Shown piece after piece: positions 1 through 64,000 of a stretch of DNA of 64,000 nt. The stretch is from Streptomyces sp. LUP47B (GTDB taxonomy: Bacteria; Actinomycetota; Actinomycetes; Streptomycetales; Streptomycetaceae). The first letter of the stretch is position 1, and the number at the start of each line of letters is the position of its first letter. The notes under the pieces were generated by a model that did no database searches, was not told the origin of the DNA, and saw only the letters and a list, made by a program, of their open reading frames with translations. The DNA lies in the NCBI RefSeq assembly GCF_001746295.1, contig NZ_MJAH01000006.1, forward strand, positions 656,187 through 720,186, written 5' to 3'. The position numbers and the translations under genes are program-made.

Positions 1-467
1 ACGGCGAGACCTGGACCCTCGCTCCCCGCGCCGTGGAGGGCTTCGGCAACGGCTCTCAGGATGCCGCCACGGAACCGGGCGCACGGCCGGCACAGGGCTG
101 GGACGGCATCGCCCAGTGCTACGCCACGGCGGGCGTCGCGGTCCGGCGCAGGACTCTGCACGCGGTCGAGCGGGCGGCATACCAAAAGGCGCTGGACCGG
201 TTCGCGGGACACCGCAGCAAGGCCACGGTGATCGTCCGCGACGGGCGCCAGGTCCTGGTCCCGGCACCGCGGCCCGATGAGATCCCGTCCGCGTGGCAGA
301 CCCCGGGCGGCAGCGTCCTCGACCCAGTCACCGGTCGGCCTGCCGCCGATTGGCGCCTCGCCACGGACGGGCGACTGATCCTCATCACCCCTGCTGACCA
401 GCGCAGTTACGACGAGCTGGCCGCTGCCCATGCCGAAGCCCTCAGGGAATGGAACTCCGCCGCGTGA
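1..467 (+). CDS. hypothetical protein, 5' end outside window
   Basis: The reading frame is open from base 3 onward, so the true start probably lies left of the window; a GTG at 33 is the first internal candidate. About 155 residues are visible. I see no catalytic motif, signal peptide or membrane segment. The C-terminal part is hydrophilic and ends in a helical stretch rich in alanine and glutamate. The stop overlaps the start of the next gene by 19 bp, so the two are likely co-transcribed and coupled with the partition operon that follows. I do not recognise the family. The overlapping arrangement and codon use support a real gene rather than a shadow frame. Confidence 0.55.
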   Translation, partial: GETWTLAPRAVEGFGNGSQDAATEPGARPAQGWDGIAQCYATAGVAVRRRTLHAVERAAYQKALDRFAGHRSKATVIVRDGRQVLVPAPRPDEIPSAWQTPGGSVLDPVTGRPAADWRLATDGRLILITPADQRSYDELAAAHAEALREWNSAA

Positions 468-1033
468 CTCCACAACCCCCACCCGCCGATGCTGAGAGCC
501 AATCGATCACTCCTGAAGGCCTGCGCGAGCAGTACGAGTCCGGCGCCACCGTCGCCGAACTCGTCGCCACGAGCGGGCTGTCGTACGGCACGGTCCTGAA
601 TCGTCTGCGCGAGGCCGGGACCGTGATGCGCACCTCGTGGCAGACGCGCAGGATGCGCGACGGGCAAGCCCGCCGCAATCTCGCGGCCCGTCTGCGCCGT
701 CTCTACGAGCAACAGGGCGCCACGCTCACGGAGTTGGCCACGGCAGCGTCCGTGACGCGACGTGCCGCCCGGCGACTGCTGATCGAGGCCGGGGGCACGC
801 CCCGCACCGCCCAGCAGACACTCCGTATCCGCTCTGCAGCCAATGCCGCACGTCGGATGAAGCTCGCGTTGTCCCTGCGCGCACGGTACGAGGCCGGCGC
901 CACCGTGCCGGACCTCGCCGAGGAGTGCAGCTACTCCGTCGCCACCGTCTATCGGCTCCTGCACCAGGCAGGCACCCGGATGCGGCCCAAGCACAGCCAC
1001 GGCCCGGCCCGCACCCCGAGGAAGCGGTCATGA
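449..1033 (+). CDS. protein with three helix-turn-helix-like repeats
   Basis: This 194-aa protein contains three similar HTH-like units at about residues 23-58, 80-112 and 146-178. Each has the pattern (L/R)RxxYExGATVxxLAxxxxxSxxTVxRLLxxAG. Such units usually bind DNA, as in recombinases and plasmid control proteins. The C-terminus is basic and rich in arginine and lysine. The ATG at 449 overlaps the end of the upstream gene, and its TGA overlaps the ATG of the next small ORF. It is therefore part of the plasmid-like operon leading to ParA. A role in replication control, partition or transcription is inferred; the exact function is unknown. Confidence 0.6.
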   Translation: MELRRVTPQPPPADAESQSITPEGLREQYESGATVAELVATSGLSYGTVLNRLREAGTVMRTSWQTRRMRDGQARRNLAARLRRLYEQQGATLTELATAASVTRRAARRLLIEAGGTPRTAQQTLRIRSAANAARRMKLALSLRARYEAGATVPDLAEECSYSVATVYRLLHQAGTRMRPKHSHGPARTPRKRS

Positions 1034-1218
1034 GCGCCCTCGAAGGTGTCCCCGTCGGCGCCTGGCACATCCCGAGTCCGACGGTGCGCCACCCCGGATC
1101 CAGCACTGCAGCACGGGCCCCTCCTTCGTCCGTATTCAGCCGCCTCCGACGTCGGCCTTCTCACCGACGCACTCAAGTCAACGCACCTTTCCCGATTCTG
1201 GAGATCAAGCACACGTGA
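1030..1218 (+). CDS. possible small coupled protein (62 aa)
   Basis: An ATG at 1030 overlaps the stop of the HTH gene (ATGA). The frame stays open for 62 codons and its TGA overlaps the GTG start of parA (GTGA at 1215-1218). Having 4-bp junctions at both ends is the usual signature of a translationally coupled gene. The N-terminus starts MSALEGVPVGAWHIP; the middle is rich in serine, proline and arginine and has no recognisable domain. It fills an otherwise unexplained 181-bp gap in a tight operon. It could still be only a coupling frame without a functional product. Confidence 0.4.
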   Translation: MSALEGVPVGAWHIPSPTVRHPGSSTAARAPPSSVFSRLRRRPSHRRTQVNAPFPILEIKHT

Positions 1219-1931
1219 GTGAGAACACTCGTACCAAGACCCTGGCCGCGGCCACGGCGAGCGCCTGGGACGCGTTCGTCATCGTCGTCGGCATGCTCAA
1301 GGGCGGCACCGGCAAGACCACCTCTGCCTGGTTCATCGCCCTCTACTACGCCGTCGTCCTCGACCTGCCGACGCTGCTGCTGGACGCGGACGCGACCAGC
1401 CAGTCCGCCTACGACTGGTTCAAGGTCGCCCAGGCCGAAGGCTTCGAGATCCCCGCCAACCTGGTCATCGAGCGCTACCCGTTCGACGACATCGCCGAGT
1501 ACATCCGCACCAAGCGCGCCGAGTTCGGCGCGATCGTGGTCGACGCCGGCGGTGGCAGCGCCCGCATCTTCCACGAGGCTGTTACCGAGGCGAACCTGCT
1601 GCTCGTCCCGGTCGCTCCCACCAAGATCGAGCGCCGGAAGCTCGTGGCCACCTTTGACGAGGCCGAGCGTGCCGCCGCCCGCAACGAGCAGGGTGTCACC
1701 GCCCACGTCGTGATGGTCAAGGCGGACGACCGCACCAGCCTGCCCCGCACCGCGAAGGACAAGCTGCTGGAGCCCGCCAGGGGCGAGGGCATCGGCCCGG
1801 ACCGCGACGAGGCGTTCCCGCTCGCCGAGACCACCATCCACTCCTGGGTGCACTACATGGAGGCCTTCGGAGAGATCCCCACCGAACTGAGCGAGTACGC
1901 CAACCTGATGAAGGAGCTGACCGAGGCATGA
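1215..1931 (+). CDS. parA: ParA-family partition ATPase
   Basis: This 238-aa ParA/Soj-type P-loop ATPase would segregate the replicon by forming ATP-dependent patterns on nucleoid DNA with its centromere-binding partner. The deviant Walker A is visible as KGGTGKTT at about residues 30-37. The second aspartate motif lies in the strand LLLDADATSQ, and Walker B in the segment ending VVDAGGG. There is no N-terminal DNA-binding domain, so it is the small type Ib form. The GTG start is preceded by GGAGA with a longish spacer and overlaps the preceding small ORF. The stop overlaps the partner gene by 4 bp (ATGA). Confidence 0.85.
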   Translation: MSENTRTKTLAAATASAWDAFVIVVGMLKGGTGKTTSAWFIALYYAVVLDLPTLLLDADATSQSAYDWFKVAQAEGFEIPANLVIERYPFDDIAEYIRTKRAEFGAIVVDAGGGSARIFHEAVTEANLLLVPVAPTKIERRKLVATFDEAERAAARNEQGVTAHVVMVKADDRTSLPRTAKDKLLEPARGEGIGPDRDEAFPLAETTIHSWVHYMEAFGEIPTELSEYANLMKELTEA

Positions 1932-2800
1932 GCGAGAAGAACGAGAGGCCGAAACCGCCGACCCGCCGCACCGGCGGGCGCACCCTGGGCGGGGCCAAGA
2001 CGGCGACCCCTCCGCCCCCTCCGCCGGCCGCCGAGCTCACGCCCGAGCAGTTCGCTGCTGAACAGACCGCTGCCCGGGGCGAAGGCCGTCCCGCCGCCGA
2101 TGAGTCTGCGGCCCAGCACCCTTCCACGGCTCCCGCGGAAACTGGGGCGCACGGCGACCCGACCGGGATGCTCGCCGAGTTGCCGCATCCCCAGACCCCT
2201 CCGGCCGTCGACGTCGTACCGAGCGGCCCCGTCCAGGCCCCGGCTGCCCAGCTGGCTCACCCGGCCGCAGGAGCACCTGCGGTGAAGTCTGTTCCCACTG
2301 GGCATCCGATGCAGGGGCCCGAGCAGGTCGTGGCCCACGCTGCCAAGCCCGCGGCACCCGCAGTTCAGTCCGCGCAGCTGATCGAGCAGGTTACCCAGGC
2401 CGGACTGACCGACGCTACTCCCACGACCGCTGGGGCGTCGCCGACCGCCGAGGTTGCCGTCCGGCCAGCCGTATCTCCGGTCCCGGGCAGTACGGCCTTC
2501 CCGGTGAGGACGGATGTTCCGGGATCTCACCAAGAGCAGAACACGCGATCGGAGACAGCACCGAGCGAGGGAACCCCGTGGGCTCAGGGACCCGGTCGAC
2601 CCAAGGACATTCCCGAGACTGCCGTCGTTCTCAACCAGCGCATCATCACGCGCGAGAGCCTCGACTCCTCCGTGCCGACCGCACTGAAGCTGAAGCGGCG
2701 GATTAAGCGCTTCGCGCTGGACAACGAACTCGATCACCTGCCGATCGGCGACATCGTCTCGGTCGCGCTGGATGAGTGGCTCACCGCCCGCGGCTTCTGA
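1928..2800 (+). CDS. ParA partner, proline/alanine-rich with C-terminal ribbon-helix-helix
   Basis: This 290-aa protein starts at ATG 1928, overlapping parA by 4 bp. Its first 210 residues are low-complexity (alanine, proline and threonine rich) and probably disordered. The last ~50 residues resemble a ribbon-helix-helix DNA-binding fold: a basic helix KLKRRIKRFALDNE, a GDIVS turn and a final helix ending in WLTARGF. Small type Ib partition systems pair ParA with an RHH-type centromere-binding protein, so this is the likely partner. The same C-terminal pattern recurs in the small gene at 2925. The assignment rests on position and this short domain; no classic ParB HTH domain is present. Confidence 0.7.
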   Translation: MSEKNERPKPPTRRTGGRTLGGAKTATPPPPPPAAELTPEQFAAEQTAARGEGRPAADESAAQHPSTAPAETGAHGDPTGMLAELPHPQTPPAVDVVPSGPVQAPAAQLAHPAAGAPAVKSVPTGHPMQGPEQVVAHAAKPAAPAVQSAQLIEQVTQAGLTDATPTTAGASPTAEVAVRPAVSPVPGSTAFPVRTDVPGSHQEQNTRSETAPSEGTPWAQGPGRPKDIPETAVVLNQRIITRESLDSSVPTALKLKRRIKRFALDNELDHLPIGDIVSVALDEWLTARGF

Positions 2801-2818
2801 CGCGGCGCGCATCTCCCG

Positions 2819-2853
2819 GGGTGGCCGCCCCTCGTAGGGGTGGGCGGCCACCC
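2819..2853 (+). terminator. GC-rich hairpin after partition operon
   Basis: A 12-bp perfect stem (GGGTGGCCGCCC region at 2819-2830 pairing with 2842-2853) with an 11-nt loop lies 19 bp after the stop of the RHH gene. There is no long U-run, as is common for Streptomyces terminators. It likely separates the parA operon from the next gene. Confidence 0.6.
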
Positions 2854-2879
2854 GTTCGTCCGACTATTCGACTAACCCA

Positions 2880-2903
2880 ATAGGCGGCTAGCTATCCGCC
2901 TAT
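2880..2903. promoter_or_regulatory. palindrome and short direct repeats upstream of small RHH gene
   Basis: ATAGGCGG and CCGCCTAT form an 8-bp inverted repeat around an 8-nt spacer, and CTATCCG is repeated directly at 2892 and 2900. The site lies 22 bp upstream of the second RHH gene and downstream of parA. It could be an operator for either RHH protein or part of a parS-like centromere; this is inference from sequence symmetry and position. Confidence 0.4.
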
Positions 2904-2924
2904 CCGGACCAACCGGAGTAGTTC

Positions 2925-3236
2925 GTGCCCGATCTCGCCCATCACGCCCGACGACTGCGTGAGCTGGCCGACGCATTGGAAGCGCAGTCCCAGCCCGCCG
3001 AAGACCCATTTACGCCACACCCGAACACGCTGGAGATCATCAGCAATCGCCGCACCCAACGCGGACAGCTCAACTACGCCGTCCCCGACGTACTTCAGCT
3101 ACAAAAACGCATTCGCCGCTACAACGCCGACCACGACGTGTCCCATGGCGACATCGTTGCCCTCGCCCTTGACACCTGGTTGCGCGCTAAGGGTTATCCA
3201 CCCGACCTCACCTCGCCCAACACCAAAGCGCGGTGA
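2925..3236 (+). CDS. small ribbon-helix-helix protein
   Basis: This 103-aa protein has a GTG start at 2925 with GGAG seven bases upstream. The N-terminal third forms a leucine-rich helix (HARRLRELADALEA). The C-terminal half (QKRIRRY, then GDIVALALDTWLRAKGY) closely matches the C-terminal DNA-binding segment of the parA partner at 1928. It is probably a paralogous DNA-binding protein acting on the same kind of site, perhaps autoregulating through the palindrome just upstream. It ends 93 bp before the convergent sacsin-like gene. Its role in partition or copy control is inferred. Confidence 0.65.
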   Translation: MPDLAHHARRLRELADALEAQSQPAEDPFTPHPNTLEIISNRRTQRGQLNYAVPDVLQLQKRIRRYNADHDVSHGDIVALALDTWLRAKGYPPDLTSPNTKAR

Positions 3237-3329
3237 TCACTCAGCACTGCCGCTCGTCTCGACGCAGTCAGTGACCGGGCCTCGGGTGCCAGGCGCACGA
3301 GGGCCCCGATTGTTCGTCCGCGCATTCGC

Positions 3330-6300
3330 CTACGGGGATGGCTCCGGTCGCCCAGGCGGCAGTTCGAACCGCAAGCGCATGGACGTGCCGACGACCCGGT
3401 AGCCGGCGAGGCCAGGGGCGCTGAACGGGTTGGGGAGAGGGGTGATGCGTCGGTGGTTGCTGTCGAGGACGTGGGAGACGTAGACGATGGTGTAGGTCTC
3501 GTCCGGGCGGAGGTGACTTGCTCGTTCGACTTCGGACTCGCCAAGTTCGAACTCGCCCCGATCCCCGGTCGAGGCCTTCACCTCGTACAGGAGGGTGCGA
3601 TCCCCGTCGTGGATGAGGAAGTCGTAGCCGAGGCTGTCGTCGCCCGAGCCGTCGGCGAAGACGTATTGGCGCAGCCCGGACTTCCAGGATTGCTCGCGAG
3701 GGACGCCGAACTGCCGCTCCAACCAGGCGGCCACAGCCACCTCTCCTGCGAGTCCAACGGCCCTGTCCTTCTGGGTTTCCCGGGGGACGGCCCGGTATCC
3801 CCCGCCGCGGCCGGCGTCCCCGGAGGTGGTTCGTTGTCTCGGGAGTGCGGGTGCCGACGGTGTGCCGGGCTGTGGGGAGGCGGCGAGTTGGTCGGGGGTG
3901 AGGTCGGCGGCGATCCGTCGAGCGAGATCGCGCAGGTCGTCCGGGCCGACCGGGAGCGCGCGGCCGTTGAGGAGGATCGACGAGCCCGGGGTGGTGGGGA
4001 GAGGTGTGCCGCCCCTGGGTGGTGTCGGTGTGAGCGGAGGGGGATCGTTCAGGCCCAGGTCGGCCGCCCGATCCGTCGCGGGCATACCCTCGGGCCAGTG
4101 GCCGTGGGTCTGAAGCCAGGCGATCAGCTTACGGACGCCGATCGGTTCGAAGTCGAGTAGGCCTTCGGCGTCCATCGCCGACGCGACTTCGGTGGCCGAC
4201 GGCAGCGAGAGACCCTCGCGGCCCTGGCGGTTGAGCCATGCCTCCATCCGGGCGCGCAGGCGGGGAAGGAGCGTGTGGACGGTGTCGACGCACTCCTCGT
4301 GGATCTCGGCCACCGGAAGCGGCGGTTGCGATCGGGCCGGTGCCGCAGGCAGGCGGGTGGCGGCCCATGTCTCGGCGTGGGAGTCGAGCCGGTCGGGGGT
4401 GAGATTCCAGTGGGCGAACCCCCAGCGGGGGTCTGGCTCCAGGCCGGGAAGCGACCTCAGTCGGACGTACTCCGTGAGGGGAGCGCCCGCCTTGTACGTC
4501 GTCACGTACGCGTCACGGACGCGGTCGGCCAGTCGGCCCCGGTTCTGCTGCAACCAGGCCTGGAACTGCCGTTGGTGGGTCTCCGAGTTGTCGACGGTCG
4601 GCAGGTCCAGCGTCTCCCAGACCCGGTTGGCCTCGGACAGGGGCACTCCCAGGGCGGACAGCTTGCGCTGCCAGTCATTGTCGTCCACGAGTCCCAGGAG
4701 GTGATCAGCGCGGTCGAGATCGAGCCTGGACACGAGCCAGTCGTGGAGCTCTTTGCGGTCGTGGAGGTCTTCCTGTCCGCGCCGCAGTTCGTCGGCGAGA
4801 TCGGGCGCGATGCAGGCGAGCAGGGGGACGAGGCGGGCGCTGCCGGAGCGGATCGAGGCACGGTCGGCCAGGACGGCCTCCAGCCGCTGCAGTGGGATGC
4901 TGACCACGGCGGCGATGTCCGAGTCGGTGACGTCAGCGACGGAGCGGCCACGGCGCTCCAGTTCGATGAGTGCCAGCCGTACCGATGTGGCCAGGTACGA
5001 AGCGCCGGCCAAGGTGCTCAGGGCGGCGGAGGCGGTCTGGAGCACGTGCCAGTCGGAAGATCCAGGTGCGCACACGATCACGACGCAGGGATCCTCCTCG
5101 TCGTGCAGGAGTGAGCGGTCGTCGCCGGGGTCGTCGAGGGTGTGTCCGGCTATGTGTGTGATGGCGGTCTGGGCGGACACGGCACCGCAGGCTTCCAACC
5201 GTCGTCGTACGTGGTGTGCCGTGGGGGCCTCGGGGCGGATGGAGCGATCGTCGTCGAATTCGACCAGCGCGGCCAGGAGGGTGGGCAGCCAGGGTCCGGC
5301 CAGGGTGAGCAGTGGTGCGCGGGGGGCGTCGGCGATCGGCAGCAGGTCCACGCGGATGTCGACCTCTGCCTCGCTAGTTCCGCGGACCGAGTGGTGTCCT
5401 TGTGCCGCCAGGTGGGTGTGGACGCGTTGGCCCAGTGCCCGGTCGTCGATGGGGAGGACGGGCACGGGCACCTGGTTGAGCAGCCTGCGGTTCTGGGTCC
5501 CTGCCACGTCGGGCACGTAGACCGGTTCGGTCTCGGGGCCGGTCGGGAAGGCGTCCAGTGTCCCGGTCCGGCTCACGAGGAGGTCGGGCAGGTGCCCGAG
5601 GTGACGGCCGGTGCCGGTCTCGTGCAGGGGCAGCAGATCAGACCAGGCCTGTTCGTAGGCCCTGCCGAGCAGATGCCCGAGGCGGCCCTGCCGGAGCCGC
5701 GGCATCCGGCGGAGCAGGGCGGGCAGGTGGCGCAGCCGGTCGCTGGCGGTCTCCGCGCTGTCCCAGCGGCGTACTCCGAGCAGGCGCAGGCGCTTGAGGA
5801 CGCGATCCGACTGCCGTCGGCGCAGCGCGGCGGAGGCGACGGAGAGGAAGGCGGGTGGCGCCTCTGCGGCAGCCCACCACCATGCCTGGCCGGCCGTGGT
5901 GAAGGCAGGGGCGTCCTCGTCGTCGCCCGTCTGGGGAATCCATGGCGCCCGGCTCAGGAAAGCCGCAAGAGGGGTGGGCCACGGTGTGCCCTGCCGGTCG
6001 GAGCCGCCCGCGAAGTGGAACTCAAGGGCGTTGGCGTGCCAGGTGTCCAGGCCGTGGACGATTAGTTCTGCGTAGAGTCGGCGGCTCTCTTCGTCGAACG
6101 CGGCGTACTCCCGTTGGCCGGGGAGCATGGCCACCTTCTTGCCGGTAGGGCGGTATTCGACGGTCTGGTACAGGACGCTGCGCCGGTTGGGCCAGTGCTC
6201 AGCGGTCGACCGCCACTGGGCCAGCTCGTCCGAGTTCAGGCTCAGTGCCCACAGTCCGGGAAAGACGTACGGGTGGTTGAGGAGCTGCCCCTTCACCACC

Positions 6301-8645
6301 TGGGACGTTGCGGTGTAGGTCAGTAGCAGGCCATGGTGGACGCCCTGCTGATCGAGGAAGCGCCGCAGGGTCTGTGTGTCGGTCCGGGTGTCGGCGCAGA
6401 TCTCCTGAGGGGGACGGACGACCCGGTCGGCGGCGGCTACCAGAGCCGGGGAAACTCCCTCGGTGTGATCGAGGAAGCGGGTCAGCGTCCGGTCGATCCC
6501 GCTGTGCGCGCCGGTCCAGCCGTCTCCGAACATAGCCTCGGTTGCGGGGACCCAGCCTTTGCGGCCTGGCACCAGCAGTCCCCTGATCACGGGTCCCTTG
6601 CCGTTCCGGTCCAGGGATGACGCCCACAGGGCGCAGGCGAACAGGAGGTGCTCGCGCAGGGCTTCGTCGTCGTCACGGTTCTTGCGCATAGCTTCGCCCA
6701 GCACGTCCAAGAGGGCTTGCGGACTGTAGTCACGCACCAGCCCCTGTTCCTCCAGCCAGGTGCGGCCGCGGGACCGCCGACTTGTCTTTCTTCCCATCCA
6801 GGCGATCTCCGCGTGGACGAAGGAGATGCTGTTCGCGAGTCCGGCCGGAAGGCCGGGCAGCGCTGCCGATGAACCGTCCGAGCCGCGGAAGAACAGTCCG
6901 GGACCTCCGGCCGGAGCCAGCTTCCCCTCGGCTGTGAGGACGATCTTCCTGTCCTTCAGCACCTCGCCGGTGCGAGGGAAGCAGAGCGAGAGGTCGTGGT
7001 AGTAGTCCGCCCACTTCCCCGCGTCGAACTCCCGCTGGGCGTGGGCCGAAGCGACGCTCTCCGCCCAACCGGCGAGCACGGTGGCAGGCGGAAGGAGACT
7101 GAGTCCACGGGCCTCACCCAGCGCGGTCAGCCGCTCGGCGCGCCGGGGATGGAGCTGTGGGTCGATGACATGCCGGACCCCGGCGGCTGCCACGGCTTCC
7201 GGTGTGAACACGCGAGCCTGGTCGGGGCCGCGCCACAGGTAGCCGTAGCGGTACGAGGCGCGGGCGCCCGCGGGGTGCAGTACCGGCATGAACGGTACGT
7301 CGTCGAACTCACGGTCCTGTGCCTTGAAGGCCAGTTCCAGGCGCCGAACCTGGTCGTGCTCCCAGCACATCAGGTCGATGAGAGAGCCCGCGGGCAGCGC
7401 GACACGTCCCTCGTCGACCAGTACGGTCGCCTGTGCGCAGGCCTCGGCCGCGGTGTCGAGCAGCAGGTCGTTCCACTGCGTGGACTCCGCCATAGTGCGT
7501 CGGCTCACGTCCGTGTGGAAAGGAGCGTTGACGAACCCGCTTACCGGACAGGTCCGTTGTGGCCCCATGGGCAAGAACGTGTAGAGCCTGCCGCGCTCCA
7601 GAGGCTTGCCCGCGGGCACCGCCACGCTGACCACGGCCGAGTCGCCCAGTGCCTGCCAGCCGTCCTTCAACGGTCCCGATCCCAGGCCGGCGGCGATGGC
7701 CTCGTGCGCGCGCTCACTGTCCACGGCGGCCGTCACCATGATCAGGCGAGTGCGACGGCGCAGTGTGATCTGCTGGATCTTCAGGTCGCGAGAGGCGAAG
7801 AGGGTGTCCACTTTGCGCGTGTAGAGGCTGGGGCGCCCCCGGCCGCCCACTCGGTGTGTCACGGCCACTTTGCCGAGACGGTCCAGAAAGAGTTCGAACG
7901 GCGCCCCGTCATCGGTCAGTTCGCGCAGCTGGCGCACCGCTTCCAGCCTCGCCTCGGCGGACCGCAGCGGGAGCCGGACCACAGTCACCAGCCCCCGCCG
8001 ACGGAAGGACGCCACTGTGGCCGGGACGTCGTCCACCGGCACCGGGACCTTCAACGACGACAAGTTCGAGCGCAGTTGGTCGGCGGCCTCCGGGCGGCCG
8101 GGCGCAACCTGGTCCGCCAACCAGTCGAAGTCGTCGTCCCGAGCGAAGCGGAAGCAGAACCCGTCGAAGGCCTTGGATGCGGAACCCCTGACGCTGTACA
8201 TCTCCGGGGCGGAGGTGAGCTGAAGCACGCTCTTGAAGCCGACACCCTTGTGGCCGATGCCCTCATCGGGTCGCTTGCTCGACAGGCCGATGCTGCACAG
8301 CGCCTCGAAGTTCTTGTACCCGAGGGGCCTTCCACCGTTCGCTACATAGAGGACGCCGTGTTCGCCCTCGTCCTCGTCGAGGACGATCTCGACGAGGCCG
8401 TCGCCATGCCGGGCGAGGTGTGCGTCATGGGCGTTCTGAAGGAGCTCGACCAGTACGCGCCCCTTGTACTCGGGCGAGAGCATCTGCTCAGTGACTTCTT
8501 TGAGTTCGAGAGCGGCGCGGCGTCCGCGCTTCAAGTCGGCGAGACACCCTTCGGCCTCCATGACCGCCGTCGACACGACGCGCTTGCGCCTGGCTGAGCC
8601 GCCGGAACCCGTGGACCGCCTCGCTCGCCACTGCCCGTCGGTCAC
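3330..8645 (-). CDS. giant sacsin/NO VEIN-like ATPase with C-terminal nuclease-like domain
   Basis: This 1771-aa protein has a GTG start at 8645 with GGGGGA just upstream. The N-terminus carries an Hsp90/sacsin-type (GHKL) ATP-binding fold: ELLQNAHDA at 67-75, a G1-like box VANGGRPL near 101-108 and GIGHKGVGFKSV at 129-140. The central ~1300 residues are not recognisable. The last ~150 residues match the NO VEIN C-terminal type (DUF3883), with a PD-(D/E)XK-like pattern: GYDFLIHDGD, then LLYEVKAS. Proteins of this build occur in bacterial defence islands; DUF3883 is linked to restriction-like functions. It diverges from the helicase gene, with an IS element between them, and Gabija lies beyond. 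An anti-phage role is inferred; the target is unknown. Confidence 0.7.
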   Translation of the reverse strand: MTDGQWRARRSTGSGGSARRKRVVSTAVMEAEGCLADLKRGRRAALELKEVTEQMLSPEYKGRVLVELLQNAHDAHLARHGDGLVEIVLDEDEGEHGVLYVANGGRPLGYKNFEALCSIGLSSKRPDEGIGHKGVGFKSVLQLTSAPEMYSVRGSASKAFDGFCFRFARDDDFDWLADQVAPGRPEAADQLRSNLSSLKVPVPVDDVPATVASFRRRGLVTVVRLPLRSAEARLEAVRQLRELTDDGAPFELFLDRLGKVAVTHRVGGRGRPSLYTRKVDTLFASRDLKIQQITLRRRTRLIMVTAAVDSERAHEAIAAGLGSGPLKDGWQALGDSAVVSVAVPAGKPLERGRLYTFLPMGPQRTCPVSGFVNAPFHTDVSRRTMAESTQWNDLLLDTAAEACAQATVLVDEGRVALPAGSLIDLMCWEHDQVRRLELAFKAQDREFDDVPFMPVLHPAGARASYRYGYLWRGPDQARVFTPEAVAAAGVRHVIDPQLHPRRAERLTALGEARGLSLLPPATVLAGWAESVASAHAQREFDAGKWADYYHDLSLCFPRTGEVLKDRKIVLTAEGKLAPAGGPGLFFRGSDGSSAALPGLPAGLANSISFVHAEIAWMGRKTSRRSRGRTWLEEQGLVRDYSPQALLDVLGEAMRKNRDDDEALREHLLFACALWASSLDRNGKGPVIRGLLVPGRKGWVPATEAMFGDGWTGAHSGIDRTLTRFLDHTEGVSPALVAAADRVVRPPQEICADTRTDTQTLRRFLDQQGVHHGLLLTYTATSQVVKGQLLNHPYVFPGLWALSLNSDELAQWRSTAEHWPNRRSVLYQTVEYRPTGKKVAMLPGQREYAAFDEESRRLYAELIVHGLDTWHANALEFHFAGGSDRQGTPWPTPLAAFLSRAPWIPQTGDDEDAPAFTTAGQAWWWAAAEAPPAFLSVASAALRRRQSDRVLKRLRLLGVRRWDSAETASDRLRHLPALLRRMPRLRQGRLGHLLGRAYEQAWSDLLPLHETGTGRHLGHLPDLLVSRTGTLDAFPTGPETEPVYVPDVAGTQNRRLLNQVPVPVLPIDDRALGQRVHTHLAAQGHHSVRGTSEAEVDIRVDLLPIADAPRAPLLTLAGPWLPTLLAALVEFDDDRSIRPEAPTAHHVRRRLEACGAVSAQTAITHIAGHTLDDPGDDRSLLHDEEDPCVVIVCAPGSSDWHVLQTASAALSTLAGASYLATSVRLALIELERRGRSVADVTDSDIAAVVSIPLQRLEAVLADRASIRSGSARLVPLLACIAPDLADELRRGQEDLHDRKELHDWLVSRLDLDRADHLLGLVDDNDWQRKLSALGVPLSEANRVWETLDLPTVDNSETHQRQFQAWLQQNRGRLADRVRDAYVTTYKAGAPLTEYVRLRSLPGLEPDPRWGFAHWNLTPDRLDSHAETWAATRLPAAPARSQPPLPVAEIHEECVDTVHTLLPRLRARMEAWLNRQGREGLSLPSATEVASAMDAEGLLDFEPIGVRKLIAWLQTHGHWPEGMPATDRAADLGLNDPPPLTPTPPRGGTPLPTTPGSSILLNGRALPVGPDDLRDLARRIAADLTPDQLAASPQPGTPSAPALPRQRTTSGDAGRGGGYRAVPRETQKDRAVGLAGEVAVAAWLERQFGVPREQSWKSGLRQYVFADGSGDDSLGYDFLIHDGDRTLLYEVKASTGDRGEFELGESEVERASHLRPDETYTIVYVSHVLDSNHRRITPLPNPFSAPGLAGYRVVGTSMRLRFELPPGRPEPSP

Positions 8646-8896
8646 TGTTCCCCCTGGAGCCCTCTGAAATTACTGGTGTCGACGATAGGGGTGATCACTG
8701 ACATTCGGATGCGCAACCCGAGGCGCCAGCAAGGGCTCATTACCGCGCCGGTCGGTACGAGCCGCCCTCGAAGACCTCCTTTTCCGTCCGATCCACGAAG
8801 GTGTCGTTACATCCTCAAGCACGTCCCGCCGAGCGCTCGAATCGCCATCCGCTCCGCCTGCTACTTGGAGAGGTGAGAGCGCCTTCTATCGTCTAA

Positions 8897-8911
8897 GAGG
8901 TCGTTTTCACC
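8897..8911 (+). repeat. left terminal inverted repeat of IS5-family element
   Basis: GAGGTCGTTTTCACC, preceded by the target duplication TAA. It pairs with the right end except for one base. Confidence 0.88.
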
Positions 8912-9127
8912 ATTGATGCGCGTTTTCTCCTGCATTTCTCGATGCAGGTTGGTCGGCATATTGGGGCAGGTGGAGTGGATGTGGCCCATGCGCTGCATGG
9001 TGTGACGCCTGGGGCGCAGTATGGCTTGCACCTGTCTCATCCCAGGACGCCCCGTTCTGCGTCTGTGCTTCCGCATGCTGGCGGCGTGCGCCTGGGCGCA
9101 CTCGGTTCTGGGCGGTACGTCCAGGTC

Positions 9128-9997
9128 ATGAGTGAGCGACGCCCGTATCCGAGTGATCTGTCCGATGCCCGCTGGGAGCTGATCGAGCCGGTGCTTGCGG
9201 CCTGGCGCTTCGAGCGCCGCGGCCGGGCCCTGGACTTCGGGCGCCCGCCCAGGCACGACCTGCGCGAGATCATGAACGCGATCCTGTACGTGGACCGCAC
9301 CGGGGTGCAGTGGCGCTACCTGCCTCACGACTTCCCGCCCTGGGAGACCGTGTACGGCTACTTCGCGAAGTGGGAGAAGGATGATGTGTTCGCGCAGCTC
9401 ACCGGCGTATTACGCAGGCTGTTACGGCAGCAGGAGGGCAAGCGTGCGGAGCCGTCCGCCTGCGTGATCGACGCGCAGAGCGTGAAGACTTCCACCAGCG
9501 TCCCGGCCACGAGCCAGGGCACAGACGCGGGTAAGAAGATCGTGGGCCGCAAGCGAAGCATCGTCACCGACACGCTCGGACTGCTGCTCGCGGTGCTGGT
9601 CACGGCCGCGAGCGTGCAGGACTCCGCCGCCGGCACCCACTTGGTCGACGAGGTGGCCGCCGCCTATCCCACCATCCGCAAGGTCTGGGTCGACGGCGGC
9701 TACCGCCAGCACCTCGTCGAGCACGCCGCCGCCCTCGGTATCGACATGGAAATCGTCCAACGGGCCCCTGGAACCAGGGGATTCACCCCGCAGCCCAAAC
9801 GCTGGACCGTGGAGCGGACGTACGGGTGGTTGATGTTCCACCGCCGCCTGGCCCGCGACTACGAAACCCTGCCCAGCCGCTCCGAAGCCATGATCCACCT
9901 AGCCATGACCAACCTCATGGCCCGCCGTCTCACCGGCGAGGCCACCATCTCCTGGCGCGACCCGACATCACCGGACCAACTCCGTATCCCGGGATGA
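9128..9997 (+). CDS. IS5-family DDE transposase
   Basis: This 289-aa transposase starts at ATG 9128 (MSERRPYPSDLSD). An N-terminal DUF4096-like region (residues 5-80) is followed by the DDE catalytic core. The first aspartate is in CVIDAQSVKTS, the second in VWVDGGYR, and the glutamate in RWTVERTYGWL, followed by the usual HRRLARDYE segment. Length and motifs fit an intact enzyme of the IS5 group common in Streptomyces. An in-frame extension to 8942 exists but reaches almost to the left inverted repeat and is less likely. It is the only gene in its IS. Confidence 0.9.
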   Translation: MSERRPYPSDLSDARWELIEPVLAAWRFERRGRALDFGRPPRHDLREIMNAILYVDRTGVQWRYLPHDFPPWETVYGYFAKWEKDDVFAQLTGVLRRLLRQQEGKRAEPSACVIDAQSVKTSTSVPATSQGTDAGKKIVGRKRSIVTDTLGLLLAVLVTAASVQDSAAGTHLVDEVAAAYPTIRKVWVDGGYRQHLVEHAAALGIDMEIVQRAPGTRGFTPQPKRWTVERTYGWLMFHRRLARDYETLPSRSEAMIHLAMTNLMARRLTGEATISWRDPTSPDQLRIPG

Positions 9998-10004
9998 AAC
10001 AACG

Positions 10005-10019
10005 GGAGAAAACGACCTC
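10005..10019 (-). repeat. right terminal inverted repeat of IS5-family element
   Basis: Complementary to the left end at 14 of 15 positions and followed directly by the target duplication TAA at 10020-10022. Confidence 0.88.
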
Positions 10020-10234
10020 TAAGCGGTCTTGGCGACGTCACCGTAGCTTCCCCGGCGAGGGCCCGTCTCACCGAGGTCTGGAGCAGGTCGTCCGACATAT
10101 GAGGTGCGGTTACCGACTCGTGGGTGTATATCGGTTGAATCCATGCTGGCGTGTTGTGAGGGGCACGGGGGTTGGGTGCGGGCACTGGGGCGACTGTGCT
10201 GCCAGTCCGGACTGGTGAAGGAACAGGAGCACGT

Positions 10235-13200
10235 GTGCACGTCGCGACCAGCAAGGTATGGGCCCAACAGATCGTCTTCGGCAACAATGCGGTGCGCCAA
10301 CTACTGGTGCCGTCAGGCACTTTGGATGTGGTGGAGGCAGCCACCGGACTGGAGGTGGCCAGCGTCCAGGGCCGATGGCCCGCGATACGAGCCGGAGGCA
10401 GCGAGCCTGAGCAGCTGACGGCTGTCATCCCCACCGTCAAAACAGGCGGGCGTGTGGGCTGGGTCGGCGACACGGCACTTCGCTCGCCGCAGACGGTGCT
10501 GGCCTCGTTCATCGACGGCATCGGGTTCCGCGACCACGCCGAACCGCACGCGCTGCGGCGTCCCCAGATCGGTGCCCTGCACTCGGTGATCGGCTACTGG
10601 GCCTCGGGGGTGACTGCTCCAGGAATCGTCGTGATGCCCACCGGAACGGGTAAAACGGAGACAATGCTCGCGCTGCTCGTGGCCGCCCGACCCGAGCGGC
10701 TGCTCGTGCTGGTGCCGACCGCAGCGCTGCGTGATCAAATTGCGGCGAAGTTTGAGTCGCTCGGCATCCTGCACACACACCAGATTGTCACTCCGGGCGT
10801 GATGCGACCCGTGGTGGGAAAACTCCAGCACGGGTTCCACGACGCCGCCGACGCTGAGGCATTCGCCTCTGCCTGCAACGTGGTGGTCGCGACCCCGCAC
10901 GCTCTTCAGGCCTGCGAGCCGGAGTCTCGCGACGCGTTCCTGGCCGCGTTCAGTCACCTGGTGGTTGACGAGGCTCATCACGCGCCAGCGCCCACCTGGT
11001 CGCGCGTGGTCGATGCCTTCGCCGACCGGCGTGTCCTGCTGTTCACCGCCACTCCATTCAGAGAGGACGGCCGTCCTGTGCCCGGGCGGACCATCTTTCG
11101 GTTCCCGTTGCGGGAGGCTCAACGGGATGGGTACTTCACTCCGATCAACTACCGGGCCGTGCTCAGTCTGGAGGACACTGACCGAGAGCTAGCGAAGCTG
11201 GCGGTTGGACGGCTGCGCGCGGACCGGGCTGCTGGGCTGGATCACATCGTGATGGTGCGGGCGAGGAGTATCGCGCGGGCCAAAGAGCTAGCTGAGCTAT
11301 ATCAGGCACTCGCGCCGGACCTGAATCCGGTGGTTCTGCACGAGAAGGTGGCGGCCAGAGCACGGCGTGCGGCGTTGGCCGCTCTGGAAGATCGGTCGTG
11401 CCGGATCGTGGTCTGCGTCGACATGCTCGGTGAAGGCTTCGACTTGCCGGCTCTGAAGATCGCCGCGCTGCACGATGTGAAGAAGAGCCTGAGCCCGATG
11501 ATCCAGTTCATCGGGCGGTTCACCCGGTCCACTTCCGTGGGCTCGACGATCGGGACAGCCTCCGTGTTTGTGGCCCGTGATCCGTCGGTAGCACTGTCGC
11601 CGCTGCGTGAACTGCTACGCGAGGACGCTGACTGGGACACAATCCTGCACGACATCACCGAACGTGCCACGGCGAGCGTGGAGGAGATCAGCGACTTCGA
11701 GGCGTCCTTCACCGATGCCCCGGAAGAGGTGTCGGTCACGGTGCTGGAACCCAAGATGAGCGCCATCGCTCACCGTGCTCCCAGCCACACCTGGACTCCC
11801 GAGCGGGCCTTGGAGGTCTACGGCGAAGGACGGGTCCTGGACAGCACCATCGCGGTCAACACCACCTCCACCGTCGCCTGGTTCGTCGTGGAGAACCGCA
11901 GCGAAGTCCGCTGGGGCGCCCCGCAAGCCCTTGAGCAGGTCACCTACGAGCTGATCGTCATGTACTTCAGCCGTATCCAAGGCCTGCTCTACATCCATGG
12001 ATCGAACAACACCGGTGACTACCGGGAACTCGCACAGGCCGTCCTGGGCTTGGACTCCCGGCTGGTCACCGGTATGCCGACCTTCCGGGTGCTTGGTCAC
12101 ATGGAGCGCTTGATCCCCACCAACGTGGGCCTGCTGGATTCACGGGACCACTTCAACCGGTTCTCTATGCATGTGGGAAGCGATGTCTACGAGGCGCTGT
12201 CCACCGCCGATCGGCAGGGCAAGAGTCAGACCCACATCGCCGCCTCCGGATTCCGCAACGGGGAGAAGACCACCATCAGCGCCGCCTTGTCGGGACGGTT
12301 CTGGTCAATGCAGACCGCCCCCAACCTCAAGGCCTGGACCGACTGGTGTGACGAGCAGGGGGCCAAGCTCACCGACGCCAGCATCGACCTGGCCAGCGTC
12401 ATGGACGGGTTCATCTTCCCGGAGGACCTCACCGAACGTCCCGAGGGCGTACTCATCGCTGCCGAATGGCCCTGGCCGCTGTTCACCGGCAACGGGCCCG
12501 GCCCGCAGATCACCTTCGGCGGCACCACCTACCCCGCCGTCGATGTCCCACTGCAGGTGGCAGACCACTCCTCTACCGGCCCCTTCCGGATCCGCCTGAC
12601 CACTCCTGCCTGGCAGATCGGCTACAGCGCAGAATTCACCGACAACGGACTGACCTACAGCCCCGACGCGTTGGACGGACATGTCCGCTCGGGAATCCAC
12701 GAGTATTCGCTTGAGGAATGGATCAACCGGAACAAGCCCACCGTGTTCCTGGCAGGCGACAAGATGATCACCGCCGAGGATCGACTGCTTGCCCCTCGCA
12801 AAGACCTCGACCCCTTCGACCGCAGACGACTGACCATCCTCAACTGGGCCGGAGTGGACATCAAGAAGGAGTCACAGACCCCCACGCGTGAACCTGACTC
12901 CATCCAGGCCTACATCTCCGCCCACCTGCAACAGTCGCAGGAGTTCGACGTCCTCATCGACGACGACCGCGCTCGCGAAGCAGCCGACCTGGTCGGAATG
13001 AAGATCAACGGTGACGAACTCGTCGTCACCCTGGTGCACTGCAAGTACTCGTCCGAACCGACCCCCGGCGGCCGGGTGGCTGACTTGTACGAACTGTGCG
13101 GGCAGGCTGTCCGTGGCGCGAAGTGGCGGCAAGACCACCTGGGCCCGCTCCTGAACCATCTGGACCGACGCGCCAGAAGCTTCCGGGCCCGCACCGGAGT

Positions 13201-13408
13201 CTCACCCTTCGAAGTCGGCAGCATCGAGGAGCTCTACCGGATCCGGGAACTTGCCCCGCAGTTGCGGCCTCGCGTCCATACTGTGCTCGCCCAGCCCGGG
13301 CTGTCCGCATCTGCGTGCACCGAGGAACACCTGCGGCTGCTGGCCGGCGCCGAGACCTACGTCCACGCCCTCACCCGGGGGACGTTCACCGTGTACTGCA
13401 GCGCCTGA
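10235..13408 (+). CDS. DEAD/DEAH-box superfamily 2 helicase with nuclease-like C-terminus
   Basis: This 1057-aa protein has a GTG start at 10235, five bases after AGGAG. A unique N-terminal region (1-105) precedes a superfamily 2 helicase core. Walker A is TGTGKT at 136-141, the DEAH box is at 245-248, motif III is TATPF at about 271-275, and motif VI is in the segment QFIGRFTRS. The long C-terminal region ends with a PD-(D/E)XK-like pattern: acidic FDVLIDDD near 905-912, then VTLVHCKYS around residue 937. This suggests a helicase-nuclease, as in restriction and anti-phage systems. It lies directly upstream of Gabija on the same strand and diverges from the sacsin-like gene. Whether it works alone or with either neighbour is unknown. 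Confidence 0.72.
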   Translation: MHVATSKVWAQQIVFGNNAVRQLLVPSGTLDVVEAATGLEVASVQGRWPAIRAGGSEPEQLTAVIPTVKTGGRVGWVGDTALRSPQTVLASFIDGIGFRDHAEPHALRRPQIGALHSVIGYWASGVTAPGIVVMPTGTGKTETMLALLVAARPERLLVLVPTAALRDQIAAKFESLGILHTHQIVTPGVMRPVVGKLQHGFHDAADAEAFASACNVVVATPHALQACEPESRDAFLAAFSHLVVDEAHHAPAPTWSRVVDAFADRRVLLFTATPFREDGRPVPGRTIFRFPLREAQRDGYFTPINYRAVLSLEDTDRELAKLAVGRLRADRAAGLDHIVMVRARSIARAKELAELYQALAPDLNPVVLHEKVAARARRAALAALEDRSCRIVVCVDMLGEGFDLPALKIAALHDVKKSLSPMIQFIGRFTRSTSVGSTIGTASVFVARDPSVALSPLRELLREDADWDTILHDITERATASVEEISDFEASFTDAPEEVSVTVLEPKMSAIAHRAPSHTWTPERALEVYGEGRVLDSTIAVNTTSTVAWFVVENRSEVRWGAPQALEQVTYELIVMYFSRIQGLLYIHGSNNTGDYRELAQAVLGLDSRLVTGMPTFRVLGHMERLIPTNVGLLDSRDHFNRFSMHVGSDVYEALSTADRQGKSQTHIAASGFRNGEKTTISAALSGRFWSMQTAPNLKAWTDWCDEQGAKLTDASIDLASVMDGFIFPEDLTERPEGVLIAAEWPWPLFTGNGPGPQITFGGTTYPAVDVPLQVADHSSTGPFRIRLTTPAWQIGYSAEFTDNGLTYSPDALDGHVRSGIHEYSLEEWINRNKPTVFLAGDKMITAEDRLLAPRKDLDPFDRRRLTILNWAGVDIKKESQTPTREPDSIQAYISAHLQQSQEFDVLIDDDRAREAADLVGMKINGDELVVTLVHCKYSSEPTPGGRVADLYELCGQAVRGAKWRQDHLGPLLNHLDRRARSFRARTGVSPFEVGSIEELYRIRELAPQLRPRVHTVLAQPGLSASACTEEHLRLLAGAETYVHALTRGTFTVYCSA

Positions 13409-13759
13409 ACGCATGCAACGGGCCGACACCCTTGTTGCATCCGCACGAGCATGACCGGGCAGCCCTACCAACTGCCACTGCAGCCGCCCGCCACGCGGTG
13501 GCTTGTGTGTGCGGACGGCATGCCCCGGGCTGGGTAGGCAGTTCCGTCCATGCCGACTTCATCACCCGCGCTTCTCGCGCGGGATCGATGACAGACGCTG
13601 ATCAGCAATGATCGAAACGGACGCAACCCATCACATCGCTGACCACTTTGAGCCAAGTAGGCATCTCTGTCCCTTCCGTATCAGATACTGCTCTGACTCT
13701 CGGTAGTCGCACGCGTATGCCGTCCCGGGAGCGGGGTTGGGGACGATGTCGGGAGTGAG
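13409..13759 (+). other. intergenic region between helicase and Gabija
   Basis: This 351-bp stretch has no convincing ORF. It probably carries the promoter for the gajAB-like pair, since the helicase gene ends well before it. Only a GGGAG ribosome-binding site just before 13760 is clear; I could not fix a -35/-10 pair. Confidence 0.4.
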
Positions 13760-15763
13760 ATGCAGCTGACGCATGCCGAAGTGATCAACTTTCGTGCCCT
13801 GGAGAGGGTGGACGTCCGGGTTGATCCGAAGGCCACCCTCATCGTCGGGCGCAACAACAGCGGCAAGACGTCGTTCGTCAATCTCTTCGAGAAGTTCTTC
13901 GGCGAGGAGGACACGAGGTTCGTCCTGGAGGACTTCTCCACCTGCCGTATCGCCGACATCGAGCAGGCGCGGCAGATCTTCGGCGAGGCGCAGGCACATG
14001 CCGGCCGTGGAGACTCCGAGACGAGCGAGGACCTACTGGCCAAGGCCTACGACCTCGTCCCAGCCATCCGGTTGGTCCTCACCATCGAGTACACGGAAGA
14101 CGACGACCTCGCGCCGCTCACGGGTGTGATCCTCGACCTCGACGACTCCTGCTTCGAGGTCAAGATCGAGGCGGCACTTGAAGTTGCTCGCCCAAACGAC
14201 TTCCTCAAGGACTTCTGGTCGGCCAGCCAGCGGGAGCAGTTCGATCGCATCAAGTGGCTGCGCAAGAACTTCTCGGACTACTTCGCCCCGGCCTATCGCG
14301 CGATCAGCCCCTTGGACGAGAACGTCCGCAAGGAGATCAAGCGCGGCGCCGCCGAGTCCATCCTGTCGGTCAAGTTCGTCTACGCGCAGACCAAGATGGA
14401 TGACACGCCGAGCGACAAGGCCCGCACGTTGTCGAAGACGTTCGAGGCCTACTACAAGGTCAACAGCGGGAACGAGGACCGTCACCAGAGCATCGAGCAG
14501 ATCGAGACCGCTCTGGCGTCCGCCTCACAGCAGCTCGACGACAACTACGCCACGCTGTTCGACCCGATCTTCGAGGACCTGCGCACCTTCGGGGTGGGCA
14601 CCATCACACCGGTCCAGAAGCCCCGCATCGTCTCCCTCATCGAGGCCTCAGGCATCCTCCGCGGCAGTACACGCATCCAGTACCCGTCCGGGGACGCCGA
14701 CTTCCATCTTCCCGAAGGACACAACGGGCTGGGCTACAGCAAGCTGATCTTTACGATCCTGCAGGTCATCAGCTTTCACCAGACCTACGAGCGCACCACA
14801 CCCAAGCCAGCGCTGCAGGTGCTGTTCATCGAGGAGCCCGAAGCCCATCTGCACCCCCAGATGCAGGAGACGTTCATCAAGAACATCCAGGACTTCATCG
14901 ACCGTAAGACGGGCTGGAAGGTGCAGGTGGTCATCACCACGCACTCCTCCCACATCGTCGCAAGCAGCGGCTTCCACACGGTGCGCTACTTCGACCGTTC
15001 CGAGCCGCAGCTCACGGTCAAGGATCTCTCGACCTTCGAGGCCAACGTGAAGGCCACTCCGCAGGGGGACGAGACCCTGCGCTTCCTGCGCCAGTACATG
15101 GTCTTGCACCGGTGTGACATGTTCTTCGCCGACAAGGTGATCCTGATCGAGGGCACCGCGGAACGGCTGATCCTTCCGGAAATGGTCCGGCGGTGCGCCA
15201 AGGGGCTTCTGCACCAGTACGTATCGGTCATCGAGGTCGGCGACGCCTACGCCGTCCGCTTCCGGCAACTACTCGCTTTCCTGAACGTCAAGACGCTCGT
15301 CATCACCGACATCGACTCCGTGTGCCCCAAACACCGCAAGGCCTGCCCACCCGGCCAGGGGAAGACAGTCACCTCGAACATGACGCTCAAGAACTGGCTG
15401 CCCGCAAAGTCCAGCATCGCCGAGCTGCTCGCCACCGACCCGGCCGACAAAGAGCAAGGACACGTCCGCGTCGCCTACCAGATCCCCGAGAAAGATTCGG
15501 GAGCCTGCGCGCGGAGCTTCGAGGACGCCTTCATCATCGCCAACGCAGAACCCCTTGCGCGTGACTTCCGCCAGCTCGCCCTCAAGGCGGCCTTCGTCAA
15601 GGAGGTCGGGGCCGACCCCACCGCCGACGACATCGAAGCCAAGGCCTACGACATCGCACAGCAACTCAGCGACCACAAGACGGACTTCGCCTTCGACGCC
15701 ATGCTCCTGGAGGACTGGGCCGTTCCCCGCTACATCGCCGAAGGACTGCAGTGGCTCGCCTAG
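13760..15763 (+). CDS. gajA: Gabija GajA-like OLD-family ATPase/TOPRIM nuclease
   Basis: This 667-aa protein has an N-terminal ABC-type ATPase and a C-terminal TOPRIM domain, the architecture of GajA and OLD nucleases. Walker A is GRNNSGKT at 30-37. An ABC signature-like segment, GHNGLGYSKL, is followed by Walker B FIEEPEAHLHPQ and a switch histidine in ITTHSSHI. TOPRIM residues are Glu464 in LIEGTAE and the pair Asp517/Asp519 in ITDID. GajA nicks or cleaves DNA and is held in check by nucleotides until phage infection depletes them. The stop lies inside the start of the UvrD-like gene (13-bp overlap), the usual gajA-gajB arrangement. Confidence 0.85.
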   Translation: MQLTHAEVINFRALERVDVRVDPKATLIVGRNNSGKTSFVNLFEKFFGEEDTRFVLEDFSTCRIADIEQARQIFGEAQAHAGRGDSETSEDLLAKAYDLVPAIRLVLTIEYTEDDDLAPLTGVILDLDDSCFEVKIEAALEVARPNDFLKDFWSASQREQFDRIKWLRKNFSDYFAPAYRAISPLDENVRKEIKRGAAESILSVKFVYAQTKMDDTPSDKARTLSKTFEAYYKVNSGNEDRHQSIEQIETALASASQQLDDNYATLFDPIFEDLRTFGVGTITPVQKPRIVSLIEASGILRGSTRIQYPSGDADFHLPEGHNGLGYSKLIFTILQVISFHQTYERTTPKPALQVLFIEEPEAHLHPQMQETFIKNIQDFIDRKTGWKVQVVITTHSSHIVASSGFHTVRYFDRSEPQLTVKDLSTFEANVKATPQGDETLRFLRQYMVLHRCDMFFADKVILIEGTAERLILPEMVRRCAKGLLHQYVSVIEVGDAYAVRFRQLLAFLNVKTLVITDIDSVCPKHRKACPPGQGKTVTSNMTLKNWLPAKSSIAELLATDPADKEQGHVRVAYQIPEKDSGACARSFEDAFIIANAEPLARDFRQLALKAAFVKEVGADPTADDIEAKAYDIAQQLSDHKTDFAFDAMLLEDWAVPRYIAEGLQWLA

Positions 15764-17388
15764 ACACCCTCGAAGCCGTCACCACCGAGCTGGAGGCCCG
15801 GCGCAGCTTCCTCGTCGAAGCAGGGGCCGGCGCCGGCAAGACGACCACCCTGGTACGCGCCCTGCAGCACCTCCTGACCCACCACCGCGCAGACCTGGAG
15901 GCACACGGCCGGCGGATCGCCTGCATCACCTACACCAACGTCGCCAAGAAAAAGATCGTCGAACGCATCGCCGCAGACCCGCTCGTCGACGTCGACACCA
16001 TCCACGAATTCCTGTGGAGTGTCATCCAGCCGTACCAGCTTGAGCTCTGGCAGCAGATCCTCGACTACAACAAGGACCTGTCCAAACCGGAAGACCTGGA
16101 TGATGTCACCGATCCTCCCGTCATCGAATATTCCGACCGCGGGCGCAGGCTGCACGAGGGGCGCATCTCCCACGACGACGTCATCGCGCTGTCGCTCCGT
16201 CTCGTCACGGCCCACCCCAAGCTCATACGCATCATCACCAGCAAGTACCCGGTCATCTTTGTCGACGAGTACCAGGACACTTCGCCCAAGACGATCCAGC
16301 TGCTGCTGGACCACCTGGCGGGCGCAGGCCGCGAGAAATGCGTGGTCGGCCTCTTCGGCGACTCCATGCAGAAGATCTACGAGTCGGGCGTCGGAGCGGT
16401 AAACCGGCCCGGCCTTCTCACCGAGATCACCAAACACGAGAACTACCGGTGCTCGCCTCCGGTCGTCGAGGTGCTCAACCGGATGCGTCCCGAGCTCACC
16501 CAGGACGCCATCGGCAAGCAGCAAACCGGCGAGGTCCACTTGTTCCTCAACAGCAGCATCCCGGCCGGCCCTGAGCGACTCACCGCCGCCGAAGCAATAC
16601 TCGCCCGGAACGGCTGGACACGGGAGAACAGCAAATACCTGCTGCTCACCCACCGAGGGATAGCCGGCACCCTGGAGTACGCCAACCTCCTGGAGCAGTA
16701 CCGAAAGCTGGGCCGCTACGGTCCCGACGACCTCATGGCACGCAACGAGCCGTACATCCAGTACCTCACCCGCGTCGAGGCCATCAGTACCGCGTTCCGC
16801 AACAGCGACTTCGCCGGGCTGACCGACCTACTGGACGAGGGACGGACACGGATCACCCGTCACGCCCACAAACGCGCCATCAGTGACGCGATCCGTGCAC
16901 TCGACGCCGTACGCACGACCGGAACCATCGGCGACGTGCTCGACCGGATGGCCGACGGCCATCTCCTAGCCCTGCCGGGAAAACTCAAGGACCTCGAACG
17001 CCGCAGAACCGCAACGGACCTGGACGAGCGCGACCAGCGGCGAGCGGACTTCTCGAACAACCTCCGCGGCGTGTCCTACCGGGAAGTCATCAGCGTCACG
17101 TACTTCATCGACGAACTCACCCCGTTCTCGACCCAGCACGGTGTCAAAGGCGACGAATTCGAGAACGTCTTGGTGGTGGTCGACGACCGCGTGTGGAACA
17201 GGTACAGCATCGGCAAAATGCTTGCCGGCACCGACAAACCCGACCGGACAGAACGGTCACGCAACCTGTTCTACGTGTGCTGTTCTCGAGCCCAGCGCGG
17301 CCTGGCTGTCGTGTTCGTCGACGATCTCCCAGACGGGGCGGAATCCACACTCCACAAGTGGTTCGTTTCAGGAACCATCCATCCATAA
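15751..17388 (+). CDS. gajB: Gabija GajB-like UvrD/Rep helicase
   Basis: This 545-aa superfamily 1A helicase starts at GTG 15751, overlapping the gajA-like gene by 13 bp. Motif I is GAGAGKT at 25-31, motif Ia includes ITYTNVAKKKI, and motif II is DEYQD at 172-176. Later motifs include NYRCSP and a C-terminal STQHGVKGDEFENVLVV block, followed by YVCCSRAQ (motif VI-like). It is short for UvrD (about 720 aa), as expected for GajB, which joins GajA in a large complex and responds to DNA ends. Together the two genes form a complete two-gene Gabija system. Confidence 0.85.
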   Translation: MARLDTLEAVTTELEARRSFLVEAGAGAGKTTTLVRALQHLLTHHRADLEAHGRRIACITYTNVAKKKIVERIAADPLVDVDTIHEFLWSVIQPYQLELWQQILDYNKDLSKPEDLDDVTDPPVIEYSDRGRRLHEGRISHDDVIALSLRLVTAHPKLIRIITSKYPVIFVDEYQDTSPKTIQLLLDHLAGAGREKCVVGLFGDSMQKIYESGVGAVNRPGLLTEITKHENYRCSPPVVEVLNRMRPELTQDAIGKQQTGEVHLFLNSSIPAGPERLTAAEAILARNGWTRENSKYLLLTHRGIAGTLEYANLLEQYRKLGRYGPDDLMARNEPYIQYLTRVEAISTAFRNSDFAGLTDLLDEGRTRITRHAHKRAISDAIRALDAVRTTGTIGDVLDRMADGHLLALPGKLKDLERRRTATDLDERDQRRADFSNNLRGVSYREVISVTYFIDELTPFSTQHGVKGDEFENVLVVVDDRVWNRYSIGKMLAGTDKPDRTERSRNLFYVCCSRAQRGLAVVFVDDLPDGAESTLHKWFVSGTIHP

Positions 17389-17474
17389 GAGAATGGTCCG
17401 GAGCCTCCATCAGCTCGGAGCGGTCCACGTGGACACGTAGCCTGGGACCTAGTTCTGGGCGCATCAGGCAGGAG

Positions 17475-18638
17475 TCAGGGCACGGGTACCGCCACTGGCG
17501 GCTGCGGTCCGACGTACCGCGCTGCCGGACGGATGATCTTCGAGTCGGCTGCCTGTTCGAGGATGTTCGCTCCCCAGCCGACCACGCGCGCTGCCGCGAA
17601 CGTCGGGGTGAACATCTCGCGGGGCAGGCCGCACAGTTCCATGACCACGCCCGCGTAGAACTCGACGTTGGTGTGGAGTTCGCGGCCGGGCTTGAGTTCC
17701 GCCAGGATCGCCTCGACGCGCTGTTCGACCTCGGTCGCGAAGTCGACCAGTGGGCCGCCGAACTGTTCCGCGATGCCACGCAGCATGCGGGAACGGGGAT
17801 CCTCGGTGCGGTAGACGGGGTGGCCGAAGCCCATGATGCGATCCCCGGCAAGGACATGTTGCCGGATCCACGGATCGATACGGTCCCGGCTGCCGATCGC
17901 ATCCAGCGTGTCCAGCGCACGGCTCGGAGCGCCGCCGTGGAGGGGACCGGAGAGCGCCCCCACCGCGCCGGCCAGGGCGGCCGCCACGTCCGCCCCGGTC
18001 GATGCGATCACTCTCGCCGTGAACGTTGATGCGTTGAATCCATGGTCAATGGTCGAGATCAAGTACTGCTCGATCGCCCTCGCCCGGTCCGCGTCCGGTT
18101 CCGAACCCGTCAGCATGTAGAGGTAGTTCGCGGCGTACGGCAGATCCGTCCGCGGCTCCACCGGTTCGAGGCCCTGCCCGAGCCGGTACAGCGCCGTCAG
18201 CAGCGTGGGTACGGCCGCCGCGGCAGCGACCGTGTCCGCGCGTCGTTGGTCGGCGTCGATGTCGTACGCCGGCCGGAACCCCTTCGAGGCCCCGAGGAGG
18301 GACAGGGCGGTCCGTAGACCGGCAAGCGGGCCGGAGGCGCCGCTCGCCGCGGCGAGGGCGGGCAGTACGGCGCGCACGTCCTCGGGAAGAGGGCGAAGTT
18401 GTGCTGTCTGCGCCGCGAACACGGACAGTTGCGCAGCCTCCGGCAGTTCGCCGTGGACCATCAGGTACCAGACGTCCTCGAAGCCGCGGGTCCGCGCAAG
18501 GTCGACGGCCGAGTATTGGCGATAGTGATAAAAGCCTTCCAGTCCTCTGACGTCGCCAAGTGCGGTGTCGGTGACGATGACGCCCGCGAGGCCTCGCGGG
18601 ACATCGATCGAGGTGGACGCGGCTGGGTTGGTAGGCAT
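17475..18638 (-). CDS. citrate synthase-like protein (citrate/2-methylcitrate synthase family)
   Basis: This 387-aa protein condenses acetyl- or propionyl-CoA with oxaloacetate, judging by family. ATG 18638 is chosen because it directly follows AAGGAGGGA; the frame extends further upstream through non-coding sequence. Family landmarks are a histidine in STIDHGFNAS, HGGAPSRALD and the substrate loop GFGHPVYRTEDPR. At 387 residues it fits the short bacterial form. It is the only central-metabolism gene in this part of the window and is convergent with gajB. A 19-bp palindrome 53 bp upstream suggests dedicated repression. Citrate versus methylcitrate specificity cannot be read from sequence. Confidence 0.82.
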   Translation of the reverse strand: MPTNPAASTSIDVPRGLAGVIVTDTALGDVRGLEGFYHYRQYSAVDLARTRGFEDVWYLMVHGELPEAAQLSVFAAQTAQLRPLPEDVRAVLPALAAASGASGPLAGLRTALSLLGASKGFRPAYDIDADQRRADTVAAAAAVPTLLTALYRLGQGLEPVEPRTDLPYAANYLYMLTGSEPDADRARAIEQYLISTIDHGFNASTFTARVIASTGADVAAALAGAVGALSGPLHGGAPSRALDTLDAIGSRDRIDPWIRQHVLAGDRIMGFGHPVYRTEDPRSRMLRGIAEQFGGPLVDFATEVEQRVEAILAELKPGRELHTNVEFYAGVVMELCGLPREMFTPTFAAARVVGWGANILEQAADSKIIRPAARYVGPQPPVAVPVP

Positions 18639-19013
18639 GTTCCCTCCTTGGACTTGATTCGACTGTCCATGATTGACGCTATGCACGTCAATATTGATTG
18701 AATCAATATCAAGTGGGATGCGGGGACACCCGCAAGGAGGCGAGGGTGTGCTCCCCCGTGCAATGGACTGGCTCGACACCGGGACGCAGCCGTAGCGCCC
18801 GAGCCGGGGGCAGGCCTCCATCAGCGTCGGCAGTCGGCTCCTTCGGTCACGGCGTGGGGCAGGTGCCAACGAGGTTCTTGCGCCAGTCGGTTGGGACCTT
18901 CCCCGGCTGATCCGCAGGCTCTTCGTGTTGCGTGAGTCATTGGCCTGCCGCTCGAAGATGGCCAGGCCCGCCTCGGCAGGCGCTGGCCGTTACCTGCGTG
19001 CGGCCCGATGTTG
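18639..19013. other. intergenic region upstream of citrate synthase-like gene
   Basis: This 375-bp gap holds the ribosome-binding site and palindromic operator candidate for the citrate synthase-like gene. The remaining ~300 bp up to the XRE gene show no supported ORF. Confidence 0.5.
18691..18709. promoter_or_regulatory. perfect 19-bp palindrome, operator candidate
   Basis: ATATTGATT and AATCAATAT form a perfect 9-bp inverted repeat around one G. It is strikingly AT-rich for this genome and lies 53 bp upstream of the citrate synthase-like start. GntR-family and similar dimeric repressors bind such sites; the cognate regulator is not identifiable here. Confidence 0.6.
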
Positions 19014-19280
19014 CTACTGCGGGGCGGATTCGGTAGAGCGACCGTCTGCCAGGTGATTGATGAGCTCACCGGGTGCGACACCGAGGGCTGCAGCAATGTC
19101 GACGAGAGTCAAAGCACTGGGATTGCGCTGCCCGTGCTCAATGTAGATGAGGCCGCGAAAGCTCAGCCCGCTGCGTTCTGCGAGCTCCTCCAGGCTGTAG
19201 TCACGTTCCTCTCTGAGGCGGCGGATCTGCATACCGAGGGACAGGAGTCGCGGGTCGGGTGATGGTTCACGATCTGGCAC
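19014..19280 (-). CDS. XRE-family transcriptional regulator
   Basis: This 88-aa protein is almost entirely a Cro/C1-type helix-turn-helix domain, with helices around QIRRLREERDYSLEELAERSGL and RGLIYIEHGQRNPSALTLVDIAAAL. The start is GTG 19280; a ribosome-binding site is weak, and an internal ATG at residue 17 is an alternative. It is divergent from the integrase gene, with 181 bp between them, the usual layout for a regulator controlling excision or integrase expression. A short inverted repeat overlaps the upstream region. It likely represses itself and perhaps the integrase. Confidence 0.8.
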   Translation of the reverse strand: MPDREPSPDPRLLSLGMQIRRLREERDYSLEELAERSGLSFRGLIYIEHGQRNPSALTLVDIAAALGVAPGELINHLADGRSTESAPQ

Positions 19281-19285
19281 ACAGC

Positions 19286-19302
19286 GACATCACCGGCATG
19301 TC
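19286..19302. promoter_or_regulatory. inverted repeat upstream of XRE gene
   Basis: GACAT and ATGTC are separated by seven bases just upstream of the XRE start. Position suggests an autoregulatory operator; the arms are short, so support is weak. Confidence 0.3.
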
Positions 19303-19461
19303 ACACCAGACACCATGAACAGCTGTGCATAATCGATCCTCGCTCGGGAAATGCTGATGGCGTACAGCCCTCAGGCAACAACCCGTGGCCTGCAGGCATC
19401 AGAGTCAAATCATCGCCGTGGGCGAATCGGCCCAGCCGAGTAGCCTTTTCCAGCGAGAGAC

Positions 19462-20700
19462 ATGATGAGACCAGCGCTGCCGTTTGATCGTTGGCATAAG
19501 TCCTACCCGAAACCGCATCGCGGTGACACTCCCTGCAGATGCGGCACCAGGAATCGACCTCTCTACCCTTCGGCCGACCACGGGCGAGGGCTGCGGTGGC
19601 AAGCGCGCTACCTCGATCACGCTGGGCAGGAATGTCGCGTTTCGTTCGGGGAATGGCATGAAGCGCAGACCCACTTGAACGAGGTGCGACTGCGCGGCGA
19701 CGAAGAACGCATAGGGAGTCCGGCATACGCCGGCCGTGAGGTGTCCTTCTATGCGGCGCAGATGATCAAGAGGAAGAAGGCGAGGAGGAAGAGGCGGAAC
19801 ACGGTAAGCGCCTACGAGGGACATCTCCGCAACCACATCCTGCCGTTTGTCGGCAGCCGACCTGCCGTATCTCTGCGCCGCTCTGACTCCACGGCATTCG
19901 TGGACCATCTGCTGGCTACGCCGAGCCTTCGGTCGCCGCGCTCGGTGATCCAGGTGTTCAAGACGTGGCGCATCTTCATGCACTACCTGCTGGACGAGGA
20001 TGTTCCGCTCCCCATCAACATCGTGTCCCGCATCGAACTACCCGAGGTTGACAGGCGCATCGAGTTCGCCCTCAGTCCCGAGCAGGTTGCCGCAGCAGCT
20101 GTGGCCATGCGGCAGGTAGAACCGCGTTTCGAAGTCGTCGTGTGGCTGGGGGCCTGTGGCGGGCTGCGCCGTGGGGAAGCTCTCGGCTTGAAATGGGATC
20201 ACGTCGATTGGGCGCGGAATCTCCTGTGCATCAAAGAGCAACAGCAGCATGGGCGGGCTGCGCCGCTCAAGACGAAGTCGAGCAAAGCAACACTGCCGGT
20301 CGACCCTTTCCTCACCGGTCAACTGGCAAGACACATGGAGAAGTTTAGCCCACTTGGGTCTGGCCTGAGTTCTTCTGGTCTCACCGTCCGAAGGTTGGAT
20401 AGCCTCGGCCTCGTCGTGATGAATGTTCATGGCCGGCCCGTACAGGCGAACGACTTCTATCGCAAATGGCATCAGGCCCTAGATAGAGCAGGGCTTCCCC
20501 CGGGAACTCGATTCCATTACCTCAAGCGTTTCTACACGTCCACGCTGGGGATGTCAGGAGTGCACGATCCCAAGACGGTCCAAGTTCTCTCCCGGCATGC
20601 CAGGTTTTCCGAGACCTGGGACGCCTATGCACAACCTCCACTGGCTGCCGAGGCGTTGAGGGTCAACGTCTTCAGCCGCGTATTCTCGACCGTGCGTTGA
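19462..20700 (+). CDS. tyrosine recombinase / phage-type integrase
   Basis: This 412-aa site-specific recombinase has an N-terminal region with a cysteine pair (PCRCG), a SAM-like core-binding domain (about 95-180) and a C-terminal catalytic domain. Catalytic residues visible are the first Arg in CGGLRRGEALGLKWD, a variant second box HYLKRFYTSTL in place of HxLR, a His in LSRHARF, and Tyr in WDAYAQPP. An N-terminal CxC-type segment is typical of actinobacterial element integrases. It is divergent from the XRE gene. It suggests that at least part of this window was acquired by site-specific integration, although I found no flanking tRNA or clear att repeats. Confidence 0.8.
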   Translation: MMRPALPFDRWHKSYPKPHRGDTPCRCGTRNRPLYPSADHGRGLRWQARYLDHAGQECRVSFGEWHEAQTHLNEVRLRGDEERIGSPAYAGREVSFYAAQMIKRKKARRKRRNTVSAYEGHLRNHILPFVGSRPAVSLRRSDSTAFVDHLLATPSLRSPRSVIQVFKTWRIFMHYLLDEDVPLPINIVSRIELPEVDRRIEFALSPEQVAAAAVAMRQVEPRFEVVVWLGACGGLRRGEALGLKWDHVDWARNLLCIKEQQQHGRAAPLKTKSSKATLPVDPFLTGQLARHMEKFSPLGSGLSSSGLTVRRLDSLGLVVMNVHGRPVQANDFYRKWHQALDRAGLPPGTRFHYLKRFYTSTLGMSGVHDPKTVQVLSRHARFSETWDAYAQPPLAAEALRVNVFSRVFSTVR

Positions 20701-21350
20701 CACGACTGCTGAGTTTGCAGAGCCGCACGAGGCCGGCGGCAACGACGGGCCTAGATGGATGGCCGTCTCCCCGGCCGCCGCGAGGCGACCGGGTGACAAA
20801 CCCGGCGTACAGCCCGACTCGTCTGCCGCTCCTTATCTCCGCAGGTCAGAGGAAATGTTTACCGACTAAACGAACTCTCGGGGTCGAATCCGGGGCGAAT
20901 CCGAGCCGTAGGTATCGTCGTTTCCGTCCGCTGCCAATGCGTCATATCCGGGCATTTCAGGTGTCAAATGTGGTCCAGTGTGATCCTGGAGGAGGCATCT
21001 CGGATACTGACGCACTCGGAAGTACATGTACGAGGTGTCTCCTTGCCGGTCTGCTCTGGCTGAACCTGAGCGCCGATGGGGCGACCTCCAGCGAGCCGTG
21101 CCCGGGGCCGGGACGGGTGACACTGCTCGCGGCCTGTCGAGACAGCTGCCGATGGCGCCCTCCCGGTTGTCGCGGGACGGACCGGACTGAACCCCGTGTG
21201 GCGGTGAAGGCGTGACTTCACCCTAGGCCGACGACCATCCACCCCCGCCCCGGTGCCTTCAGACCTGCCTGATGGCGGGCGCGTCCCGTGCGCCGGGCGT
21301 CGAGCCAGACTGGGTGCGAGACTGGTCACGAGCGACGGAGGTCGGTTGTC
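20701..21350. other. 650-bp region without supported gene
   Basis: No ORF here has convincing family features. It follows the integrase, so an attachment site could lie within it, but I could not identify a tRNA end or direct repeat. A GGAG ribosome-binding site for the next gene occurs at its right end. Confidence 0.4.
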
Positions 21351-21977
21351 ATGGGCTTCTATGCCAAGCAGGTCGTCCCGCGGATCATCAACGTCGTCTG
21401 CGGAATGAAGGAGGCCGAGCGTCTTCGGCGCCGGGTCTGCGAGGGCCTGGAGGGCGATGTCCTGGAGATCGGGTTCGGCTCGGGGCTGAACGTTCCGTTC
21501 TATCCGGAAGCCGTCACGCGGGTGGACGCGGTGGAGCCCTCCGAGGTCGGATGGAAACTTGCAGGCAAGCGCCTCGCGGCGACACCGGTCCGCGTGGAGC
21601 GCACCGCCCTGGACGGCCAGGTACTGCCCTTCCGCGACCACAGTTTCGACACCGCCCTGTCTACCTGGACGCTGTGCACCATCCCGGACGCCGATGCCGC
21701 TCTGCATGAAGTGCGGCGTGTCCTCAAGCCGGGCGGGACGCTGCACTTCATCGAACACGGACTCGCCCCGGCCGCAGACGAGAACGTGCGCCGCTGGCAG
21801 CAGCGACTCGACCCCATGGAACAGCGGCTCTTCGGCGGATGCCACCTGACCCGGCCGATCGTCGACATGCTGACCACAGCGGGTTTCGTCATCACCGACC
21901 TGGACGTCTTCTACGAGAAGGGCGCACCGAAGTCGATGGGTGCCGACTCCCTCGGCGTCGCCGTGTCTCCTGGCTGA
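21351..21977 (+). CDS. class I SAM-dependent methyltransferase
   Basis: This 208-aa protein starts at ATG 21351 behind GGAG, not at the upstream in-frame ATG. SAM-binding motif I is LEIGFGSGLN at about residues 33-42. Motif II is VDAVEPSE, and the later motifs are FDTALSTWTLCTIPD and LKPGGTLHFIEHG. The order and length match the Methyltransf_11 group similar to ubiquinone/menaquinone-type methyltransferases. The substrate is unknown. It stands alone, transcribed toward a decayed hydrolase gene on the other strand. Confidence 0.82.
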   Translation: MGFYAKQVVPRIINVVCGMKEAERLRRRVCEGLEGDVLEIGFGSGLNVPFYPEAVTRVDAVEPSEVGWKLAGKRLAATPVRVERTALDGQVLPFRDHSFDTALSTWTLCTIPDADAALHEVRRVLKPGGTLHFIEHGLAPAADENVRRWQQRLDPMEQRLFGGCHLTRPIVDMLTTAGFVITDLDVFYEKGAPKSMGADSLGVAVSPG

Positions 21978-22663
21978 CCGCTCGACGCATACCAGGTCGA
22001 TGCGGCCATCCGGCGCGACCAGGATTGGAAGTGTTCGATGTCAGCCGACTCTGGACCCGCCGAAGTGGCTATCGGTGGCGCGAGGATCTCGTCGGGCGCC
22101 TCGTCCAGCAGGAGATGCTCCGAGCCGTCCAGGACATGCAACCGGGTGCCCAGGTGCCGCTGGGCGGCCGGCCCCACCCGCTGCGGTGGTAGGAAGACGT
22201 AGCGGCCGGTGGCCACCAGACTGGGCACGCCCGGCGCTCGGTCAACAGCGCCGGAGGCAGCGGGGATAGGGGCGAGGCTGCTGGGGCAGCAGCGGGCGAC
22301 CAGGGCCATCCACTCCGCCAGCTCATCCGGCACGCGACCACCCGCAGCCACCATGGGCCGCAGCATCCGGGCCGCCCGTGGCACGGTCGGCCGGGCCAGC
22401 CACGGCACCGTCGCGACCCTCATGGCCGACGGGACGAGCAGCCGCACCAGCCCGGCGCTGGAGAACACGACCCGCCAGCCGATCCGCGGGGAGGCGGAGG
22501 CGAGCACGATGGCTCCGCCGAGTGAGTGCCCGACGACCAGGGCTTTGCCCGGAACCGTCTGCTCCCGTGCCTCGGTGAGCCGCTGGCCGTACCACACCGA
22601 CCGCCTGCGGCGCGGCTGGATGTCCGTGCTCAGCCCGGGTTGCCCGGGCTGAGCGAGCACCAC
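21911..22663 (-). pseudogene. truncated alpha/beta hydrolase
   Basis: The frame contains a nucleophile elbow GHSLGG, an intervening cap-like segment and a histidine region DGSEHLLLDEAP, the middle and end of an alpha/beta hydrolase. The N-terminal strands and the oxyanion HG motif are missing: upstream the frame runs into the 3' end of the esterase gene. Downstream of DEILA the sequence stops resembling the family and overlaps the end of the methyltransferase gene. It therefore looks like a 5'-deleted and 3'-frayed remnant. Confidence 0.6.
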
Positions 22664-22686
22664 CGTCGGCCACCGAAATGTTCCGG

Positions 22687-24000
22687 TCAGACGCGGCGGC
22701 GGGTGAAGCGCTGGTTGGGGTTGCCGCTGTAGGTGTACTGGGCGATGCGGGCGCCGTCGGCGGTGGAGTACTCCCAGACATCCATCGCCAGGCCGGACTC
22801 CCGGTTGACGAGGCTGATCACACCACTACCGTGATCGACCACGCGCCACTGCTGGCTGGTGGCGCCGGTGTCGCCCTGCTGGACGATATCCGTGCCGGTC
22901 GCGGTGCCCGTGGGCTGGAGGAACAGGCCACTGTGCTGTGCCTTGACGCGGACGTGGCCGTCGGCGGCGTCGACGAACTCGAATTGCTGGTTGGGGCGAC
23001 TGTTGGTGGTCCGCTGGACGAGTTGTGCGCCGGCGGCGGTGGAGGCACCGTTGATCTCGGCGGCCTTGCCGCTGTGCTGGGCCAGCAGGGTGTAGAGGCC
23101 CGGACCACCGGGGGAGTCGCCCAGCTGGGCGTCCCACCTGGTGTTGGCCCCGGACGCGTCAGCCGGGAGGCGGTCCCGTGCGGCGGTGTCGCCGTACATG
23201 GTCCAGCGGGCCCAGTCGACGACGGTCCTGGGGAAGCGCTGGTCGCTCCAGAAGCTGGTGTGGCTGCCGCCGACGAAGGTGAGGAACGCCTTGGGCCAGG
23301 TGATCTCCGCGTACGCCTGCCGGGCCGAGGAGTACGACGTGGTCGAGTCCCGGTCGCCGTGGACGAACAGGACCTTGGCCGAGACCGAACCGGACGGGTT
23401 GCCCATGTCCACGCAGGACTGGGGGTTGGCGGACTTGATCCGGCTGTCGGGCCAGGAGGTCAGCAGACCGTGGGTGACCATGCCGCCCAGGGAGTGGCCC
23501 GAGACGCCGACGCCGATGCCGGTGTTGATGTGCCCGCCCAGGGGTCCGCTCGCGTTGAGCGCGAGGGTGTTGGTGAGGATCTGCGAGACGTCCTTGGACG
23601 TGTTGCCGTTGTTGACGTCGTCGAAGTTGTGGTTGAAGTGCGGGGCGGGGACGATGAAGCCCGCCGAGGCCAGGGCCCGGATGATGAACAGGGAGTTCTG
23701 CGGGCTGCTCCCGTAGCCGTGGGTGAAGTTGTAGACGGGGAAGAGCCCGGCGGCGACCGGGGCGTCCGTCACCGGACTGCCGCCGGCGGTGCCGGTGGCC
23801 GGGTAGTAGACGTACGTGGTGCACGGGCGGCTGCCACGGGTCCAGTTGTACCGGCGCACGCCGACCGCGAACGGCGTGGTCGGCGCGGTGTCCAGTGGCG
23901 CGGCGGCGGCTGGTGCCTGTCCTGCCCCGAGCAGGGACAGGCCCACGCCCGTCGCTCCGGCCGCGGTCATGCTGAGGAATGTCCGTCGTCGCAGGGTCAT
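22687..24000 (-). CDS. secreted esterase/lipase with C-terminal ricin-type lectin domain
   Basis: This 437-aa protein starts at ATG 24000 after AAGGAG. A Tat-type signal (RRRTFLSMTAAG) and an alanine-rich export region occupy residues 1-35. Residues 40-300 form an alpha/beta hydrolase with nucleophile elbow GHSLGG, an acid region VHGDRDSTTSYSS and a histidine in GGSHTSFW. The enzyme core resembles dienelactone-hydrolase/cutinase-like polyester hydrolases. The last ~125 residues are a ricin B/CBM13 trefoil with QxW-like repeats (QQFEF, QQWRV, QRFTR). It is secreted and probably attacks esters on plant polysaccharide, consistent with the adjacent pectin locus. Confidence 0.8.
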   Translation of the reverse strand: MTLRRRTFLSMTAAGATGVGLSLLGAGQAPAAAAPLDTAPTTPFAVGVRRYNWTRGSRPCTTYVYYPATGTAGGSPVTDAPVAAGLFPVYNFTHGYGSSPQNSLFIIRALASAGFIVPAPHFNHNFDDVNNGNTSKDVSQILTNTLALNASGPLGGHINTGIGVGVSGHSLGGMVTHGLLTSWPDSRIKSANPQSCVDMGNPSGSVSAKVLFVHGDRDSTTSYSSARQAYAEITWPKAFLTFVGGSHTSFWSDQRFPRTVVDWARWTMYGDTAARDRLPADASGANTRWDAQLGDSPGGPGLYTLLAQHSGKAAEINGASTAAGAQLVQRTTNSRPNQQFEFVDAADGHVRVKAQHSGLFLQPTGTATGTDIVQQGDTGATSQQWRVVDHGSGVISLVNRESGLAMDVWEYSTADGARIAQYTYSGNPNQRFTRRRV

Positions 24001-24346
24001 GGTGACTCCTTGGGTGCGGGGATGGGTGGGGGGTTTGGCGTTCGGTTGGTCCCGTTGCCGGGTGCGTCCCGTCGGCACAGAGGCCGACAGGTCGACGGGG
24101 CGCACGGCGCAACAGGGGGTGTGGGTGCTCCGGCCAGCCGCGAGGGGCGGCAGGACCGGCGTGTGGTTGGTCGGGTGCACCGGATGTCGGGGTGAGTGTG
24201 GCCGTCCCGTCGCCCAGGGCCTGGTTCTCCCAGGCGCTTCGGCAGCTGTTGCTGTCGGCCACCGAGTGAGCGGAGCACTGCTGTGAAGCGGTGATGATGT
24301 CGCCGGTGCCGTCGTGGTCTCGGCGGTGTGGCCTCGGTGAAGCAGG
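24001..24346. other. 346-bp intergenic region
   Basis: It lies between two minus-strand genes. It contains the esterase ribosome-binding site at its left end and presumably that gene's promoter. No ORF or clear hairpin is supported. Confidence 0.4.
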
Positions 24347-26278
24347 TTATGAGGTGGTCATGTCGTATTCGCCGTGGCTGGGCATGACGTCGATGACCGC
24401 CGTGACCGGGCCTGTGCGGGTCGTCCCGGTGACTGTCACCTCACCCGGCCTGTCGGTCGCGCCAGGTGGCAACGGCTGCCAGCGGACGGGGACAGCGGTG
24501 ATCTTGTTGTTGGCGGTGGTGAGCACGCGGATGGAGGAGGGCAGCTTCGGGACGGCCCTCACCATCGTGCTGGTGTAGACGGTGTGCTGGAGGATGTGCT
24601 TGGCGCGGCTGGCGTTGAAGACGTTGATGGACGCGTGCGGCTCCCACGTGTTCGCCAGTCCGGGCACGGCCCGGAACATGGGCTGGTAGCCGGCCGGTTC
24701 CCACACCAGCGCTCCCGAACCTCGGTTGTCGACCACGTCGTTGGCGGCCTGGAACACCCTCCGGATCGCGTCCGCCTGCCCCTGAATGGTTCGTGGGTAC
24801 GGCGAGTTGGGCAACGGCGAGCCATCGCCGCCCGAGGCGGGGTAGGCGGTTTCGGCGATGTCGATGTCGTAGCCGGGGTGCGTGGTGGCCATGGTGTTGA
24901 GGTTGAGATCCAGTGTCTCGGGCGTACCGTGCCATTCCGGGTAGTACGAGATGGCCAGCACATCGGGGTTCTGCCCCTTTGCCTTCACCCGGGTGAGGAA
25001 CTGGTGCCAGAACTCCATGGTTTTGGCGAGCTTGTCCTTGTCGACGATCACGTGTATCTCGACCTTGGATGTCGGTGACGCGTCGCGGACGGCCTTGATC
25101 CCGGCCGCGGCCAGGGTGGTGAACCGGTCCCACGACTGGTCGTAGAGCCGTTGCTCCGCCGGGTCGGTTGACCGCCAGTACTTCCACAGCAGGCCACCGC
25201 CGGGCTTGGACTGGTAGATATCGGCCTGGTCGACGAAGTACGGCGGATTCGTTGTGCCGATCTGGGCCGCCTCGCTGCCGTACATGAACCCGTTGATGAT
25301 CTCGTTGCCGACGGCCACCTTCTCCGGCGTGGTGCCCTGTCGGATCAACCGCTTCAGATAGTCGGCGGTGAAGCCGTACACGGCCTTGGAGAGGTCCGCG
25401 AACTCCAGCTCGGCCCAGGCGCGTGGCTTTGGTTGCTTGCTCGGGTCCGCCCATGAGTCCGCGTAGTGGAAGTCGATCCCCAGGCCCATGCCCCGCTGCT
25501 TGATCAACTTGGCTGAGGCCAGCGAGCGCTCCGGCCCCTGGCGCGGTATCGGCGTCGGTTGACCGGTGCTCTCGCTGCGCGGCTCGTTGAATATCCGCAG
25601 CCGGCTGTACTCGATGCCACGGTCCTTGGCCACGTCGAGCAGGTGTGGCCCGGCGCCGCGGTCTTCGGCCTGGGGGGCGACCCAGTACTGCTGGTCCTGG
25701 ACGTCGTCCATCCAGGACAGATCGGCGCCCAGGGTGAGGTCGTCGCGCAGGTAGTTGAAGACCTGGAGCTCGCTGACACCTGTCCGGGCCCGGCCCGGCC
25801 CCCCTGCGAACGTCAGCCGGACGAAGCGCGTTCCCGGCCGGGTGAACAGGTGCACTTCCCCTCGCGACACGGCCCGGTTGTGGGATCTGTCGGCGATGGG
25901 CTTCCACCGGCGGCCGTCGGATGAAGCCTCGACGACGTACCGGTGGGCCACGCCACGGTCCGGGAAGAGCACCTTGACCTTACGCAGGTTGTCGTAGGTT
26001 CCACCGAGGTCGACGGTGAGCCACTGACGGGCGCCGGCACGATCCGGGCGCCAGGACGTCGCAGGGTCGCCGTCGAAGGCCAGACGGGCGCTGGACGAGC
26101 CGGAGGCGGCCGTCGCCGAGGCCCAGGGCTTGGCAGCGATATTGCTCTCGATCGGCTTGATGTCCGCGGTTCCGAAGGTCGCGTGGGCCGACTCGGGCAC
26201 CATGAGTAGATTTGCGGACACCATGGTGACCAACGTCGCCGTGACCGCGATGGCGCGGACCAGACGCTTGCTGCTCAT
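24347..26278 (-). CDS. secreted GH53 endo-beta-1,4-galactanase with N-terminal CBM32
   Basis: This 643-aa exported glycoside hydrolase cleaves beta-1,4-galactan side chains of pectin, by family. A Sec signal spans about 1-34. A discoidin/F5-8C (CBM32) domain at 45-190 includes SWRPDRAGARQWLTVDLGG. The GH53 barrel begins with LGADLSWMDD and has the acid/base Glu in VAVGNEIINGF and the nucleophile Glu in IAETAYP. A bacterial Ig-like domain (VPVRWQP, then GEVTVTGTTR) closes the protein. The ATG follows AGGAGAAGG. It is the last galactanase of the minus-strand pectin locus and the second GH53 in it; the other lacks the carbohydrate-binding module. Confidence 0.87.
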   Translation of the reverse strand: MSSKRLVRAIAVTATLVTMVSANLLMVPESAHATFGTADIKPIESNIAAKPWASATAASGSSSARLAFDGDPATSWRPDRAGARQWLTVDLGGTYDNLRKVKVLFPDRGVAHRYVVEASSDGRRWKPIADRSHNRAVSRGEVHLFTRPGTRFVRLTFAGGPGRARTGVSELQVFNYLRDDLTLGADLSWMDDVQDQQYWVAPQAEDRGAGPHLLDVAKDRGIEYSRLRIFNEPRSESTGQPTPIPRQGPERSLASAKLIKQRGMGLGIDFHYADSWADPSKQPKPRAWAELEFADLSKAVYGFTADYLKRLIRQGTTPEKVAVGNEIINGFMYGSEAAQIGTTNPPYFVDQADIYQSKPGGGLLWKYWRSTDPAEQRLYDQSWDRFTTLAAAGIKAVRDASPTSKVEIHVIVDKDKLAKTMEFWHQFLTRVKAKGQNPDVLAISYYPEWHGTPETLDLNLNTMATTHPGYDIDIAETAYPASGGDGSPLPNSPYPRTIQGQADAIRRVFQAANDVVDNRGSGALVWEPAGYQPMFRAVPGLANTWEPHASINVFNASRAKHILQHTVYTSTMVRAVPKLPSSIRVLTTANNKITAVPVRWQPLPPGATDRPGEVTVTGTTRTGPVTAVIDVMPSHGEYDMTTS

Positions 26279-26368
26279 GTCCTTCTCCTGACGATGTCAC
26301 GTACGGGCGGCACGGGCTGTTCCCTACGCTCTGCCGGTCGCAGAGACCGGCAGAGCACGGGATGTCAG

Positions 26369-28558
26369 TCAGCCGACATCGAGGCAGTCGACGTTGGGCA
26401 GTCCGGCGGCCGTGGTCGGATCCAGCCGGATGGAGTTGCTGCCGGCGTTCAACGGGACCGTCACGGTCTTGGTCGTCCACGTCGTCCACGCACCGGTGGA
26501 CTCGAACGAAAGCGCCCCTGCCATGGCTCCGTTGACGACGAAGTTCGCCGACCTCGCACCGGTGGTGGCGCCATTGGCGAACCGGATCCCCAGCGTCGCC
26601 GTACGGGCGGTCTCGGAGTTCACGGTGAACTCCGCGAAGGCCCCCACAGCGGGGTCGCCGTTGCAGAACCCGCTGCCGGAATAGCCGGCTTGATTGGAGT
26701 CGATCGTGCCCCGGCACTGAGCCGGAGCGGTCTCTGCCTCGTAACGCCCCGGAGGTGCTGGTGTGCCGGCAGAGGTCTTGACGAGTGAGAGCTGGTCGAC
26801 GATGAAGCCGCCCGAACCCGATGCCCGCACGGTGACGGTGGCGGCCCCGCCGGGTAGCTCGATGCCGGTGAGCTCGCGCTTCGCCCAGCCGCTCGACGAC
26901 GGGATGCCGAGGGTGCGTTGGCTGCCGTTGGCGCCGGTGATCACGACCTGCCCGGCACTACCCCGAGCGTGCAGGGACAGGGTGTAGGTGCCTGCGGGCA
27001 CCGACTCGATCCGCTGCTCGACGCCGCCGCTGTTGCTCATCTGGAGGGCGAAGCGAGACCCGTTCACACCACCGTTGACGTTGGTCACCGAACCGCCGAG
27101 GTTCCGCCATCCCCGCACGCTGGAGACGATGACGCGGTCGGCCTGGATGTCGGGGTTGAGGATGTAGTTGTTCGCCGGCCCGACGCGCCACTCCCCTGTC
27201 GTGGCGTTGAACTGCCACTGGCTCACCGAGTGGAACTGCGGCCGTGCGCCGGTCTTGGTGATCGGCACCCATTGGTTGTACCCGATGCCGTTCCAGGCGA
27301 AGTCCGCCCAGCGGTCGCCGGCGTAGAGCACCGTGTTCTGCTTGGTGCCCTTGACCGTCACGAAGAACCCGGTCTGGGTCACGTGGCTGTAGTCCATCTC
27401 AGTGCCGGCAAGGACGTACTCGCTGCTGTACGAGCCCTGGACGTTGCTGCTGGTCGACTCATTGACGTAGTTGACAGAGGTGTTCCAGCCATGCAGGTCC
27501 GACGCCGCGTGGTAGTACCTGCCGTCGAGCTTGAACATCGCGTTGCCCTCGCGACCGGCACCGCTGCGGATCTGCACGGCCGGCTCGATCCGCAGCGAGT
27601 CGGACTCCCGGAACTTGGCCACGAAGCCGCGCGACCGTCCTTCGCGGTTGGAGAAGATCAGGTAGTCCTTGCCATCCTCGTCGGTGAAGACGGTCTGGTC
27701 CCCGGTGCCGGTCGTCGGCGAGTTGGTGATCTGGGTCTGGAAGTAGCCGTAGTCGAAGGTGTCGGTGGGTGAGTCGCCCTGCAGCAGCAGGACACCGTGC
27801 CCGCCTCCGACGTAGGCCTGGGTCGCGAGCACGTACTTTCCGGTGTTCTCGTTGTACGAGACCCCGAGCCGCCCGACCCATCCCGCCTGACCGAGGGTGG
27901 CCCCATTGTTGATCTTGGTCGAGCGCGTCGCGACGTTGTTCTCGAACTTCCAGTTCACCAGGTCCTTCGAGGAGTACACGGGGACCGAGACGAAGCTGAC
28001 GTTGCCGTCGTACTTCTTCGTCGGATTGGCCCGGTAGAGCTCGGCGCCGGTGTAGTGCACGCCGTACCAGTAGTAGGTGTCGCCGAACTTGAAGACCCCG
28101 CCGCCCTGCGAATAGATGGGGTTGCCGCTGGTGTCGTTCCAGAAGGTGTTGTTCGTGATGGTCTGGAACGTGCCCTCGTCGGAGGCCTGCAGATCGGCGG
28201 CGGCGGTCATCAGTGCCGTCTTCGCGTCGGCGACATCCGACGTGGTGGCCGAGGAGTCGTCGGCGACCTCGGCCGCGGCGGTCAACGCCTTGGCGAAGGG
28301 CTTCCAGGAGTCAGCCGTGTATTTCGTCGGAGTGCGCGTCTGGTAGTCGGACACCAGGTACTCGAGGCCGCGATCCACCACCGGTCCAGCCGCCGCCCCG
28401 TGGCCCTGGAGGTCCGTCGCCTGTCTCTGCGTTGCGGGTGTCTCCGCCGCGGCGGTGCTCGCCGACAGCGGCGCCGCCAACGCCACGGACAACAGGGTGG
28501 CGGCGGCTAACTTCCAGTATTGGGAGACGACACGCGGTCTTTGCCTCAAGAGGATCAC
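26369..28558 (-). CDS. secreted GH43 exo-beta-1,3-galactanase-like enzyme with CBM35
   Basis: This 729-aa exported protein has a signal region (1-38), a FIVAR-like helical domain (about 65-125), a five-bladed GH43 domain (about 135-420), a beta-sandwich linker domain (about 480-610) and a C-terminal CBM35-like domain beginning RYEAETAPAQC. The blade-1 segment QGGGVFKFGDTYYWYG resembles the subfamily of exo-beta-1,3-galactanases acting on type II arabinogalactan. A GTG start at 28558 overlaps the PL9 stop (GTGA). A TTG nine bases further in, with GGAAGG well placed before it, is an alternative start. Specificity within GH43 is inferred. Confidence 0.8.
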   Translation of the reverse strand: MILLRQRPRVVSQYWKLAAATLLSVALAAPLSASTAAAETPATQRQATDLQGHGAAAGPVVDRGLEYLVSDYQTRTPTKYTADSWKPFAKALTAAAEVADDSSATTSDVADAKTALMTAAADLQASDEGTFQTITNNTFWNDTSGNPIYSQGGGVFKFGDTYYWYGVHYTGAELYRANPTKKYDGNVSFVSVPVYSSKDLVNWKFENNVATRSTKINNGATLGQAGWVGRLGVSYNENTGKYVLATQAYVGGGHGVLLLQGDSPTDTFDYGYFQTQITNSPTTGTGDQTVFTDEDGKDYLIFSNREGRSRGFVAKFRESDSLRIEPAVQIRSGAGREGNAMFKLDGRYYHAASDLHGWNTSVNYVNESTSSNVQGSYSSEYVLAGTEMDYSHVTQTGFFVTVKGTKQNTVLYAGDRWADFAWNGIGYNQWVPITKTGARPQFHSVSQWQFNATTGEWRVGPANNYILNPDIQADRVIVSSVRGWRNLGGSVTNVNGGVNGSRFALQMSNSGGVEQRIESVPAGTYTLSLHARGSAGQVVITGANGSQRTLGIPSSSGWAKRELTGIELPGGAATVTVRASGSGGFIVDQLSLVKTSAGTPAPPGRYEAETAPAQCRGTIDSNQAGYSGSGFCNGDPAVGAFAEFTVNSETARTATLGIRFANGATTGARSANFVVNGAMAGALSFESTGAWTTWTTKTVTVPLNAGSNSIRLDPTTAAGLPNVDCLDVG

Positions 28559-29904
28559 CTTCCGTCATTCTCAAAGGCGCCGAGATCCGGCGCGCTTCCG
28601 TCAAAGGGCAGTCCCACGTCGGTGCCCTTGTCGATCAGGGCACTGTTCGCCGCGAGACGCAGGTGGGGCAGCACGGGCAGACTCCCGTCGGTCTGGCGGG
28701 GCGCGTCCCAACCGGACGTCGACACACTCCGGAACTGGGAGTCCGACAGGGGGACGCCGAGGTTCCAGGAGTTGTACGCGGCGCTCGTGCCGCTCATGTT
28801 CGACGTCGCCGTTCCGCTGTAGGCGAGGTTGTTGCGCAGGTTGCCCCGGCCGACGGCGGCGCCGCGCGAGTCGATTCCCAGCATGTTGAAGTTGGGGCGG
28901 TTTCCGTAGCCGGTGTTGTTGAAGAAGTCGTTGGCCACCGGGTGGTGGTTGGCGTAGAAACCGGCCGCCCTGTTGAGGAACGCCACCGAGGAGCGAACGG
29001 TGTGCTTGGGCGCGTTGGCCTCGTAGTCGCCCCCGTAGCCGCCCGACTTGAAGCCGGCTCCGTTGCCGGAGGGCGTCGTCGTCCCCGGCACGTACCCGTT
29101 GCGCCAGGCCCACGAGTTCTCGATGATGACGGGCGAGTAGGCGGAGATGAGGTCGAACCCGTCATCGGCGTTCCACCACGATCGGCAACCCCGGAACACG
29201 TTCGCGGAACGGCCCGCCGGCGTGTAGTGCGAACCGAACCCGTCGGCGTTCTCGCCGGGCCCGTCGTTGCTGCGCAGGTCGTAGTTGTCGTGCGCGTCCG
29301 AGTTGAGGACGAGGTTGCCGCCCCCGCCGCTGATGAACAGGCCGGTGCCCATGTGGTGGTGGGTGTTGATCTGCTCGAAGACGTCGTTGCTGCCGGAAAC
29401 CCAGATCCCCCAGGACTCGGCGTTGCGGTTGTTGTTCTGGGGAACGCCCTTGACCTCCAGTCCTTTGAGGTGGATCCAGCTGCCGGTGACGTCGAAGCCC
29501 TTGATGCGGCAGTTGTCCGTCATCCGCGAGAAGTCGAAGACCGGTTTCTCGCCCGGCTGGGCCCAGTACCGGATCGGGTTGCCCGAGCTGCCGCTCTTGT
29601 TCAGGGTGATCGCGTCGACCTTGGCGGTCTGGCTCGAACAGGCGCTGTTCGCGCGGGTGTAGGCGTAGGTGCCGCCCCGGAAGTAGACCGTGTCGCCCGC
29701 CGTGGCGACGGCCTGTGCACGGGCGATCGAGGCCCACGGAGCGGCCTGCGTACCTGCCGCGCCGTCGTTCCCGTTCGGGGCGACGTAGTAGGTGTTTCCG
29801 GCCGCCGCGGCGCTCGCGGGCGCCGAGCCGGGGGTCATGGCGACGGAACTCGCCGTGACCAGGGAGAGCAGAAGGGCAGGGGTGCCGAACTTCGCGGTTC
29901 TCAC
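28555..29904 (-). CDS. secreted PL9 pectate lyase-like parallel beta-helix protein
   Basis: This 449-aa protein has a GTG start with GGGAG eight bases upstream and a Sec signal (1-35). The mature part begins NTYYVAPNGNDG and folds as a right-handed parallel beta-helix. Family PL9 hallmarks are the calcium-site segment HDNYDLRSNDGPGENADGFG, NADDGFDL and the lysine in GAGFKSGG, proposed as the catalytic base in this family. It would cleave polygalacturonate by beta-elimination outside the cell. It overlaps the GH43 gene by 4 bp, so the two are co-expressed. Confidence 0.82.
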   Translation of the reverse strand: MRTAKFGTPALLLSLVTASSVAMTPGSAPASAAAAGNTYYVAPNGNDGAAGTQAAPWASIARAQAVATAGDTVYFRGGTYAYTRANSACSSQTAKVDAITLNKSGSSGNPIRYWAQPGEKPVFDFSRMTDNCRIKGFDVTGSWIHLKGLEVKGVPQNNNRNAESWGIWVSGSNDVFEQINTHHHMGTGLFISGGGGNLVLNSDAHDNYDLRSNDGPGENADGFGSHYTPAGRSANVFRGCRSWWNADDGFDLISAYSPVIIENSWAWRNGYVPGTTTPSGNGAGFKSGGYGGDYEANAPKHTVRSSVAFLNRAAGFYANHHPVANDFFNNTGYGNRPNFNMLGIDSRGAAVGRGNLRNNLAYSGTATSNMSGTSAAYNSWNLGVPLSDSQFRSVSTSGWDAPRQTDGSLPVLPHLRLAANSALIDKGTDVGLPFDGSAPDLGAFENDGR

Positions 29905-30022
29905 AGCGTCATCTCCCGAGTCAGGTGATTTCCCGTGCGGCAGCAGGACTCGTGCCTGCCAGAAGAACTCAGCGCAGGTGCGAAAGCTGCTTGGCGAAGA
30001 GTGGGACCACGCGCGTGCTTCT

Positions 30023-30220
30023 TCAGAACTTCATGGCGCCGGCGGCCAGGTTGGCGATGAAGTGGCGCGAGCCGATCAGGAAGACCCCGATCAGCGGTAT
30101 CACCGACATGAGCGCTCCGGCGTCTACACCATCGACTTGTCGTTGGTGTAGACGCCGTTCAGCTGCTGCACGGCCACCTGCAGTGTCACCTTGCCCGTGT
30201 CGGTCATCACGATCAGTGGA
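30023..30220 (-). pseudogene. C-terminal remnant of a sugar ABC transporter permease
   Basis: Two adjoining frames give the end of a carbohydrate permease: TGKVTLQVAVQQLNGVYTND in one, then DAGALMSVIPLIGVFLIGSR and IANLAAGAMKF in another. The shift occurs at about 30126, where a stop interrupts. Upstream the rest of the gene is gone. The expected position for an RG-I oligosaccharide importer within the pectin locus makes this a deletion remnant. The bases from 30221 to 30434 hold nothing I recognise. Confidence 0.65.
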
Positions 30221-30434
30221 CACAGGTTGTGCGGGTGGGCGTGCCGAGGAGGGGGCCGCTTCGCCGGTCGTACCCTCCGCCTCCGCCTACGTCGCACGCC
30301 GCGGCCCGATCGGAGCCGAGCCGCTTCCGCACACCACCGTCGGGTAGGGACGACTGCGTCTCCGGTCTGCGGCACCGCCGTCATTGAGGCCAGCCGTGAA
30401 CCGACCGGCCTCGGTTCGCGCCCACCGCCGCGTG

Positions 30435-31304
30435 CTACTTGAGATACGCGGCGAGCGGGAGGTTCTGGCGGCGCACGTCTCCGGCGACGAGCCCTGCGAC
30501 GCGCTGGGCGCCGTAGGTGTCGAAGTGGGTGTGGTCGTTGCAGAAGAAGGTGCCCAGGGGACCGCTGCCTGAGTAGTCGCCGTTGTTCGGGCAGAAGTGC
30601 AGACTGTTGTAGAGAGAGACACTGAGCGTCTGCAGGTCGATGACGGGCGCCCTGGTGGCGGTGCCGGCGGCGAAGGTCTCGCCCACGAAGCCGCGGTTCT
30701 TGGTCGCTGTGCTGCCGGAGCAGGTGATGGCGGCCACCGGGGTGAGCAGCACCGGGTGTGCGCCCCGGGCCAGGGCGGCCTGCGCCATCATGGTCATCAG
30801 TTGTCGGTACCGGGCCGTGCCGACGTGCCGGGGGCAGGTCGAGGAGGAGTCGTTGATGCCGAACTGGATGAACAGGTAGTCACCGGCCTTCATTCCGGTG
30901 GTCGAGTTCAGCATCGCCTGCCACCGGGAGGAGTACGTGGTGGACGTGAGGCGGCACTCGCCGTCCGAGCCCTTGGTGCCGCTCACGTTTCCCTCGTACA
31001 GCCAGGTCTGGATGCTGCGGCCTCCGACGGCCTGGTTCTTGACGGTTACGTCGCTGTTGAACAGGGCGTCGAACTGGCTACCCCAGCCGACCGGGCACCG
31101 GCCGGAGCTCGGGTTGGCCATGGTGGAGTCGCCGGCCAGCCACACGGTGACCGGCGCGGCGGCCGCCTGTGCGACCGGGGCCTGGGCGCGGGAGGCGCTG
31201 GTGCAGTTCGTGGCGACGGGGTCCGCCGCGGATGCGGCGCTGACACCGACGCTCGACAAGGCGATCATCAGCGCGGTCGTGATGAGAATCCGTAAGTTCC
31301 TCAA
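30435..31304 (-). CDS. rhamnogalacturonan acetylesterase, CE12 family (second copy)
   Basis: This 289-aa secreted SGNH hydrolase would remove acetyl groups from rhamnogalacturonan-I. A TTG at 31304 is chosen because AAGGAGGG lies just upstream and a Sec signal (ILITTALMIALSS) follows at once; no good ATG exists. SGNH blocks are visible: LAGDSTM with the serine nucleophile, VGGRS, FGINDSS and the C-terminal DHTHFD with the catalytic His. Both CE12 genes end with a near-identical tail, LPLAAYL(K/R). It follows the other CE12 gene by 35 bp. Confidence 0.83.
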   Translation of the reverse strand: MRNLRILITTALMIALSSVGVSAASAADPVATNCTSASRAQAPVAQAAAAPVTVWLAGDSTMANPSSGRCPVGWGSQFDALFNSDVTVKNQAVGGRSIQTWLYEGNVSGTKGSDGECRLTSTTYSSRWQAMLNSTTGMKAGDYLFIQFGINDSSSTCPRHVGTARYRQLMTMMAQAALARGAHPVLLTPVAAITCSGSTATKNRGFVGETFAAGTATRAPVIDLQTLSVSLYNSLHFCPNNGDYSGSGPLGTFFCNDHTHFDTYGAQRVAGLVAGDVRRQNLPLAAYLK

Positions 31305-31339
31305 CGGGTCCCTCCTTGGGACTGGCGCCGGGCGTTCGG

Positions 31340-32428
31340 TCAGCGCAGGTACGCGGCCAGGGGCAGGCGCTGCTCGCGGATGCTCTGGAGCACCAACCCG
31401 CCCATCTGGCTCGCCCCGTACTGCGAGAAGTGGGTGTTGTCCGTGACACCGTCGACGGAGGAGCGCAGGAAGAGCTGCGCGGAGGCAGACGGGCCGAGGG
31501 ACTCGACGAGCGCCTTGCTCTTGGCGGTCAGATCGATCACCGGAACCCTCTGGGCCGTCCCGACCGAGCGCATCTCGGCGGGCAGGTTCACGCCGACGCC
31601 GTTGACGTGCAGGGCCGTTGACGTGAGCCGGTTGCCGTCGAACAGCCGGCGGACCGGCGGCGTCACCAGGACTGGGACACCGCCCTTCGCACGGACCTGC
31701 GTGATCATGGAGGTGAGATTGCTCCGGAAGGCCGACGCGCTGGTCTGCTTGTCGTTGTGCCCGAACTGGATGAACACCGCGTCGTTTGCCTTGACCTTCG
31801 ACAACAGTGCCGGGAAGAGCGCCGAGTTCCTCAGAAAGCTGCCCGAACTCTCCCCCGAGTCGCCGTAGTTGGCGACGGACGCTCCGGGACCCACCGCCGG
31901 CGTGATCATCTGGCCCCAGCCCGTGTACGGGGCCACGGGCTGGTCGCACACGGTCGAGTCGCCGGCCAGGTAGGCGACCAGCGGCTGGGGCGCCGGTTTC
32001 ACCGAGACGGCCGACACCTGTGGGTTGGTCCCCGAGAACCGGAGGTCCAGACCGGGGTTTCCGGCGCCGCCCTGGCCGGTCGGCTGCCCCTCCGGCTGCC
32101 GCACGTTGACCGTGAAGGAGTACGTGGCGGCGGCACCGGCCGGCGTCTTCGTCGCCGGAAGCATCAGGCGCCGGGCCTCCACCCACATGTCGGTCTCGGC
32201 GGCAGTGGTACCACCGACAGAGACCGTGACGTCATAGTTGCCGGGTGAGACCGCGTAGTGACACTTGATCGGCGCGGTGCCGGAACAACCGGCCGGCAGC
32301 GCCCGCGTGACGGCATCCGCATGCGCCGCACCGGTGCCGACCAGCGTCGCAAGGGTCAGCAGACCCACTGCTCCCAGCCTGGACCCGTGCCCTTCGAGAC
32401 TCAATGTCATGCCCATTACAATCACCAA
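31340..32428 (-). CDS. rhamnogalacturonan acetylesterase, CE12 family, with N-terminal beta-sandwich
   Basis: This 362-aa exported esterase carries a signal peptide (about 1-38) and a ~100-residue N-terminal beta-sandwich seen in some CE12 enzymes. The SGNH core has LAGDSTVCD, GDSGESSGSF, FGHNDKQ and DNTHFSQYGA. The first start is TTG at 32428; GTG, ATG and ATG codons within the next six positions are alternatives, and AAGGA lies upstream. It lies 51 bp after the GH53 gene, as part of the same transcript. Deacetylation would open the backbone to the PL11 lyase encoded next door. Confidence 0.85.
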   Translation of the reverse strand: MVIVMGMTLSLEGHGSRLGAVGLLTLATLVGTGAAHADAVTRALPAGCSGTAPIKCHYAVSPGNYDVTVSVGGTTAAETDMWVEARRLMLPATKTPAGAAATYSFTVNVRQPEGQPTGQGGAGNPGLDLRFSGTNPQVSAVSVKPAPQPLVAYLAGDSTVCDQPVAPYTGWGQMITPAVGPGASVANYGDSGESSGSFLRNSALFPALLSKVKANDAVFIQFGHNDKQTSASAFRSNLTSMITQVRAKGGVPVLVTPPVRRLFDGNRLTSTALHVNGVGVNLPAEMRSVGTAQRVPVIDLTAKSKALVESLGPSASAQLFLRSSVDGVTDNTHFSQYGASQMGGLVLQSIREQRLPLAAYLR

Positions 32429-32479
32429 TCCCAGTCCTTGATCGGAGAGTTGCCCGGGTTGAGGTCCACGGCCCGTCGC

Positions 32480-33538
32480 TCAGGCCTGGGTGAAGCCGTT
32501 CATGATGGCGGTGGGCCGCTTGCTGGAGGAGTCCCAGGCGCCCATGTTGTAGCCGGTAAACGGGGACATGCACTCCGGCTCCCAGTAGAAGACGCCCTGC
32601 CCGCCGTTGGCCTTGAGGGCCTTGATGTAGGCGACCAGCGAGGCCTGGGTGGAGGAGGCGCGGTCCACCCGACCGCCGAACTCGCTCTGCAGGAACGGTT
32701 TGCCGTAGGCGTCGGAGATCTTCTTCATGTTCGCCACGATCCCGGCCGCGAGGTCGGCGCTGCCGTAGGACGAGAACACCGACATGTCCCACTTGCCGCC
32801 GCTTGCCGCGAAGCGGCTGAAGAACGTCGTCATCACGTCGTACTTCTGCGGCTGGGCCAGGTGGATACACACGATCGAGTGCGGCGACACCGCCTTGACC
32901 TGTTCGTATGCGGCATTGAGCAGCCCCGTCATCTGCGCCCCGTTGGAGACGCTGCCGACCGGGCGACAGATCCCGCTGTTGATCTCGTTGCCGATCTGCA
33001 CCCAGGTGGGCAGCACGTCGTTGTTCCTCATGACCGTCATGGTCTGGTTCACGTACGTGCCCATCGCGGTGCGCATCTGGCTGTAGCTCATGTTCCGCCA
33101 GGCCGCGGGCGGGTTCTGCACGCCTACGGAGTTCCAGGTGTCGCCGAACATGTAGTCGAGCATGATCGACATCCCGGCGGCCTTGACCCGCTTGGCGAAG
33201 GCGGCCACCTCGTTGATGCCGCAGTGCCCGTTGGCCGGGTCGTTGGACGGGTTGACGAAGGTGCGCAGGCGTACGGCGGTGATGCCGTACCCCTTGAGGA
33301 TCGTCAGCAGGTCCTGGGTCTGCCCGCCGGCGTTCTTCCAGGAGTAGCCACGCGCCTCCATCTGAGGTGCCCAGCTGATGTCGACGCCCTTGACAAAGCT
33401 CGCCGCGGCCTCGGCAGGCGTGTCGAGTTCGGCGAACGCGACGGCGGTGGCGATCGCCCCGGCGGTCGCGGTGGTGGCCCTGAGCAGGGTTCGCCGGCTG
33501 AGGCGCCCGGCAACTGGTGTGGGGGGTTGCGGGGACAT
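32480..33538 (-). CDS. secreted GH53 endo-beta-1,4-galactanase
   Basis: This 352-aa single-domain enzyme has a Tat signal (LSRRTLLRATTATAGA). The GH53 barrel runs from KGVDISWAPQMEARGY to the end. The acid/base Glu is in WVQIGNEINSG and the nucleophile Glu in LQSEFGG. Unlike the galactanase at 24347 it has no carbohydrate-binding module, so it may handle soluble galactan. It is the first gene of the minus-strand pectin run and is divergent from the PL11 lyase, sharing a 676-bp regulatory region. Confidence 0.88.
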   Translation of the reverse strand: MSPQPPTPVAGRLSRRTLLRATTATAGAIATAVAFAELDTPAEAAASFVKGVDISWAPQMEARGYSWKNAGGQTQDLLTILKGYGITAVRLRTFVNPSNDPANGHCGINEVAAFAKRVKAAGMSIMLDYMFGDTWNSVGVQNPPAAWRNMSYSQMRTAMGTYVNQTMTVMRNNDVLPTWVQIGNEINSGICRPVGSVSNGAQMTGLLNAAYEQVKAVSPHSIVCIHLAQPQKYDVMTTFFSRFAASGGKWDMSVFSSYGSADLAAGIVANMKKISDAYGKPFLQSEFGGRVDRASSTQASLVAYIKALKANGGQGVFYWEPECMSPFTGYNMGAWDSSSKRPTAIMNGFTQA

Positions 33539-33753
33539 GGTCGGTCCTTTCCTTCCGTCGGCCGTGGGTGAGACGTCGCGGCCGGCGGAGAGCGGGTCAG
33601 CGAGAAAGGGACTCTCGGGGGCAAGGCGAGTGAGGGTGACAACTGACGCTCAAGCCCCAGGAGTTGGTGTAGCCGCGTGCGATCCGGCCGATGCTGCCTC
33701 CCTCGGTGCGGCGACATCTAAGGCAGGAGTGCTGACGAGTGGCACGTGTCGAA

Positions 33754-33785
33754 GAGGGCGGCCTTGACATGCCAGGGCCGCCCTC
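33754..33785. terminator. GC-rich hairpin in divergent region
   Basis: A 10-bp perfect stem (GAGGGCGGCC with GGCCGCCCTC) has a 12-nt loop. No gene now ends beside it, so it may be the terminator of a lost gene or a regulatory structure. Confidence 0.4.
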
Positions 33786-33795
33786 CAGATCGGAC

Positions 33796-33811
33796 CTGTG
33801 AACGATCACAG
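33796..33811. promoter_or_regulatory. palindrome CTGTGA-N4-TCACAG
   Basis: Two perfect 6-bp arms surround a 4-base spacer within the divergent region of the pectin locus. It is a candidate operator. The spacer is two bases shorter than the Crp consensus. Confidence 0.35.
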
Positions 33812-34103
33812 AGCTGTTGCGACGGAAGTGCGCAATCGCACCACAACGAACCGGAGGTGCATCACGCAGCTTCTCGATCGGGCACGAAGCTGTCAACCGT
33901 TGCACACCGATCCATGGAAGAAGCAGTGCGATCCTGTGGGCGGGTGCTCGCCGTGCCTCGGCTGTGAGCTGTCTGAAACGGCGGGAGTCATACCAGTTCA
34001 AGTGCTCTTTCAGAAGGAAGGCAGCGGCGGGGACGAGGCTGCGCACGGGCATCTCGTCGGCTCGCGCTCGAACACGCTCGAACAGGGAAAGTCAACAGAA
34101 TGC

Positions 34104-34132
34104 TTGACGGGCTATCAGTGAATTTCTACCCT
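34104..34132 (+). promoter_or_regulatory. probable promoter of PL11 lyase gene
   Basis: TTGACG (34104-34109), a 17-base spacer and TACCCT (34127-34132) fit the Streptomyces housekeeping pattern TTGACn-N17-TAnnnT. It lies 82 bp before the GTG start. Confidence 0.5.
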
Positions 34133-34214
34133 CGCAGCGAATGGGAGCGTTCCCACGCTGTGGTCGGAGCGCTGTCTCCGCGATCTTCGCACCCCCCACA
34201 CATCGGAGGTTATC

Positions 34215-36119
34215 GTGGCCGACCCGCACCGGCATCCGCGCACCGCATCGCCTCCATGGCGATACCAACGCCGGTCGAGCAAGCGGCTGTTCGGCGGCTT
34301 GACGGCCGCCACCGCGCTGGCCGTCTCCGCGCTCACCGGCCTGCCGCAGGCCGCGCACGCCGCGACCGCGCGGCAGGTGGAACGCCTCGACCGGGGACTG
34401 ACCAGCGTCCACACCGGCAGCGGGAACCTGGTGTCGTGGCGGTGGCTGGCCACTGACCCGAACGACGTGGCCTTCAACGTCTACCGCGGCGGCACCAGAC
34501 TCAACTCCTCGCCCCTGACCACCTCGACGAACTACCTGGACGCCGGCGCCGCGGACTCGGCCGACTACACGGTGCGCGCGGTGGTGAACGGCGTCGAGCA
34601 GGCGCCGTCCGAACACGCGCTCCAGTTCCGCACCGGGTACAAGGACGTGCCGATTTCCCCGCCGTCAGGGGGCACTTCACCGGGCAACTCGCCGTACACC
34701 TACGAGGCCAACGACGCCTCTGTCGGCGACCTCGACGGCGACGGTGCCATGGACATCGTTCTGAAGTGGCAGCCGACGAACGCCAAGGACAACTCCCAGT
34801 CCGGGTACACGGGCAACACGATCGTCGACGGCGTCAAGCTCGACGGCACTCGCCTGTGGCGGATCGACCTGGGCCGCAACATCCGTTCCGGCGCGCACTA
34901 CACGCAGTTCCAGGTTTACGACTACGACGGCGACGGCAAGGCCGAGGTCGCCATGAAGACCGCCGACGGAACGAAGGACGGAACCGGCGCGGTCATAGGC
35001 AGTTCCTCGGCCGACCACCGCAACTCCTCGGGCTACGTGCTGTCCGGCCCCGAGTACCTGACGATGTTCAACGGGCAGACGGGCAAGGCGATGCAGTCCG
35101 TCGACTACGTCCCAGCCCGGGGCACGGTGTCGTCCTGGGGGGACTCCTACGGCAACCGCGTGGACCGGTTCCTGGCGGGCACGGCCTACCTGGACGGTTC
35201 CCGACCTTCGCTGATCATGGCTCGTGGCTACTACACCCGCGCGGTGATCGCGGCCTGGGACTGGCGGAACGGGAAGTTCACCCGCCGGTGGACCTTCGAC
35301 TCCAACGCCAACAGCGGCTACGCCGGCCAGGGCAACCACCAGCTGTCGGTCGCGGACGTGGACGGGGACGGCAAGGACGAGGTCGTCTACGGCGCGATGG
35401 CCGTCGACGACAACGGCAACGGCCTGTGGACGACGCGGAACGGCCACGGGGACGCGATGCACGTGGGCGACCTCGACCCGTCCCGGCCGGGTCTGGAGGA
35501 GTTCAAGGTCGACGAGGACAGCTCCAAGCCGTCCTCCTGGATGGCGGACGCGAGGACCGGCCAGGTCCTCTGGTCCACCCCGGCCGGCGGCGACAACGGC
35601 CGGGGCGTGTCCGGTGACATCTGGTCCGGCAGCGCGGGCGCCGAGTCGTGGTCGTCGCTCGTCAGCGGCGTCCGCAACCCCAAGGGCGCGGTGGTCTCCA
35701 GTCGCAAGCCCGGGTCCACCAACTTCCTGGCGTGGTGGGACGGCGACACCACGCGCGAACTCCTCGACGGCACCCACATCGACAAGTACGGCACCTCCGG
35801 AGACACCCGCCTGCTCACCGGCTCCGGGGTCCACTCCAACAACGGCACCAAGTCGACGCCGTCCTTGTCCGGCGACATCCTCGGCGACTGGCGCGAGGAG
35901 GTCATCTGGCCGACGTCCAACAACACGGCCCTGCGGATCTACTCCACGCCGTACCAGACCAATACGCGGATCACGACCCTCCTCCACGACACTCAGTACC
36001 GCACGGCCCTGGCCTGGCAGAACACTGCCTACAACCAGCCCCCGCACCCCAGCTTCTTCATCGGCGGCAACATGCCCACGCCACCCCGCCCCACCGTCGC
36101 GCTGCCGAACAGCCTCTGA
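34215..36119 (+). CDS. secreted PL11 rhamnogalacturonan lyase
   Basis: This 634-aa exported lyase cuts the rhamnose-galacturonate backbone of RG-I by beta-elimination. The GTG start follows GGAGGT; a signal peptide ends near residue 49 (AAHAATA). The mature protein begins with the family's typical RQVERLDRGLTSV, then a beta-sandwich region. An eight-bladed propeller follows, with calcium loops DLDGDGAMD, DYDGDGKAE and DVDGDGKDE. It ends at about the usual length for YesW-type enzymes. It is transcribed away from the deacetylase and galactanase genes and is followed by a strong terminator. Confidence 0.9.
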   Translation: MADPHRHPRTASPPWRYQRRSSKRLFGGLTAATALAVSALTGLPQAAHAATARQVERLDRGLTSVHTGSGNLVSWRWLATDPNDVAFNVYRGGTRLNSSPLTTSTNYLDAGAADSADYTVRAVVNGVEQAPSEHALQFRTGYKDVPISPPSGGTSPGNSPYTYEANDASVGDLDGDGAMDIVLKWQPTNAKDNSQSGYTGNTIVDGVKLDGTRLWRIDLGRNIRSGAHYTQFQVYDYDGDGKAEVAMKTADGTKDGTGAVIGSSSADHRNSSGYVLSGPEYLTMFNGQTGKAMQSVDYVPARGTVSSWGDSYGNRVDRFLAGTAYLDGSRPSLIMARGYYTRAVIAAWDWRNGKFTRRWTFDSNANSGYAGQGNHQLSVADVDGDGKDEVVYGAMAVDDNGNGLWTTRNGHGDAMHVGDLDPSRPGLEEFKVDEDSSKPSSWMADARTGQVLWSTPAGGDNGRGVSGDIWSGSAGAESWSSLVSGVRNPKGAVVSSRKPGSTNFLAWWDGDTTRELLDGTHIDKYGTSGDTRLLTGSGVHSNNGTKSTPSLSGDILGDWREEVIWPTSNNTALRIYSTPYQTNTRITTLLHDTQYRTALAWQNTAYNQPPHPSFFIGGNMPTPPRPTVALPNSL

Positions 36120-36133
36120 GCTGGACAGCCGAC

Positions 36134-36169
36134 TTCCCTGATGCTTGAGCGAGTTCAAGCATCAGGGAA
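36134..36169 (+). terminator. strong hairpin terminator after PL11
   Basis: TTCCCTGATGCTTGA pairs perfectly with its complement across a 6-nt loop (15-bp stem), 14 bp after the stop. It separates the pectin locus from the mosaic region to the right. Confidence 0.8.
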
Positions 36170-36216
36170 GGGGTGTTCTTCGGGTACAGGACCTGGCGGA
36201 GGCGGTCGCACGGACC

Positions 36217-36360
36217 GGGCTGAGATTCGCAGCGTGCTCAAGCTCGCCGGATACGTCAACACCGCCGCCGGACGCCGAGCCCACACCGAACGCCCACACG
36301 TCCTCACCCTCTACGGCATCACCTGATCAAACCGGACGACCAGGGCAAACGCCAGGGCCC
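36217..36360 (+). mobile_element. ISAs1-type transposase C-terminal remnant, left copy
   Basis: The plus-strand frame ends KLAGYVNTAAGRRAHTERP, then HVLTLYGIT, the typical tail of actinobacterial ISAs1-family transposases. The same ~144 bp occurs in opposite orientation at 46409-46553 with few differences; a one-base deletion near 36327 shifts the frame in this copy. Only the 3' end of the gene is present. Confidence 0.6.
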
Positions 36361-36390
36361 TGCGCCCTTGTCGCTCCTGGCGGGTTCACC

Positions 36391-36578
36391 GGGAGCCGAG
36401 CGTGGATGCGGCCGCGAGGCGGGTGCCCTGTCGCCAGACCGCGCGAATCGACAGGATGTCGTTGATGGTCGTGGTGGGATCACCGTCGACCAGGACGAGA
36501 TCTGCCCGCAGGCCTTGCTCGACGCGGCCCCGATTGTGGAGGCCGAACCGTCGTGCTGTCAGTGAAGTCGCCGAGCGC
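36391..36578 (-). repeat. 188-bp direct repeat, copy 1 (amidohydrolase 3' fragment)
   Basis: This segment matches 42459-42646 at 186 of 188 bases. In the minus frame it encodes the last ~60 residues of the amidohydrolase at 42448 (TARRFGLHNRGRVEQ, then ADLVLVDGDPTTTIND). Only the gene's end is present here. The repeat boundary at 36578 coincides with the start of another gene fragment. Confidence 0.9.
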
Positions 36579-37051
36579 GGACACCGGTCGTACGTATCTC
36601 GCACGGGGCAGGACAGATCAAACTGCTCACCGATGTGAGCACACTGGCACCAGGAGAGCGGAGGTCTCCCGGGATGCTGAGCCAGCAGCACCTGATGCAC
36701 GAGGGGCGACTGGTCCCGGCGGCGATCGTCTACGCCCATGACCGGGACCTGGAGGAACTCGGCCGGTCCTGTCCGGAGGCGCTCGCGGTGGCTCATGTGG
36801 CGGGTGATCCGTGCGTTGACCGGATCACGGCCGGCTGGCCCGGGCGGGAGTCCTACCGCCGTGCCCTGGGAATCGAGGACGGGCAGCGGCTCGTCGTCGT
36901 CACGTCCACCTGGGGACCGACTTCGACGTTCGGGCGGCTCGACTCCCTGCTGCCGCAGCTGCCGAGTCAGCTGCCCCGCGACCTCTACCGCGTCGCGATG
37001 CTGGTCCATCCCAACGTGTTCCCCCGGAAGCCGACTGGCAGGCGCCACTGA
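36579..37051 (+). pseudogene. internal fragment of a large hypothetical protein
   Basis: One frame is open from the repeat junction at 36579: TPVVRISHGAGQIKLLTDVS, then LMHEGRLVPAAIVYAHDRDL, VAGDPCVDRI and VVVTSTWGP, ending near VAMLVHPNVF. This looks like the middle of a larger Streptomyces protein resembling GT-B or CDP-glycerol glycerophosphotransferase-like folds; the family link is from memory and weak. It lacks both ends, being cut at the repeat on the left and at the LOG-AT gene on the right. Confidence 0.45.
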
Positions 37052-37066
37052 TCGCGGCTGACTGGA

Positions 37067-38608
37067 TCAGCGGGGCATGTCGGCCCCCGCGCGCAGAGCC
37101 TGCCAGTCCCGGTACATCGCCAGTGCCGTCAGGGGCCGGTCGGTGTCGGGGAGGCAGCCGCCGAGCATGCCGGTCAGCACGTCGCCCGGGCCCAGTTCGA
37201 GACAGGTCGTCACACCGTCCTTGTGTAGCCGGCCGACCGCGTCCGCGAACCGGACGGGTTCGCGCAGCTCTCGTACCCAGAACTCCGGTGTGATCGCCTC
37301 GGCCCCGACCGGCTCCGCCGTGATGTCGGAGATCAGCGTGGTGTGCGGTACCGCGAGGCGCAACGTCCTCAGCGTCCTGAGGACGTCGTCCAGGATCGGA
37401 TCGAGCTGCGGAGAGTGCGCGGCCACGCTCACGCGGAGCAGCCGACTCCGGTGGCCGCGAACCGTCCACGCCTCGTGCAGGGCCGTCACCGCGTCCCGGT
37501 CGCCCGAGACGACCACGGCTCTGGGGCCGTTGACCGCCGCGACCACCACCCCGGGTGTCGGTGGCAGCTCCTGTGGCGCGGCCTCCATCGCGGCCATCGC
37601 CCCCTGGCCCGCCAGCGCGTCCATCAGCCGGTACTGGACGCCTACCGCGCGACAGGCGTCCGCCAGGGAGAAGACACCGGTGACGTGCGCCGCGGCCATG
37701 CGCCCCGCCGAGTATCCGAACACCACGTTCGGTTCCAGCCCCCAGCTCTCCAGCAGCCGGTACTGCGCGACCTGGAGCGCGAAGATGGCCGGATTCCCGA
37801 ACGCGATCCGGTCGAGCAGCGCCGAGGTCCGGGTGCCCGCCTCGGCGAACATCACGTCCCGCAGCGGCAGATCGAGGTACGGGTCGAGGAGCGCGCAGAC
37901 TTCGTCGAGGGCGGCCGCGAACACCGGGAACTCCGCGTGGAGTTCGCGGCCCATGCCGGGCTGCTGGGATCCGGCGCCCGAGAACAGGAACGCCGTCCGG
38001 CCCTGTGGCAGCCGTATCGGAGCCGGAGCACCGGACCGCTCGGCGCGAGTGCCCGGGGATGTCCCGCCGGAGGTGCCCGCCAGCAGTTCCACCACTTCCC
38101 GTGCCGAAGTGCACACCGTGATCCGCTCCAGGTCCCCGGTCCTGAGGAAGCCCTCGTCCCGGGCATGTTCCAGGAAGGCCAGCAGCGGACGGTAGAAGCC
38201 GTCCGGGTCCAGCAGGACGCAGGGCTTGCGGTGGATGTGCAACTGGGCCCAGGAAACCGCTTCCAGCAGTTCCTCCGCCGTGCCCAGGCCGCCCGGCAGC
38301 GCCACGAAGGCGTCACCCAGCTCGGCCATCCGTGCCTTGCGCACGTGGATGTCCGCCACCACCTCCAGCTCAGTCAGCCCCGTGTGCGCGATCTCGTACG
38401 GCAGCATGCGGCGTGGCACGACTCCGGTCACGGTGCCCCCGGCGGCCAGGGCCGCGTCGGCGACCGCGCCCATGAGCCCCGAGCGGGCACCGCCGTAGAC
38501 CAGGCGCAGACCGGCCTCGGCCAGGGCATGCCCGAACTGGGCGGCCGTACGCAGATAGCCGGGGCGCGACCCGGGCGCGGACCCGCAGAAGACGGTTACT
38601 CCGGTCAC
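37067..38608 (-). CDS. LOG-type phosphoribohydrolase fused to a polyketide-type acyltransferase
   Basis: This 513-aa two-domain protein starts at GTG 38608, overlapping the upstream stop (GTGA). Residues 1-180 are a LOG/TIGR00730 Rossmann domain with GGARSGLMG at 39-47 and [24 protein letters not shown] at 90-113. LOG enzymes release free cytokinin bases from their ribotides. Residues 203-500 are an acyltransferase like PKS AT or Fab[13 protein letters not shown], nucleophile Ser300 in GYSAG (usually GHSxG), His398 in [10 protein letters not shown], and LELGPGDVL. No acyl carrier domain is present. I know of no described LOG-AT fusion. It may release and acylate an isopentenyl-adenine-like product, but this is inference. 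Confidence 0.78.
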
Positions 38609-39951
38609 GGCCACAGGTCGTACCCCCGAGTGAGGATCCGGTGCGGGTCGTACTGCGTCTTGGCCCGCGCGAAGCCCTCCCAGGCCGGCCCGAAGTGGGC
38701 CTGCCAGTCCCGCGGAGTCATCTGCACGGCGCTGACCGCGTGGAGGGTCCCGCCCAGCTCCCGTGCCCGCTCGTACAGCTCCCGGTTGGCGGCGAGCGCC
38801 TGCCGCACCGCGTCCGCGTCGGCGGGCGGTGCCGTGCGCATCAGGGAGACCAGGCACAAGTCTTCCCCCGCCGGTTTGCGCAGCATGGGAGCGCGCAGTC
38901 GACCGGAGTCGAGGGGGCGCAGCTGGACCGTTCCGCACGTGCGCAGTCCCTGCTGGCCGCTGTCGGCCAGGATCGTCGGGACGAAGGAGACGGCTGCCGC
39001 CTCCGGGACCAGGAGCGTCAGCCACGGATGCGGGCGTTCCCATTCGCCGGTGACACGCAGGATGCGCTCGTCGCGGTCCATGCGGTGGAGGAACTCCGCG
39101 TAGGAAAGGTCCTCGATCTCCTCGACGTCACGGTCGTGACGGAGACCGTCGGTCAGCGCGGCGTCGTCCGGGGGAAGCCGACCGGTGTGCGGGGTGACGG
39201 CTTCGATCACGTAGTCCCAGGCTCCGGCGAGTGCGGGCCGCGCCTGGCCGGAGACATGGGTGAAGTGGTCGTGGTGAGCGAGGCGGCGCTGATCGGCGAA
39301 GTACGGCCCGGGGAGCGTGTAGTGGAGGCGGTAGCGGCGTACGAGAGCAGGTGCGGGCACCAGGCGGAGGGTGGCCCGGACGATCAGCGCGCACTGGCCG
39401 AGGCCGGCCAGGACCGTGTCGAACAGGTCGGGCCGGTGTCGGCGCGAGCAGGTCACCTGTTCGCCGGTGCCGGTGACGACCTCCACTTCACTCACCGCGT
39501 CGGCGACGAGGCCGTACCGGTGGCTGGACGCACCGAAGCCACCGGTGCTCAGCGTTCCGCCGACACTGGCACCGAGATGGTCGGGGAGCACCGGCGGCGC
39601 GAGACCCTCGGCGAGGGCGGCCCGTACGACGTCGCGCCATGTCGCGCCCGCCTCGGCGACCAGGGTCCGCTCGTCCGCCGTGCGGTGCACCGCGTTCAAC
39701 GCGCGCATGTCGATGAGGTGTCCGCCCTCGGCCTGTCCCTGGCCGTACATCGAGTACCCGCAGCCCCGCGCGGAGACCGGTACACCCTGCGGGCCGGCGA
39801 CGGCAACGATGTCGCGGAGCTCGTCGCCGGTGCGGGGCGCGCGGACATCCAGGGGGCGGGATGCCACGATGTGGCCGAAATCGGGCGTGGGGCAGGTGAC
39901 ATCGCCGAGAGCCGTGCCCGGTGGGGGCACCCGCTTGGAGGCCAGCCTCAT
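38605..39951 (-). CDS. cytokinin dehydrogenase-like FAD oxidoreductase
   Basis: This 448-aa flavoprotein starts at ATG 39951, overlapping the isopentenyltransferase stop (ATGA). It follows the plan of cytokinin oxidases: FAD-binding PCMH domain at about 30-210 with [44 protein letters not shown] and [16 protein letters not shown] substrate domain follows, ending [14 protein letters not shown]. In plant and fas-type enzymes FAD is bound to the His of a GHS motif; here the site reads GCGYS (63-67), with Tyr66 at that position. The flavin may thus be held differently, or the reaction changed. The neighbouring IPT and LOG genes support a cytokinin-type substrate. Confidence 0.75.
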
Positions 39952-40727
39952 ACGGCGACCTGCATCATGTCGAGGTCCGGCCCGGGTTCGCGGATGAGGG
40001 TCTCGAAGATCTCGGAGAACACCCGGTGCTGCAGACGACCGTGCTCCGCGTGGCGTACGGCGATCAACTCGGCCATCCGCGTCAGCAGTTGTTCGGGAAG
40101 CTGCCGCTTGGCCAGGGACTCCACATCGAGTGAGTACTTGGCGCAGCATTCGAGGACTGCTTCGAAACCGTTCACGGAGGCCACGAACAGCCGTTGCCGG
40201 GGATCGTGCCAGAGCGTGGCCAGTTCGTCGATCAGGGTCCTGTCCGGGGGTGACGCGGTGAGCATGACGCGTGCTCGACGGGTGAGCGTGGCGAGGTAGT
40301 GGTCGTGATCGGGCAGCGGCAGCAGACGTATGCTCAGGCGCCAGGGCAGCTCGGCCGAGCGGGCGGACAGCTCCCGCAGCAGCGAGATGGATCCGCCCTC
40401 GACGATCACGAAACGGTGCCGATGCTGTGTGGCCTGCTGCTGGACCAGCGTGATCAGCGCGTCCGCCGCCTCGTTCGCGCAGAGGTCGCCGTCCGCGACG
40501 GTGCGGTCGCCGAGCCAGTACCGACGCACGCTCGGCACGTCGGCCCCCGCCCGGGCGCTTGTGGTGGCCATGTCCACGAAGCACTGCAGCCGGTCGGCGA
40601 CGACGATCGGCGCGCCGGTGAGCTGGGCCATGGCGGTGGCGGCCGCACTCTTGCCGACGCCGGTCGGCCCTGCGATCACATGGACGACAGGATGTGTCTC
40701 AGAAGTGGATTTCCTGGTATCGGACAT
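39948..40727 (-). CDS. adenylate isopentenyltransferase (IPT, fasD/Tzs type)
   Basis: This 259-aa P-loop enzyme would transfer a dimethylallyl group to AMP, the first step of cytokinin synthesis. ATG 40727 follows AGGAATTCTC; the frame extends upstream into the promoter region. The N-terminus has IAGPTGVGKS (18-27) and the conserved D45-R-L-Q in VVADRLQCF, as in bacterial IPT. FVIVEGGSISLL follows mid-protein. Its length matches Agrobacterium Tzs and Rhodococcus FasD rather than the longer MiaA tRNA enzyme. It is first of three genes joined by 4-bp overlaps. DMAPP versus HMBDP use cannot be told. Confidence 0.75.
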   Translation of the reverse strand: MSDTRKSTSETHPVVHVIAGPTGVGKSAAATAMAQLTGAPIVVADRLQCFVDMATTSARAGADVPSVRRYWLGDRTVADGDLCANEAADALITLVQQQATQHRHRFVIVEGGSISLLRELSARSAELPWRLSIRLLPLPDHDHYLATLTRRARVMLTASPPDRTLIDELATLWHDPRQRLFVASVNGFEAVLECCAKYSLDVESLAKRQLPEQLLTRMAELIAVRHAEHGRLQHRVFSEIFETLIREPGPDLDMMQVAV

Positions 40728-40913
40728 GAGAATTCCTGCTTTCGGGGCCGGTATTTCATGCCGGTCCGGGGCAAGGGGGAGCGGTATCCCGTCAAGCGTG
40801 CCTGAGCTGATCGATACTCGGCACACCAGGAGCGGCAAGGGGGTGTCTCCTCGGAGATCGTATGGAGAGTTCCACTCGCTTGTCCAGCATACGGATCTTC
40901 CTGGCTGGTGAAA

Positions 40914-40929
40914 TAAGTTGTGAAACTTA
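40914..40929. promoter_or_regulatory. inverted repeat TAAGTT-N4-AACTTA upstream of IPT operon
   Basis: A perfect 6-bp inverted repeat with a 4-base spacer lies in the unusually AT-rich 252-bp gap between the HxlR gene and the IPT gene. It is a candidate HxlR operator controlling the IPT-CKX-LOG/AT operon. Confidence 0.45.
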
Positions 40930-40979
40930 GGGAGGGGGTTAATTCTGGGTGAGGGGTCGGGCAAGGCGGTTTCGGGTGG

Positions 40980-41390
40980 CTAGGGGCTCCCGTGTGCCGG
41001 CTCGGATTCCATGCCGGGCTCGACGGCGGGTGGCTTCTCGTAGTGGTCGGCGTACCGGGCGGCGAGGCAGTCGATGGCGTTGAGTAGAGCCCGGCCGTCC
41101 GGTGTGAGCTGGTAGTCCACCTGCGGCGGCGCGGTCGGGCGGACGATACGGATGACCAGACCGTCCTGTTCGAGGCTGCGGAGGGTGGCGGTCAGCATGC
41201 GGCCGCTGATGCCGTCCACGTTCCGCCGCAGCTCGGCGAAACGTGCTCCGTCCGGGTCGATGAACGACAGGACGGGCAGTGACCACTTATCTCCCATTTT
41301 GCGGAACAGTGCATGAAGTATTGCGCGCTGCTGTCGCTCGACTCGCCGGGTTTTCGGCTCGTGGTGGTTACCTTCTTGTTCCCTGGTCAC
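40980..41390 (-). CDS. HxlR-family winged-helix regulator
   Basis: This 136-aa protein shows the HxlR pattern: MGDKWSLPVLSFID, FAELRRNVDGISGRMLTATLRSLEQDGLV and YQLTPDGRALLNAI. Its N-terminus is extended with charged residues. No conserved N-terminal cysteine typical of redox-sensing HxlR members is visible, so a ligand or unknown signal is more likely. It lies upstream of the IPT gene on the same strand, 252 bp away, and is divergent from the transketolase-like gene. It probably regulates one or both. Confidence 0.8.
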   Translation of the reverse strand: MTREQEGNHHEPKTRRVERQQRAILHALFRKMGDKWSLPVLSFIDPDGARFAELRRNVDGISGRMLTATLRSLEQDGLVIRIVRPTAPPQVDYQLTPDGRALLNAIDCLAARYADHYEKPPAVEPGMESEPAHGSP

Positions 41391-41634
41391 ATTGATGTCC
41401 GTCCTTGCGGCCGCGGGAGTGGCGGGATATTTTGGTGAGCGGTATTGATTCGCTTCCGGCGGTCACTCTGGTTGCAGATTTCTACACCATTGAGCTCCGG
41501 TCGGGAAAGCTGTGGAAAAATTAACGCGAGTTCCTTCCCGCGTCTTGTGGGAATTTCATGGAACTCATGGATTCCCGCATGCCCCGACAGATCTTGGTCT
41601 GCCGACGGTGCCTGCCCCCCAGGAGGAACGTCCC

Positions 41635-42222
41635 GTGCCCACCGACATGCTGATCGCCGCGGCGGAAGCCCTTGCCACGCCCCTTCCCCAAACCTCCTCC
41701 GGCACGGTCCTCGTCGGCTACGGGACCGAGGAGGAACTGATCCGGTACGCCATGGCCCCGGATTGGGCCGTGCATGTCCCCGGCCACCCCGACGAAGTGC
41801 GTCAGGTGGTCGCGGACGCCATGGCACGCGAGGACCGCGCCTACGTCCACGTGTCCGCGCGGGCCAACTCCGCAGCCCACGCACTGACCGGCGGGTTCGA
41901 ACTGGTGCGGGAAGGACTCGACGGCGTGGTGATCGCCGTCGGCCCCACGCTCGACCCGGTGCTGCGCGCCACGGTCGGCATGGACCTTGCCGTCCTCTAT
42001 GCGGCGACCATCCGCCCCTTCGACGAGGTCGGGCTGCGCACTGCCGTACTGGCCGCCCACCATGCCGACGTCGTGCTGGTCGAACCCTGCCTGCCGGGCG
42101 CCTCGGCCTTATACGTGGCTCAGACGCTGGTGCACGTGCCGCACAGGCTGCTCGCCCTGGGCGGCGCGGAGAGCACGGGCGAGGAGGAAATCGCCCGTGC
42201 CGTACGGGACTTCGTCAGGTGA
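41635..42222 (+). CDS. half-size transketolase-like protein
   Basis: This 195-aa protein has a GTG start at 41635 with AGGAGGA upstream. It matches only the C-terminal part of transketolase or pyruvate dehydrogenase E1-beta chains: VHVPGHPDEVRQVVADAM, then AVLYAATIRPFDEVGLR and ADVVLVEPCLPG, the last being the C-terminal Rossmann-like domain. The pyrimidine-binding domain with the catalytic Glu is absent, so it cannot be a TPP enzyme alone. The good ribosome-binding site argues it is expressed. Fas-type cytokinin operons carry transketolase-like subunits (fasB/fasC), so it may be a leftover or a repurposed subunit; that link is inference. Confidence 0.55.
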   Translation: MPTDMLIAAAEALATPLPQTSSGTVLVGYGTEEELIRYAMAPDWAVHVPGHPDEVRQVVADAMAREDRAYVHVSARANSAAHALTGGFELVREGLDGVVIAVGPTLDPVLRATVGMDLAVLYAATIRPFDEVGLRTAVLAAHHADVVLVEPCLPGASALYVAQTLVHVPHRLLALGGAESTGEEEIARAVRDFVR

Positions 42223-42223
42223 C

Positions 42224-42400
42224 CACTGCCGTGCGGCAGCCCCGAACCGGGCCGACCAGCCGGTCCTTCGACGAATTCCTGGAATGGCCGGGCGCAGGCG
42301 ATGCCGAGTCGGCCACCGGGGTTCAGGACGCGAGCGAACTGCCGGGGAACGCCTTCACGTGTGCTCAGAGGTTGGTGAAGCCCATTCTGCGCGGCCGTCC
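42224..42400 (-). pseudogene. possible methyltransferase remnant
   Basis: In one minus frame a short block reads PRQFARVLNPGGRLGIACAR, then PFQEFVE, like motif III of SAM-dependent methyltransferases. The rest of the gene is missing and the frame upstream is not convincing. It lies between the transketolase-like gene and the amidohydrolase. Confidence 0.3.
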
Positions 42401-42447
42401 GCTGGACCGTCTGCCGGTGACGGTGGAGGCCCTCAGCAGGCGGGGAT

Positions 42448-43662
42448 TCACAGGCTGAGGGAGCCGAGCGTGGATGCGGCCGCGAGGCGGGTGCCCTGTC
42501 GCCAGACCGCGCGAATCGACAGGCTGTCGTTGATGGTCGTGGTGGGATCACCGTCGACCAGGACGAGATCTGCCCGCAGGCCTTGCTCGACGCGGCCCCG
42601 ATCGTGGAGGCCGAACCGTCGTGCTGTCAGTGAAGTCGCCGAGCGCAGGGCTTCGGTGGGGCTGAAACCGGCCTGTACGAGCAGTTGCAGCTCGCCGTGC
42701 AGACTTGCTCCGTGGGTCACGCCGCGCACGGCCAGAGCCGCGGCGTCGGTGCCTGCGATCACGTCGACCCCAGCCTGGCGCAGGGCGGCGATCGTGGCCA
42801 GTGCCATGTCGAAGTGCGAGGCGGGCAAGCCGCCGAACGTGTCGGAGAGGTGCGCCCGCAATTCCGGCGCAAGCTTTCCCGCAACGCGGGGATCTTGCGC
42901 CAGGTCCGTGCTGTGCGACAGCCCGACGATGGAGGCAAGGGGAGTCAGTGTCGGCACCACGACCACGTTCGCGCTTGCGATGCGGTCGACGATCTCCGGG
43001 GTGTGGGCCGTGTCGGCGAACAGATGGGCGAGGCCGTCGGCGCCGGCGTCGACCATCTGTTCGGTCTCGTGCAGCGTCATGGCGTGGGCCATCACCATCT
43101 TCCCGCGAGCGTGCGCCTCGGCGATCACGGCGGCGTGAATCTCCAGTGGTACGTGCGGCAACTGGAAGCCGAACGCCTCGCCGCTCTCGGCTATCAGCTT
43201 GATGTAGTCGGCGCCCTCGCTGATCCGATCCTCGACGAACCCGGCCGCCTGCGCCACGGTGGTCGCGGTCGGCCAGACCGGATCGTTGAGGCCCTTCCGG
43301 AACTGATGAGGGTGGCCGTCGAGGTGGGTGAGCGAAAAGGAGGCGCTCCGCACGTCCGCGAAAGTCCGGTCGGCCTCGACCTCGGCGCGCAGCGGAATCA
43401 TGGTGGCGGGGACCGAGCCCATGTCGAGTTCGGTGGTGACGCCGAAGGTCAGCGCCTGGCGCAGCATCGCGGCGTCTGTGTGGGTGTGTGCGTCGATCAG
43501 GCCCGGCAGCAGGGTTGCGCCGGTGGCGTCGACGACTTCCACCCCGGTGACACGCGGCCCGCCCACCGAGACGATGACGCCGTCGGCGACGTGCACGTCG
43601 ACCTGGCCCAGGTTCTTCTCGCCGTCGAACACCTTCGCACCGACGATGACGAACTCGTTCAC
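42448..43662 (-). CDS. metal-dependent amidohydrolase
   Basis: This 404-aa enzyme belongs to the amidohydrolase superfamily. The GTG start follows AGGAGAG. The metal ligands HTHTD (in LIDAHTHTD), a bridging-lysine region (DYIKLIAES), His in MVMAHAM, His in LAHLF and the catalytic Asp in VIAGTDAA are all present, and the C-terminus returns to the small beta-sandwich (GLRADLVLVDGDP). Substrates in this group include cyclic amides, imides and dipeptides; none can be assigned here. The last ~60 codons are duplicated 6 kb away at 36391, so this is the intact parent copy. Confidence 0.82.
   Translation of the reverse strand: MNEFVIVGAKVFDGEKNLGQVDVHVADGVIVSVGGPRVTGVEVVDATGATLLPGLIDAHTHTDAAMLRQALTFGVTTELDMGSVPATMIPLRAEVEADRTFADVRSASFSLTHLDGHPHQFRKGLNDPVWPTATTVAQAAGFVEDRISEGADYIKLIAESGEAFGFQLPHVPLEIHAAVIAEAHARGKMVMAHAMTLHETEQMVDAGADGLAHLFADTAHTPEIVDRIASANVVVVPTLTPLASIVGLSHSTDLAQDPRVAGKLAPELRAHLSDTFGGLPASHFDMALATIAALRQAGVDVIAGTDAAALAVRGVTHGASLHGELQLLVQAGFSPTEALRSATSLTARRFGLHDRGRVEQGLRADLVLVDGDPTTTINDSLSIRAVWRQGTRLAAASTLGSLSL
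42459..42646 (-). repeat. 188-bp direct repeat, copy 2 (inside amidohydrolase gene)
   Basis: This is the in-gene copy of the segment also found at 36391-36578, differing at two bases. The two copies have the same orientation and bracket the IPT-CKX-LOG/AT operon, HxlR and transketolase-like genes. Confidence 0.9.
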
Positions 43663-43832
43663 AGGACTCTCCTCGCAATGCTGGACGTGTACTGGTTTCG
43701 GGCTTCACGGCTACGACGTCTGCCGGACCGGCAGGATGGCCGCCGAGGGGTGTTCGGGGGCGTGGTGACCGTCTGTTCGGCTGGGCGGGCGAGGGCGACC
43801 CCACGGGGGTCGCCGTTCCGGACGGACTGGGC

Positions 43833-44777
43833 CTACCGGCCCCGTCGTGCGGGTGGGATGGGAATCGGCTCGGCTCCTGGGACGACGCGGGTGGTCAGGG
43901 TGCCGAGTTGTTCGACGGTGACGGTGACGACGTCGCCGGGTTGCAGGGGGCGGTGGGCGTTCAGGCCTTCGCGACCCCACAGTTCGGCGAGGCAGCCGCC
44001 GCCGCAGGTGCCGGAGCCGAGGACGTCGCCGGGGCGGATCTCGGTGCCACGGGAGGCGTAGGCGATCATGTCGGCGTAGGAGAACGCCATGGACGACCAG
44101 CGGTCCTGCCCCAGCCGTTCGCCGTTGACGTCGACGGTCATCGTCAGGTCGAACGCGGTGTCGGTGCGCCAGGGTTGCAGCTCGTCGGGGGTGACCAGGA
44201 CCGGTCCGAGGGTGGTGGCGGTGTCCTTGCCCTTGGTGGGGCCGAGCCGGACCTGCATCTCGGCGAACTGGACGTCGCGGGCCGACCAGTCGACGAGGAT
44301 GGTGTAGCCGGCGACGTAGGCGTCGGCGTCGTCGGGGTGGATGTCGCGGCCGGTGCGGCCGATGACGGCGGCGACCTCCAGCTCCAGGTCGAACATCCGG
44401 CTGCCGGGCGGTACGGGGACGTCTTCGGCGGGGCCGAGGATCGCGTAGGGGTTGGTGAAGTAGAACGCGGGTGCCTCGTACCAGCGCTCGGGGACGGTCG
44501 CGTCGGGTCCGCCGAGTCTGGAGACACCTTCGACGTGCCGTTCGAAGGTCATGAAGTCCCGCACAGCGGGAGGATCGGGGATCGGCGCGCGCAGCCGAAG
44601 GTCGCCGACCGCCCGGGTCTCGGCGGGCGCCGCCAGGGCCTGCTCCCCGGCCGCCCGCAGGGTGCCGTCGCGCAGGAGGCCGAGCATCGTGACGCCGCGG
44701 CCCAGGGGATGGACCTGGTCGTGGTGGAGGACGCCGACCCGATCACCGTCGTCGTCGGCGTAGGTCACGAACCGCAC
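43833..44777 (-). CDS. fumarylacetoacetate hydrolase-family protein
   Basis: This 314-aa protein starts at GTG 44777 behind AAGGGAAG, 15 bp after the metallo-beta-lactamase gene. A short N-terminal domain (VRFVTYADDDG) is followed by the FAH catalytic fold. The metal site is in MFDLELEVAAVIG, with a downstream Asp in ILVDWSARD, and the segment GPTKGKDTATTLGP is typical. The C-terminus has GDVLGSGTCGGGCLAE. FAH-family enzymes cleave C-C bonds of 3-oxo acids or hydrate/decarboxylate keto acids, often in aromatic catabolism. The metallo-beta-lactamase gene upstream and FAH debris nearby suggest a former catabolic cluster. Confidence 0.83.
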   Translation of the reverse strand: MRFVTYADDDGDRVGVLHHDQVHPLGRGVTMLGLLRDGTLRAAGEQALAAPAETRAVGDLRLRAPIPDPPAVRDFMTFERHVEGVSRLGGPDATVPERWYEAPAFYFTNPYAILGPAEDVPVPPGSRMFDLELEVAAVIGRTGRDIHPDDADAYVAGYTILVDWSARDVQFAEMQVRLGPTKGKDTATTLGPVLVTPDELQPWRTDTAFDLTMTVDVNGERLGQDRWSSMAFSYADMIAYASRGTEIRPGDVLGSGTCGGGCLAELWGREGLNAHRPLQPGDVVTVTVEQLGTLTTRVVPGAEPIPIPPARRGR

Positions 44778-44791
44778 AGTCGCGCTTCCCT

Positions 44792-45751
44792 TCAGACGGA
44801 GGTGTGCATCGGGCGGCCGAGCCAGGCGACCGCGTCCCCGAAGGCGGCGATCACGTCGAGGTCCCGGCCGGCGTGGTCGGCGTAGACGCGGTGCAGGTTG
44901 AGCACGATCCGTTCGGCGTCGCCCCAACCCGTGAACTCGCCCAGGTCGACCTGGCGGGCGGCCTGCAGGGGCGTCAGACCCCGGGAGAGCCCGTCCTGGG
45001 CGGTGTCGAGGATGAGCCGGTAATAGCGGCGGTGCTCCTCCAGGACCCGGGTGATGCCGGTGTCGGTGAGGACCGGGCCGTGACCGGGGACGACGACGTC
45101 GGGTCGCAGGGACTCCAGCCAGTCGACCGCAGCGAGGGCCCCGTCCACCGAGCCCATGAAGACCAGCGGGGTGAGTCCGGCGAACACCAGATCGCCGGAG
45201 AACAGCACGCGTTCTTCGGGCAGCCAGGCGATCAGATCTCCGGTGGTGTGCGCCGAGCGGCCGGGGTGCAGCAGTTCGATCCGCCGACCTGCAACGTGCA
45301 GGGTGAGTGCGGAGCCGGCCGAGATGTCGGGAAGCCTGCGGGTCACCGGCCCCCAGTCCGGGACCGGATTCCACAGCGGAGGACAGCCGTCGATGACCGG
45401 GTCGGCCTGAAGCCCTTCCCGCATCCGGCTGTGCCCGACGATCACTGTCGTGGAGGGGAGGAGGCTGTTGCCGTAGGTGTGGTCACCGTGCTGATGGGTG
45501 TTCACCGCCAGCCGGACGGGCGCCCCGCCGGTGGCCGTGTCCACGGCGTCGAGAAAGCGGCGGGTGCGAGCCGCGGTGGCACAGGTGTCGATCACCAGGA
45601 CCCCGTCGTCGCCGGCCACCGCGCCGGCGTTGTTGACCCACCAGGTCCCGTCCGGCTGCACCCAGGCGTGGATCCCGGGAAGCAACTCCTGGAGTTCCGC
45701 CGCGTCCGCTGTGGGAGGAGGAGCGGAGTTCGTGTCCGGGGTGTCGGTCAT
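44792..45751 (-). CDS. metallo-beta-lactamase-fold hydrolase
   Basis: This 319-aa enzyme starts at ATG 45751, which overlaps the stop of a tiny upstream ORF (ATGA). The zinc motif HQHGDH in NTHQHGDHTYGN, an Asp in FSGDLVFAG and a His in VVPGHGPV are all in place. The closest general type is quinoprotein relay or glyoxalase II-like hydrolases. It probably hydrolyses a thioester or lactone in the same pathway as the FAH-family protein downstream. No secretion signal is seen. Confidence 0.82.
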   Translation of the reverse strand: MTDTPDTNSAPPPTADAAELQELLPGIHAWVQPDGTWWVNNAGAVAGDDGVLVIDTCATAARTRRFLDAVDTATGGAPVRLAVNTHQHGDHTYGNSLLPSTTVIVGHSRMREGLQADPVIDGCPPLWNPVPDWGPVTRRLPDISAGSALTLHVAGRRIELLHPGRSAHTTGDLIAWLPEERVLFSGDLVFAGLTPLVFMGSVDGALAAVDWLESLRPDVVVPGHGPVLTDTGITRVLEEHRRYYRLILDTAQDGLSRGLTPLQAARQVDLGEFTGWGDAERIVLNLHRVYADHAGRDLDVIAAFGDAVAWLGRPMHTSV

Positions 45752-45825
45752 GACCCGGCCTGTCCGTCGTCCATCACGGTGGCGACGCGGCTGCGGCCGT
45801 GCTGTTCGTACGTGGCGAAGTGCAT
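45748..45825 (-). CDS. 25-aa ORF resembling an FAH N-terminus, coupled to MBL gene
   Basis: ATG 45825 follows AAGGACTGCC. The 25 codons (MHFATYEQHGRSRVATVMDD and five more) read like the first strand of an FAH-family protein and then stop, with the stop overlapping the metallo-beta-lactamase start. It is probably the stub of a deleted FAH paralogue that now serves as a leader for translational coupling. Confidence 0.4.
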   Translation of the reverse strand: MHFATYEQHGRSRVATVMDDGQAGS

Positions 45826-45918
45826 GGCAGTCCTTGGGAGTTGGGTGGGTTGACGCAGGCCGGGGGCTCGGCGGCATGGCAGGGCGGGGGAGTGCGCCGG
45901 GCCCCCGGGGTCATGGGG

Positions 45919-46289
45919 TCAGGCCGGCGGAGCGACGAAGACGCCGCGGTCGACGTCGTTGAGCATTTCCTTGGCGACCATTTCGTTCATCGGGTTGGAC
46001 GTGGCCCACTGGTCGGCGTTCTCGGGCTTCGTCAGCTCGTAGATGTGCGGGTGCCGAGTGTCCTCGTCCAGCTTTTCGAGCTCGGTGGTGTACTCCGCTC
46101 CTCGTCCCAGCGCTCCAGGAGCGCGAGCGTGGTCAACGCGGGCTCGTCCAGCGCCGTACGCAGGTCGAGCGCTCGGCCGTCCGGGGCCACGAGGCCCGGG
46201 GACCTGGTCTCGCCCGCGGCCGAAAGGGCGCCGATGGCGAACGGTCCGGAGAAGGGGGTAAAGGGTGCCGACGTGGCTGCGGATGTCAC
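45919..46289 (-). pseudogene. decayed FAH-family gene joined to an unrecognised gene tail
   Basis: A GTG at 46289 with a strong GGAGGA site begins an FAH-like N-terminus (FAIGALSAAGETRSPGLVAP, then DGRALDLRTALDE). At about 46105 the sequence switches frame to a different protein end: ELEKLDEDTRHPHIYELTKP, then NEMVAKEMLNDVDRGVFVAPP. The second part is not recognised. The junction indicates a deletion fusing two genes. Confidence 0.5.
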
Positions 46290-46343
46290 GGAGATTTCCT
46301 CCCGATTGCGGTGCCACTAATCTGGCCCGTAGATTGCAATCAG

Positions 46344-46357
46344 GGAAATTGATTTCC
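46344..46357. promoter_or_regulatory. inverted repeat GGAAAT-TG-ATTTCC
   Basis: A perfect 6-bp inverted repeat lies in an AT-rich stretch 55 bp upstream of the decayed FAH gene, next to TTATATA read on the minus strand. It is a plausible old operator/promoter. Confidence 0.3.
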
Positions 46358-46408
46358 TGTATATAAGAATCCAGCCGGTGAATACCGATGGTGCCGGCTC
46401 CGGAATTG

Positions 46409-46930
46409 GGACCCTGGCGTTTGCCCGGGTCGTCCGGTTTGATCAGGTGATTGCCGTGGAGGGTGAGGATGCGTGGGCGTTCGGTGTGGGCTCGGCGTCC
46501 GGCGGCGGTGTTGACGTATCCGGCGAGCTTGGGCGCGCTGCGGATCAAGTCGCGGACGGCGGCGGGCGCGGCAGGCGTGTTACGGGTCCTGACCTGGGGT
46601 TTGTCTTCTCCGGAGACGACACCTCGCACCCAGTGGGCGGTGTTTCCCACGGTCCGGGTTCGCGAGCTCAGGAAGCGATCTCGGCTGCTCTTGCCTGCTC
46701 GGCGAACAGGTCGGTGATGGCGTGGACGGTCTCGCTGGAGCACTTCTTCGCTCCATAGAGACGGCGGCGTTGGATGCGCAGGACTTGGGCGGCGTGCGGG
46801 AAGAGCAGGCCGTCGACGGTGACGACCTGCACGAGTCGTTGTTCGTGGCGGCCGTGGCCCCGGTCGTCGTCGCGGTGAATCACGGGGATCTTCTTCCAGG
46901 GCACAGCGTGGAGTTGGCGGGCCTGGCCGC
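46409..46930 (-). pseudogene. ISAs1-family transposase remnant, right copy
   Basis: Two minus-strand frames together give the C-terminal half of an ISAs1-family transposase: HAVPWKKIPVIHRDDDRGHG and LLFPHAAQVLRIQRR, ending at a stop after EQARAAEIAS. A shifted frame then continues NTAHWVRGVVSGEDKPQVRT, VRDLIRSAPKLAGYVNTAAG and ILTLHGNH. The N-terminal half is absent. The last ~144 bp are repeated in inverse orientation at 36217. Confidence 0.65.
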
Positions 46931-47030
46931 GGTAGCGGGCGCCACATTCGTGCAGGGCTGACGGTGTCTCAGGGACGGTTCCGGGAAGCCGCCGTGGACG
47001 GCGGGCCGAGACGCGCACGATCGCGGCCTG

Positions 47031-47300
47031 ATGGCGGACTTCGTCCGTGGACGCTGGAGCGCCGAGCTCGAGGACCTGTTCCTGCGAGTGATCGGAAGAT
47101 TCGGCCGGGTCGGCGCGGCGCCGGATGCGGGACTACATCCGGGCCTGCTGAGCTCGGTCGGCCGCAAGCACAGCCGGCGGCTGGCCGAGTACGCCGGTCA
47201 CAACGGCCCGCACGGGCCGCAGCACCTCGTCGGTTATGGAGCGAGTGACGGAATCGGATGGCGTCCCGCCGGGTGGTGTAGCCGGTCAACGGACCGGAAC
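47031..47300 (+). pseudogene. IS701-type transposase N-terminal remnant
   Basis: The plus frame reads WSAELEDLFLRVIGRFGRV, then (after a one-base shift around 47138) RRMRDYIR continues into LLSSVGRKHSRRLAEYAGHN. This is the N-terminal signature of IS701-family transposases. The catalytic part is missing. The region from 47301 to 47616 holds nothing I recognise. Confidence 0.5.
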
Positions 47301-47616
47301 TCGCAGGTCAGACCGGGTACTTCGGCCGGCTGGCGCCCTCTCGGCGTCTGACCGGGCCAGCGCTACCTCGTCGAGGGAATCGCTACCACGGGAATGAAAT
47401 AGCCGCACGGCGGGCGATCACGGAACCGAACAACTGGGCGTCGCGTTGGAGTGGCCAATCATGCCGACCGGGTCCCGTACCGAACCGGCATGGTGTCAGT
47501 TTCACCATGCGCGCGTCCGGGGCGGGGCAACGGACCTGTGAGCGAGCCTCCCGTCCGGACGCGGCCGTACTCCCTGAGCCGGTGGCCCCCGCGAGACGGC
47601 CTGCCTCACATCGAGT

Positions 47617-50600
47617 TCAACGGCCCTGCCCGGCTTCCGTCGGGACGGGGTCCGCGCTCTCCCGCAACTCGCCGAGTACGCGCGCCTGCTCGGCCTGGTA
47701 GCGCTCAATGGCCGCGAGTTTGAGGCCTTCGTATCCACGGACCGCATCGGGCAGTTCCGCGAGTCGGCGGACTTCGGCCAGGTTCTCCTCGTTCAGGAGC
47801 GCGAGCGCGGTGCTGATCGACTCGCGGTACTCGGCGACGAGTTCACGCTCGATGCGTCGCATGTGCTGGAGTCCGAACACATCGAGGCGGGTCCCTCGAA
47901 CGCGCCGCAGTGCACGCAGCAGTTTGAGGGCCGGGCGGAACCAGCTTCCGAGAGCGATCTTCCTTTCCATGCCCAGGGCTCGCAGGACGGGCGGATGCAG
48001 GCGGTAGGAGCGTCGGCTCGCGCTTCCGAATGCCGCGGTGATGTGGTCGTCCACGGCTGGGTCAATCGCGAGTCGTGCGACCTCGTACTCGTCCTTGTAT
48101 GCCATGAGCTTGTGGAAACAGCGGGCGACAGCCTCGGTCAGCTCGGTCGAGCCGTCGGCGGCAGCGCGCTCCGTGGCCGCCACCGTGTGGACGAAGTCGA
48201 CGTAGGCACGAGCGTAGCGCCTGTCCTGGTAGTCGATGAGGTCTGCCACGCGCACGGTGAGGAGGCGATGCAGCTCCGATTCCTCATCATCGGTGACCAA
48301 CGCCACGAGCTCGGTGGTCCCGGCGGGCAGCCGCAGTTCCACGTCTGGGAGCGTCGGGCCGGCAAGCGCGGCACTCAGCGCCTCGGGGTCGGCGACCGCC
48401 TGGCGGCCTCGCCGGAAGGCTTGCACATTGCGTTCAACGGCGACTCCGTTCAGGGCGATGGCCTCTTCGATGGCCGAAGCCGGCATCGGCAGCAGCCCGG
48501 TTTGGTACGCGGCTCCCACCAGCAGCATGTTGGCGTACTGCTCGTCGTCGAACAGCCGCTCGGCCAGCGCGCCGGAGTCCAGAGCGATGAGCTGGCGCAT
48601 TGCGTCGTGGACGGCATGACGTACGACATCGGGAGCCGGGAAACTGACGGCCGTGTCGACCACCATCTGCCCGGTGGGTATCTCGGTCGTGGTCATGACG
48701 GCGACGGTGCGATCCGCGGAGGCGACGGACAGGTACTGCGGGTCGGTCGCGACGAGCGGATCGCACGCGAGATAGAGGTCGCACTGCCCCGCGGCGATCT
48801 TGGCGCCCTGTTCGACGACATCCTCAGTGATCTTGATGTCGGAGACGACCGCGCCGCCCTTCTGGGCCAGTCCGGTCTGGTCGAGGCTGCGGGCGTGGCG
48901 GCCGTCGATGACGGCCGCGGTCGCCAGCACCTGCGAGATGGTGACGATGCCGGTTCCCCCGATCCCGGTGATCCGCATGCCGAAGGAGTCGGCGCCGGCC
49001 GTGCGGGCCGGCTCGGCGATGTCGGTGGCCCCCAGGGCGGGAAGCTCGGCGCGCTTCGGCTTGCCTGCGGGCGTGATGGTCATGAACGCCGGGCAGTCGC
49101 CGTCGAGACACGAATAGTCCAGGTTGCACGAGGACTGGTCGATCCTGGTCTTGCGGCCGAACTCGGTCGAGACCGGGTGCACCGACAGACAGTTCGACTT
49201 GCGGCCGCAGTCACCGCAACCCTCGCAGATGCGCTCGTTGATCCAGACTCGCGTCGTCGGCGCCTCGGCCTTGCCGCGCCGACGCGCACGCCGTTTCTCG
49301 GCGGCGCATTCCTGATCATGGATGAGGACCGTGACACCGGCAGTGGTCTTGAGCTCCGCCAACGCGCCCTCGATCTCGGCCCGGTCCAGAACCTTCACCG
49401 ACTTCGGAAGCCGGGCCCGGGGTACGCGTGCCCTGTCCTCCGTCGTGATGATCACTTTGGCGACGCCTTCGTGCAGCAGCATGGCGGCGAGCCGGTCGAC
49501 CGGAAGGGCGCCGACGGCGTCCTGGCCGCCGGTCATGGCGACCGTTCCGTTGTAGAGCAGTCTGAACGTGACGTTCACCCCCGCGGCGACCGCTGCCCGG
49601 ACGCCCAGACTGCCCGAATGCATGAAGGTGCCGTCACCGATGTTCTGCACGAAGTGGTCGGCGTCGACGAACGGCTCCATCCCGATCCACTGAGCCCCTT
49701 CCCCGCCCATCTGGGTCATGCCGACGACCGGGCCGACCTGTTCGGGATCCATGAACACGACCATGGAGTGGCAGCCGATCCCAGCGCCGACCAGCGAGTC
49801 CCCGCCGGCGGTGGTCGAGGTGTTGTGCGGACACCCCGAGCAGTAGTACGGGCTGCGGGCCAGGAGCGGCAGCGACAACGCCGCACGGGCCTTGGGCCGC
49901 TGACGCCATGCGCGAGCGGCATCGATGCCGAGCCGCGCGAGCACCCTGGACAGCCCGGTGGCGATGCTGTCCGCGTCGAGCTCTCCTGAGTGACTGAACA
50001 GCGATCGCCCGTCCTGGTCCTGTTTGCCGTGGACGACCGGGGCGTTGGGGCGGCCGTAGAGGATCTCCTTGACGGCGGTTTCGAGGAACGGCCGTTTCTC
50101 CTCGACGACGACCAGCTGGTCGAGACCGTCCGCGAAGTCGACGATGGCATCGCGTTCGAGAGGGAAGATCATGCCGAGCTTGAGGATCCTGATGCCGTAC
50201 CGGGCGAGGTCTTTGTCGGCGAGGCCGATGATGCGGAGGGCCTCGCGGACGTCGAGATAGGTCTTGCCGGATGTCAGGATGCCGATTTTGTCCGACGGCC
50301 CGCGCTGGACTACGCGGTTGAGGCCGTTAAGCCGGGCGTACTCCGCGGCGCGAGGGAGGCGGATGTCGTGCAGGCTGCGTTCGAGGGCCATGAGGTTGGC
50401 GCCCAGGAGCATGGAGCTCGGTTTGTGCGGGCTGGGGCTCCCGTCGCCCTCGGTGCCCGTGATCCGATCGCGTGCCACGACGGCCGTGGACGCTGAGTCC
50501 GCCACGGCGGTGGTGATCTTCAGGCCCGACCACAGGCCGCTGAACCGGGAGAGGAACTGCGCGTGGAGCCCGAAGTCGAGGACGTCCTGGGCATCGGCCG

Positions 50601-51147
50601 GGTACAGCGTCGGGATCGCCAGGTCCGCGAGCGTCGCCTCGCTGGCACACGGCACGCTGGACGACTTGGCTCCCGGGTCGTCGCCGACCAACGCGACGGC
50701 ACCGCCGGAAGGGCCGGTTCCCACCAGGTTCGCGTGGCGGAGGGCATCGGAGGCGCGATCGAGGCCGGGGGACTTGCCGTACCAGATGCCCACGACGCCG
50801 TCGCACCGCGAAGCGCCGACCTGGCCGGCCAACTGGCTGCCCATGACGGCGGTCGCGGCGAGCTCCTCGTTCAGCCCCGGTTTGTGGACGATGTCGTGCT
50901 CGTGCAACAACGCCCCGCGTCGGCCCAACTCGATGTCGTAGCCGGCGAGTGGTGATCCCTCGTATCCCGAGACGAATGTCGCGGTACGCAGTCCGTTCGT
51001 GTTGTCACGCCGGGAGCGGTCCAGCAGAACGCGGACAAGAGCCTGGATCCCGGAGAGGTGCACGACGCCTTCCTCGCGGCGGTAGCGGTCATCCAGACGG
51101 AAGCGTCGGCTGCCCGGCTGCTCGGTCTCGGTGATGGGTGCAGTCAT
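47617..51147 (-). CDS. indolepyruvate:ferredoxin oxidoreductase, fused subunits
   Basis: This 1176-aa enzyme oxidatively decarboxylates aryl-pyruvates to aryl-acetyl-CoA with ferredoxin. ATG 51147 follows GAGGAAGAGGA; a GTG five codons earlier is less likely. The alpha (pyruvate-oxidoreductase) part covers about 1-430. A TPP-binding part has CSGCPHNTS and NIGDGTFMHSG. A ferredoxin-like iron-sulfur motif, ICEGCGDCGRKSNC, lies near 650. The gamma part begins ITGIGGTGIVTISQVL. A C-terminal DUF6537-like region is present. The fused form is usual in aerobic bacteria. An aminotransferase at 61761 could supply arylpyruvates. It follows the TetR gene by 78 bp. Confidence 0.85.
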   Translation of the reverse strand: MTAPITETEQPGSRRFRLDDRYRREEGVVHLSGIQALVRVLLDRSRRDNTNGLRTATFVSGYEGSPLAGYDIELGRRGALLHEHDIVHKPGLNEELAATAVMGSQLAGQVGASRCDGVVGIWYGKSPGLDRASDALRHANLVGTGPSGGAVALVGDDPGAKSSSVPCASEATLADLAIPTLYPADAQDVLDFGLHAQFLSRFSGLWSGLKITTAVADSASTAVVARDRITGTEGDGSPSPHKPSSMLLGANLMALERSLHDIRLPRAAEYARLNGLNRVVQRGPSDKIGILTSGKTYLDVREALRIIGLADKDLARYGIRILKLGMIFPLERDAIVDFADGLDQLVVVEEKRPFLETAVKEILYGRPNAPVVHGKQDQDGRSLFSHSGELDADSIATGLSRVLARLGIDAARAWRQRPKARAALSLPLLARSPYYCSGCPHNTSTTAGGDSLVGAGIGCHSMVVFMDPEQVGPVVGMTQMGGEGAQWIGMEPFVDADHFVQNIGDGTFMHSGSLGVRAAVAAGVNVTFRLLYNGTVAMTGGQDAVGALPVDRLAAMLLHEGVAKVIITTEDRARVPRARLPKSVKVLDRAEIEGALAELKTTAGVTVLIHDQECAAEKRRARRRGKAEAPTTRVWINERICEGCGDCGRKSNCLSVHPVSTEFGRKTRIDQSSCNLDYSCLDGDCPAFMTITPAGKPKRAELPALGATDIAEPARTAGADSFGMRITGIGGTGIVTISQVLATAAVIDGRHARSLDQTGLAQKGGAVVSDIKITEDVVEQGAKIAAGQCDLYLACDPLVATDPQYLSVASADRTVAVMTTTEIPTGQMVVDTAVSFPAPDVVRHAVHDAMRQLIALDSGALAERLFDDEQYANMLLVGAAYQTGLLPMPASAIEEAIALNGVAVERNVQAFRRGRQAVADPEALSAALAGPTLPDVELRLPAGTTELVALVTDDEESELHRLLTVRVADLIDYQDRRYARAYVDFVHTVAATERAAADGSTELTEAVARCFHKLMAYKDEYEVARLAIDPAVDDHITAAFGSASRRSYRLHPPVLRALGMERKIALGSWFRPALKLLRALRRVRGTRLDVFGLQHMRRIERELVAEYRESISTALALLNEENLAEVRRLAELPDAVRGYEGLKLAAIERYQAEQARVLGELRESADPVPTEAGQGR

Positions 51148-51225
51148 CGTCCTCTTCCTCACAACAATCTGGGGCTGCTGAAGGTCCCGCCCGTCTGCGC
51201 GTGCGCAGAGACGGCTTCCTCGCGG

Positions 51226-51825
51226 TCAGGCTGGTTCGGTCAGCCGCGCGGTCGCCCAGCCGAGCAGCGCGCCGCGGAACGCCGACACCAGTCGGTGCGT
51301 GATCTGCGTGGGCGACAGCGCGAGCGTGTCACGGAGATCGAAGATCTCCCGGGGGTCGAAGAGGACGTTCCACAGGAAGGCGGCCTCGTCCTCGACGCCG
51401 ACGAGCTCGCCCACCCCGAGAATCATCACGAGCTCGCGGATGGGGCGGGCGAGGGCCTCCGCCTGGCCTTCCAAGTACGGCTCATCGGCCTTGTACCGCG
51501 CGAGGAACCCTTCCGATGACCGGCGGTGCACCAGCGCCGCGCCTTCGGCGAGGACGAGGTCCACCCAGAAGCCGCAGACACTCTCGAGCAGGGCCAGACC
51601 GTTGCTCGGCTGCTCGAGACTGTGATCGCGGAACTTGCTCACGATGTCCCGTCGGTAGGCACTGAGGGCGTCGTCCGCGGACTCGAAGTGCCGGTAAGCC
51701 GTCGCGACCGACACATCCGCCTGCCGAGCGATGTCGGCGAGGCTGATCGGCTGCTCGCAACGCTCGAAAAGCTCTGCGGCGGCCTGGATCAGCTTGGCGT
51801 TGTTCAACCGCTGATCCCTGCGCAT
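51226..51825 (-). CDS. TetR-family regulator
   Basis: ATG 51825 is preferred because GGAGAGGA lies just upstream; an ATG five codons earlier (51840) is possible. The N-terminal HTH reads ISLADIARQADVSVATAYRHF. The ligand domain contains NVLFDPREIFDLRDTL, strikingly like NAMFDPREILDLISTG in the TetR protein at 63174. The gene is tightly packed with the RraA-type gene upstream and the IOR gene downstream, so it is likely autoregulated with the catabolic operon. Confidence 0.83.
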   Translation of the reverse strand: MRRDQRLNNAKLIQAAAELFERCEQPISLADIARQADVSVATAYRHFESADDALSAYRRDIVSKFRDHSLEQPSNGLALLESVCGFWVDLVLAEGAALVHRRSSEGFLARYKADEPYLEGQAEALARPIRELVMILGVGELVGVEDEAAFLWNVLFDPREIFDLRDTLALSPTQITHRLVSAFRGALLGWATARLTEPA

Positions 51826-51849
51826 GCGCGTCCTCTCCATGTACGCGGC

Positions 51850-52500
51850 TCATTTCGTGGGCGCCTGCTTGGCCTGCGTGCGCATGCCCTGCTCGGATTC
51901 CGCGATCCGCGCCAGCTCGGCGGCGATGTCATACGCCTTCTTCAGGGGCACTGCGACGATGCCGTCCGCGTCGGCCACGACCACGTCACCGGGGTTGATG
52001 ACGACACCGCCGATAGCGACGGGCGTCCCGACGGCTCCCGGGCCGTTCTTCCACGGCCCTGCCGGCGTGACCGAACGCGACCACACGGGGAACTGCTGCT
52101 GCCGGATCTCGTCGCGGTCCCTGACCGCTCCGTCGACGATCGCTCCCACGGCTCCCCGTGAGGAGAAGTACTGGCTGAGGATGTCGCCCATCACGGCCCG
52201 GCCCGGGTAACCGAATCCGTTGATGACGAGGAAGTCGCCGGGTTCGATGTGCGCGACGGCGTCGATCACGGCCAGATCGTCTCCGGCGACCGTCAGAACC
52301 GTCAGGGCGCTGCCCACGGCACGGCAGCCGTCCCAGAGGGGTGTGATGCCACCGTCGGGCATGCCGAGGCGCCCGAGTGCGTCACCGATGTTCGCGACCG
52401 AGTGCCGCTGGAACTGCGCTAGCAACTCCCCGTCAGGACGCTGCCACTTCGGGCCGACCTCGATGTTGGGCGAGCCGGCCGATGTCGGCGCGTAGGTCAT
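51850..52500 (-). CDS. RraA-like / HMG-CHA aldolase-family protein
   Basis: This 216-aa protein starts at ATG 52500, overlapping the GH2 stop (ATGA). Family signature segments are SVANIGDALGRLGMPDGGI, VIDAVAHIEPGDFLVINGFG and GAIVDGAVRDRDEIRQQQFPVWSRS; the last holds the Arg-Asp pair that binds substrate and metal in HMG/CHA aldolases. Such enzymes cleave 4-hydroxy-2-oxo acids late in aromatic degradation. True RraA regulators of RNase E are shorter (about 160 aa). An aldolase or hydro-lyase role in this catabolic operon is more likely. Confidence 0.8.
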   Translation of the reverse strand: MTYAPTSAGSPNIEVGPKWQRPDGELLAQFQRHSVANIGDALGRLGMPDGGITPLWDGCRAVGSALTVLTVAGDDLAVIDAVAHIEPGDFLVINGFGYPGRAVMGDILSQYFSSRGAVGAIVDGAVRDRDEIRQQQFPVWSRSVTPAGPWKNGPGAVGTPVAIGGVVINPGDVVVADADGIVAVPLKKAYDIAAELARIAESEQGMRTQAKQAPTK

Positions 52501-54968
52501 TTCTGTCCTTCCCCTGTCACGTGATGAATGGGTGCCTGGACGACGTCGATCTCGACGGAGGCGTCCGGGAGCCCGTGCGCCCGGGCTGTGACGGTGATCC
52601 GTCCCGTTTCCCCGGTGGCCCGGACGATCGCCAGGGCACGCCCCTTGAACGACGTGGCGGAATCGTCGAGGAAGCCCTCATCGGTGGCCGGAGCTCCCGT
52701 ACCAAATCCTTGGAGGACACCAGGACCGTCGACCTGGATCGTGATCTTTGTGTCCCGGTTCGGGTTGAGCACACCGCCGTCGTCGATCAGGGTGATGTCG
52801 ATGTAGACCAACCGCTGTGGATCGGCGCCGAGTTCGGTGCGGTCCGTCTCCAGGCTCAGGCGCGTGGGTTCACCGGCGGTGCGCAGCGCCGAGCGTCCCA
52901 CCTCCGCTCCTCCGCGGTACGCCACGACCTCCAGGACGCCGGGCTCGTATGGCACGTCGGCTTCGGCGACGAAGTTCCGCTCGCTGCCGACGGGCACGGT
53001 CGCGACGGTAGTGCCGTTGAGCCGGAACTCGACCTCCTCGCCCGCCGCGTACGCCTCGACATGGAGCAGCGAGCCGACAGGAACGTCGAAGGTCCAGCTG
53101 GGGGAGACATCGGTCCAGGTCCATGCCCTGGGCTTGATCACGTAACCGTCCTCGCGGGGGCGTCGCACAGCGAGGTAGGGCGTCTGTGTGAGCCCGTAGA
53201 CGATCTCGCGATAGTACGAGATCGGGTGACGCTGCCCGATGATGTCGATGTCCCCGCACTCGGCGGTGAGCCACGGGTAGGGGGCGCGGTGCACCTGCTG
53301 GTCCTCGGGATAGACGTGCCGGCCCGTTCCGACCTCCCCGAGGAAGTCCCATGCGGTCCAGGTGAAGTCGCCGATGACGTGAGAGTTCTCGGTGACGAGC
53401 TGCCACAGCCGGTCGATCTTCGTCGGGAAGGTCTCCGAGCCCACGACCACGCGGTTGGGATGGGCCTCCTTGTCCAGCACGTACCGGCTCTCGCCGTAGT
53501 TGAGCCCCACGACGTCGAGCAAGGAGGCGGGTTCGGCGAGTCGCTCACCGACGACCGGCGAGGCCATGAGGGCGTCGATCAGATGCGTCACCTGGCCCAG
53601 GTAGTCGTTCAGCCCCCGGACAGGCGCCGCGTCCTGCTCCAGTTCCGCCTTCAGCGCGGGGATCTTGTCGCGGGCGATGTACATGCCCTGGAGCGCGTGG
53701 GTGACCAGGCGGGTTGGGTCCTGCGCGCGTACCCGGTCGGCGATGCGGCGGCCCAGGCGCGTGCCGTGCGGGGTTCCGGCTTCGATGATCTCGTTGCCGA
53801 TCGAGTACATGATGACGCTGGGGTGGTTGAAGTCCTTCGCCACGAGCGAGTCGACGTCGCGTTCCCACCACTGCGGGAATCTGCGCGAGTAGTCGTCACC
53901 GGACTTCGCGACCGTCCACACGTCGAACAGCTCGTCCATGACGAGCATGCCGAGACGGTCGCACGCGTCGAGCAGGGCAATGCTCATCGGGTTGTGCGCG
54001 GAGCGTACGGCGTTGAAGCCCGCGGCCTTCAGCATCCGCACCCGCCGCTCGGCGGCATCGGCGAAGTCGGCGGCGCCGAGAATGCCGTTGTCGTGGTGGA
54101 TCGCACCGCCGCGGAGCTTGACGGTCTCGCCGTTGATCCGCAGGCCGCGGATCGGGTCGGCGGTGACGGTGCGGATACCGAAGTGCGTGGAAGCCTCGTC
54201 GAGCGGGTCGCTGTCGTCAACGAGGCGCACGGACGCGTGGTAGAGGTGGGGCGAGTCGACGCTCCACAGCGACGGCCGCTGGACGTACGCCCGCTGATGG
54301 GTGGTGATCCCTTCGCCCGCCAGGAGCGTGACCCGCGCCCGGTCGGACGCCACGACCTCGCCCCCGGCGTCCAGGATCTGGAGGAGCACTTCGACGACGC
54401 GAGTGCAGACGTCCTCGTTGACGATCTCGGTCTCCGCCACCACGGTGGCGAGATCGGCGTCGATGTCCGGCGTGGTGAGTCGCAGGCCGGTCGGTGTGAC
54501 GTGGACGAGGTCGCCGACGAGGATGCCGACGGGGCGGTGGAGGCCGCCCCCCGAGTACCAGCGGGAGTCCTGGTGTGCCTGTGCGTCCACCCGGACGGTG
54601 TTGACCCGGCCGTACTGCAGGAAGGGGTCCGCGCTGACGTGGAAGCGGGAGTATCCGCCTGCCCACTGACCGGCGAGAGCACCGTTGATGTAGACCATCG
54701 CGTCGCGGTAAACACCTTCGAACTCGAAGGTGACTCGCTTCGTCGCCCATTCCTCCGGAACGTCGAACTGCTTCTCGTAGGTCCACTTTCCGTCGCGGAA
54801 GTAGCCCGTCTGCGGTCCACCGGAGTTCTGCGCGGACCGCCCTCCCCCCAGCATGGCGTCGTGCGGCAGTGTGACTTGTTCCTCACCGGCACCGGCGACC
54901 ACGATCGCCTCGTGAACGGACACGAGAGGGCCGACGCGCCACGCGTCGTTGAACGGGATGCGGATCAT
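52497..54968 (-). CDS. GH2-family glycosidase (beta-galactosidase/glucuronidase-like)
   Basis: This 823-aa cytoplasmic enzyme starts at ATG 54968 after AAGGAAG. Domain order is the GH2 jelly roll (about 1-175, with TLPHDAMLG and FEFEGVYRDAMVYING), an Ig-like domain, the TIM barrel and C-terminal beta domains. The barrel contains RGGAIHHDNGILG, RSAHNPMS, acid/base Glu in YSIGNEIIEAG and a candidate nucleophile in VVGSETFPT. No signal peptide is present, so it acts on imported substrate. Clustering with an ABC importer, oxidoreductase and isomerase suggests it removes a sugar from a small glycoside. The exact sugar is unknown. Confidence 0.83.
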   Translation of the reverse strand: MIRIPFNDAWRVGPLVSVHEAIVVAGAGEEQVTLPHDAMLGGGRSAQNSGGPQTGYFRDGKWTYEKQFDVPEEWATKRVTFEFEGVYRDAMVYINGALAGQWAGGYSRFHVSADPFLQYGRVNTVRVDAQAHQDSRWYSGGGLHRPVGILVGDLVHVTPTGLRLTTPDIDADLATVVAETEIVNEDVCTRVVEVLLQILDAGGEVVASDRARVTLLAGEGITTHQRAYVQRPSLWSVDSPHLYHASVRLVDDSDPLDEASTHFGIRTVTADPIRGLRINGETVKLRGGAIHHDNGILGAADFADAAERRVRMLKAAGFNAVRSAHNPMSIALLDACDRLGMLVMDELFDVWTVAKSGDDYSRRFPQWWERDVDSLVAKDFNHPSVIMYSIGNEIIEAGTPHGTRLGRRIADRVRAQDPTRLVTHALQGMYIARDKIPALKAELEQDAAPVRGLNDYLGQVTHLIDALMASPVVGERLAEPASLLDVVGLNYGESRYVLDKEAHPNRVVVGSETFPTKIDRLWQLVTENSHVIGDFTWTAWDFLGEVGTGRHVYPEDQQVHRAPYPWLTAECGDIDIIGQRHPISYYREIVYGLTQTPYLAVRRPREDGYVIKPRAWTWTDVSPSWTFDVPVGSLLHVEAYAAGEEVEFRLNGTTVATVPVGSERNFVAEADVPYEPGVLEVVAYRGGAEVGRSALRTAGEPTRLSLETDRTELGADPQRLVYIDITLIDDGGVLNPNRDTKITIQVDGPGVLQGFGTGAPATDEGFLDDSATSFKGRALAIVRATGETGRITVTARAHGLPDASVEIDVVQAPIHHVTGEGQK

Positions 54969-54991
54969 TGAAACTTCCTTGCTCGATCGTT

Positions 54992-56086
54992 CTAGAGGGT
55001 CGCGGCCGTGGGGTCCCAGTTCTCGTCCAGGGGGGCCGGCGATGCCACGGTGGATTCGAGGGTCCGCGGTGCCCCGGCTCGTGCCGCCTCCTCTATGGCG
55101 AGGAGCACGTCGAGAACGTGGCAGGCGAGAGCGCCGGAGGCGCGTTCCGGTACGTCGTCGCGTATCGAGCGAGCGAGCTCCAGCACCCCCACTCCCCGGC
55201 CCCACGTGGACCCGACAGCGGGTACGTCTTCCGGTTCCGCATGGAGAGGGACGAACCTGCCTGTTCCAGCGAAGCGGTTGGGGTCGGGGACCTCGAGTGA
55301 GGCTTCCGTGCCGTGCAGTTCGAGGAGGTCGCGGCGGATCCCCGAATCGAAGCTCGTGACGAGGGTCGCCCGAGCGCCGGAGGCGAACTCGAGCAGAGCC
55401 ATGTGCTGACTCGGTACGCGCACGTCGAACTCGGTCCCGGCGCCCGCACCGACTAGGACACGCCTGACGGCTCGTGCGGTGGAGGAAACCGAGCTCACGC
55501 GCCGGACGGCACCCAAGGTCTGCACGAGCGCGGTGACGTGGTACGGCCCCATGTCCAGCAGCGGGCCGGCTCCCTGGTCGTAATAGAAGGCGGGATTCGG
55601 GTGGGTGCCTTCCGGTCCCGGGGACTGCATGATCGCCAGCGCGCTCTTCGGTTCGCCGATGCGGCCCGCGAGGACCGCTCGTTGTGCCGTCTGCAGGGCA
55701 CCACCGAGGAACGTGTCGGGTGCGCAGGCCACGCGAAGTCCTCTCCGGCCGGCCTTGTCCAGCAGCAGTCGTGCTTCGCGGCGGCTGATGGCGAGGGGCT
55801 TCTCACTCCAGACGTGCTTGCCGCTCGCGAGGATGCGGGCCGACACGTCGAAGTGGGCGGCGGGGACGGTGAGGTTCAGCACGATCTCGATGTCGTCGTG
55901 GGCCAGGAGCTCGTGGACGAGCAGGTGCCGCAACCCGAACTGCCGCGCACGAGCGCGGGCGCGCTCCTGGTCGAGGTCCGCTATCGCGACCACGTTCAGA
56001 TCAGGGAACCGCGTCAGGTTCTCGAGGTAGTGGTTGCTGATGACGCCGGCGCCGATGACGCCGACACCCACTCGCTTGGAGTTCAC
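54992..56086 (-). CDS. Gfo/Idh/MocA-family oxidoreductase
   Basis: This 364-aa NAD(P)-dependent enzyme starts at GTG 56086 (behind GGTGGAGG), overlapping the isomerase stop by 4 bp (GTGA). The Rossmann motif is GVIGAGVISNHYL and the family's EKP motif is in WSEKPLAISRREA. The active-site region DMGPYHVTALVQTLG carries the conserved His. Family members oxidise sugar hydroxyls, commonly at C3, including those of glycosides before cleavage. It is directly coupled with the TIM-barrel isomerase upstream and lies 23 bp before the GH2 gene. Confidence 0.85.
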   Translation of the reverse strand: MNSKRVGVGVIGAGVISNHYLENLTRFPDLNVVAIADLDQERARARARQFGLRHLLVHELLAHDDIEIVLNLTVPAAHFDVSARILASGKHVWSEKPLAISRREARLLLDKAGRRGLRVACAPDTFLGGALQTAQRAVLAGRIGEPKSALAIMQSPGPEGTHPNPAFYYDQGAGPLLDMGPYHVTALVQTLGAVRRVSSVSSTARAVRRVLVGAGAGTEFDVRVPSQHMALLEFASGARATLVTSFDSGIRRDLLELHGTEASLEVPDPNRFAGTGRFVPLHAEPEDVPAVGSTWGRGVGVLELARSIRDDVPERASGALACHVLDVLLAIEEAARAGAPRTLESTVASPAPLDENWDPTAATL

Positions 56087-56823
56087 CGGTCGACCTCCAC
56101 CAGGTGGCGCAGGCTCTGCTGCACGGCTTCGAACGGGTCGCCCGCGTAGTCGTCCAGTTCCACGACGCGGACCGCGTCCGGTGCGGCCTTCAGGATGTCC
56201 GCCACCGGCATCGCACCCTGGCCAACCGGCTGCTGGTCCAGGAGGGTTGTGGTGTACGGGCCGTCCTTGACGTGCAAGAACCTGACGCGCGCCCCGAGCC
56301 GGGAGATCAACTCCACGGCGGACGTGCCACCGACCTCGGCCCAGAAGGTGTCGAGTTCCAGGACGACGTCCTCCTCCAGCGCCTCCGCGAAGACTTCGAG
56401 GCCGGTTCTGCCGCCGAAGTCCTGACGGACCTCGTGGTCGTGGTTGTGGTACCCGATGGTGACGCCTGCGGCCCGGGCAAGCCTCGCGACGCCGTTCAGA
56501 CTCGCAGCCGCCGCTTCGATGTCTGCCCGCGTGGTCCAGCGCTGAGCGATGATGTGCGGTTCGATGAGCGTGCCGATTCCGAGCTCTGCTGCCACGCGGA
56601 CAGCCGCGGAAGCATTTCCATCGACAAGGCTCGCGTGTGCGCTGAGAGGGCACAGAGGTGTCTCGGCCAGCGCACGCTGGTACGCGTCGCGGTACTGCTC
56701 GAACCTCCACAGCTCCACGTTCTCGAATCCCATACCGGCAACACGCGCGAGCGTCCCCGGGAGATCGGTCTCGATGGCGTTGCGCAGCGTATAGAGCTGC
56801 ACTGAGTACAGGCGCTCCGTCAT
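56083..56823 (-). CDS. sugar phosphate isomerase/epimerase-like TIM-barrel protein
   Basis: This 246-aa protein belongs to the xylose isomerase-like TIM-barrel (AP endonuclease 2) family. Metal-site segments are visible: VTIGYHNHDHEV, VLELDTFWAEVGG, VRFLHVKDG and VVELDDYAGDP. ATG 56823 overlaps the hydrolase stop (ATGA), and its own stop overlaps the oxidoreductase start. Such proteins isomerise keto sugars and, in C-glycoside pathways, act with Gfo/Idh/MocA oxidases to cleave 3-keto-glycosides. That pairing is present here, though specificity is unproven. Confidence 0.83.
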   Translation of the reverse strand: MTERLYSVQLYTLRNAIETDLPGTLARVAGMGFENVELWRFEQYRDAYQRALAETPLCPLSAHASLVDGNASAAVRVAAELGIGTLIEPHIIAQRWTTRADIEAAAASLNGVARLARAAGVTIGYHNHDHEVRQDFGGRTGLEVFAEALEEDVVLELDTFWAEVGGTSAVELISRLGARVRFLHVKDGPYTTTLLDQQPVGQGAMPVADILKAAPDAVRVVELDDYAGDPFEAVQQSLRHLVEVDR

Positions 56824-57809
56824 TCGCGTTCTCCCTGGTCCGGCGCGAGTTCTCCCGCATGAGCCGTTGTCACCGTCTCGGCCAGGACGGCGAGCGCGTG
56901 GTCCACCGGTTCAACTGAAGAGGGCAGGTTCAGGAAGCCGTGCAGTACGCCGGGCACCGTGACATGCCGCACGGGTACGCCCGACTTCACGAGTGAGGCC
57001 GCGAATGCCTCGCTGCTGGCGCGCAGATCGTCGTACTCGGCGTCGAGTACCAGGGTGGGACAGAGTCCGTCCAGGACGGCGCCCGCGGGGAAGGCGTAGC
57101 TGTGCGGATCCGGCGTGCCGCCCAGGTAGTTGGCCGTCATCTCGGCCACGTCCTCCGGCAGGATCCGGACCATGCGCGGCAACGGCGCGAACGCCTCGGC
57201 CAGCGGCGGCGCGAGGGGCGGCGAGACGGAGTGCATGGTCGCATAGGCCAGTACCACGGTGGCGGGCAGCCAGTTGTCGTCGCCCCGCAGGCGAAGTACG
57301 GCTCCTGCGGCGAGGTTCGCCCCCGCGCTCGCGCCACCGACGGTGATCCGCGCCGGCTCGATGCCGAGCACCGCGGCGTTCTTACGCACCCATCGGACGC
57401 CCGTCACGACGTCGTCGTGCGGCACCGGATACGTCACGCCGTCGGCCGCGAGCCGGTAATCCACGCTCACGACCACGGCGTCGGCCCTGGCGCACACCTC
57501 GCGGGCGGTCCAGTCGGCCTCGTGCATGTCGAGATCGCCGAAGGCCCATCCGCCGCCGTGCACCCAGACCAGGCCAGAGCGAGGCCGCTGCGGTGCTGAC
57601 GGCGGCCGGTAGACGCGGACGGCTATCGGGCCGTGCGGGCCGGGAATGCTTTCGTCGCTGGTTTCGACGGAGGGCAGTGCCGGTGCCGCCTTCCAGGTCC
57701 GGTATTCCTGCAGGCGCGGTTGCACAGCCGGATCGGCGAGTGCCTGGCGCCAGGACGGGAGGTCCTCGATCAGGCTGAGCCGGGCGGAGATGCTGGGATG
57801 CAGGGTCAT
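56820..57809 (-). CDS. alpha/beta hydrolase, hormone-sensitive-lipase type
   Basis: This 329-aa cytoplasmic esterase starts at ATG 57809. The oxyanion motif HGGGWAFGD (HGGG), nucleophile elbow GGASAGAN (GxSxG), Asp in VLDAEYDDLR and His in VLHGFLNL define the HSL/family IV group, and the length is typical. It would hydrolyse acyl esters of imported substrate, perhaps deacylating a glycoside before the oxidoreductase/isomerase step. It opens the overlapping three-gene block and follows the second permease by 113 bp. Confidence 0.84.
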   Translation of the reverse strand: MTLHPSISARLSLIEDLPSWRQALADPAVQPRLQEYRTWKAAPALPSVETSDESIPGPHGPIAVRVYRPPSAPQRPRSGLVWVHGGGWAFGDLDMHEADWTAREVCARADAVVVSVDYRLAADGVTYPVPHDDVVTGVRWVRKNAAVLGIEPARITVGGASAGANLAAGAVLRLRGDDNWLPATVVLAYATMHSVSPPLAPPLAEAFAPLPRMVRILPEDVAEMTANYLGGTPDPHSYAFPAGAVLDGLCPTLVLDAEYDDLRASSEAFAASLVKSGVPVRHVTVPGVLHGFLNLPSSVEPVDHALAVLAETVTTAHAGELAPDQGERE

Positions 57810-57922
57810 CAGGGTCAGGTCTCCAAGGGCACGGGGGGAAGCGGGTTGCAGCGTGCGTCGGCGGGAGGGGGCGGGGGAATTCCGCTCAGCCGCGTGGCCT
57901 GCCGGAGTGCCGGGCGGCAGGC

Positions 57923-58816
57923 CTACTTCACGCTCCCGGCGGTCAGGCCGGAGCGCCAGAAGCGCTGCAGGACGAGAAACGCGACGATCAAGGGGATCAC
58001 CGAGAGGAACGCGCCGGTGATGGTGATGTTGTAAGGGATGCCTTGGTTCACCCCTTCCCGCCAGTTGGCCAGCCCGACGGTGACCGGCTGGAGTTCGTCG
58101 CTGTTGAGCATGAGCAGGGGCAGCAGGTAGTTGTTCCAGATGCTGACGAACTGGAACAGGAAGATGGTGACCAGCGCGGGGGACATGATCGGCATGGCGA
58201 CCCGCCAGAAGATCCGGGCCTCGCCGGCACCGTCGAGTCGCGCGGCTTCGATCAGTTCGTCCGGTACCGACGCTCCGGCGTAGATGCGCGACAGGTAGAC
58301 CCCGAACGGGCTGACGACGCTGGGCAGGAAGACGGCCCAGTAGGTGTTGACGAGATGGACCTGACTGAACATCAGGTACAGGGGCAGCGCGAACATGACG
58401 TCCGGGATCAGGACGGCGCCGAGGATGACGTTGAAGGTCAGGTCGCGACCACGGAAGGGGTACTTGGCCAGCGCGTACCCGGCCATGGCGGACAGCGTCG
58501 TGCTCACCGCCGCGCCGCCGATGCTGTAGAGGGCGCTGTTCAGCAGCCACCGGGCGAAGATGCCGTCCTGTTCCTGGAAGACGTCACGGATGTTGGTCCA
58601 CAGATCGAAGTGGGAGAACCACAACCCGTTCGTGGTGAACAGGTAGCCGCTGTTCTTCGTCGCGGTGACCAGCAGCCACCAAACCGGGATGAGCGTGTAC
58701 AGGGCGAAGAGCGCCATGACCGCGAACACGCCCGCCCGGCCGGCCAGCGATGACGTACGCAATCGCCCGGGAGGCCCGGCGGCGGCACGTGCTGCTGAGG
58801 GAGTGACGGTCGTCAT
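57923..58816 (-). CDS. carbohydrate ABC transporter permease (MalG type)
   Basis: This 297-aa inner-membrane protein has about six hydrophobic segments. The EAA loop is EAARLDGAGEARIFWRVAMP, which docks the ATPase. ATG 58816 overlaps the other permease's stop by 4 bp. No ATPase gene is in the cluster, so a shared MsiK-type ATPase, usual in Streptomyces, probably energises the importer. The C-terminus ends in the usual GLTAGSVK tail. Confidence 0.9.
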   Translation of the reverse strand: MTTVTPSAARAAAGPPGRLRTSSLAGRAGVFAVMALFALYTLIPVWWLLVTATKNSGYLFTTNGLWFSHFDLWTNIRDVFQEQDGIFARWLLNSALYSIGGAAVSTTLSAMAGYALAKYPFRGRDLTFNVILGAVLIPDVMFALPLYLMFSQVHLVNTYWAVFLPSVVSPFGVYLSRIYAGASVPDELIEAARLDGAGEARIFWRVAMPIMSPALVTIFLFQFVSIWNNYLLPLLMLNSDELQPVTVGLANWREGVNQGIPYNITITGAFLSVIPLIVAFLVLQRFWRSGLTAGSVK

Positions 58817-59763
58817 GCGAAGGTGCCCTTCCGCTGGGTGAACTTGAGGAAGCCGAACGACAGCACGAAGGTCAGCAGGGCGAGGATGACCGACTGGGTG
58901 GCCGCGTAGTTGTAGTTGTTGATGTCCGCCGACTGCTGTGTGGCCAGGATCGGCGTGTAGGTCGGGGAGACGGTCGGGGCGACCTGACTCAGCACCGCGG
59001 GCTCGTTGAACAGCTGGGCGGTGCCGATGATGGAGAACACCGTGGTGAGGATCAGCGCCGGCCGTACCGCGGGAATCTTCACGTGCCAGGCGACCCGCCA
59101 CCCGGAACAGCCGTCCATCACAGCGGCTTCGGTCAGTTCGCCGGGGATCGCCTGCAAGGCCGAGTAGATGATCAGCATGTTGAAGCCGGTCCAGGCCCAC
59201 GTCATCATGTTGCCGATCGAGGCGAGCACGAGGTCGTCGGACAGGAAGTTCACTTCGAGCCCAAAGTGCCGCAGCGCGGCGGTGAACGGGCTGACGCTCG
59301 GCGCGTACAGGAACGACCACATGATCGCGGCGATCACGCCCGGCAGCGCGTAGGGCAGGAAGTAGATCTGCCGGAAGACCTTCTTGAACACGGCGCCACG
59401 CGAGTCCAGCAGCAGCGCCAGCAGGAGCGCCAGGCACAGCATCACCGGCACCTGCACGATGCCGAGCGTGAACACCCGCAGGAACGACGACATGAACCGG
59501 CTGTCGTGCAGAGCCGTCACGTAGTTGTCGAACCCGGCGAAGACAGTCGTCGACGGTCCCAGTCCGAGGCCGCTGCGGCGCGTCCTGAAGAAGCTCTGGT
59601 ACACCGCGTAGCCGATCGGTGCGAGCAACATCGCCGTGAACAACAGCCCGAACGGTGCCAGGAAGAGCACCGCGGAACGAGTGTGGCCACGGCCGGGGAC
59701 ACGCTTCGCTGCCGAGCCGGCGATGGGGTGGGCGAGAGCGTCGCCAGGCGTTCTTGTCGCCAT
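58813..59763 (-). CDS. carbohydrate ABC transporter permease (MalF type)
   Basis: This 316-aa membrane protein has six predicted spans and an EAA loop EAAVMDGCSGWRVAWHVKIP. It pairs with the MalG-type permease, overlapping it by 4 bp. It follows the binding-protein gene after a 214-bp gap that shows no ORF. The substrate cannot be read from sequence; the operon context favours a glycoside or oligosaccharide. Confidence 0.9.
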   Translation of the reverse strand: MATRTPGDALAHPIAGSAAKRVPGRGHTRSAVLFLAPFGLLFTAMLLAPIGYAVYQSFFRTRRSGLGLGPSTTVFAGFDNYVTALHDSRFMSSFLRVFTLGIVQVPVMLCLALLLALLLDSRGAVFKKVFRQIYFLPYALPGVIAAIMWSFLYAPSVSPFTAALRHFGLEVNFLSDDLVLASIGNMMTWAWTGFNMLIIYSALQAIPGELTEAAVMDGCSGWRVAWHVKIPAVRPALILTTVFSIIGTAQLFNEPAVLSQVAPTVSPTYTPILATQQSADINNYNYAATQSVILALLTFVLSFGFLKFTQRKGTFA

Positions 59764-59977
59764 GCCTGCTCCTTGCTCGTGAAGTGGTCCCGTGAAGTGA
59801 GGAACCGACTGGTCATTGGTGCTGGTCGGGCTGGTCGTCGCCCTGCGGGGGCGCGGGCGGTGGTGGCACGGGGGAGGCCGGACCCCCGCATGTCGAGGCC
59901 AAGTGGGTGAACCCGCGGCGCCGGCGCCCGGCAGGTCAGGAAGGCCGCCGGGTGCCCGCCGTCGTTCACCGCGCGCG

Positions 59978-61285
59978 TCACTTCCCGACGCTCAGCCCCT
60001 GGCTCTTCATGGCCGCGACGGTGCTGTCCTGGACGGAGGTCACGGTCTTCGGGATGGTGCCCTGCCCGGCTCCGGCCTTCTTGAGCCCGTCCTTCATGTC
60101 GGACTGAACCTGGCTCATCGTCGGGCCCCACACCCAGCCCGTGCTCGTGTTCGCGGCCGCTGTCTTGAACACGTCGTAGATGTTCTGTCCGCCGAAGTAC
60201 TTCGACGGCTGGTCCACGGCAGGCAGCTGCTGTCCGCTCGTCGCGGCCGGGTAGATGCCCGTGTTCTTGATCAGATTGGTGACACTGTTGCTGTCGGTGC
60301 TCATCCAGGTCGCGAACTCCGTGGCTTCCTTCGGGTGTTCGCAGCCCTTGAGCACCACGGTCGCCGAGCCTCCGCGGTTACCGGCCGCCTTCTGCCCGGC
60401 GGACCACTGGGGCATGGGCGCCACGGCCCACTTGCCGGACAGCTCGGGCAGGTTCTTGGAGATCAGCGGAGCAGCCCACACGGCGCTGACGAGCGACAGC
60501 AGCTGCCCGTCCTGCACCTTCTTGAACCAGGCCGTGTCCAGCATCGGGTCACTGGTGACCAGCTTCTTGTCCAGCAGGCCCTGCCAGTACTGCGCGACCT
60601 TGCTCGTCTGCGGGTTATCAATGGTCACCTGCCACCGGTCGTTCGCGGTACCGAACCACTTGCCTCCGGCCTGCCAAGTCAGCGCCCCCAGGTCATAGGC
60701 GTCCTGCGGCGTGGTCGTCAGGTAGGCCGAGGGGTTCGCGCTGTGCACCTTCTGCGCGGCCGCGGCGAAATCGTCCCAGGTCTTCGGTGGCGAGATCTTG
60801 TACTTCTTGAACAGGTCGCTGCGGTAGTACATCGCCATGGGCCCGGTGTCGACCGGGATGCCGAACACCCTGTCGCCGACGCTGGACATCTGCCAGGTCC
60901 ACGGCACGAACTTGTCCTTGCCGGCGTCGGCGTACTGGGAGATGTCCTCCAGCGCGCCGGTGGCGATGAAGTTCGAGAGGGTGTCGTATCCCACCTGTCC
61001 GAGACAGGGTGCGTTGCCGGCCTTCACCGCGTTCTGCATCTTGGCGTAGCCGCCGATGCTGCCCGCCGGGATCTGGCTGTACTTGACCTTGATGTCGGGG
61101 TGCGACTTGTTCCACAGCGCCACGGACTTGTCGAGGCCGACCGCCGCCCCCCAGAACTCCACCGTCACCGGCTTGCCGCCGGAACTCGAACCGCCCGAGT
61201 CGCCGGACCCGCTACAGGCGCTGAGCGTGACGAGCGAGGCAACGGCCAACATGGCCCCAGCCCCCTTCACCCACCTTGAAGCCAT
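59978..61285 (-). CDS. extracellular sugar-binding lipoprotein of ABC importer
   Basis: This 435-aa solute-binding protein has a lipoprotein signal with lipobox LSAC, Cys24 being the lipidated residue, followed by a Ser/Gly linker. The mature part is a cluster B (family 1) binding protein: VEFWGAAVGLDKSVALWNKS, then DKFVPWTWQMSSVGDRVFGI and the C-terminal hinge region. It is the first gene of the importer operon, with a clear promoter about 290 bp upstream of its ATG. It captures the substrate outside the membrane for the two permeases downstream. Confidence 0.9.
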   Translation of the reverse strand: MASRWVKGAGAMLAVASLVTLSACSGSGDSGGSSSGGKPVTVEFWGAAVGLDKSVALWNKSHPDIKVKYSQIPAGSIGGYAKMQNAVKAGNAPCLGQVGYDTLSNFIATGALEDISQYADAGKDKFVPWTWQMSSVGDRVFGIPVDTGPMAMYYRSDLFKKYKISPPKTWDDFAAAAQKVHSANPSAYLTTTPQDAYDLGALTWQAGGKWFGTANDRWQVTIDNPQTSKVAQYWQGLLDKKLVTSDPMLDTAWFKKVQDGQLLSLVSAVWAAPLISKNLPELSGKWAVAPMPQWSAGQKAAGNRGGSATVVLKGCEHPKEATEFATWMSTDSNSVTNLIKNTGIYPAATSGQQLPAVDQPSKYFGGQNIYDVFKTAAANTSTGWVWGPTMSQVQSDMKDGLKKAGAGQGTIPKTVTSVQDSTVAAMKSQGLSVGK

Positions 61286-61572
61286 GGGAACTCCTTCCGT
61301 CGGCCGTCCGCCTTGCGGAGCCTGCCGGTTGATCTGCGAGCGGCGTGTCGCGCATGGAGTCGTTGAGAGCTTCCCGTCATCGGGGACTCATCCCTACGAA
61401 CACTGCCGAACGGCTTGCGATTGGGGTTTCACTTGAGGTGTGCGCCAGCCCTTGTTGGCCCGTCTGGCCTACGTGATGCGCTGGCCCCGCGGAGCAGGGT
61501 CCGAGGCTCGGAGTGCTTGCGTTCGAACTGAGCGGCTCACTCTGAAGTGCGAAGCGAATCTCAGTTGCGTCG

Positions 61573-61601
61573 ACTATGGGGCCGGGTGCGCCGCCTGTCA
61601 A
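61573..61601 (-). promoter_or_regulatory. probable promoter of the importer operon
   Basis: On the minus strand, TTGACA (61601-61596), a 17-base spacer and CATAGT (61578-61573) form a good housekeeping promoter, with AAAGCG just before the -35. It would give a leader of about 280 nt before the binding-protein gene. The rest of the 475-bp gap 61286-61760 has no supported gene. Confidence 0.5.
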
Positions 61602-61760
61602 CGCTTTCTCGTCGACTTTTGGTAAAGAGCCTGGCTCACCGAAAGGGCCGCTGGGCAGCACGGACTTCGGGACCTCTGTGACGCACTCGAGATCTCCGGG
61701 GGCCATGTGTATGCGCGCTGTCGGCCAGGCCGATATGTGATCGAAATCGAGGGGGCAGTG

Positions 61761-62918
61761 CTAAAGCGCGTTGATGACGTGCGTAAAGCGGCGCAGGCCC
61801 TCTTCGAGTGCCGCTTCGTCCGTGGCGAAGGACAGGCGTACGTGTCCCTCGCCCGACGGGCCGAATTCGGACCCGGCGCGTACGAGCACGCCTCCGTCGG
61901 CGAACCGTTGCACGAGTTCGACGGAGGGCAGGGCGCTGTCGATGCGGGGGAATGCGTAGAACGCTCCGAGAGGCCGGACGACGCTCACCGCGTCGAGACC
62001 GTCGAGGTGGCGCATGACCAGATCTCGCCGGCGCTGGAAGCGCCTCGAGAGTGCGTGCAGATCTTTGTCGGGAATGCGTAGCGCCTCGACGGCCGCGTCC
62101 TGGACGAAGGTGTTCAGAGGCCCATTGATCGTCCGGTGAACGAGGTTGATCTTTTCGGCGACAGCGGCGGCGGCGCAGATGAAACCGATGCGCCAGCCGG
62201 TCATTGAGTACGACTTGGAGAACGTGCCGGAGAGCACCACCCGGTCCCGCACAGAGATCAGTTCAGATGCCGAGGTGAACGTGATCTCGTCGAAGACGAT
62301 GTCGCTGTATGCCTCGTCCGATAGGAGGTAGAGGTCGGGGTGGTCGCGGAGAATGGCGCCGACTCCTTCGATATCGGCTTTGGAGAACACCATTCCGGTG
62401 GGATTCACGGGATTGCACAGGATGAGCATGCGGGCTCCCGCTGCGGCCGCCGCGAGTTTGTGCAGGTCGATCGAGCCGTCAGGCCGCGTGGAGATCCACT
62501 CGGCCTTGGCCCCTGCCATGGCCGCGTGGTCCGCGTACAGGGAGTAGGTCGGTTCGGGGAGCAGTACTCGATCGCCCGGGTTCACCAGAGCGAGGACGGT
62601 GGCTGCGAGGCCGGCGCTGCCTCCGTGAGTGACGACGACATTCGCCGGGTCGACCTCGGGGCCCTGGGAACGCGCCAGGTGGGAGGCGATCTCCTGCCGG
62701 AGATCCGGCGACCCTGTGATCTGCGAGTAACGAGTGCGACCGGCGCGCAACGCCCGGACGGCAGCCTCCACCACTGGCTGCGGCGTGTTGCTGTCTGGTT
62801 CACCCATGGCCAGGGAGACGGCGCCCGGCACCGCAACGCCCAGCGTTTTGGGCCGCCTCGACGCTGCTCTGATGCGTTCCGGGAGAGAACCGGCCGTTAG
62901 GGAGGGGAGGGCGCTCAT
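61761..62918 (-). CDS. class I/II PLP-dependent aminotransferase
   Basis: This 385-aa aminotransferase starts at ATG 62918 behind CTGGAGATCGG. Fold type I motifs are THGGSAGLAATVLAL, CNPVNPTGMVFS (Asn/Pro of the substrate site), SDEAYSDIVF (Asp and Tyr contacting PLP), SGTFSKSYSMTGWRIGF (Schiff-base Lys) and a C-terminal Arg in GHVRLSFA. It resembles aspartate or aromatic aminotransferases of subgroup I-gamma. Arylpyruvates from such an enzyme are substrates for the indolepyruvate oxidoreductase at 47617, a plausible but unproven link. Confidence 0.85.
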   Translation of the reverse strand: MSALPSLTAGSLPERIRAASRRPKTLGVAVPGAVSLAMGEPDSNTPQPVVEAAVRALRAGRTRYSQITGSPDLRQEIASHLARSQGPEVDPANVVVTHGGSAGLAATVLALVNPGDRVLLPEPTYSLYADHAAMAGAKAEWISTRPDGSIDLHKLAAAAAGARMLILCNPVNPTGMVFSKADIEGVGAILRDHPDLYLLSDEAYSDIVFDEITFTSASELISVRDRVVLSGTFSKSYSMTGWRIGFICAAAAVAEKINLVHRTINGPLNTFVQDAAVEALRIPDKDLHALSRRFQRRRDLVMRHLDGLDAVSVVRPLGAFYAFPRIDSALPSVELVQRFADGGVLVRAGSEFGPSGEGHVRLSFATDEAALEEGLRRFTHVINAL

Positions 62919-62950
62919 CCGATCTCCAGGGGGTCACGACGGAGGTAAAG

Positions 62951-62968
62951 TGCGAGCACATTCTCACA
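62951..62968. promoter_or_regulatory. imperfect inverted repeat upstream of aminotransferase
   Basis: TGCGAG and CTCACA, separated by six bases (5 of 6 positions pair), lie 33 bp upstream of the aminotransferase start. It is a candidate TetR operator, given the TetR gene next door. Confidence 0.3.
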
Positions 62969-63173
62969 TCGTGATGAGCGGTACAAGGGTGGGGGCGCGG
63001 ATGGGTCGGCCGGAGGCAGGTGGTTGCAGAGGTCCGAGCGGGTGCCCGGTGGGCGCGCTGTGGTCCGGTGGGCATGCCTGAAGCCCACCGCAGACGCCGT
63101 GGGTGGTTGGTTCCTGGTGCTGAGCTACGGCCCCCGCGGGGAGCCGCCCCTCACCGGCTGCCGGTCGTGTGCC

Positions 63174-63746
63174 TCAGGATCCGGCCCAGCCCTGGAGAGC
63201 CCCGTAGTAGGCCGCCGTCAAACGGCTGATCGCTTCCTCCTCCGGGAGGCCGGTACTGATCAGGTCCAGGATCTCGCGTGGATCGAACATGGCGTTGTAC
63301 AGGAACAACGCGTGATCGAAATGCTCGTCCGGCACGTCCAGGTGCCGCATCACACTGCGAATGGGGCGCTCCCAGGCGTCCCGGACCGGGGTGATCACCT
63401 CGTCGTTGTCGCGCAGGCGGGTGAGGAACCCCGTGCGCGACCGGATTTGGACCATGGCGGGGCCGTAGCTGCGGACCAGGCGAGCCCACTCCCGGACGAC
63501 CTCCTCGAACAGGGCCGGGCCGGTCTTGGTGCAGTCATGGCTGTAATTGCGCAGCTGGACGATGACGCCGAGCAGGTAGGCCTTGAGGAGCTCCTCGACC
63601 GACGGGAAGTACCGATAGGCCGTGGCCAGCGACAGGTTGGCTCGCTCCGCGATGACCGCCATGGTCATCGCGCCGGGCTCGGTCCTGAGCGCTTCCCCCA
63701 CGGCCTCCAGGAGCTTGCGCCGGTTGCGGACCGCGTCGCGGCGCAT
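63174..63746 (-). CDS. TetR-family regulator
   Basis: This 190-aa protein has an N-terminal HTH (TMAVIAERANLSLATAYRYF) and a ligand-binding domain with NAMFDPREILDLISTG and YYGALQGWAG. The same FDPREI(F/L)DL block appears in the TetR protein at 51226, so the two are paralogues that may sense related ligands. It lies 255 bp upstream of the aminotransferase on the same strand. The last 254 bases of the window, beyond its start, show no supported gene. Confidence 0.82.
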   Translation of the reverse strand: MRRDAVRNRRKLLEAVGEALRTEPGAMTMAVIAERANLSLATAYRYFPSVEELLKAYLLGVIVQLRNYSHDCTKTGPALFEEVVREWARLVRSYGPAMVQIRSRTGFLTRLRDNDEVITPVRDAWERPIRSVMRHLDVPDEHFDHALFLYNAMFDPREILDLISTGLPEEEAISRLTAAYYGALQGWAGS

Positions 63747-64000
63747 ACCGCGCCCAGCACCCTGTTCCTCGTTCCTGACCGTCAGGGGGAGCCTCCCGGG
63801 ATGCTTCGTCGGAGAGGTGTCTCACCTCTGGACAAGACGATAGTGATGTCCGTCCGAGTCGCTCAAGCGGCCGGCCCTTGGCTTGTGCCGGGATGTGTAT
63901 GAATTGCTCTGCCGAGCTGGTACCGAGGCTGCACCATATGGACTGTCATTGCCTCGGAGAGGCTGGTGCGAGCCTGACCACCGGCGGGGCACCGGCGGCG

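What the first reader, a model, noticed from the sequence alone, without database searches (positions are those of the whole stretch)
37067..40727. Three-gene cytokinin-like operon ending in a LOG-acyltransferase fusion
An isopentenyltransferase, a cytokinin-oxidase-like flavoprotein and a LOG-type domain fused to a PKS-like acyltransferase are joined by 4-bp overlaps. IPT, CKX and LOG are core activities of the Rhodococcus fas locus (fasD, fasE, fasF), but an acyltransferase in one chain with LOG is not part of that pathway as I know it. Both halves keep catalytic residues: PGGLGT/E for LOG, and Ser300 and His398 for AT. A pathway that frees a prenylated adenine and then acylates it, or loads it on a carrier, would be new.
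Basis: partly seen in the sequence, partly recalled or inferred. Interest (0 to 1): 0.85.

Follow-up and report, generated by a model that had tools for sequence, protein, structure and literature searches.

The report
Cytokinin-locus enzyme fused to acyltransferase
A small Streptomyces gene set descended from the bacterial plant-hormone (cytokinin) genes carries an enzyme joined to a reshaped polyketide acyltransferase, and its other parts are reshaped too, which suggests that it makes or processes something other than an ordinary cytokinin.

Summary
Confirmed: three minus-strand genes with 4-bp overlaps, IPT (40727-39948), a CKX-like flavoprotein (39951-38605) and one uninterrupted LOG-acyltransferase frame (38608-37067). 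The fusion is real: 18 named Streptomyces genomes and two unnamed ones also hold an intact fused frame; in a sample of 396 genomes of the phylum only the window's own matched. The locus descends from the fas type: a divergent gene is a remnant of the TPP-enzyme gene fasC, and S. cylindrosporus keeps a pre-fusion form (fasB/fasC-like, IPT, CKX with GHS, LOG, no AT). In the fusion clade the AT most simply joined once and was later lost several times; it lost the malonyl-binding Arg and the GHS His, Gln and Phe but kept Ser300/His398; the CKX-like protein lost flavin-linking signatures (GHS in every readable row; TD(Y/F)L to (P/S)DHL in every row). So 'CKX activity' is unsafe, and the AT is not a malonyl loader. 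Best reading: a remodelled fas pathway in which LOG frees prenyladenine and the AT handles a non-malonyl acyl group, with export by an ABC transporter that in this genome sits elsewhere. No reaction, acceptor or product is shown. No description was found in the held papers. New variant of a known kind.

The parts
39948..40727 (-). IPT (adenylate isopentenyltransferase, FasD-like), 259 aa
   Evidence: PF01745 4.9e-54; Tzs 2ze5 1.6e-24; 44% to S. turgidiscabies fas IPT
38605..39951 (-). CKX-like flavoprotein (FasE-derived), 448 aa; GHS replaced by GYS, TDYL by PDHL
37067..38608 (-). LOG-acyltransferase fusion, 513 aa, GTG start
38078..38608 (-). LOG half, residues 1-177 (R90, [10 protein letters not shown]113)
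38003..38077 (-). linker, residues 178-202; variable, low model confidence
37154..38002 (-). AT half, residues 203-485; Ser300 codon 37711-37709, His398 codon 37417-37415; Gln325 in place of Arg
40980..41390 (-). HxlR-type regulator between IPT and the fasC remnant; no similar gene found in the 14 compared loci
   Evidence: PF01638 2.7e-20 for 40980-41297
41635..42222 (+). fasC remnant: transketolase-type subunit that has lost most of its pyrimidine-binding region, divergent from IPT (the frame could also start at 41512)
   Evidence: no Pfam hit itself; the full-length relative in L052 is Transket_pyr 1.6e-29
36391..36578 (.). 188-bp direct repeat, left copy (like the 3' part of the amidohydrolase gene)
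42459..42646 (.). 188-bp direct repeat, right copy (99%), inside amidohydrolase 42448-43662

Best explanation
A fas-descended locus whose pathway has been remodelled. IPT joins a prenyl group from DMAPP to AMP (inferred), the LOG half removes ribose-phosphate to free the prenyladenine (inferred from intact motifs), and the AT half, a captured PKS acyltransferase that no longer has the residue for a carboxylated acyl group, forms an acyl-Ser300 intermediate with a non-carboxylated acyl group from CoA or a carrier in trans and passes it to a small acceptor, most likely the product set free next to it by LOG or that product after action of the altered CKX-like flavoprotein; an ABC transporter, coded beside the fusion in most relatives, sends the product out. 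Shown: the genes, the fusion, the residue changes, one AT clade, dN/dS below 1, kinship with fas. Inferred: the single fusion event and every reaction. Unknown: acyl group, acceptor, product.
For: Fusion conserved: 24 of 30 loci with the CKX-like protein at 60% identity or more have AT sequence, 18 of them an intact fused frame. AT half of 19 intact fusions is one clade against 12 PKS ATs (support 100). In 19 of 19: Ser300, His398, Asn360 and LOG R90, E113 kept; Arg325 is Leu/Gln/Met, Glu303 is His/Arg/Met, His299 is Tyr. Arg binds the malonyl carboxylate in FabD and its absence marks non-malonyl acyl hydrolases (PMC11775670 passages). Pairwise dN/dS mean 0.38 for AT and 0.25 for LOG, 171 non-independent pairs. 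AT gain goes with the CKX motif change and fasC truncation. ABC transporter in 28 of 30 loci, and in 22 of the 24 with AT.
Against: No acyl donor, carrier or acceptor is identified; no carrier-protein domain and no P450 lies in the window. The Gln of the oxyanion loop and the GHS His are gone as well, which could mean lost activity. The AT half was lost or broken repeatedly: 6 of 30 loci lack it and 6 of the 24 that have it are broken, shortened or remnants, some perhaps by draft errors. In the window genome the transporter is not adjacent. The LOG half stays below NCBIfam's cut-off for a cytokinin-specific LOG (130.7 against 300 bits), so its substrate is not certain either.
Confidence: 0.42

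Rival explanations
1. The AT half is an acyl hydrolase of the PksD kind: it strips acyl groups from a carrier or from an acylated nucleobase or prenyl adduct rather than adding them.
For: Arg replaced (Gln in the window, as in PksD Gln124) and GHS His replaced, both marks of acyl hydrolases in PMC11775670 (passages); model superposes on PksD 8avz at Z 36.5, rmsd 2.6, 306 aligned.
Against: Acyl hydrolases keep the oxyanion Gln (or His) and the Phe before the catalytic His; the fusion ATs lost both in 19 of 19. They serve trans-AT PKSs, and no carrier-protein domain lies in the window. The best sequence matches are modular PKS ATs.
Confidence: 0.2
2. The AT half is no longer catalytic and serves as a structural or partner-binding domain in a pathway that still makes plain isopentenyladenine.
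For: Several active-site residues are gone; AT half has the higher dN/dS in 168 of 171 pairs; loss of the half without loss of LOG in L074, L079, L081.
Against: Ser, His and Asn kept in 19 of 19 although only 28% of AT columns are invariant; dN/dS well below 1; 43 of 68 columns invariant in 12 PKS ATs are kept in all 8 fusions compared.
Confidence: 0.22
3. An ordinary fas-type cytokinin locus that is degenerating; fusion and motif changes are drift.
For: Patchy distribution and many broken copies; fasC truncated and fasB missing.
Against: Changes are the same across the clade (Tyr299 in 19 of 19; DHL motif in 31 of 31 rows), not scattered, and dN/dS of the fusion gene is below 1; the block survives intact at another site in the window genome.
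Confidence: 0.13
4. The AT loads an acyl group, or a prenyladenine-linked one, on an acyl carrier protein in trans.
For: AT domains normally serve carriers (family knowledge); carrier-domain matches exist elsewhere in the genome (28 matches).
Against: None of those 28 lies in the window, and none of the conserved genes of the locus (fasC remnant, IPT, CKX-like, LOG-AT, ABC) is a carrier by Pfam.
Confidence: 0.03

Closest known systems
fas operon (Rhodococcus fascians; Streptomyces turgidiscabies)
   Same: IPT and CKX-type flavoprotein in that order with a transketolase-type subunit upstream, and a LOG; S. cylindrosporus links the two states
   Different: LOG fused to AT; CKX-like protein without the flavin-linking motifs; fasC truncated and divergent, no fasB-like gene or P450 in the window; ABC transporter beside it in relatives. 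S. turgidiscabies Car8 holds both loci at separate places
IPT-LOG fusions (R. fascians A21d2; Claviceps purpurea)
   Same: A LOG domain in one chain with another enzyme (passages of PMC4092121 and PMC8234997)
   Different: Partner there is IPT, here an acyltransferase at the C-terminus
Modular PKS AT domains (GfsA KSQ-AT 9iyw/7vee, salinomycin AT)
   Same: Fold and 44-51% identity in the four best structure rows; Z 40.4, rmsd 2.0, 304 aligned to 9iyw
   Different: No KS or carrier; malonyl Arg, GHS His, Glu, Gln and Phe replaced
trans-AT PKS acyl hydrolases (PksD)
   Same: Arg and GHS His replaced; Ser-His kept
   Different: Gln/His and Phe kept in acyl hydrolases, lost here; not fused to LOG

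Membership tests
fas-type cytokinin locus | adenylate IPT of the FasD/Tzs kind | tested here: met
   PF01745 4.9e-54, far above the next group of hits in the genus (best 1.3e-7, taken as miaA)
fas-type cytokinin locus | LOG phosphoribohydrolase with catalytic Arg and PGGxGTxxE | tested here: met
   motif in 19 of 19 intact fusions; TIGR00730 6e-53; but below the cut-off of the cytokinin-specific model NF058542
fas-type cytokinin locus | TPP-enzyme pair FasB/FasC | tested here: not met
   only a truncated FasC remnant; no FasB-like match in the window
fas-type cytokinin locus | P450 FasA | tested here: not met
   39 P450 matches in the genome, none in the window
active cytokinin dehydrogenase (CKX) | GHS motif with His bound to FAD | tested here: not met
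   GYS in the window; a His (as GHA) in 4 of 29 readable fusion-clade rows, GHS in none
active cytokinin dehydrogenase (CKX) | catalytic Asp | tested here: met
   D124 aligned to the maize enzyme's Asp (that this is the catalytic one is recalled), invariant in 11 sequences
active cytokinin dehydrogenase (CKX) | Tyr next to the catalytic Asp, said to be needed for self-flavinylation | tested here: not met
   His in 31 of 31 fusion-clade rows; Tyr in 5 basal and 3 outgroup rows; but Phe in the S. turgidiscabies fas enzyme, so the rule is not strict
malonyl-CoA acyltransferase domain | Ser-His dyad | tested here: met
   19 of 19
malonyl-CoA acyltransferase domain | Arg that binds the malonyl carboxylate | tested here: not met
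   Leu 16, Gln 2, Met 1 of 19; Arg in 12 of 12 PKS ATs
trans-AT acyl hydrolase | Arg replaced, oxyanion Gln/His and Phe before His kept | tested here: not met
   Arg replaced, but Gln and Phe also replaced in 19 of 19
any of the above | LOG, AT or CKX activity | not testable with these tools
   needs purified protein

The most novel reading that the evidence does not exclude
A cytokinin-type pathway in which the base freed by LOG is acylated on the same polypeptide by a repurposed PKS acyltransferase, working with a flavoprotein that has left cytokinin degradation: a new class of acylated or acyl-derived prenyladenine natural product, exported by its own ABC transporter and present in several plant-pathogenic and soil Streptomyces.
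Probability: 0.33. Interest if true: 0.82.

Novelty: new variant of a known kind. Interest (0 to 1): 0.6.

Why it matters
It is a case where a plant-hormone gene set was rebuilt: one PKS domain was captured and re-tuned, the degrading enzyme of the set lost its signature motifs, and the TPP pair was dropped or truncated. If a product exists it would be a new signal or metabolite from Streptomyces that include scab and soil-rot species, and it would bear on the open question of why fas loci carry a CKX at all.

Tried and rejected
Assembly artefact or frameshift at the junction: rejected, since 18 named genomes and two unnamed ones (G128, G115; not the same genomes as any named locus, best 93.7% and 89.4%) hold the fused frame. 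AT as normal malonyl transferase: rejected on residues. Fusion on plasmids: 17 plasmid records matched, none over 80% of the query; 8 of the 17 were listed, and these matched the AT part. Fusion elsewhere in the phylum: 1 of 396 genomes at E 1e-95, the window's own; some of the 396 belong to the genus, and only 3 candidates per genome were scored. Orthologous site in the window genome: transporter and neighbours are there, and no remnant of the block was found by tblastn or blastn. LOG half in the structure comparison: the list was filled by AT matches, so LOG was not tested there. Literature: seven full-text searches for cytokinin loci or a fusion listed nothing on a LOG-acyltransferase fusion; lists were cut (20 of 22; 12 of 19; 12 of 90), and most subscription papers are not held. 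Prenyl-donor preference of the IPT was looked at (passage) and left open. The PKS AT panel was partly read on the wrong strand and was redone; only one search is used for it. The 12 PKS ATs are the best-matching ones, not a random set. CKX and AT trees place the window differently in detail (beside L079, beside L061/L063/L067); not tested further.
Full report
Observation. The three minus-strand frames, their 4-bp overlaps and the single 513-aa LOG-AT frame are as described. Pfam and NCBIfam assign an IPT, a cytokinin-dehydrogenase-type flavoprotein, and LOG plus PKS-type AT. No NCBIfam model specific for cytokinin enzymes reaches its cut-off: the cytokinin LOG model NF058542 scores 130.7 against 300 bits. 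The best solved structures by sequence are Tzs for IPT, plant CKX for the flavoprotein, and modular PKS ATs and LOGs for the fusion.

Distribution. In 392 genomes of the genus, 15 IPT genes of the adenylate kind (E below 1e-48; the next hits start at 1.3e-7 and are taken as miaA) occur in 13 genomes. Regions around them show a fusion in 9 genomes: the window, G022, G128, G276, G272, G244, G356, G115 and, broken, G121. LOG without AT is seen in G001, G014, G338 (two loci, one with stops inside LOG) and one locus of G144; a second IPT locus of G144 has neither CKX nor LOG in the 14 kb read. A scan of 84,980 species genomes with the CKX-like alignment found 95 relatives and kept 80. Of these 80, 30 have the CKX-like protein at 60% or more (L060-L087, L090, L124); AT sequence is present in 24, ABC transporter in 28, IPT in 25, fasC remnant in 26 (tally). 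One of the two without the transporter, L062, lies on a contig that ends inside the AT. Intact fused frames of over 470 aa: 18 of the 24. The other six are L060 (frame break), L062 (early stop), L069 and L073 (internal deletions), L087 (frame breaks) and L124 (remnant). Named holders include S. turgidiscabies and S. caniscabiei with intact frames, S. europaeiscabiei and S. ipomoeae with broken ones, and many soil species. This scan starts from CKX, so loci without it cannot appear. In a sample of 396 genomes of the phylum only the window's own matched at E 1e-95.

Descent from fas. In S. cylindrosporus (L052, the same stretch as L088) the locus is TKN and full-length TKC, divergent from IPT, CKX and LOG, without AT; Pfam calls the first two Transketolase_N and Transket_pyr. 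The fas operon of S. turgidiscabies (L143) has TKN and TKC at 63 and 60% to the S. cylindrosporus proteins and IPT and CKX at 44% each to the window's, then an IS110-type transposase and no LOG match. That genome holds two adenylate-type IPT genes at separate places, so the fusion locus is not its fas operon. In the window and the fusion clade the TKC gene lacks most of the pyrimidine-binding region, and no TKN-like gene is in the window. The functions of FasB and FasC are given as unknown in PMC4092121 (passages).

One fusion, several losses. In a tree of 39 CKX-like rows (38 different) the AT-less loci L065, L068, L071, L074, L079 and L081 (and L048, the same genome as L079) lie inside the clade that holds all fusions, while L088, L089, L091-L093 lie outside it (quick search, 9 of 35 inner branches under 80). 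The tree needs 6 changes of the AT state. The AT halves of 19 intact fusions form one clade with support 100 against 12 PKS ATs. Simplest reading: fused once, lost or broken repeatedly.

AT half. Against 12 PKS ATs from relatives, the 8 fusions compared changed Gln212, His299, Glu303, Arg325 and Phe397 among others. Over 19 intact fusions: Ser300, His398, Asn360, Ser399 are invariant; His299 is Tyr in 19; Glu303 is His 11, Arg 7, Met 1; Arg325 is Leu 16, Gln 2, Met 1; Phe397 is Pro 12, Ala 5, Thr 1, Gly 1; Gln212 is Ala 12, Gly 4, Ser 1, Thr 1, Val 1. PMC11775670 (passages) states that the Arg binds the malonyl carboxylate, that its absence marks acyl hydrolases, that the residue before Ser is not crucial in these, and that the Gln (or His) and the Phe stay conserved there. 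So the fusion AT shares two marks of acyl hydrolases but has a different, probably wider pocket (inference). Nei-Gojobori dN/dS, mean of 171 non-independent pairs: AT 0.38, LOG 0.25; AT higher in 168. 28% of AT columns and 46% of LOG columns are invariant, so invariance of Ser and His alone is modest evidence. An AlphaFold model from 8 sequences (mean pLDDT 79.9; linker 179-194 and two LOG stretches, 109-112 and 123-126, below 50) superposes on GfsA KSQ-AT 9iyw, Z 40.4, rmsd 2.0, 304 aligned, and on PksD 8avz, Z 36.5, rmsd 2.6, 306 aligned.

CKX-like protein. PMC8234997 (passages) says that all active CKX bind FAD to the His of GHS, that self-flavinylation needs a Tyr next to the catalytic Asp, and that Nostoc CKX with GYT holds no FAD and is inactive, though a Chroococcidiopsis enzyme is active with FAD apparently not covalently bound. 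The S. turgidiscabies fas enzyme and the five basal rows keep GHS; the basal rows have TDYL and the fas enzyme TDFL. All 31 fusion-clade rows (30 distinct) have (P/S)DHL; of 29 readable at the first motif only L072, L078, L082 and L083 keep the His, as GHA (L086 and L087 not readable). Three outgroup rows keep the His and TDYL. The Asp stays. Hence 'CKX' describes descent, not shown activity.

The window's copy moved. The transporter that stands beside the fusion in relatives is at G000:C23 at 91%, with the usual neighbours, and the TKC-IPT-CKX-LOG-AT block was not found there. In the window the block, with an HxlR regulator, lies between two 188-bp direct repeats, 99% alike, one being the 3' part of an amidohydrolase gene. 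It was transposed or acquired as a cassette (inference).

Mechanism. IPT and LOG should give isopentenyladenine. The AT, held next to LOG, should form an acyl-enzyme with a non-carboxylated acyl group. Transfer to a small acceptor made by the locus is my first choice (0.42); loss of catalysis (0.22) and hydrolysis (0.2) follow. No carrier-protein domain or P450 is in the window.

Novelty. Seven paper searches (three lists cut) showed no LOG-AT fusion; IPT-LOG fusions are known. PMC8369830 (passages) gives the fas operon as found notably in S. turgidiscabies among scab species. Filed as a new variant of the fas kind, not as a fas operon, because the FasB/FasC pair, FasA and the CKX flavin motifs were tested and not met.

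Noticed in passing
window 36391-36578 and 42459-42646: 188-bp direct repeats (99%) flank the whole block; one is the 3' end of an amidohydrolase gene (42448-43662). A partial copy at 74% lies on contig 7 of the genome.
   Followed up: partly
L144 8939-10627 (G000:C23): The ABC transporter normally beside the fusion remains at the ancestral site of the window genome, and the biosynthetic block was not found there.
   Followed up: yes
L065, L071: Two loci keep only the CKX-like gene and the ABC transporter, which hints at a role of these two without IPT and LOG.
   Followed up: no
L094-L108, L110-L123, L125-L139: CKX-like proteins of about 38-45% identity in Actinomadura, Nocardia and others, with no IPT or LOG match in the stretches read; function unknown.
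   Followed up: no
L143 5725-7035: In S. turgidiscabies Car8 an IS110-type transposase follows the fas CKX gene where LOG (fasF) would be expected; no LOG match was found in that stretch.
   Followed up: partly
L052, L058, L071: S. cylindrosporus carries three CKX-type loci: two of the pre-fusion kind with fasB/fasC-like genes (one with stops inside LOG) and one reduced to CKX and transporter.
   Followed up: no
window 36674-37051: Short plus-strand frame of 125 aa between repeat and LOG-AT, no Pfam hit; perhaps a gene fragment.
   Followed up: no
window 34299-36119: Rhamnogalacturonan lyase (RGL11 family) near the block, a plant cell wall enzyme by family knowledge.
   Followed up: no
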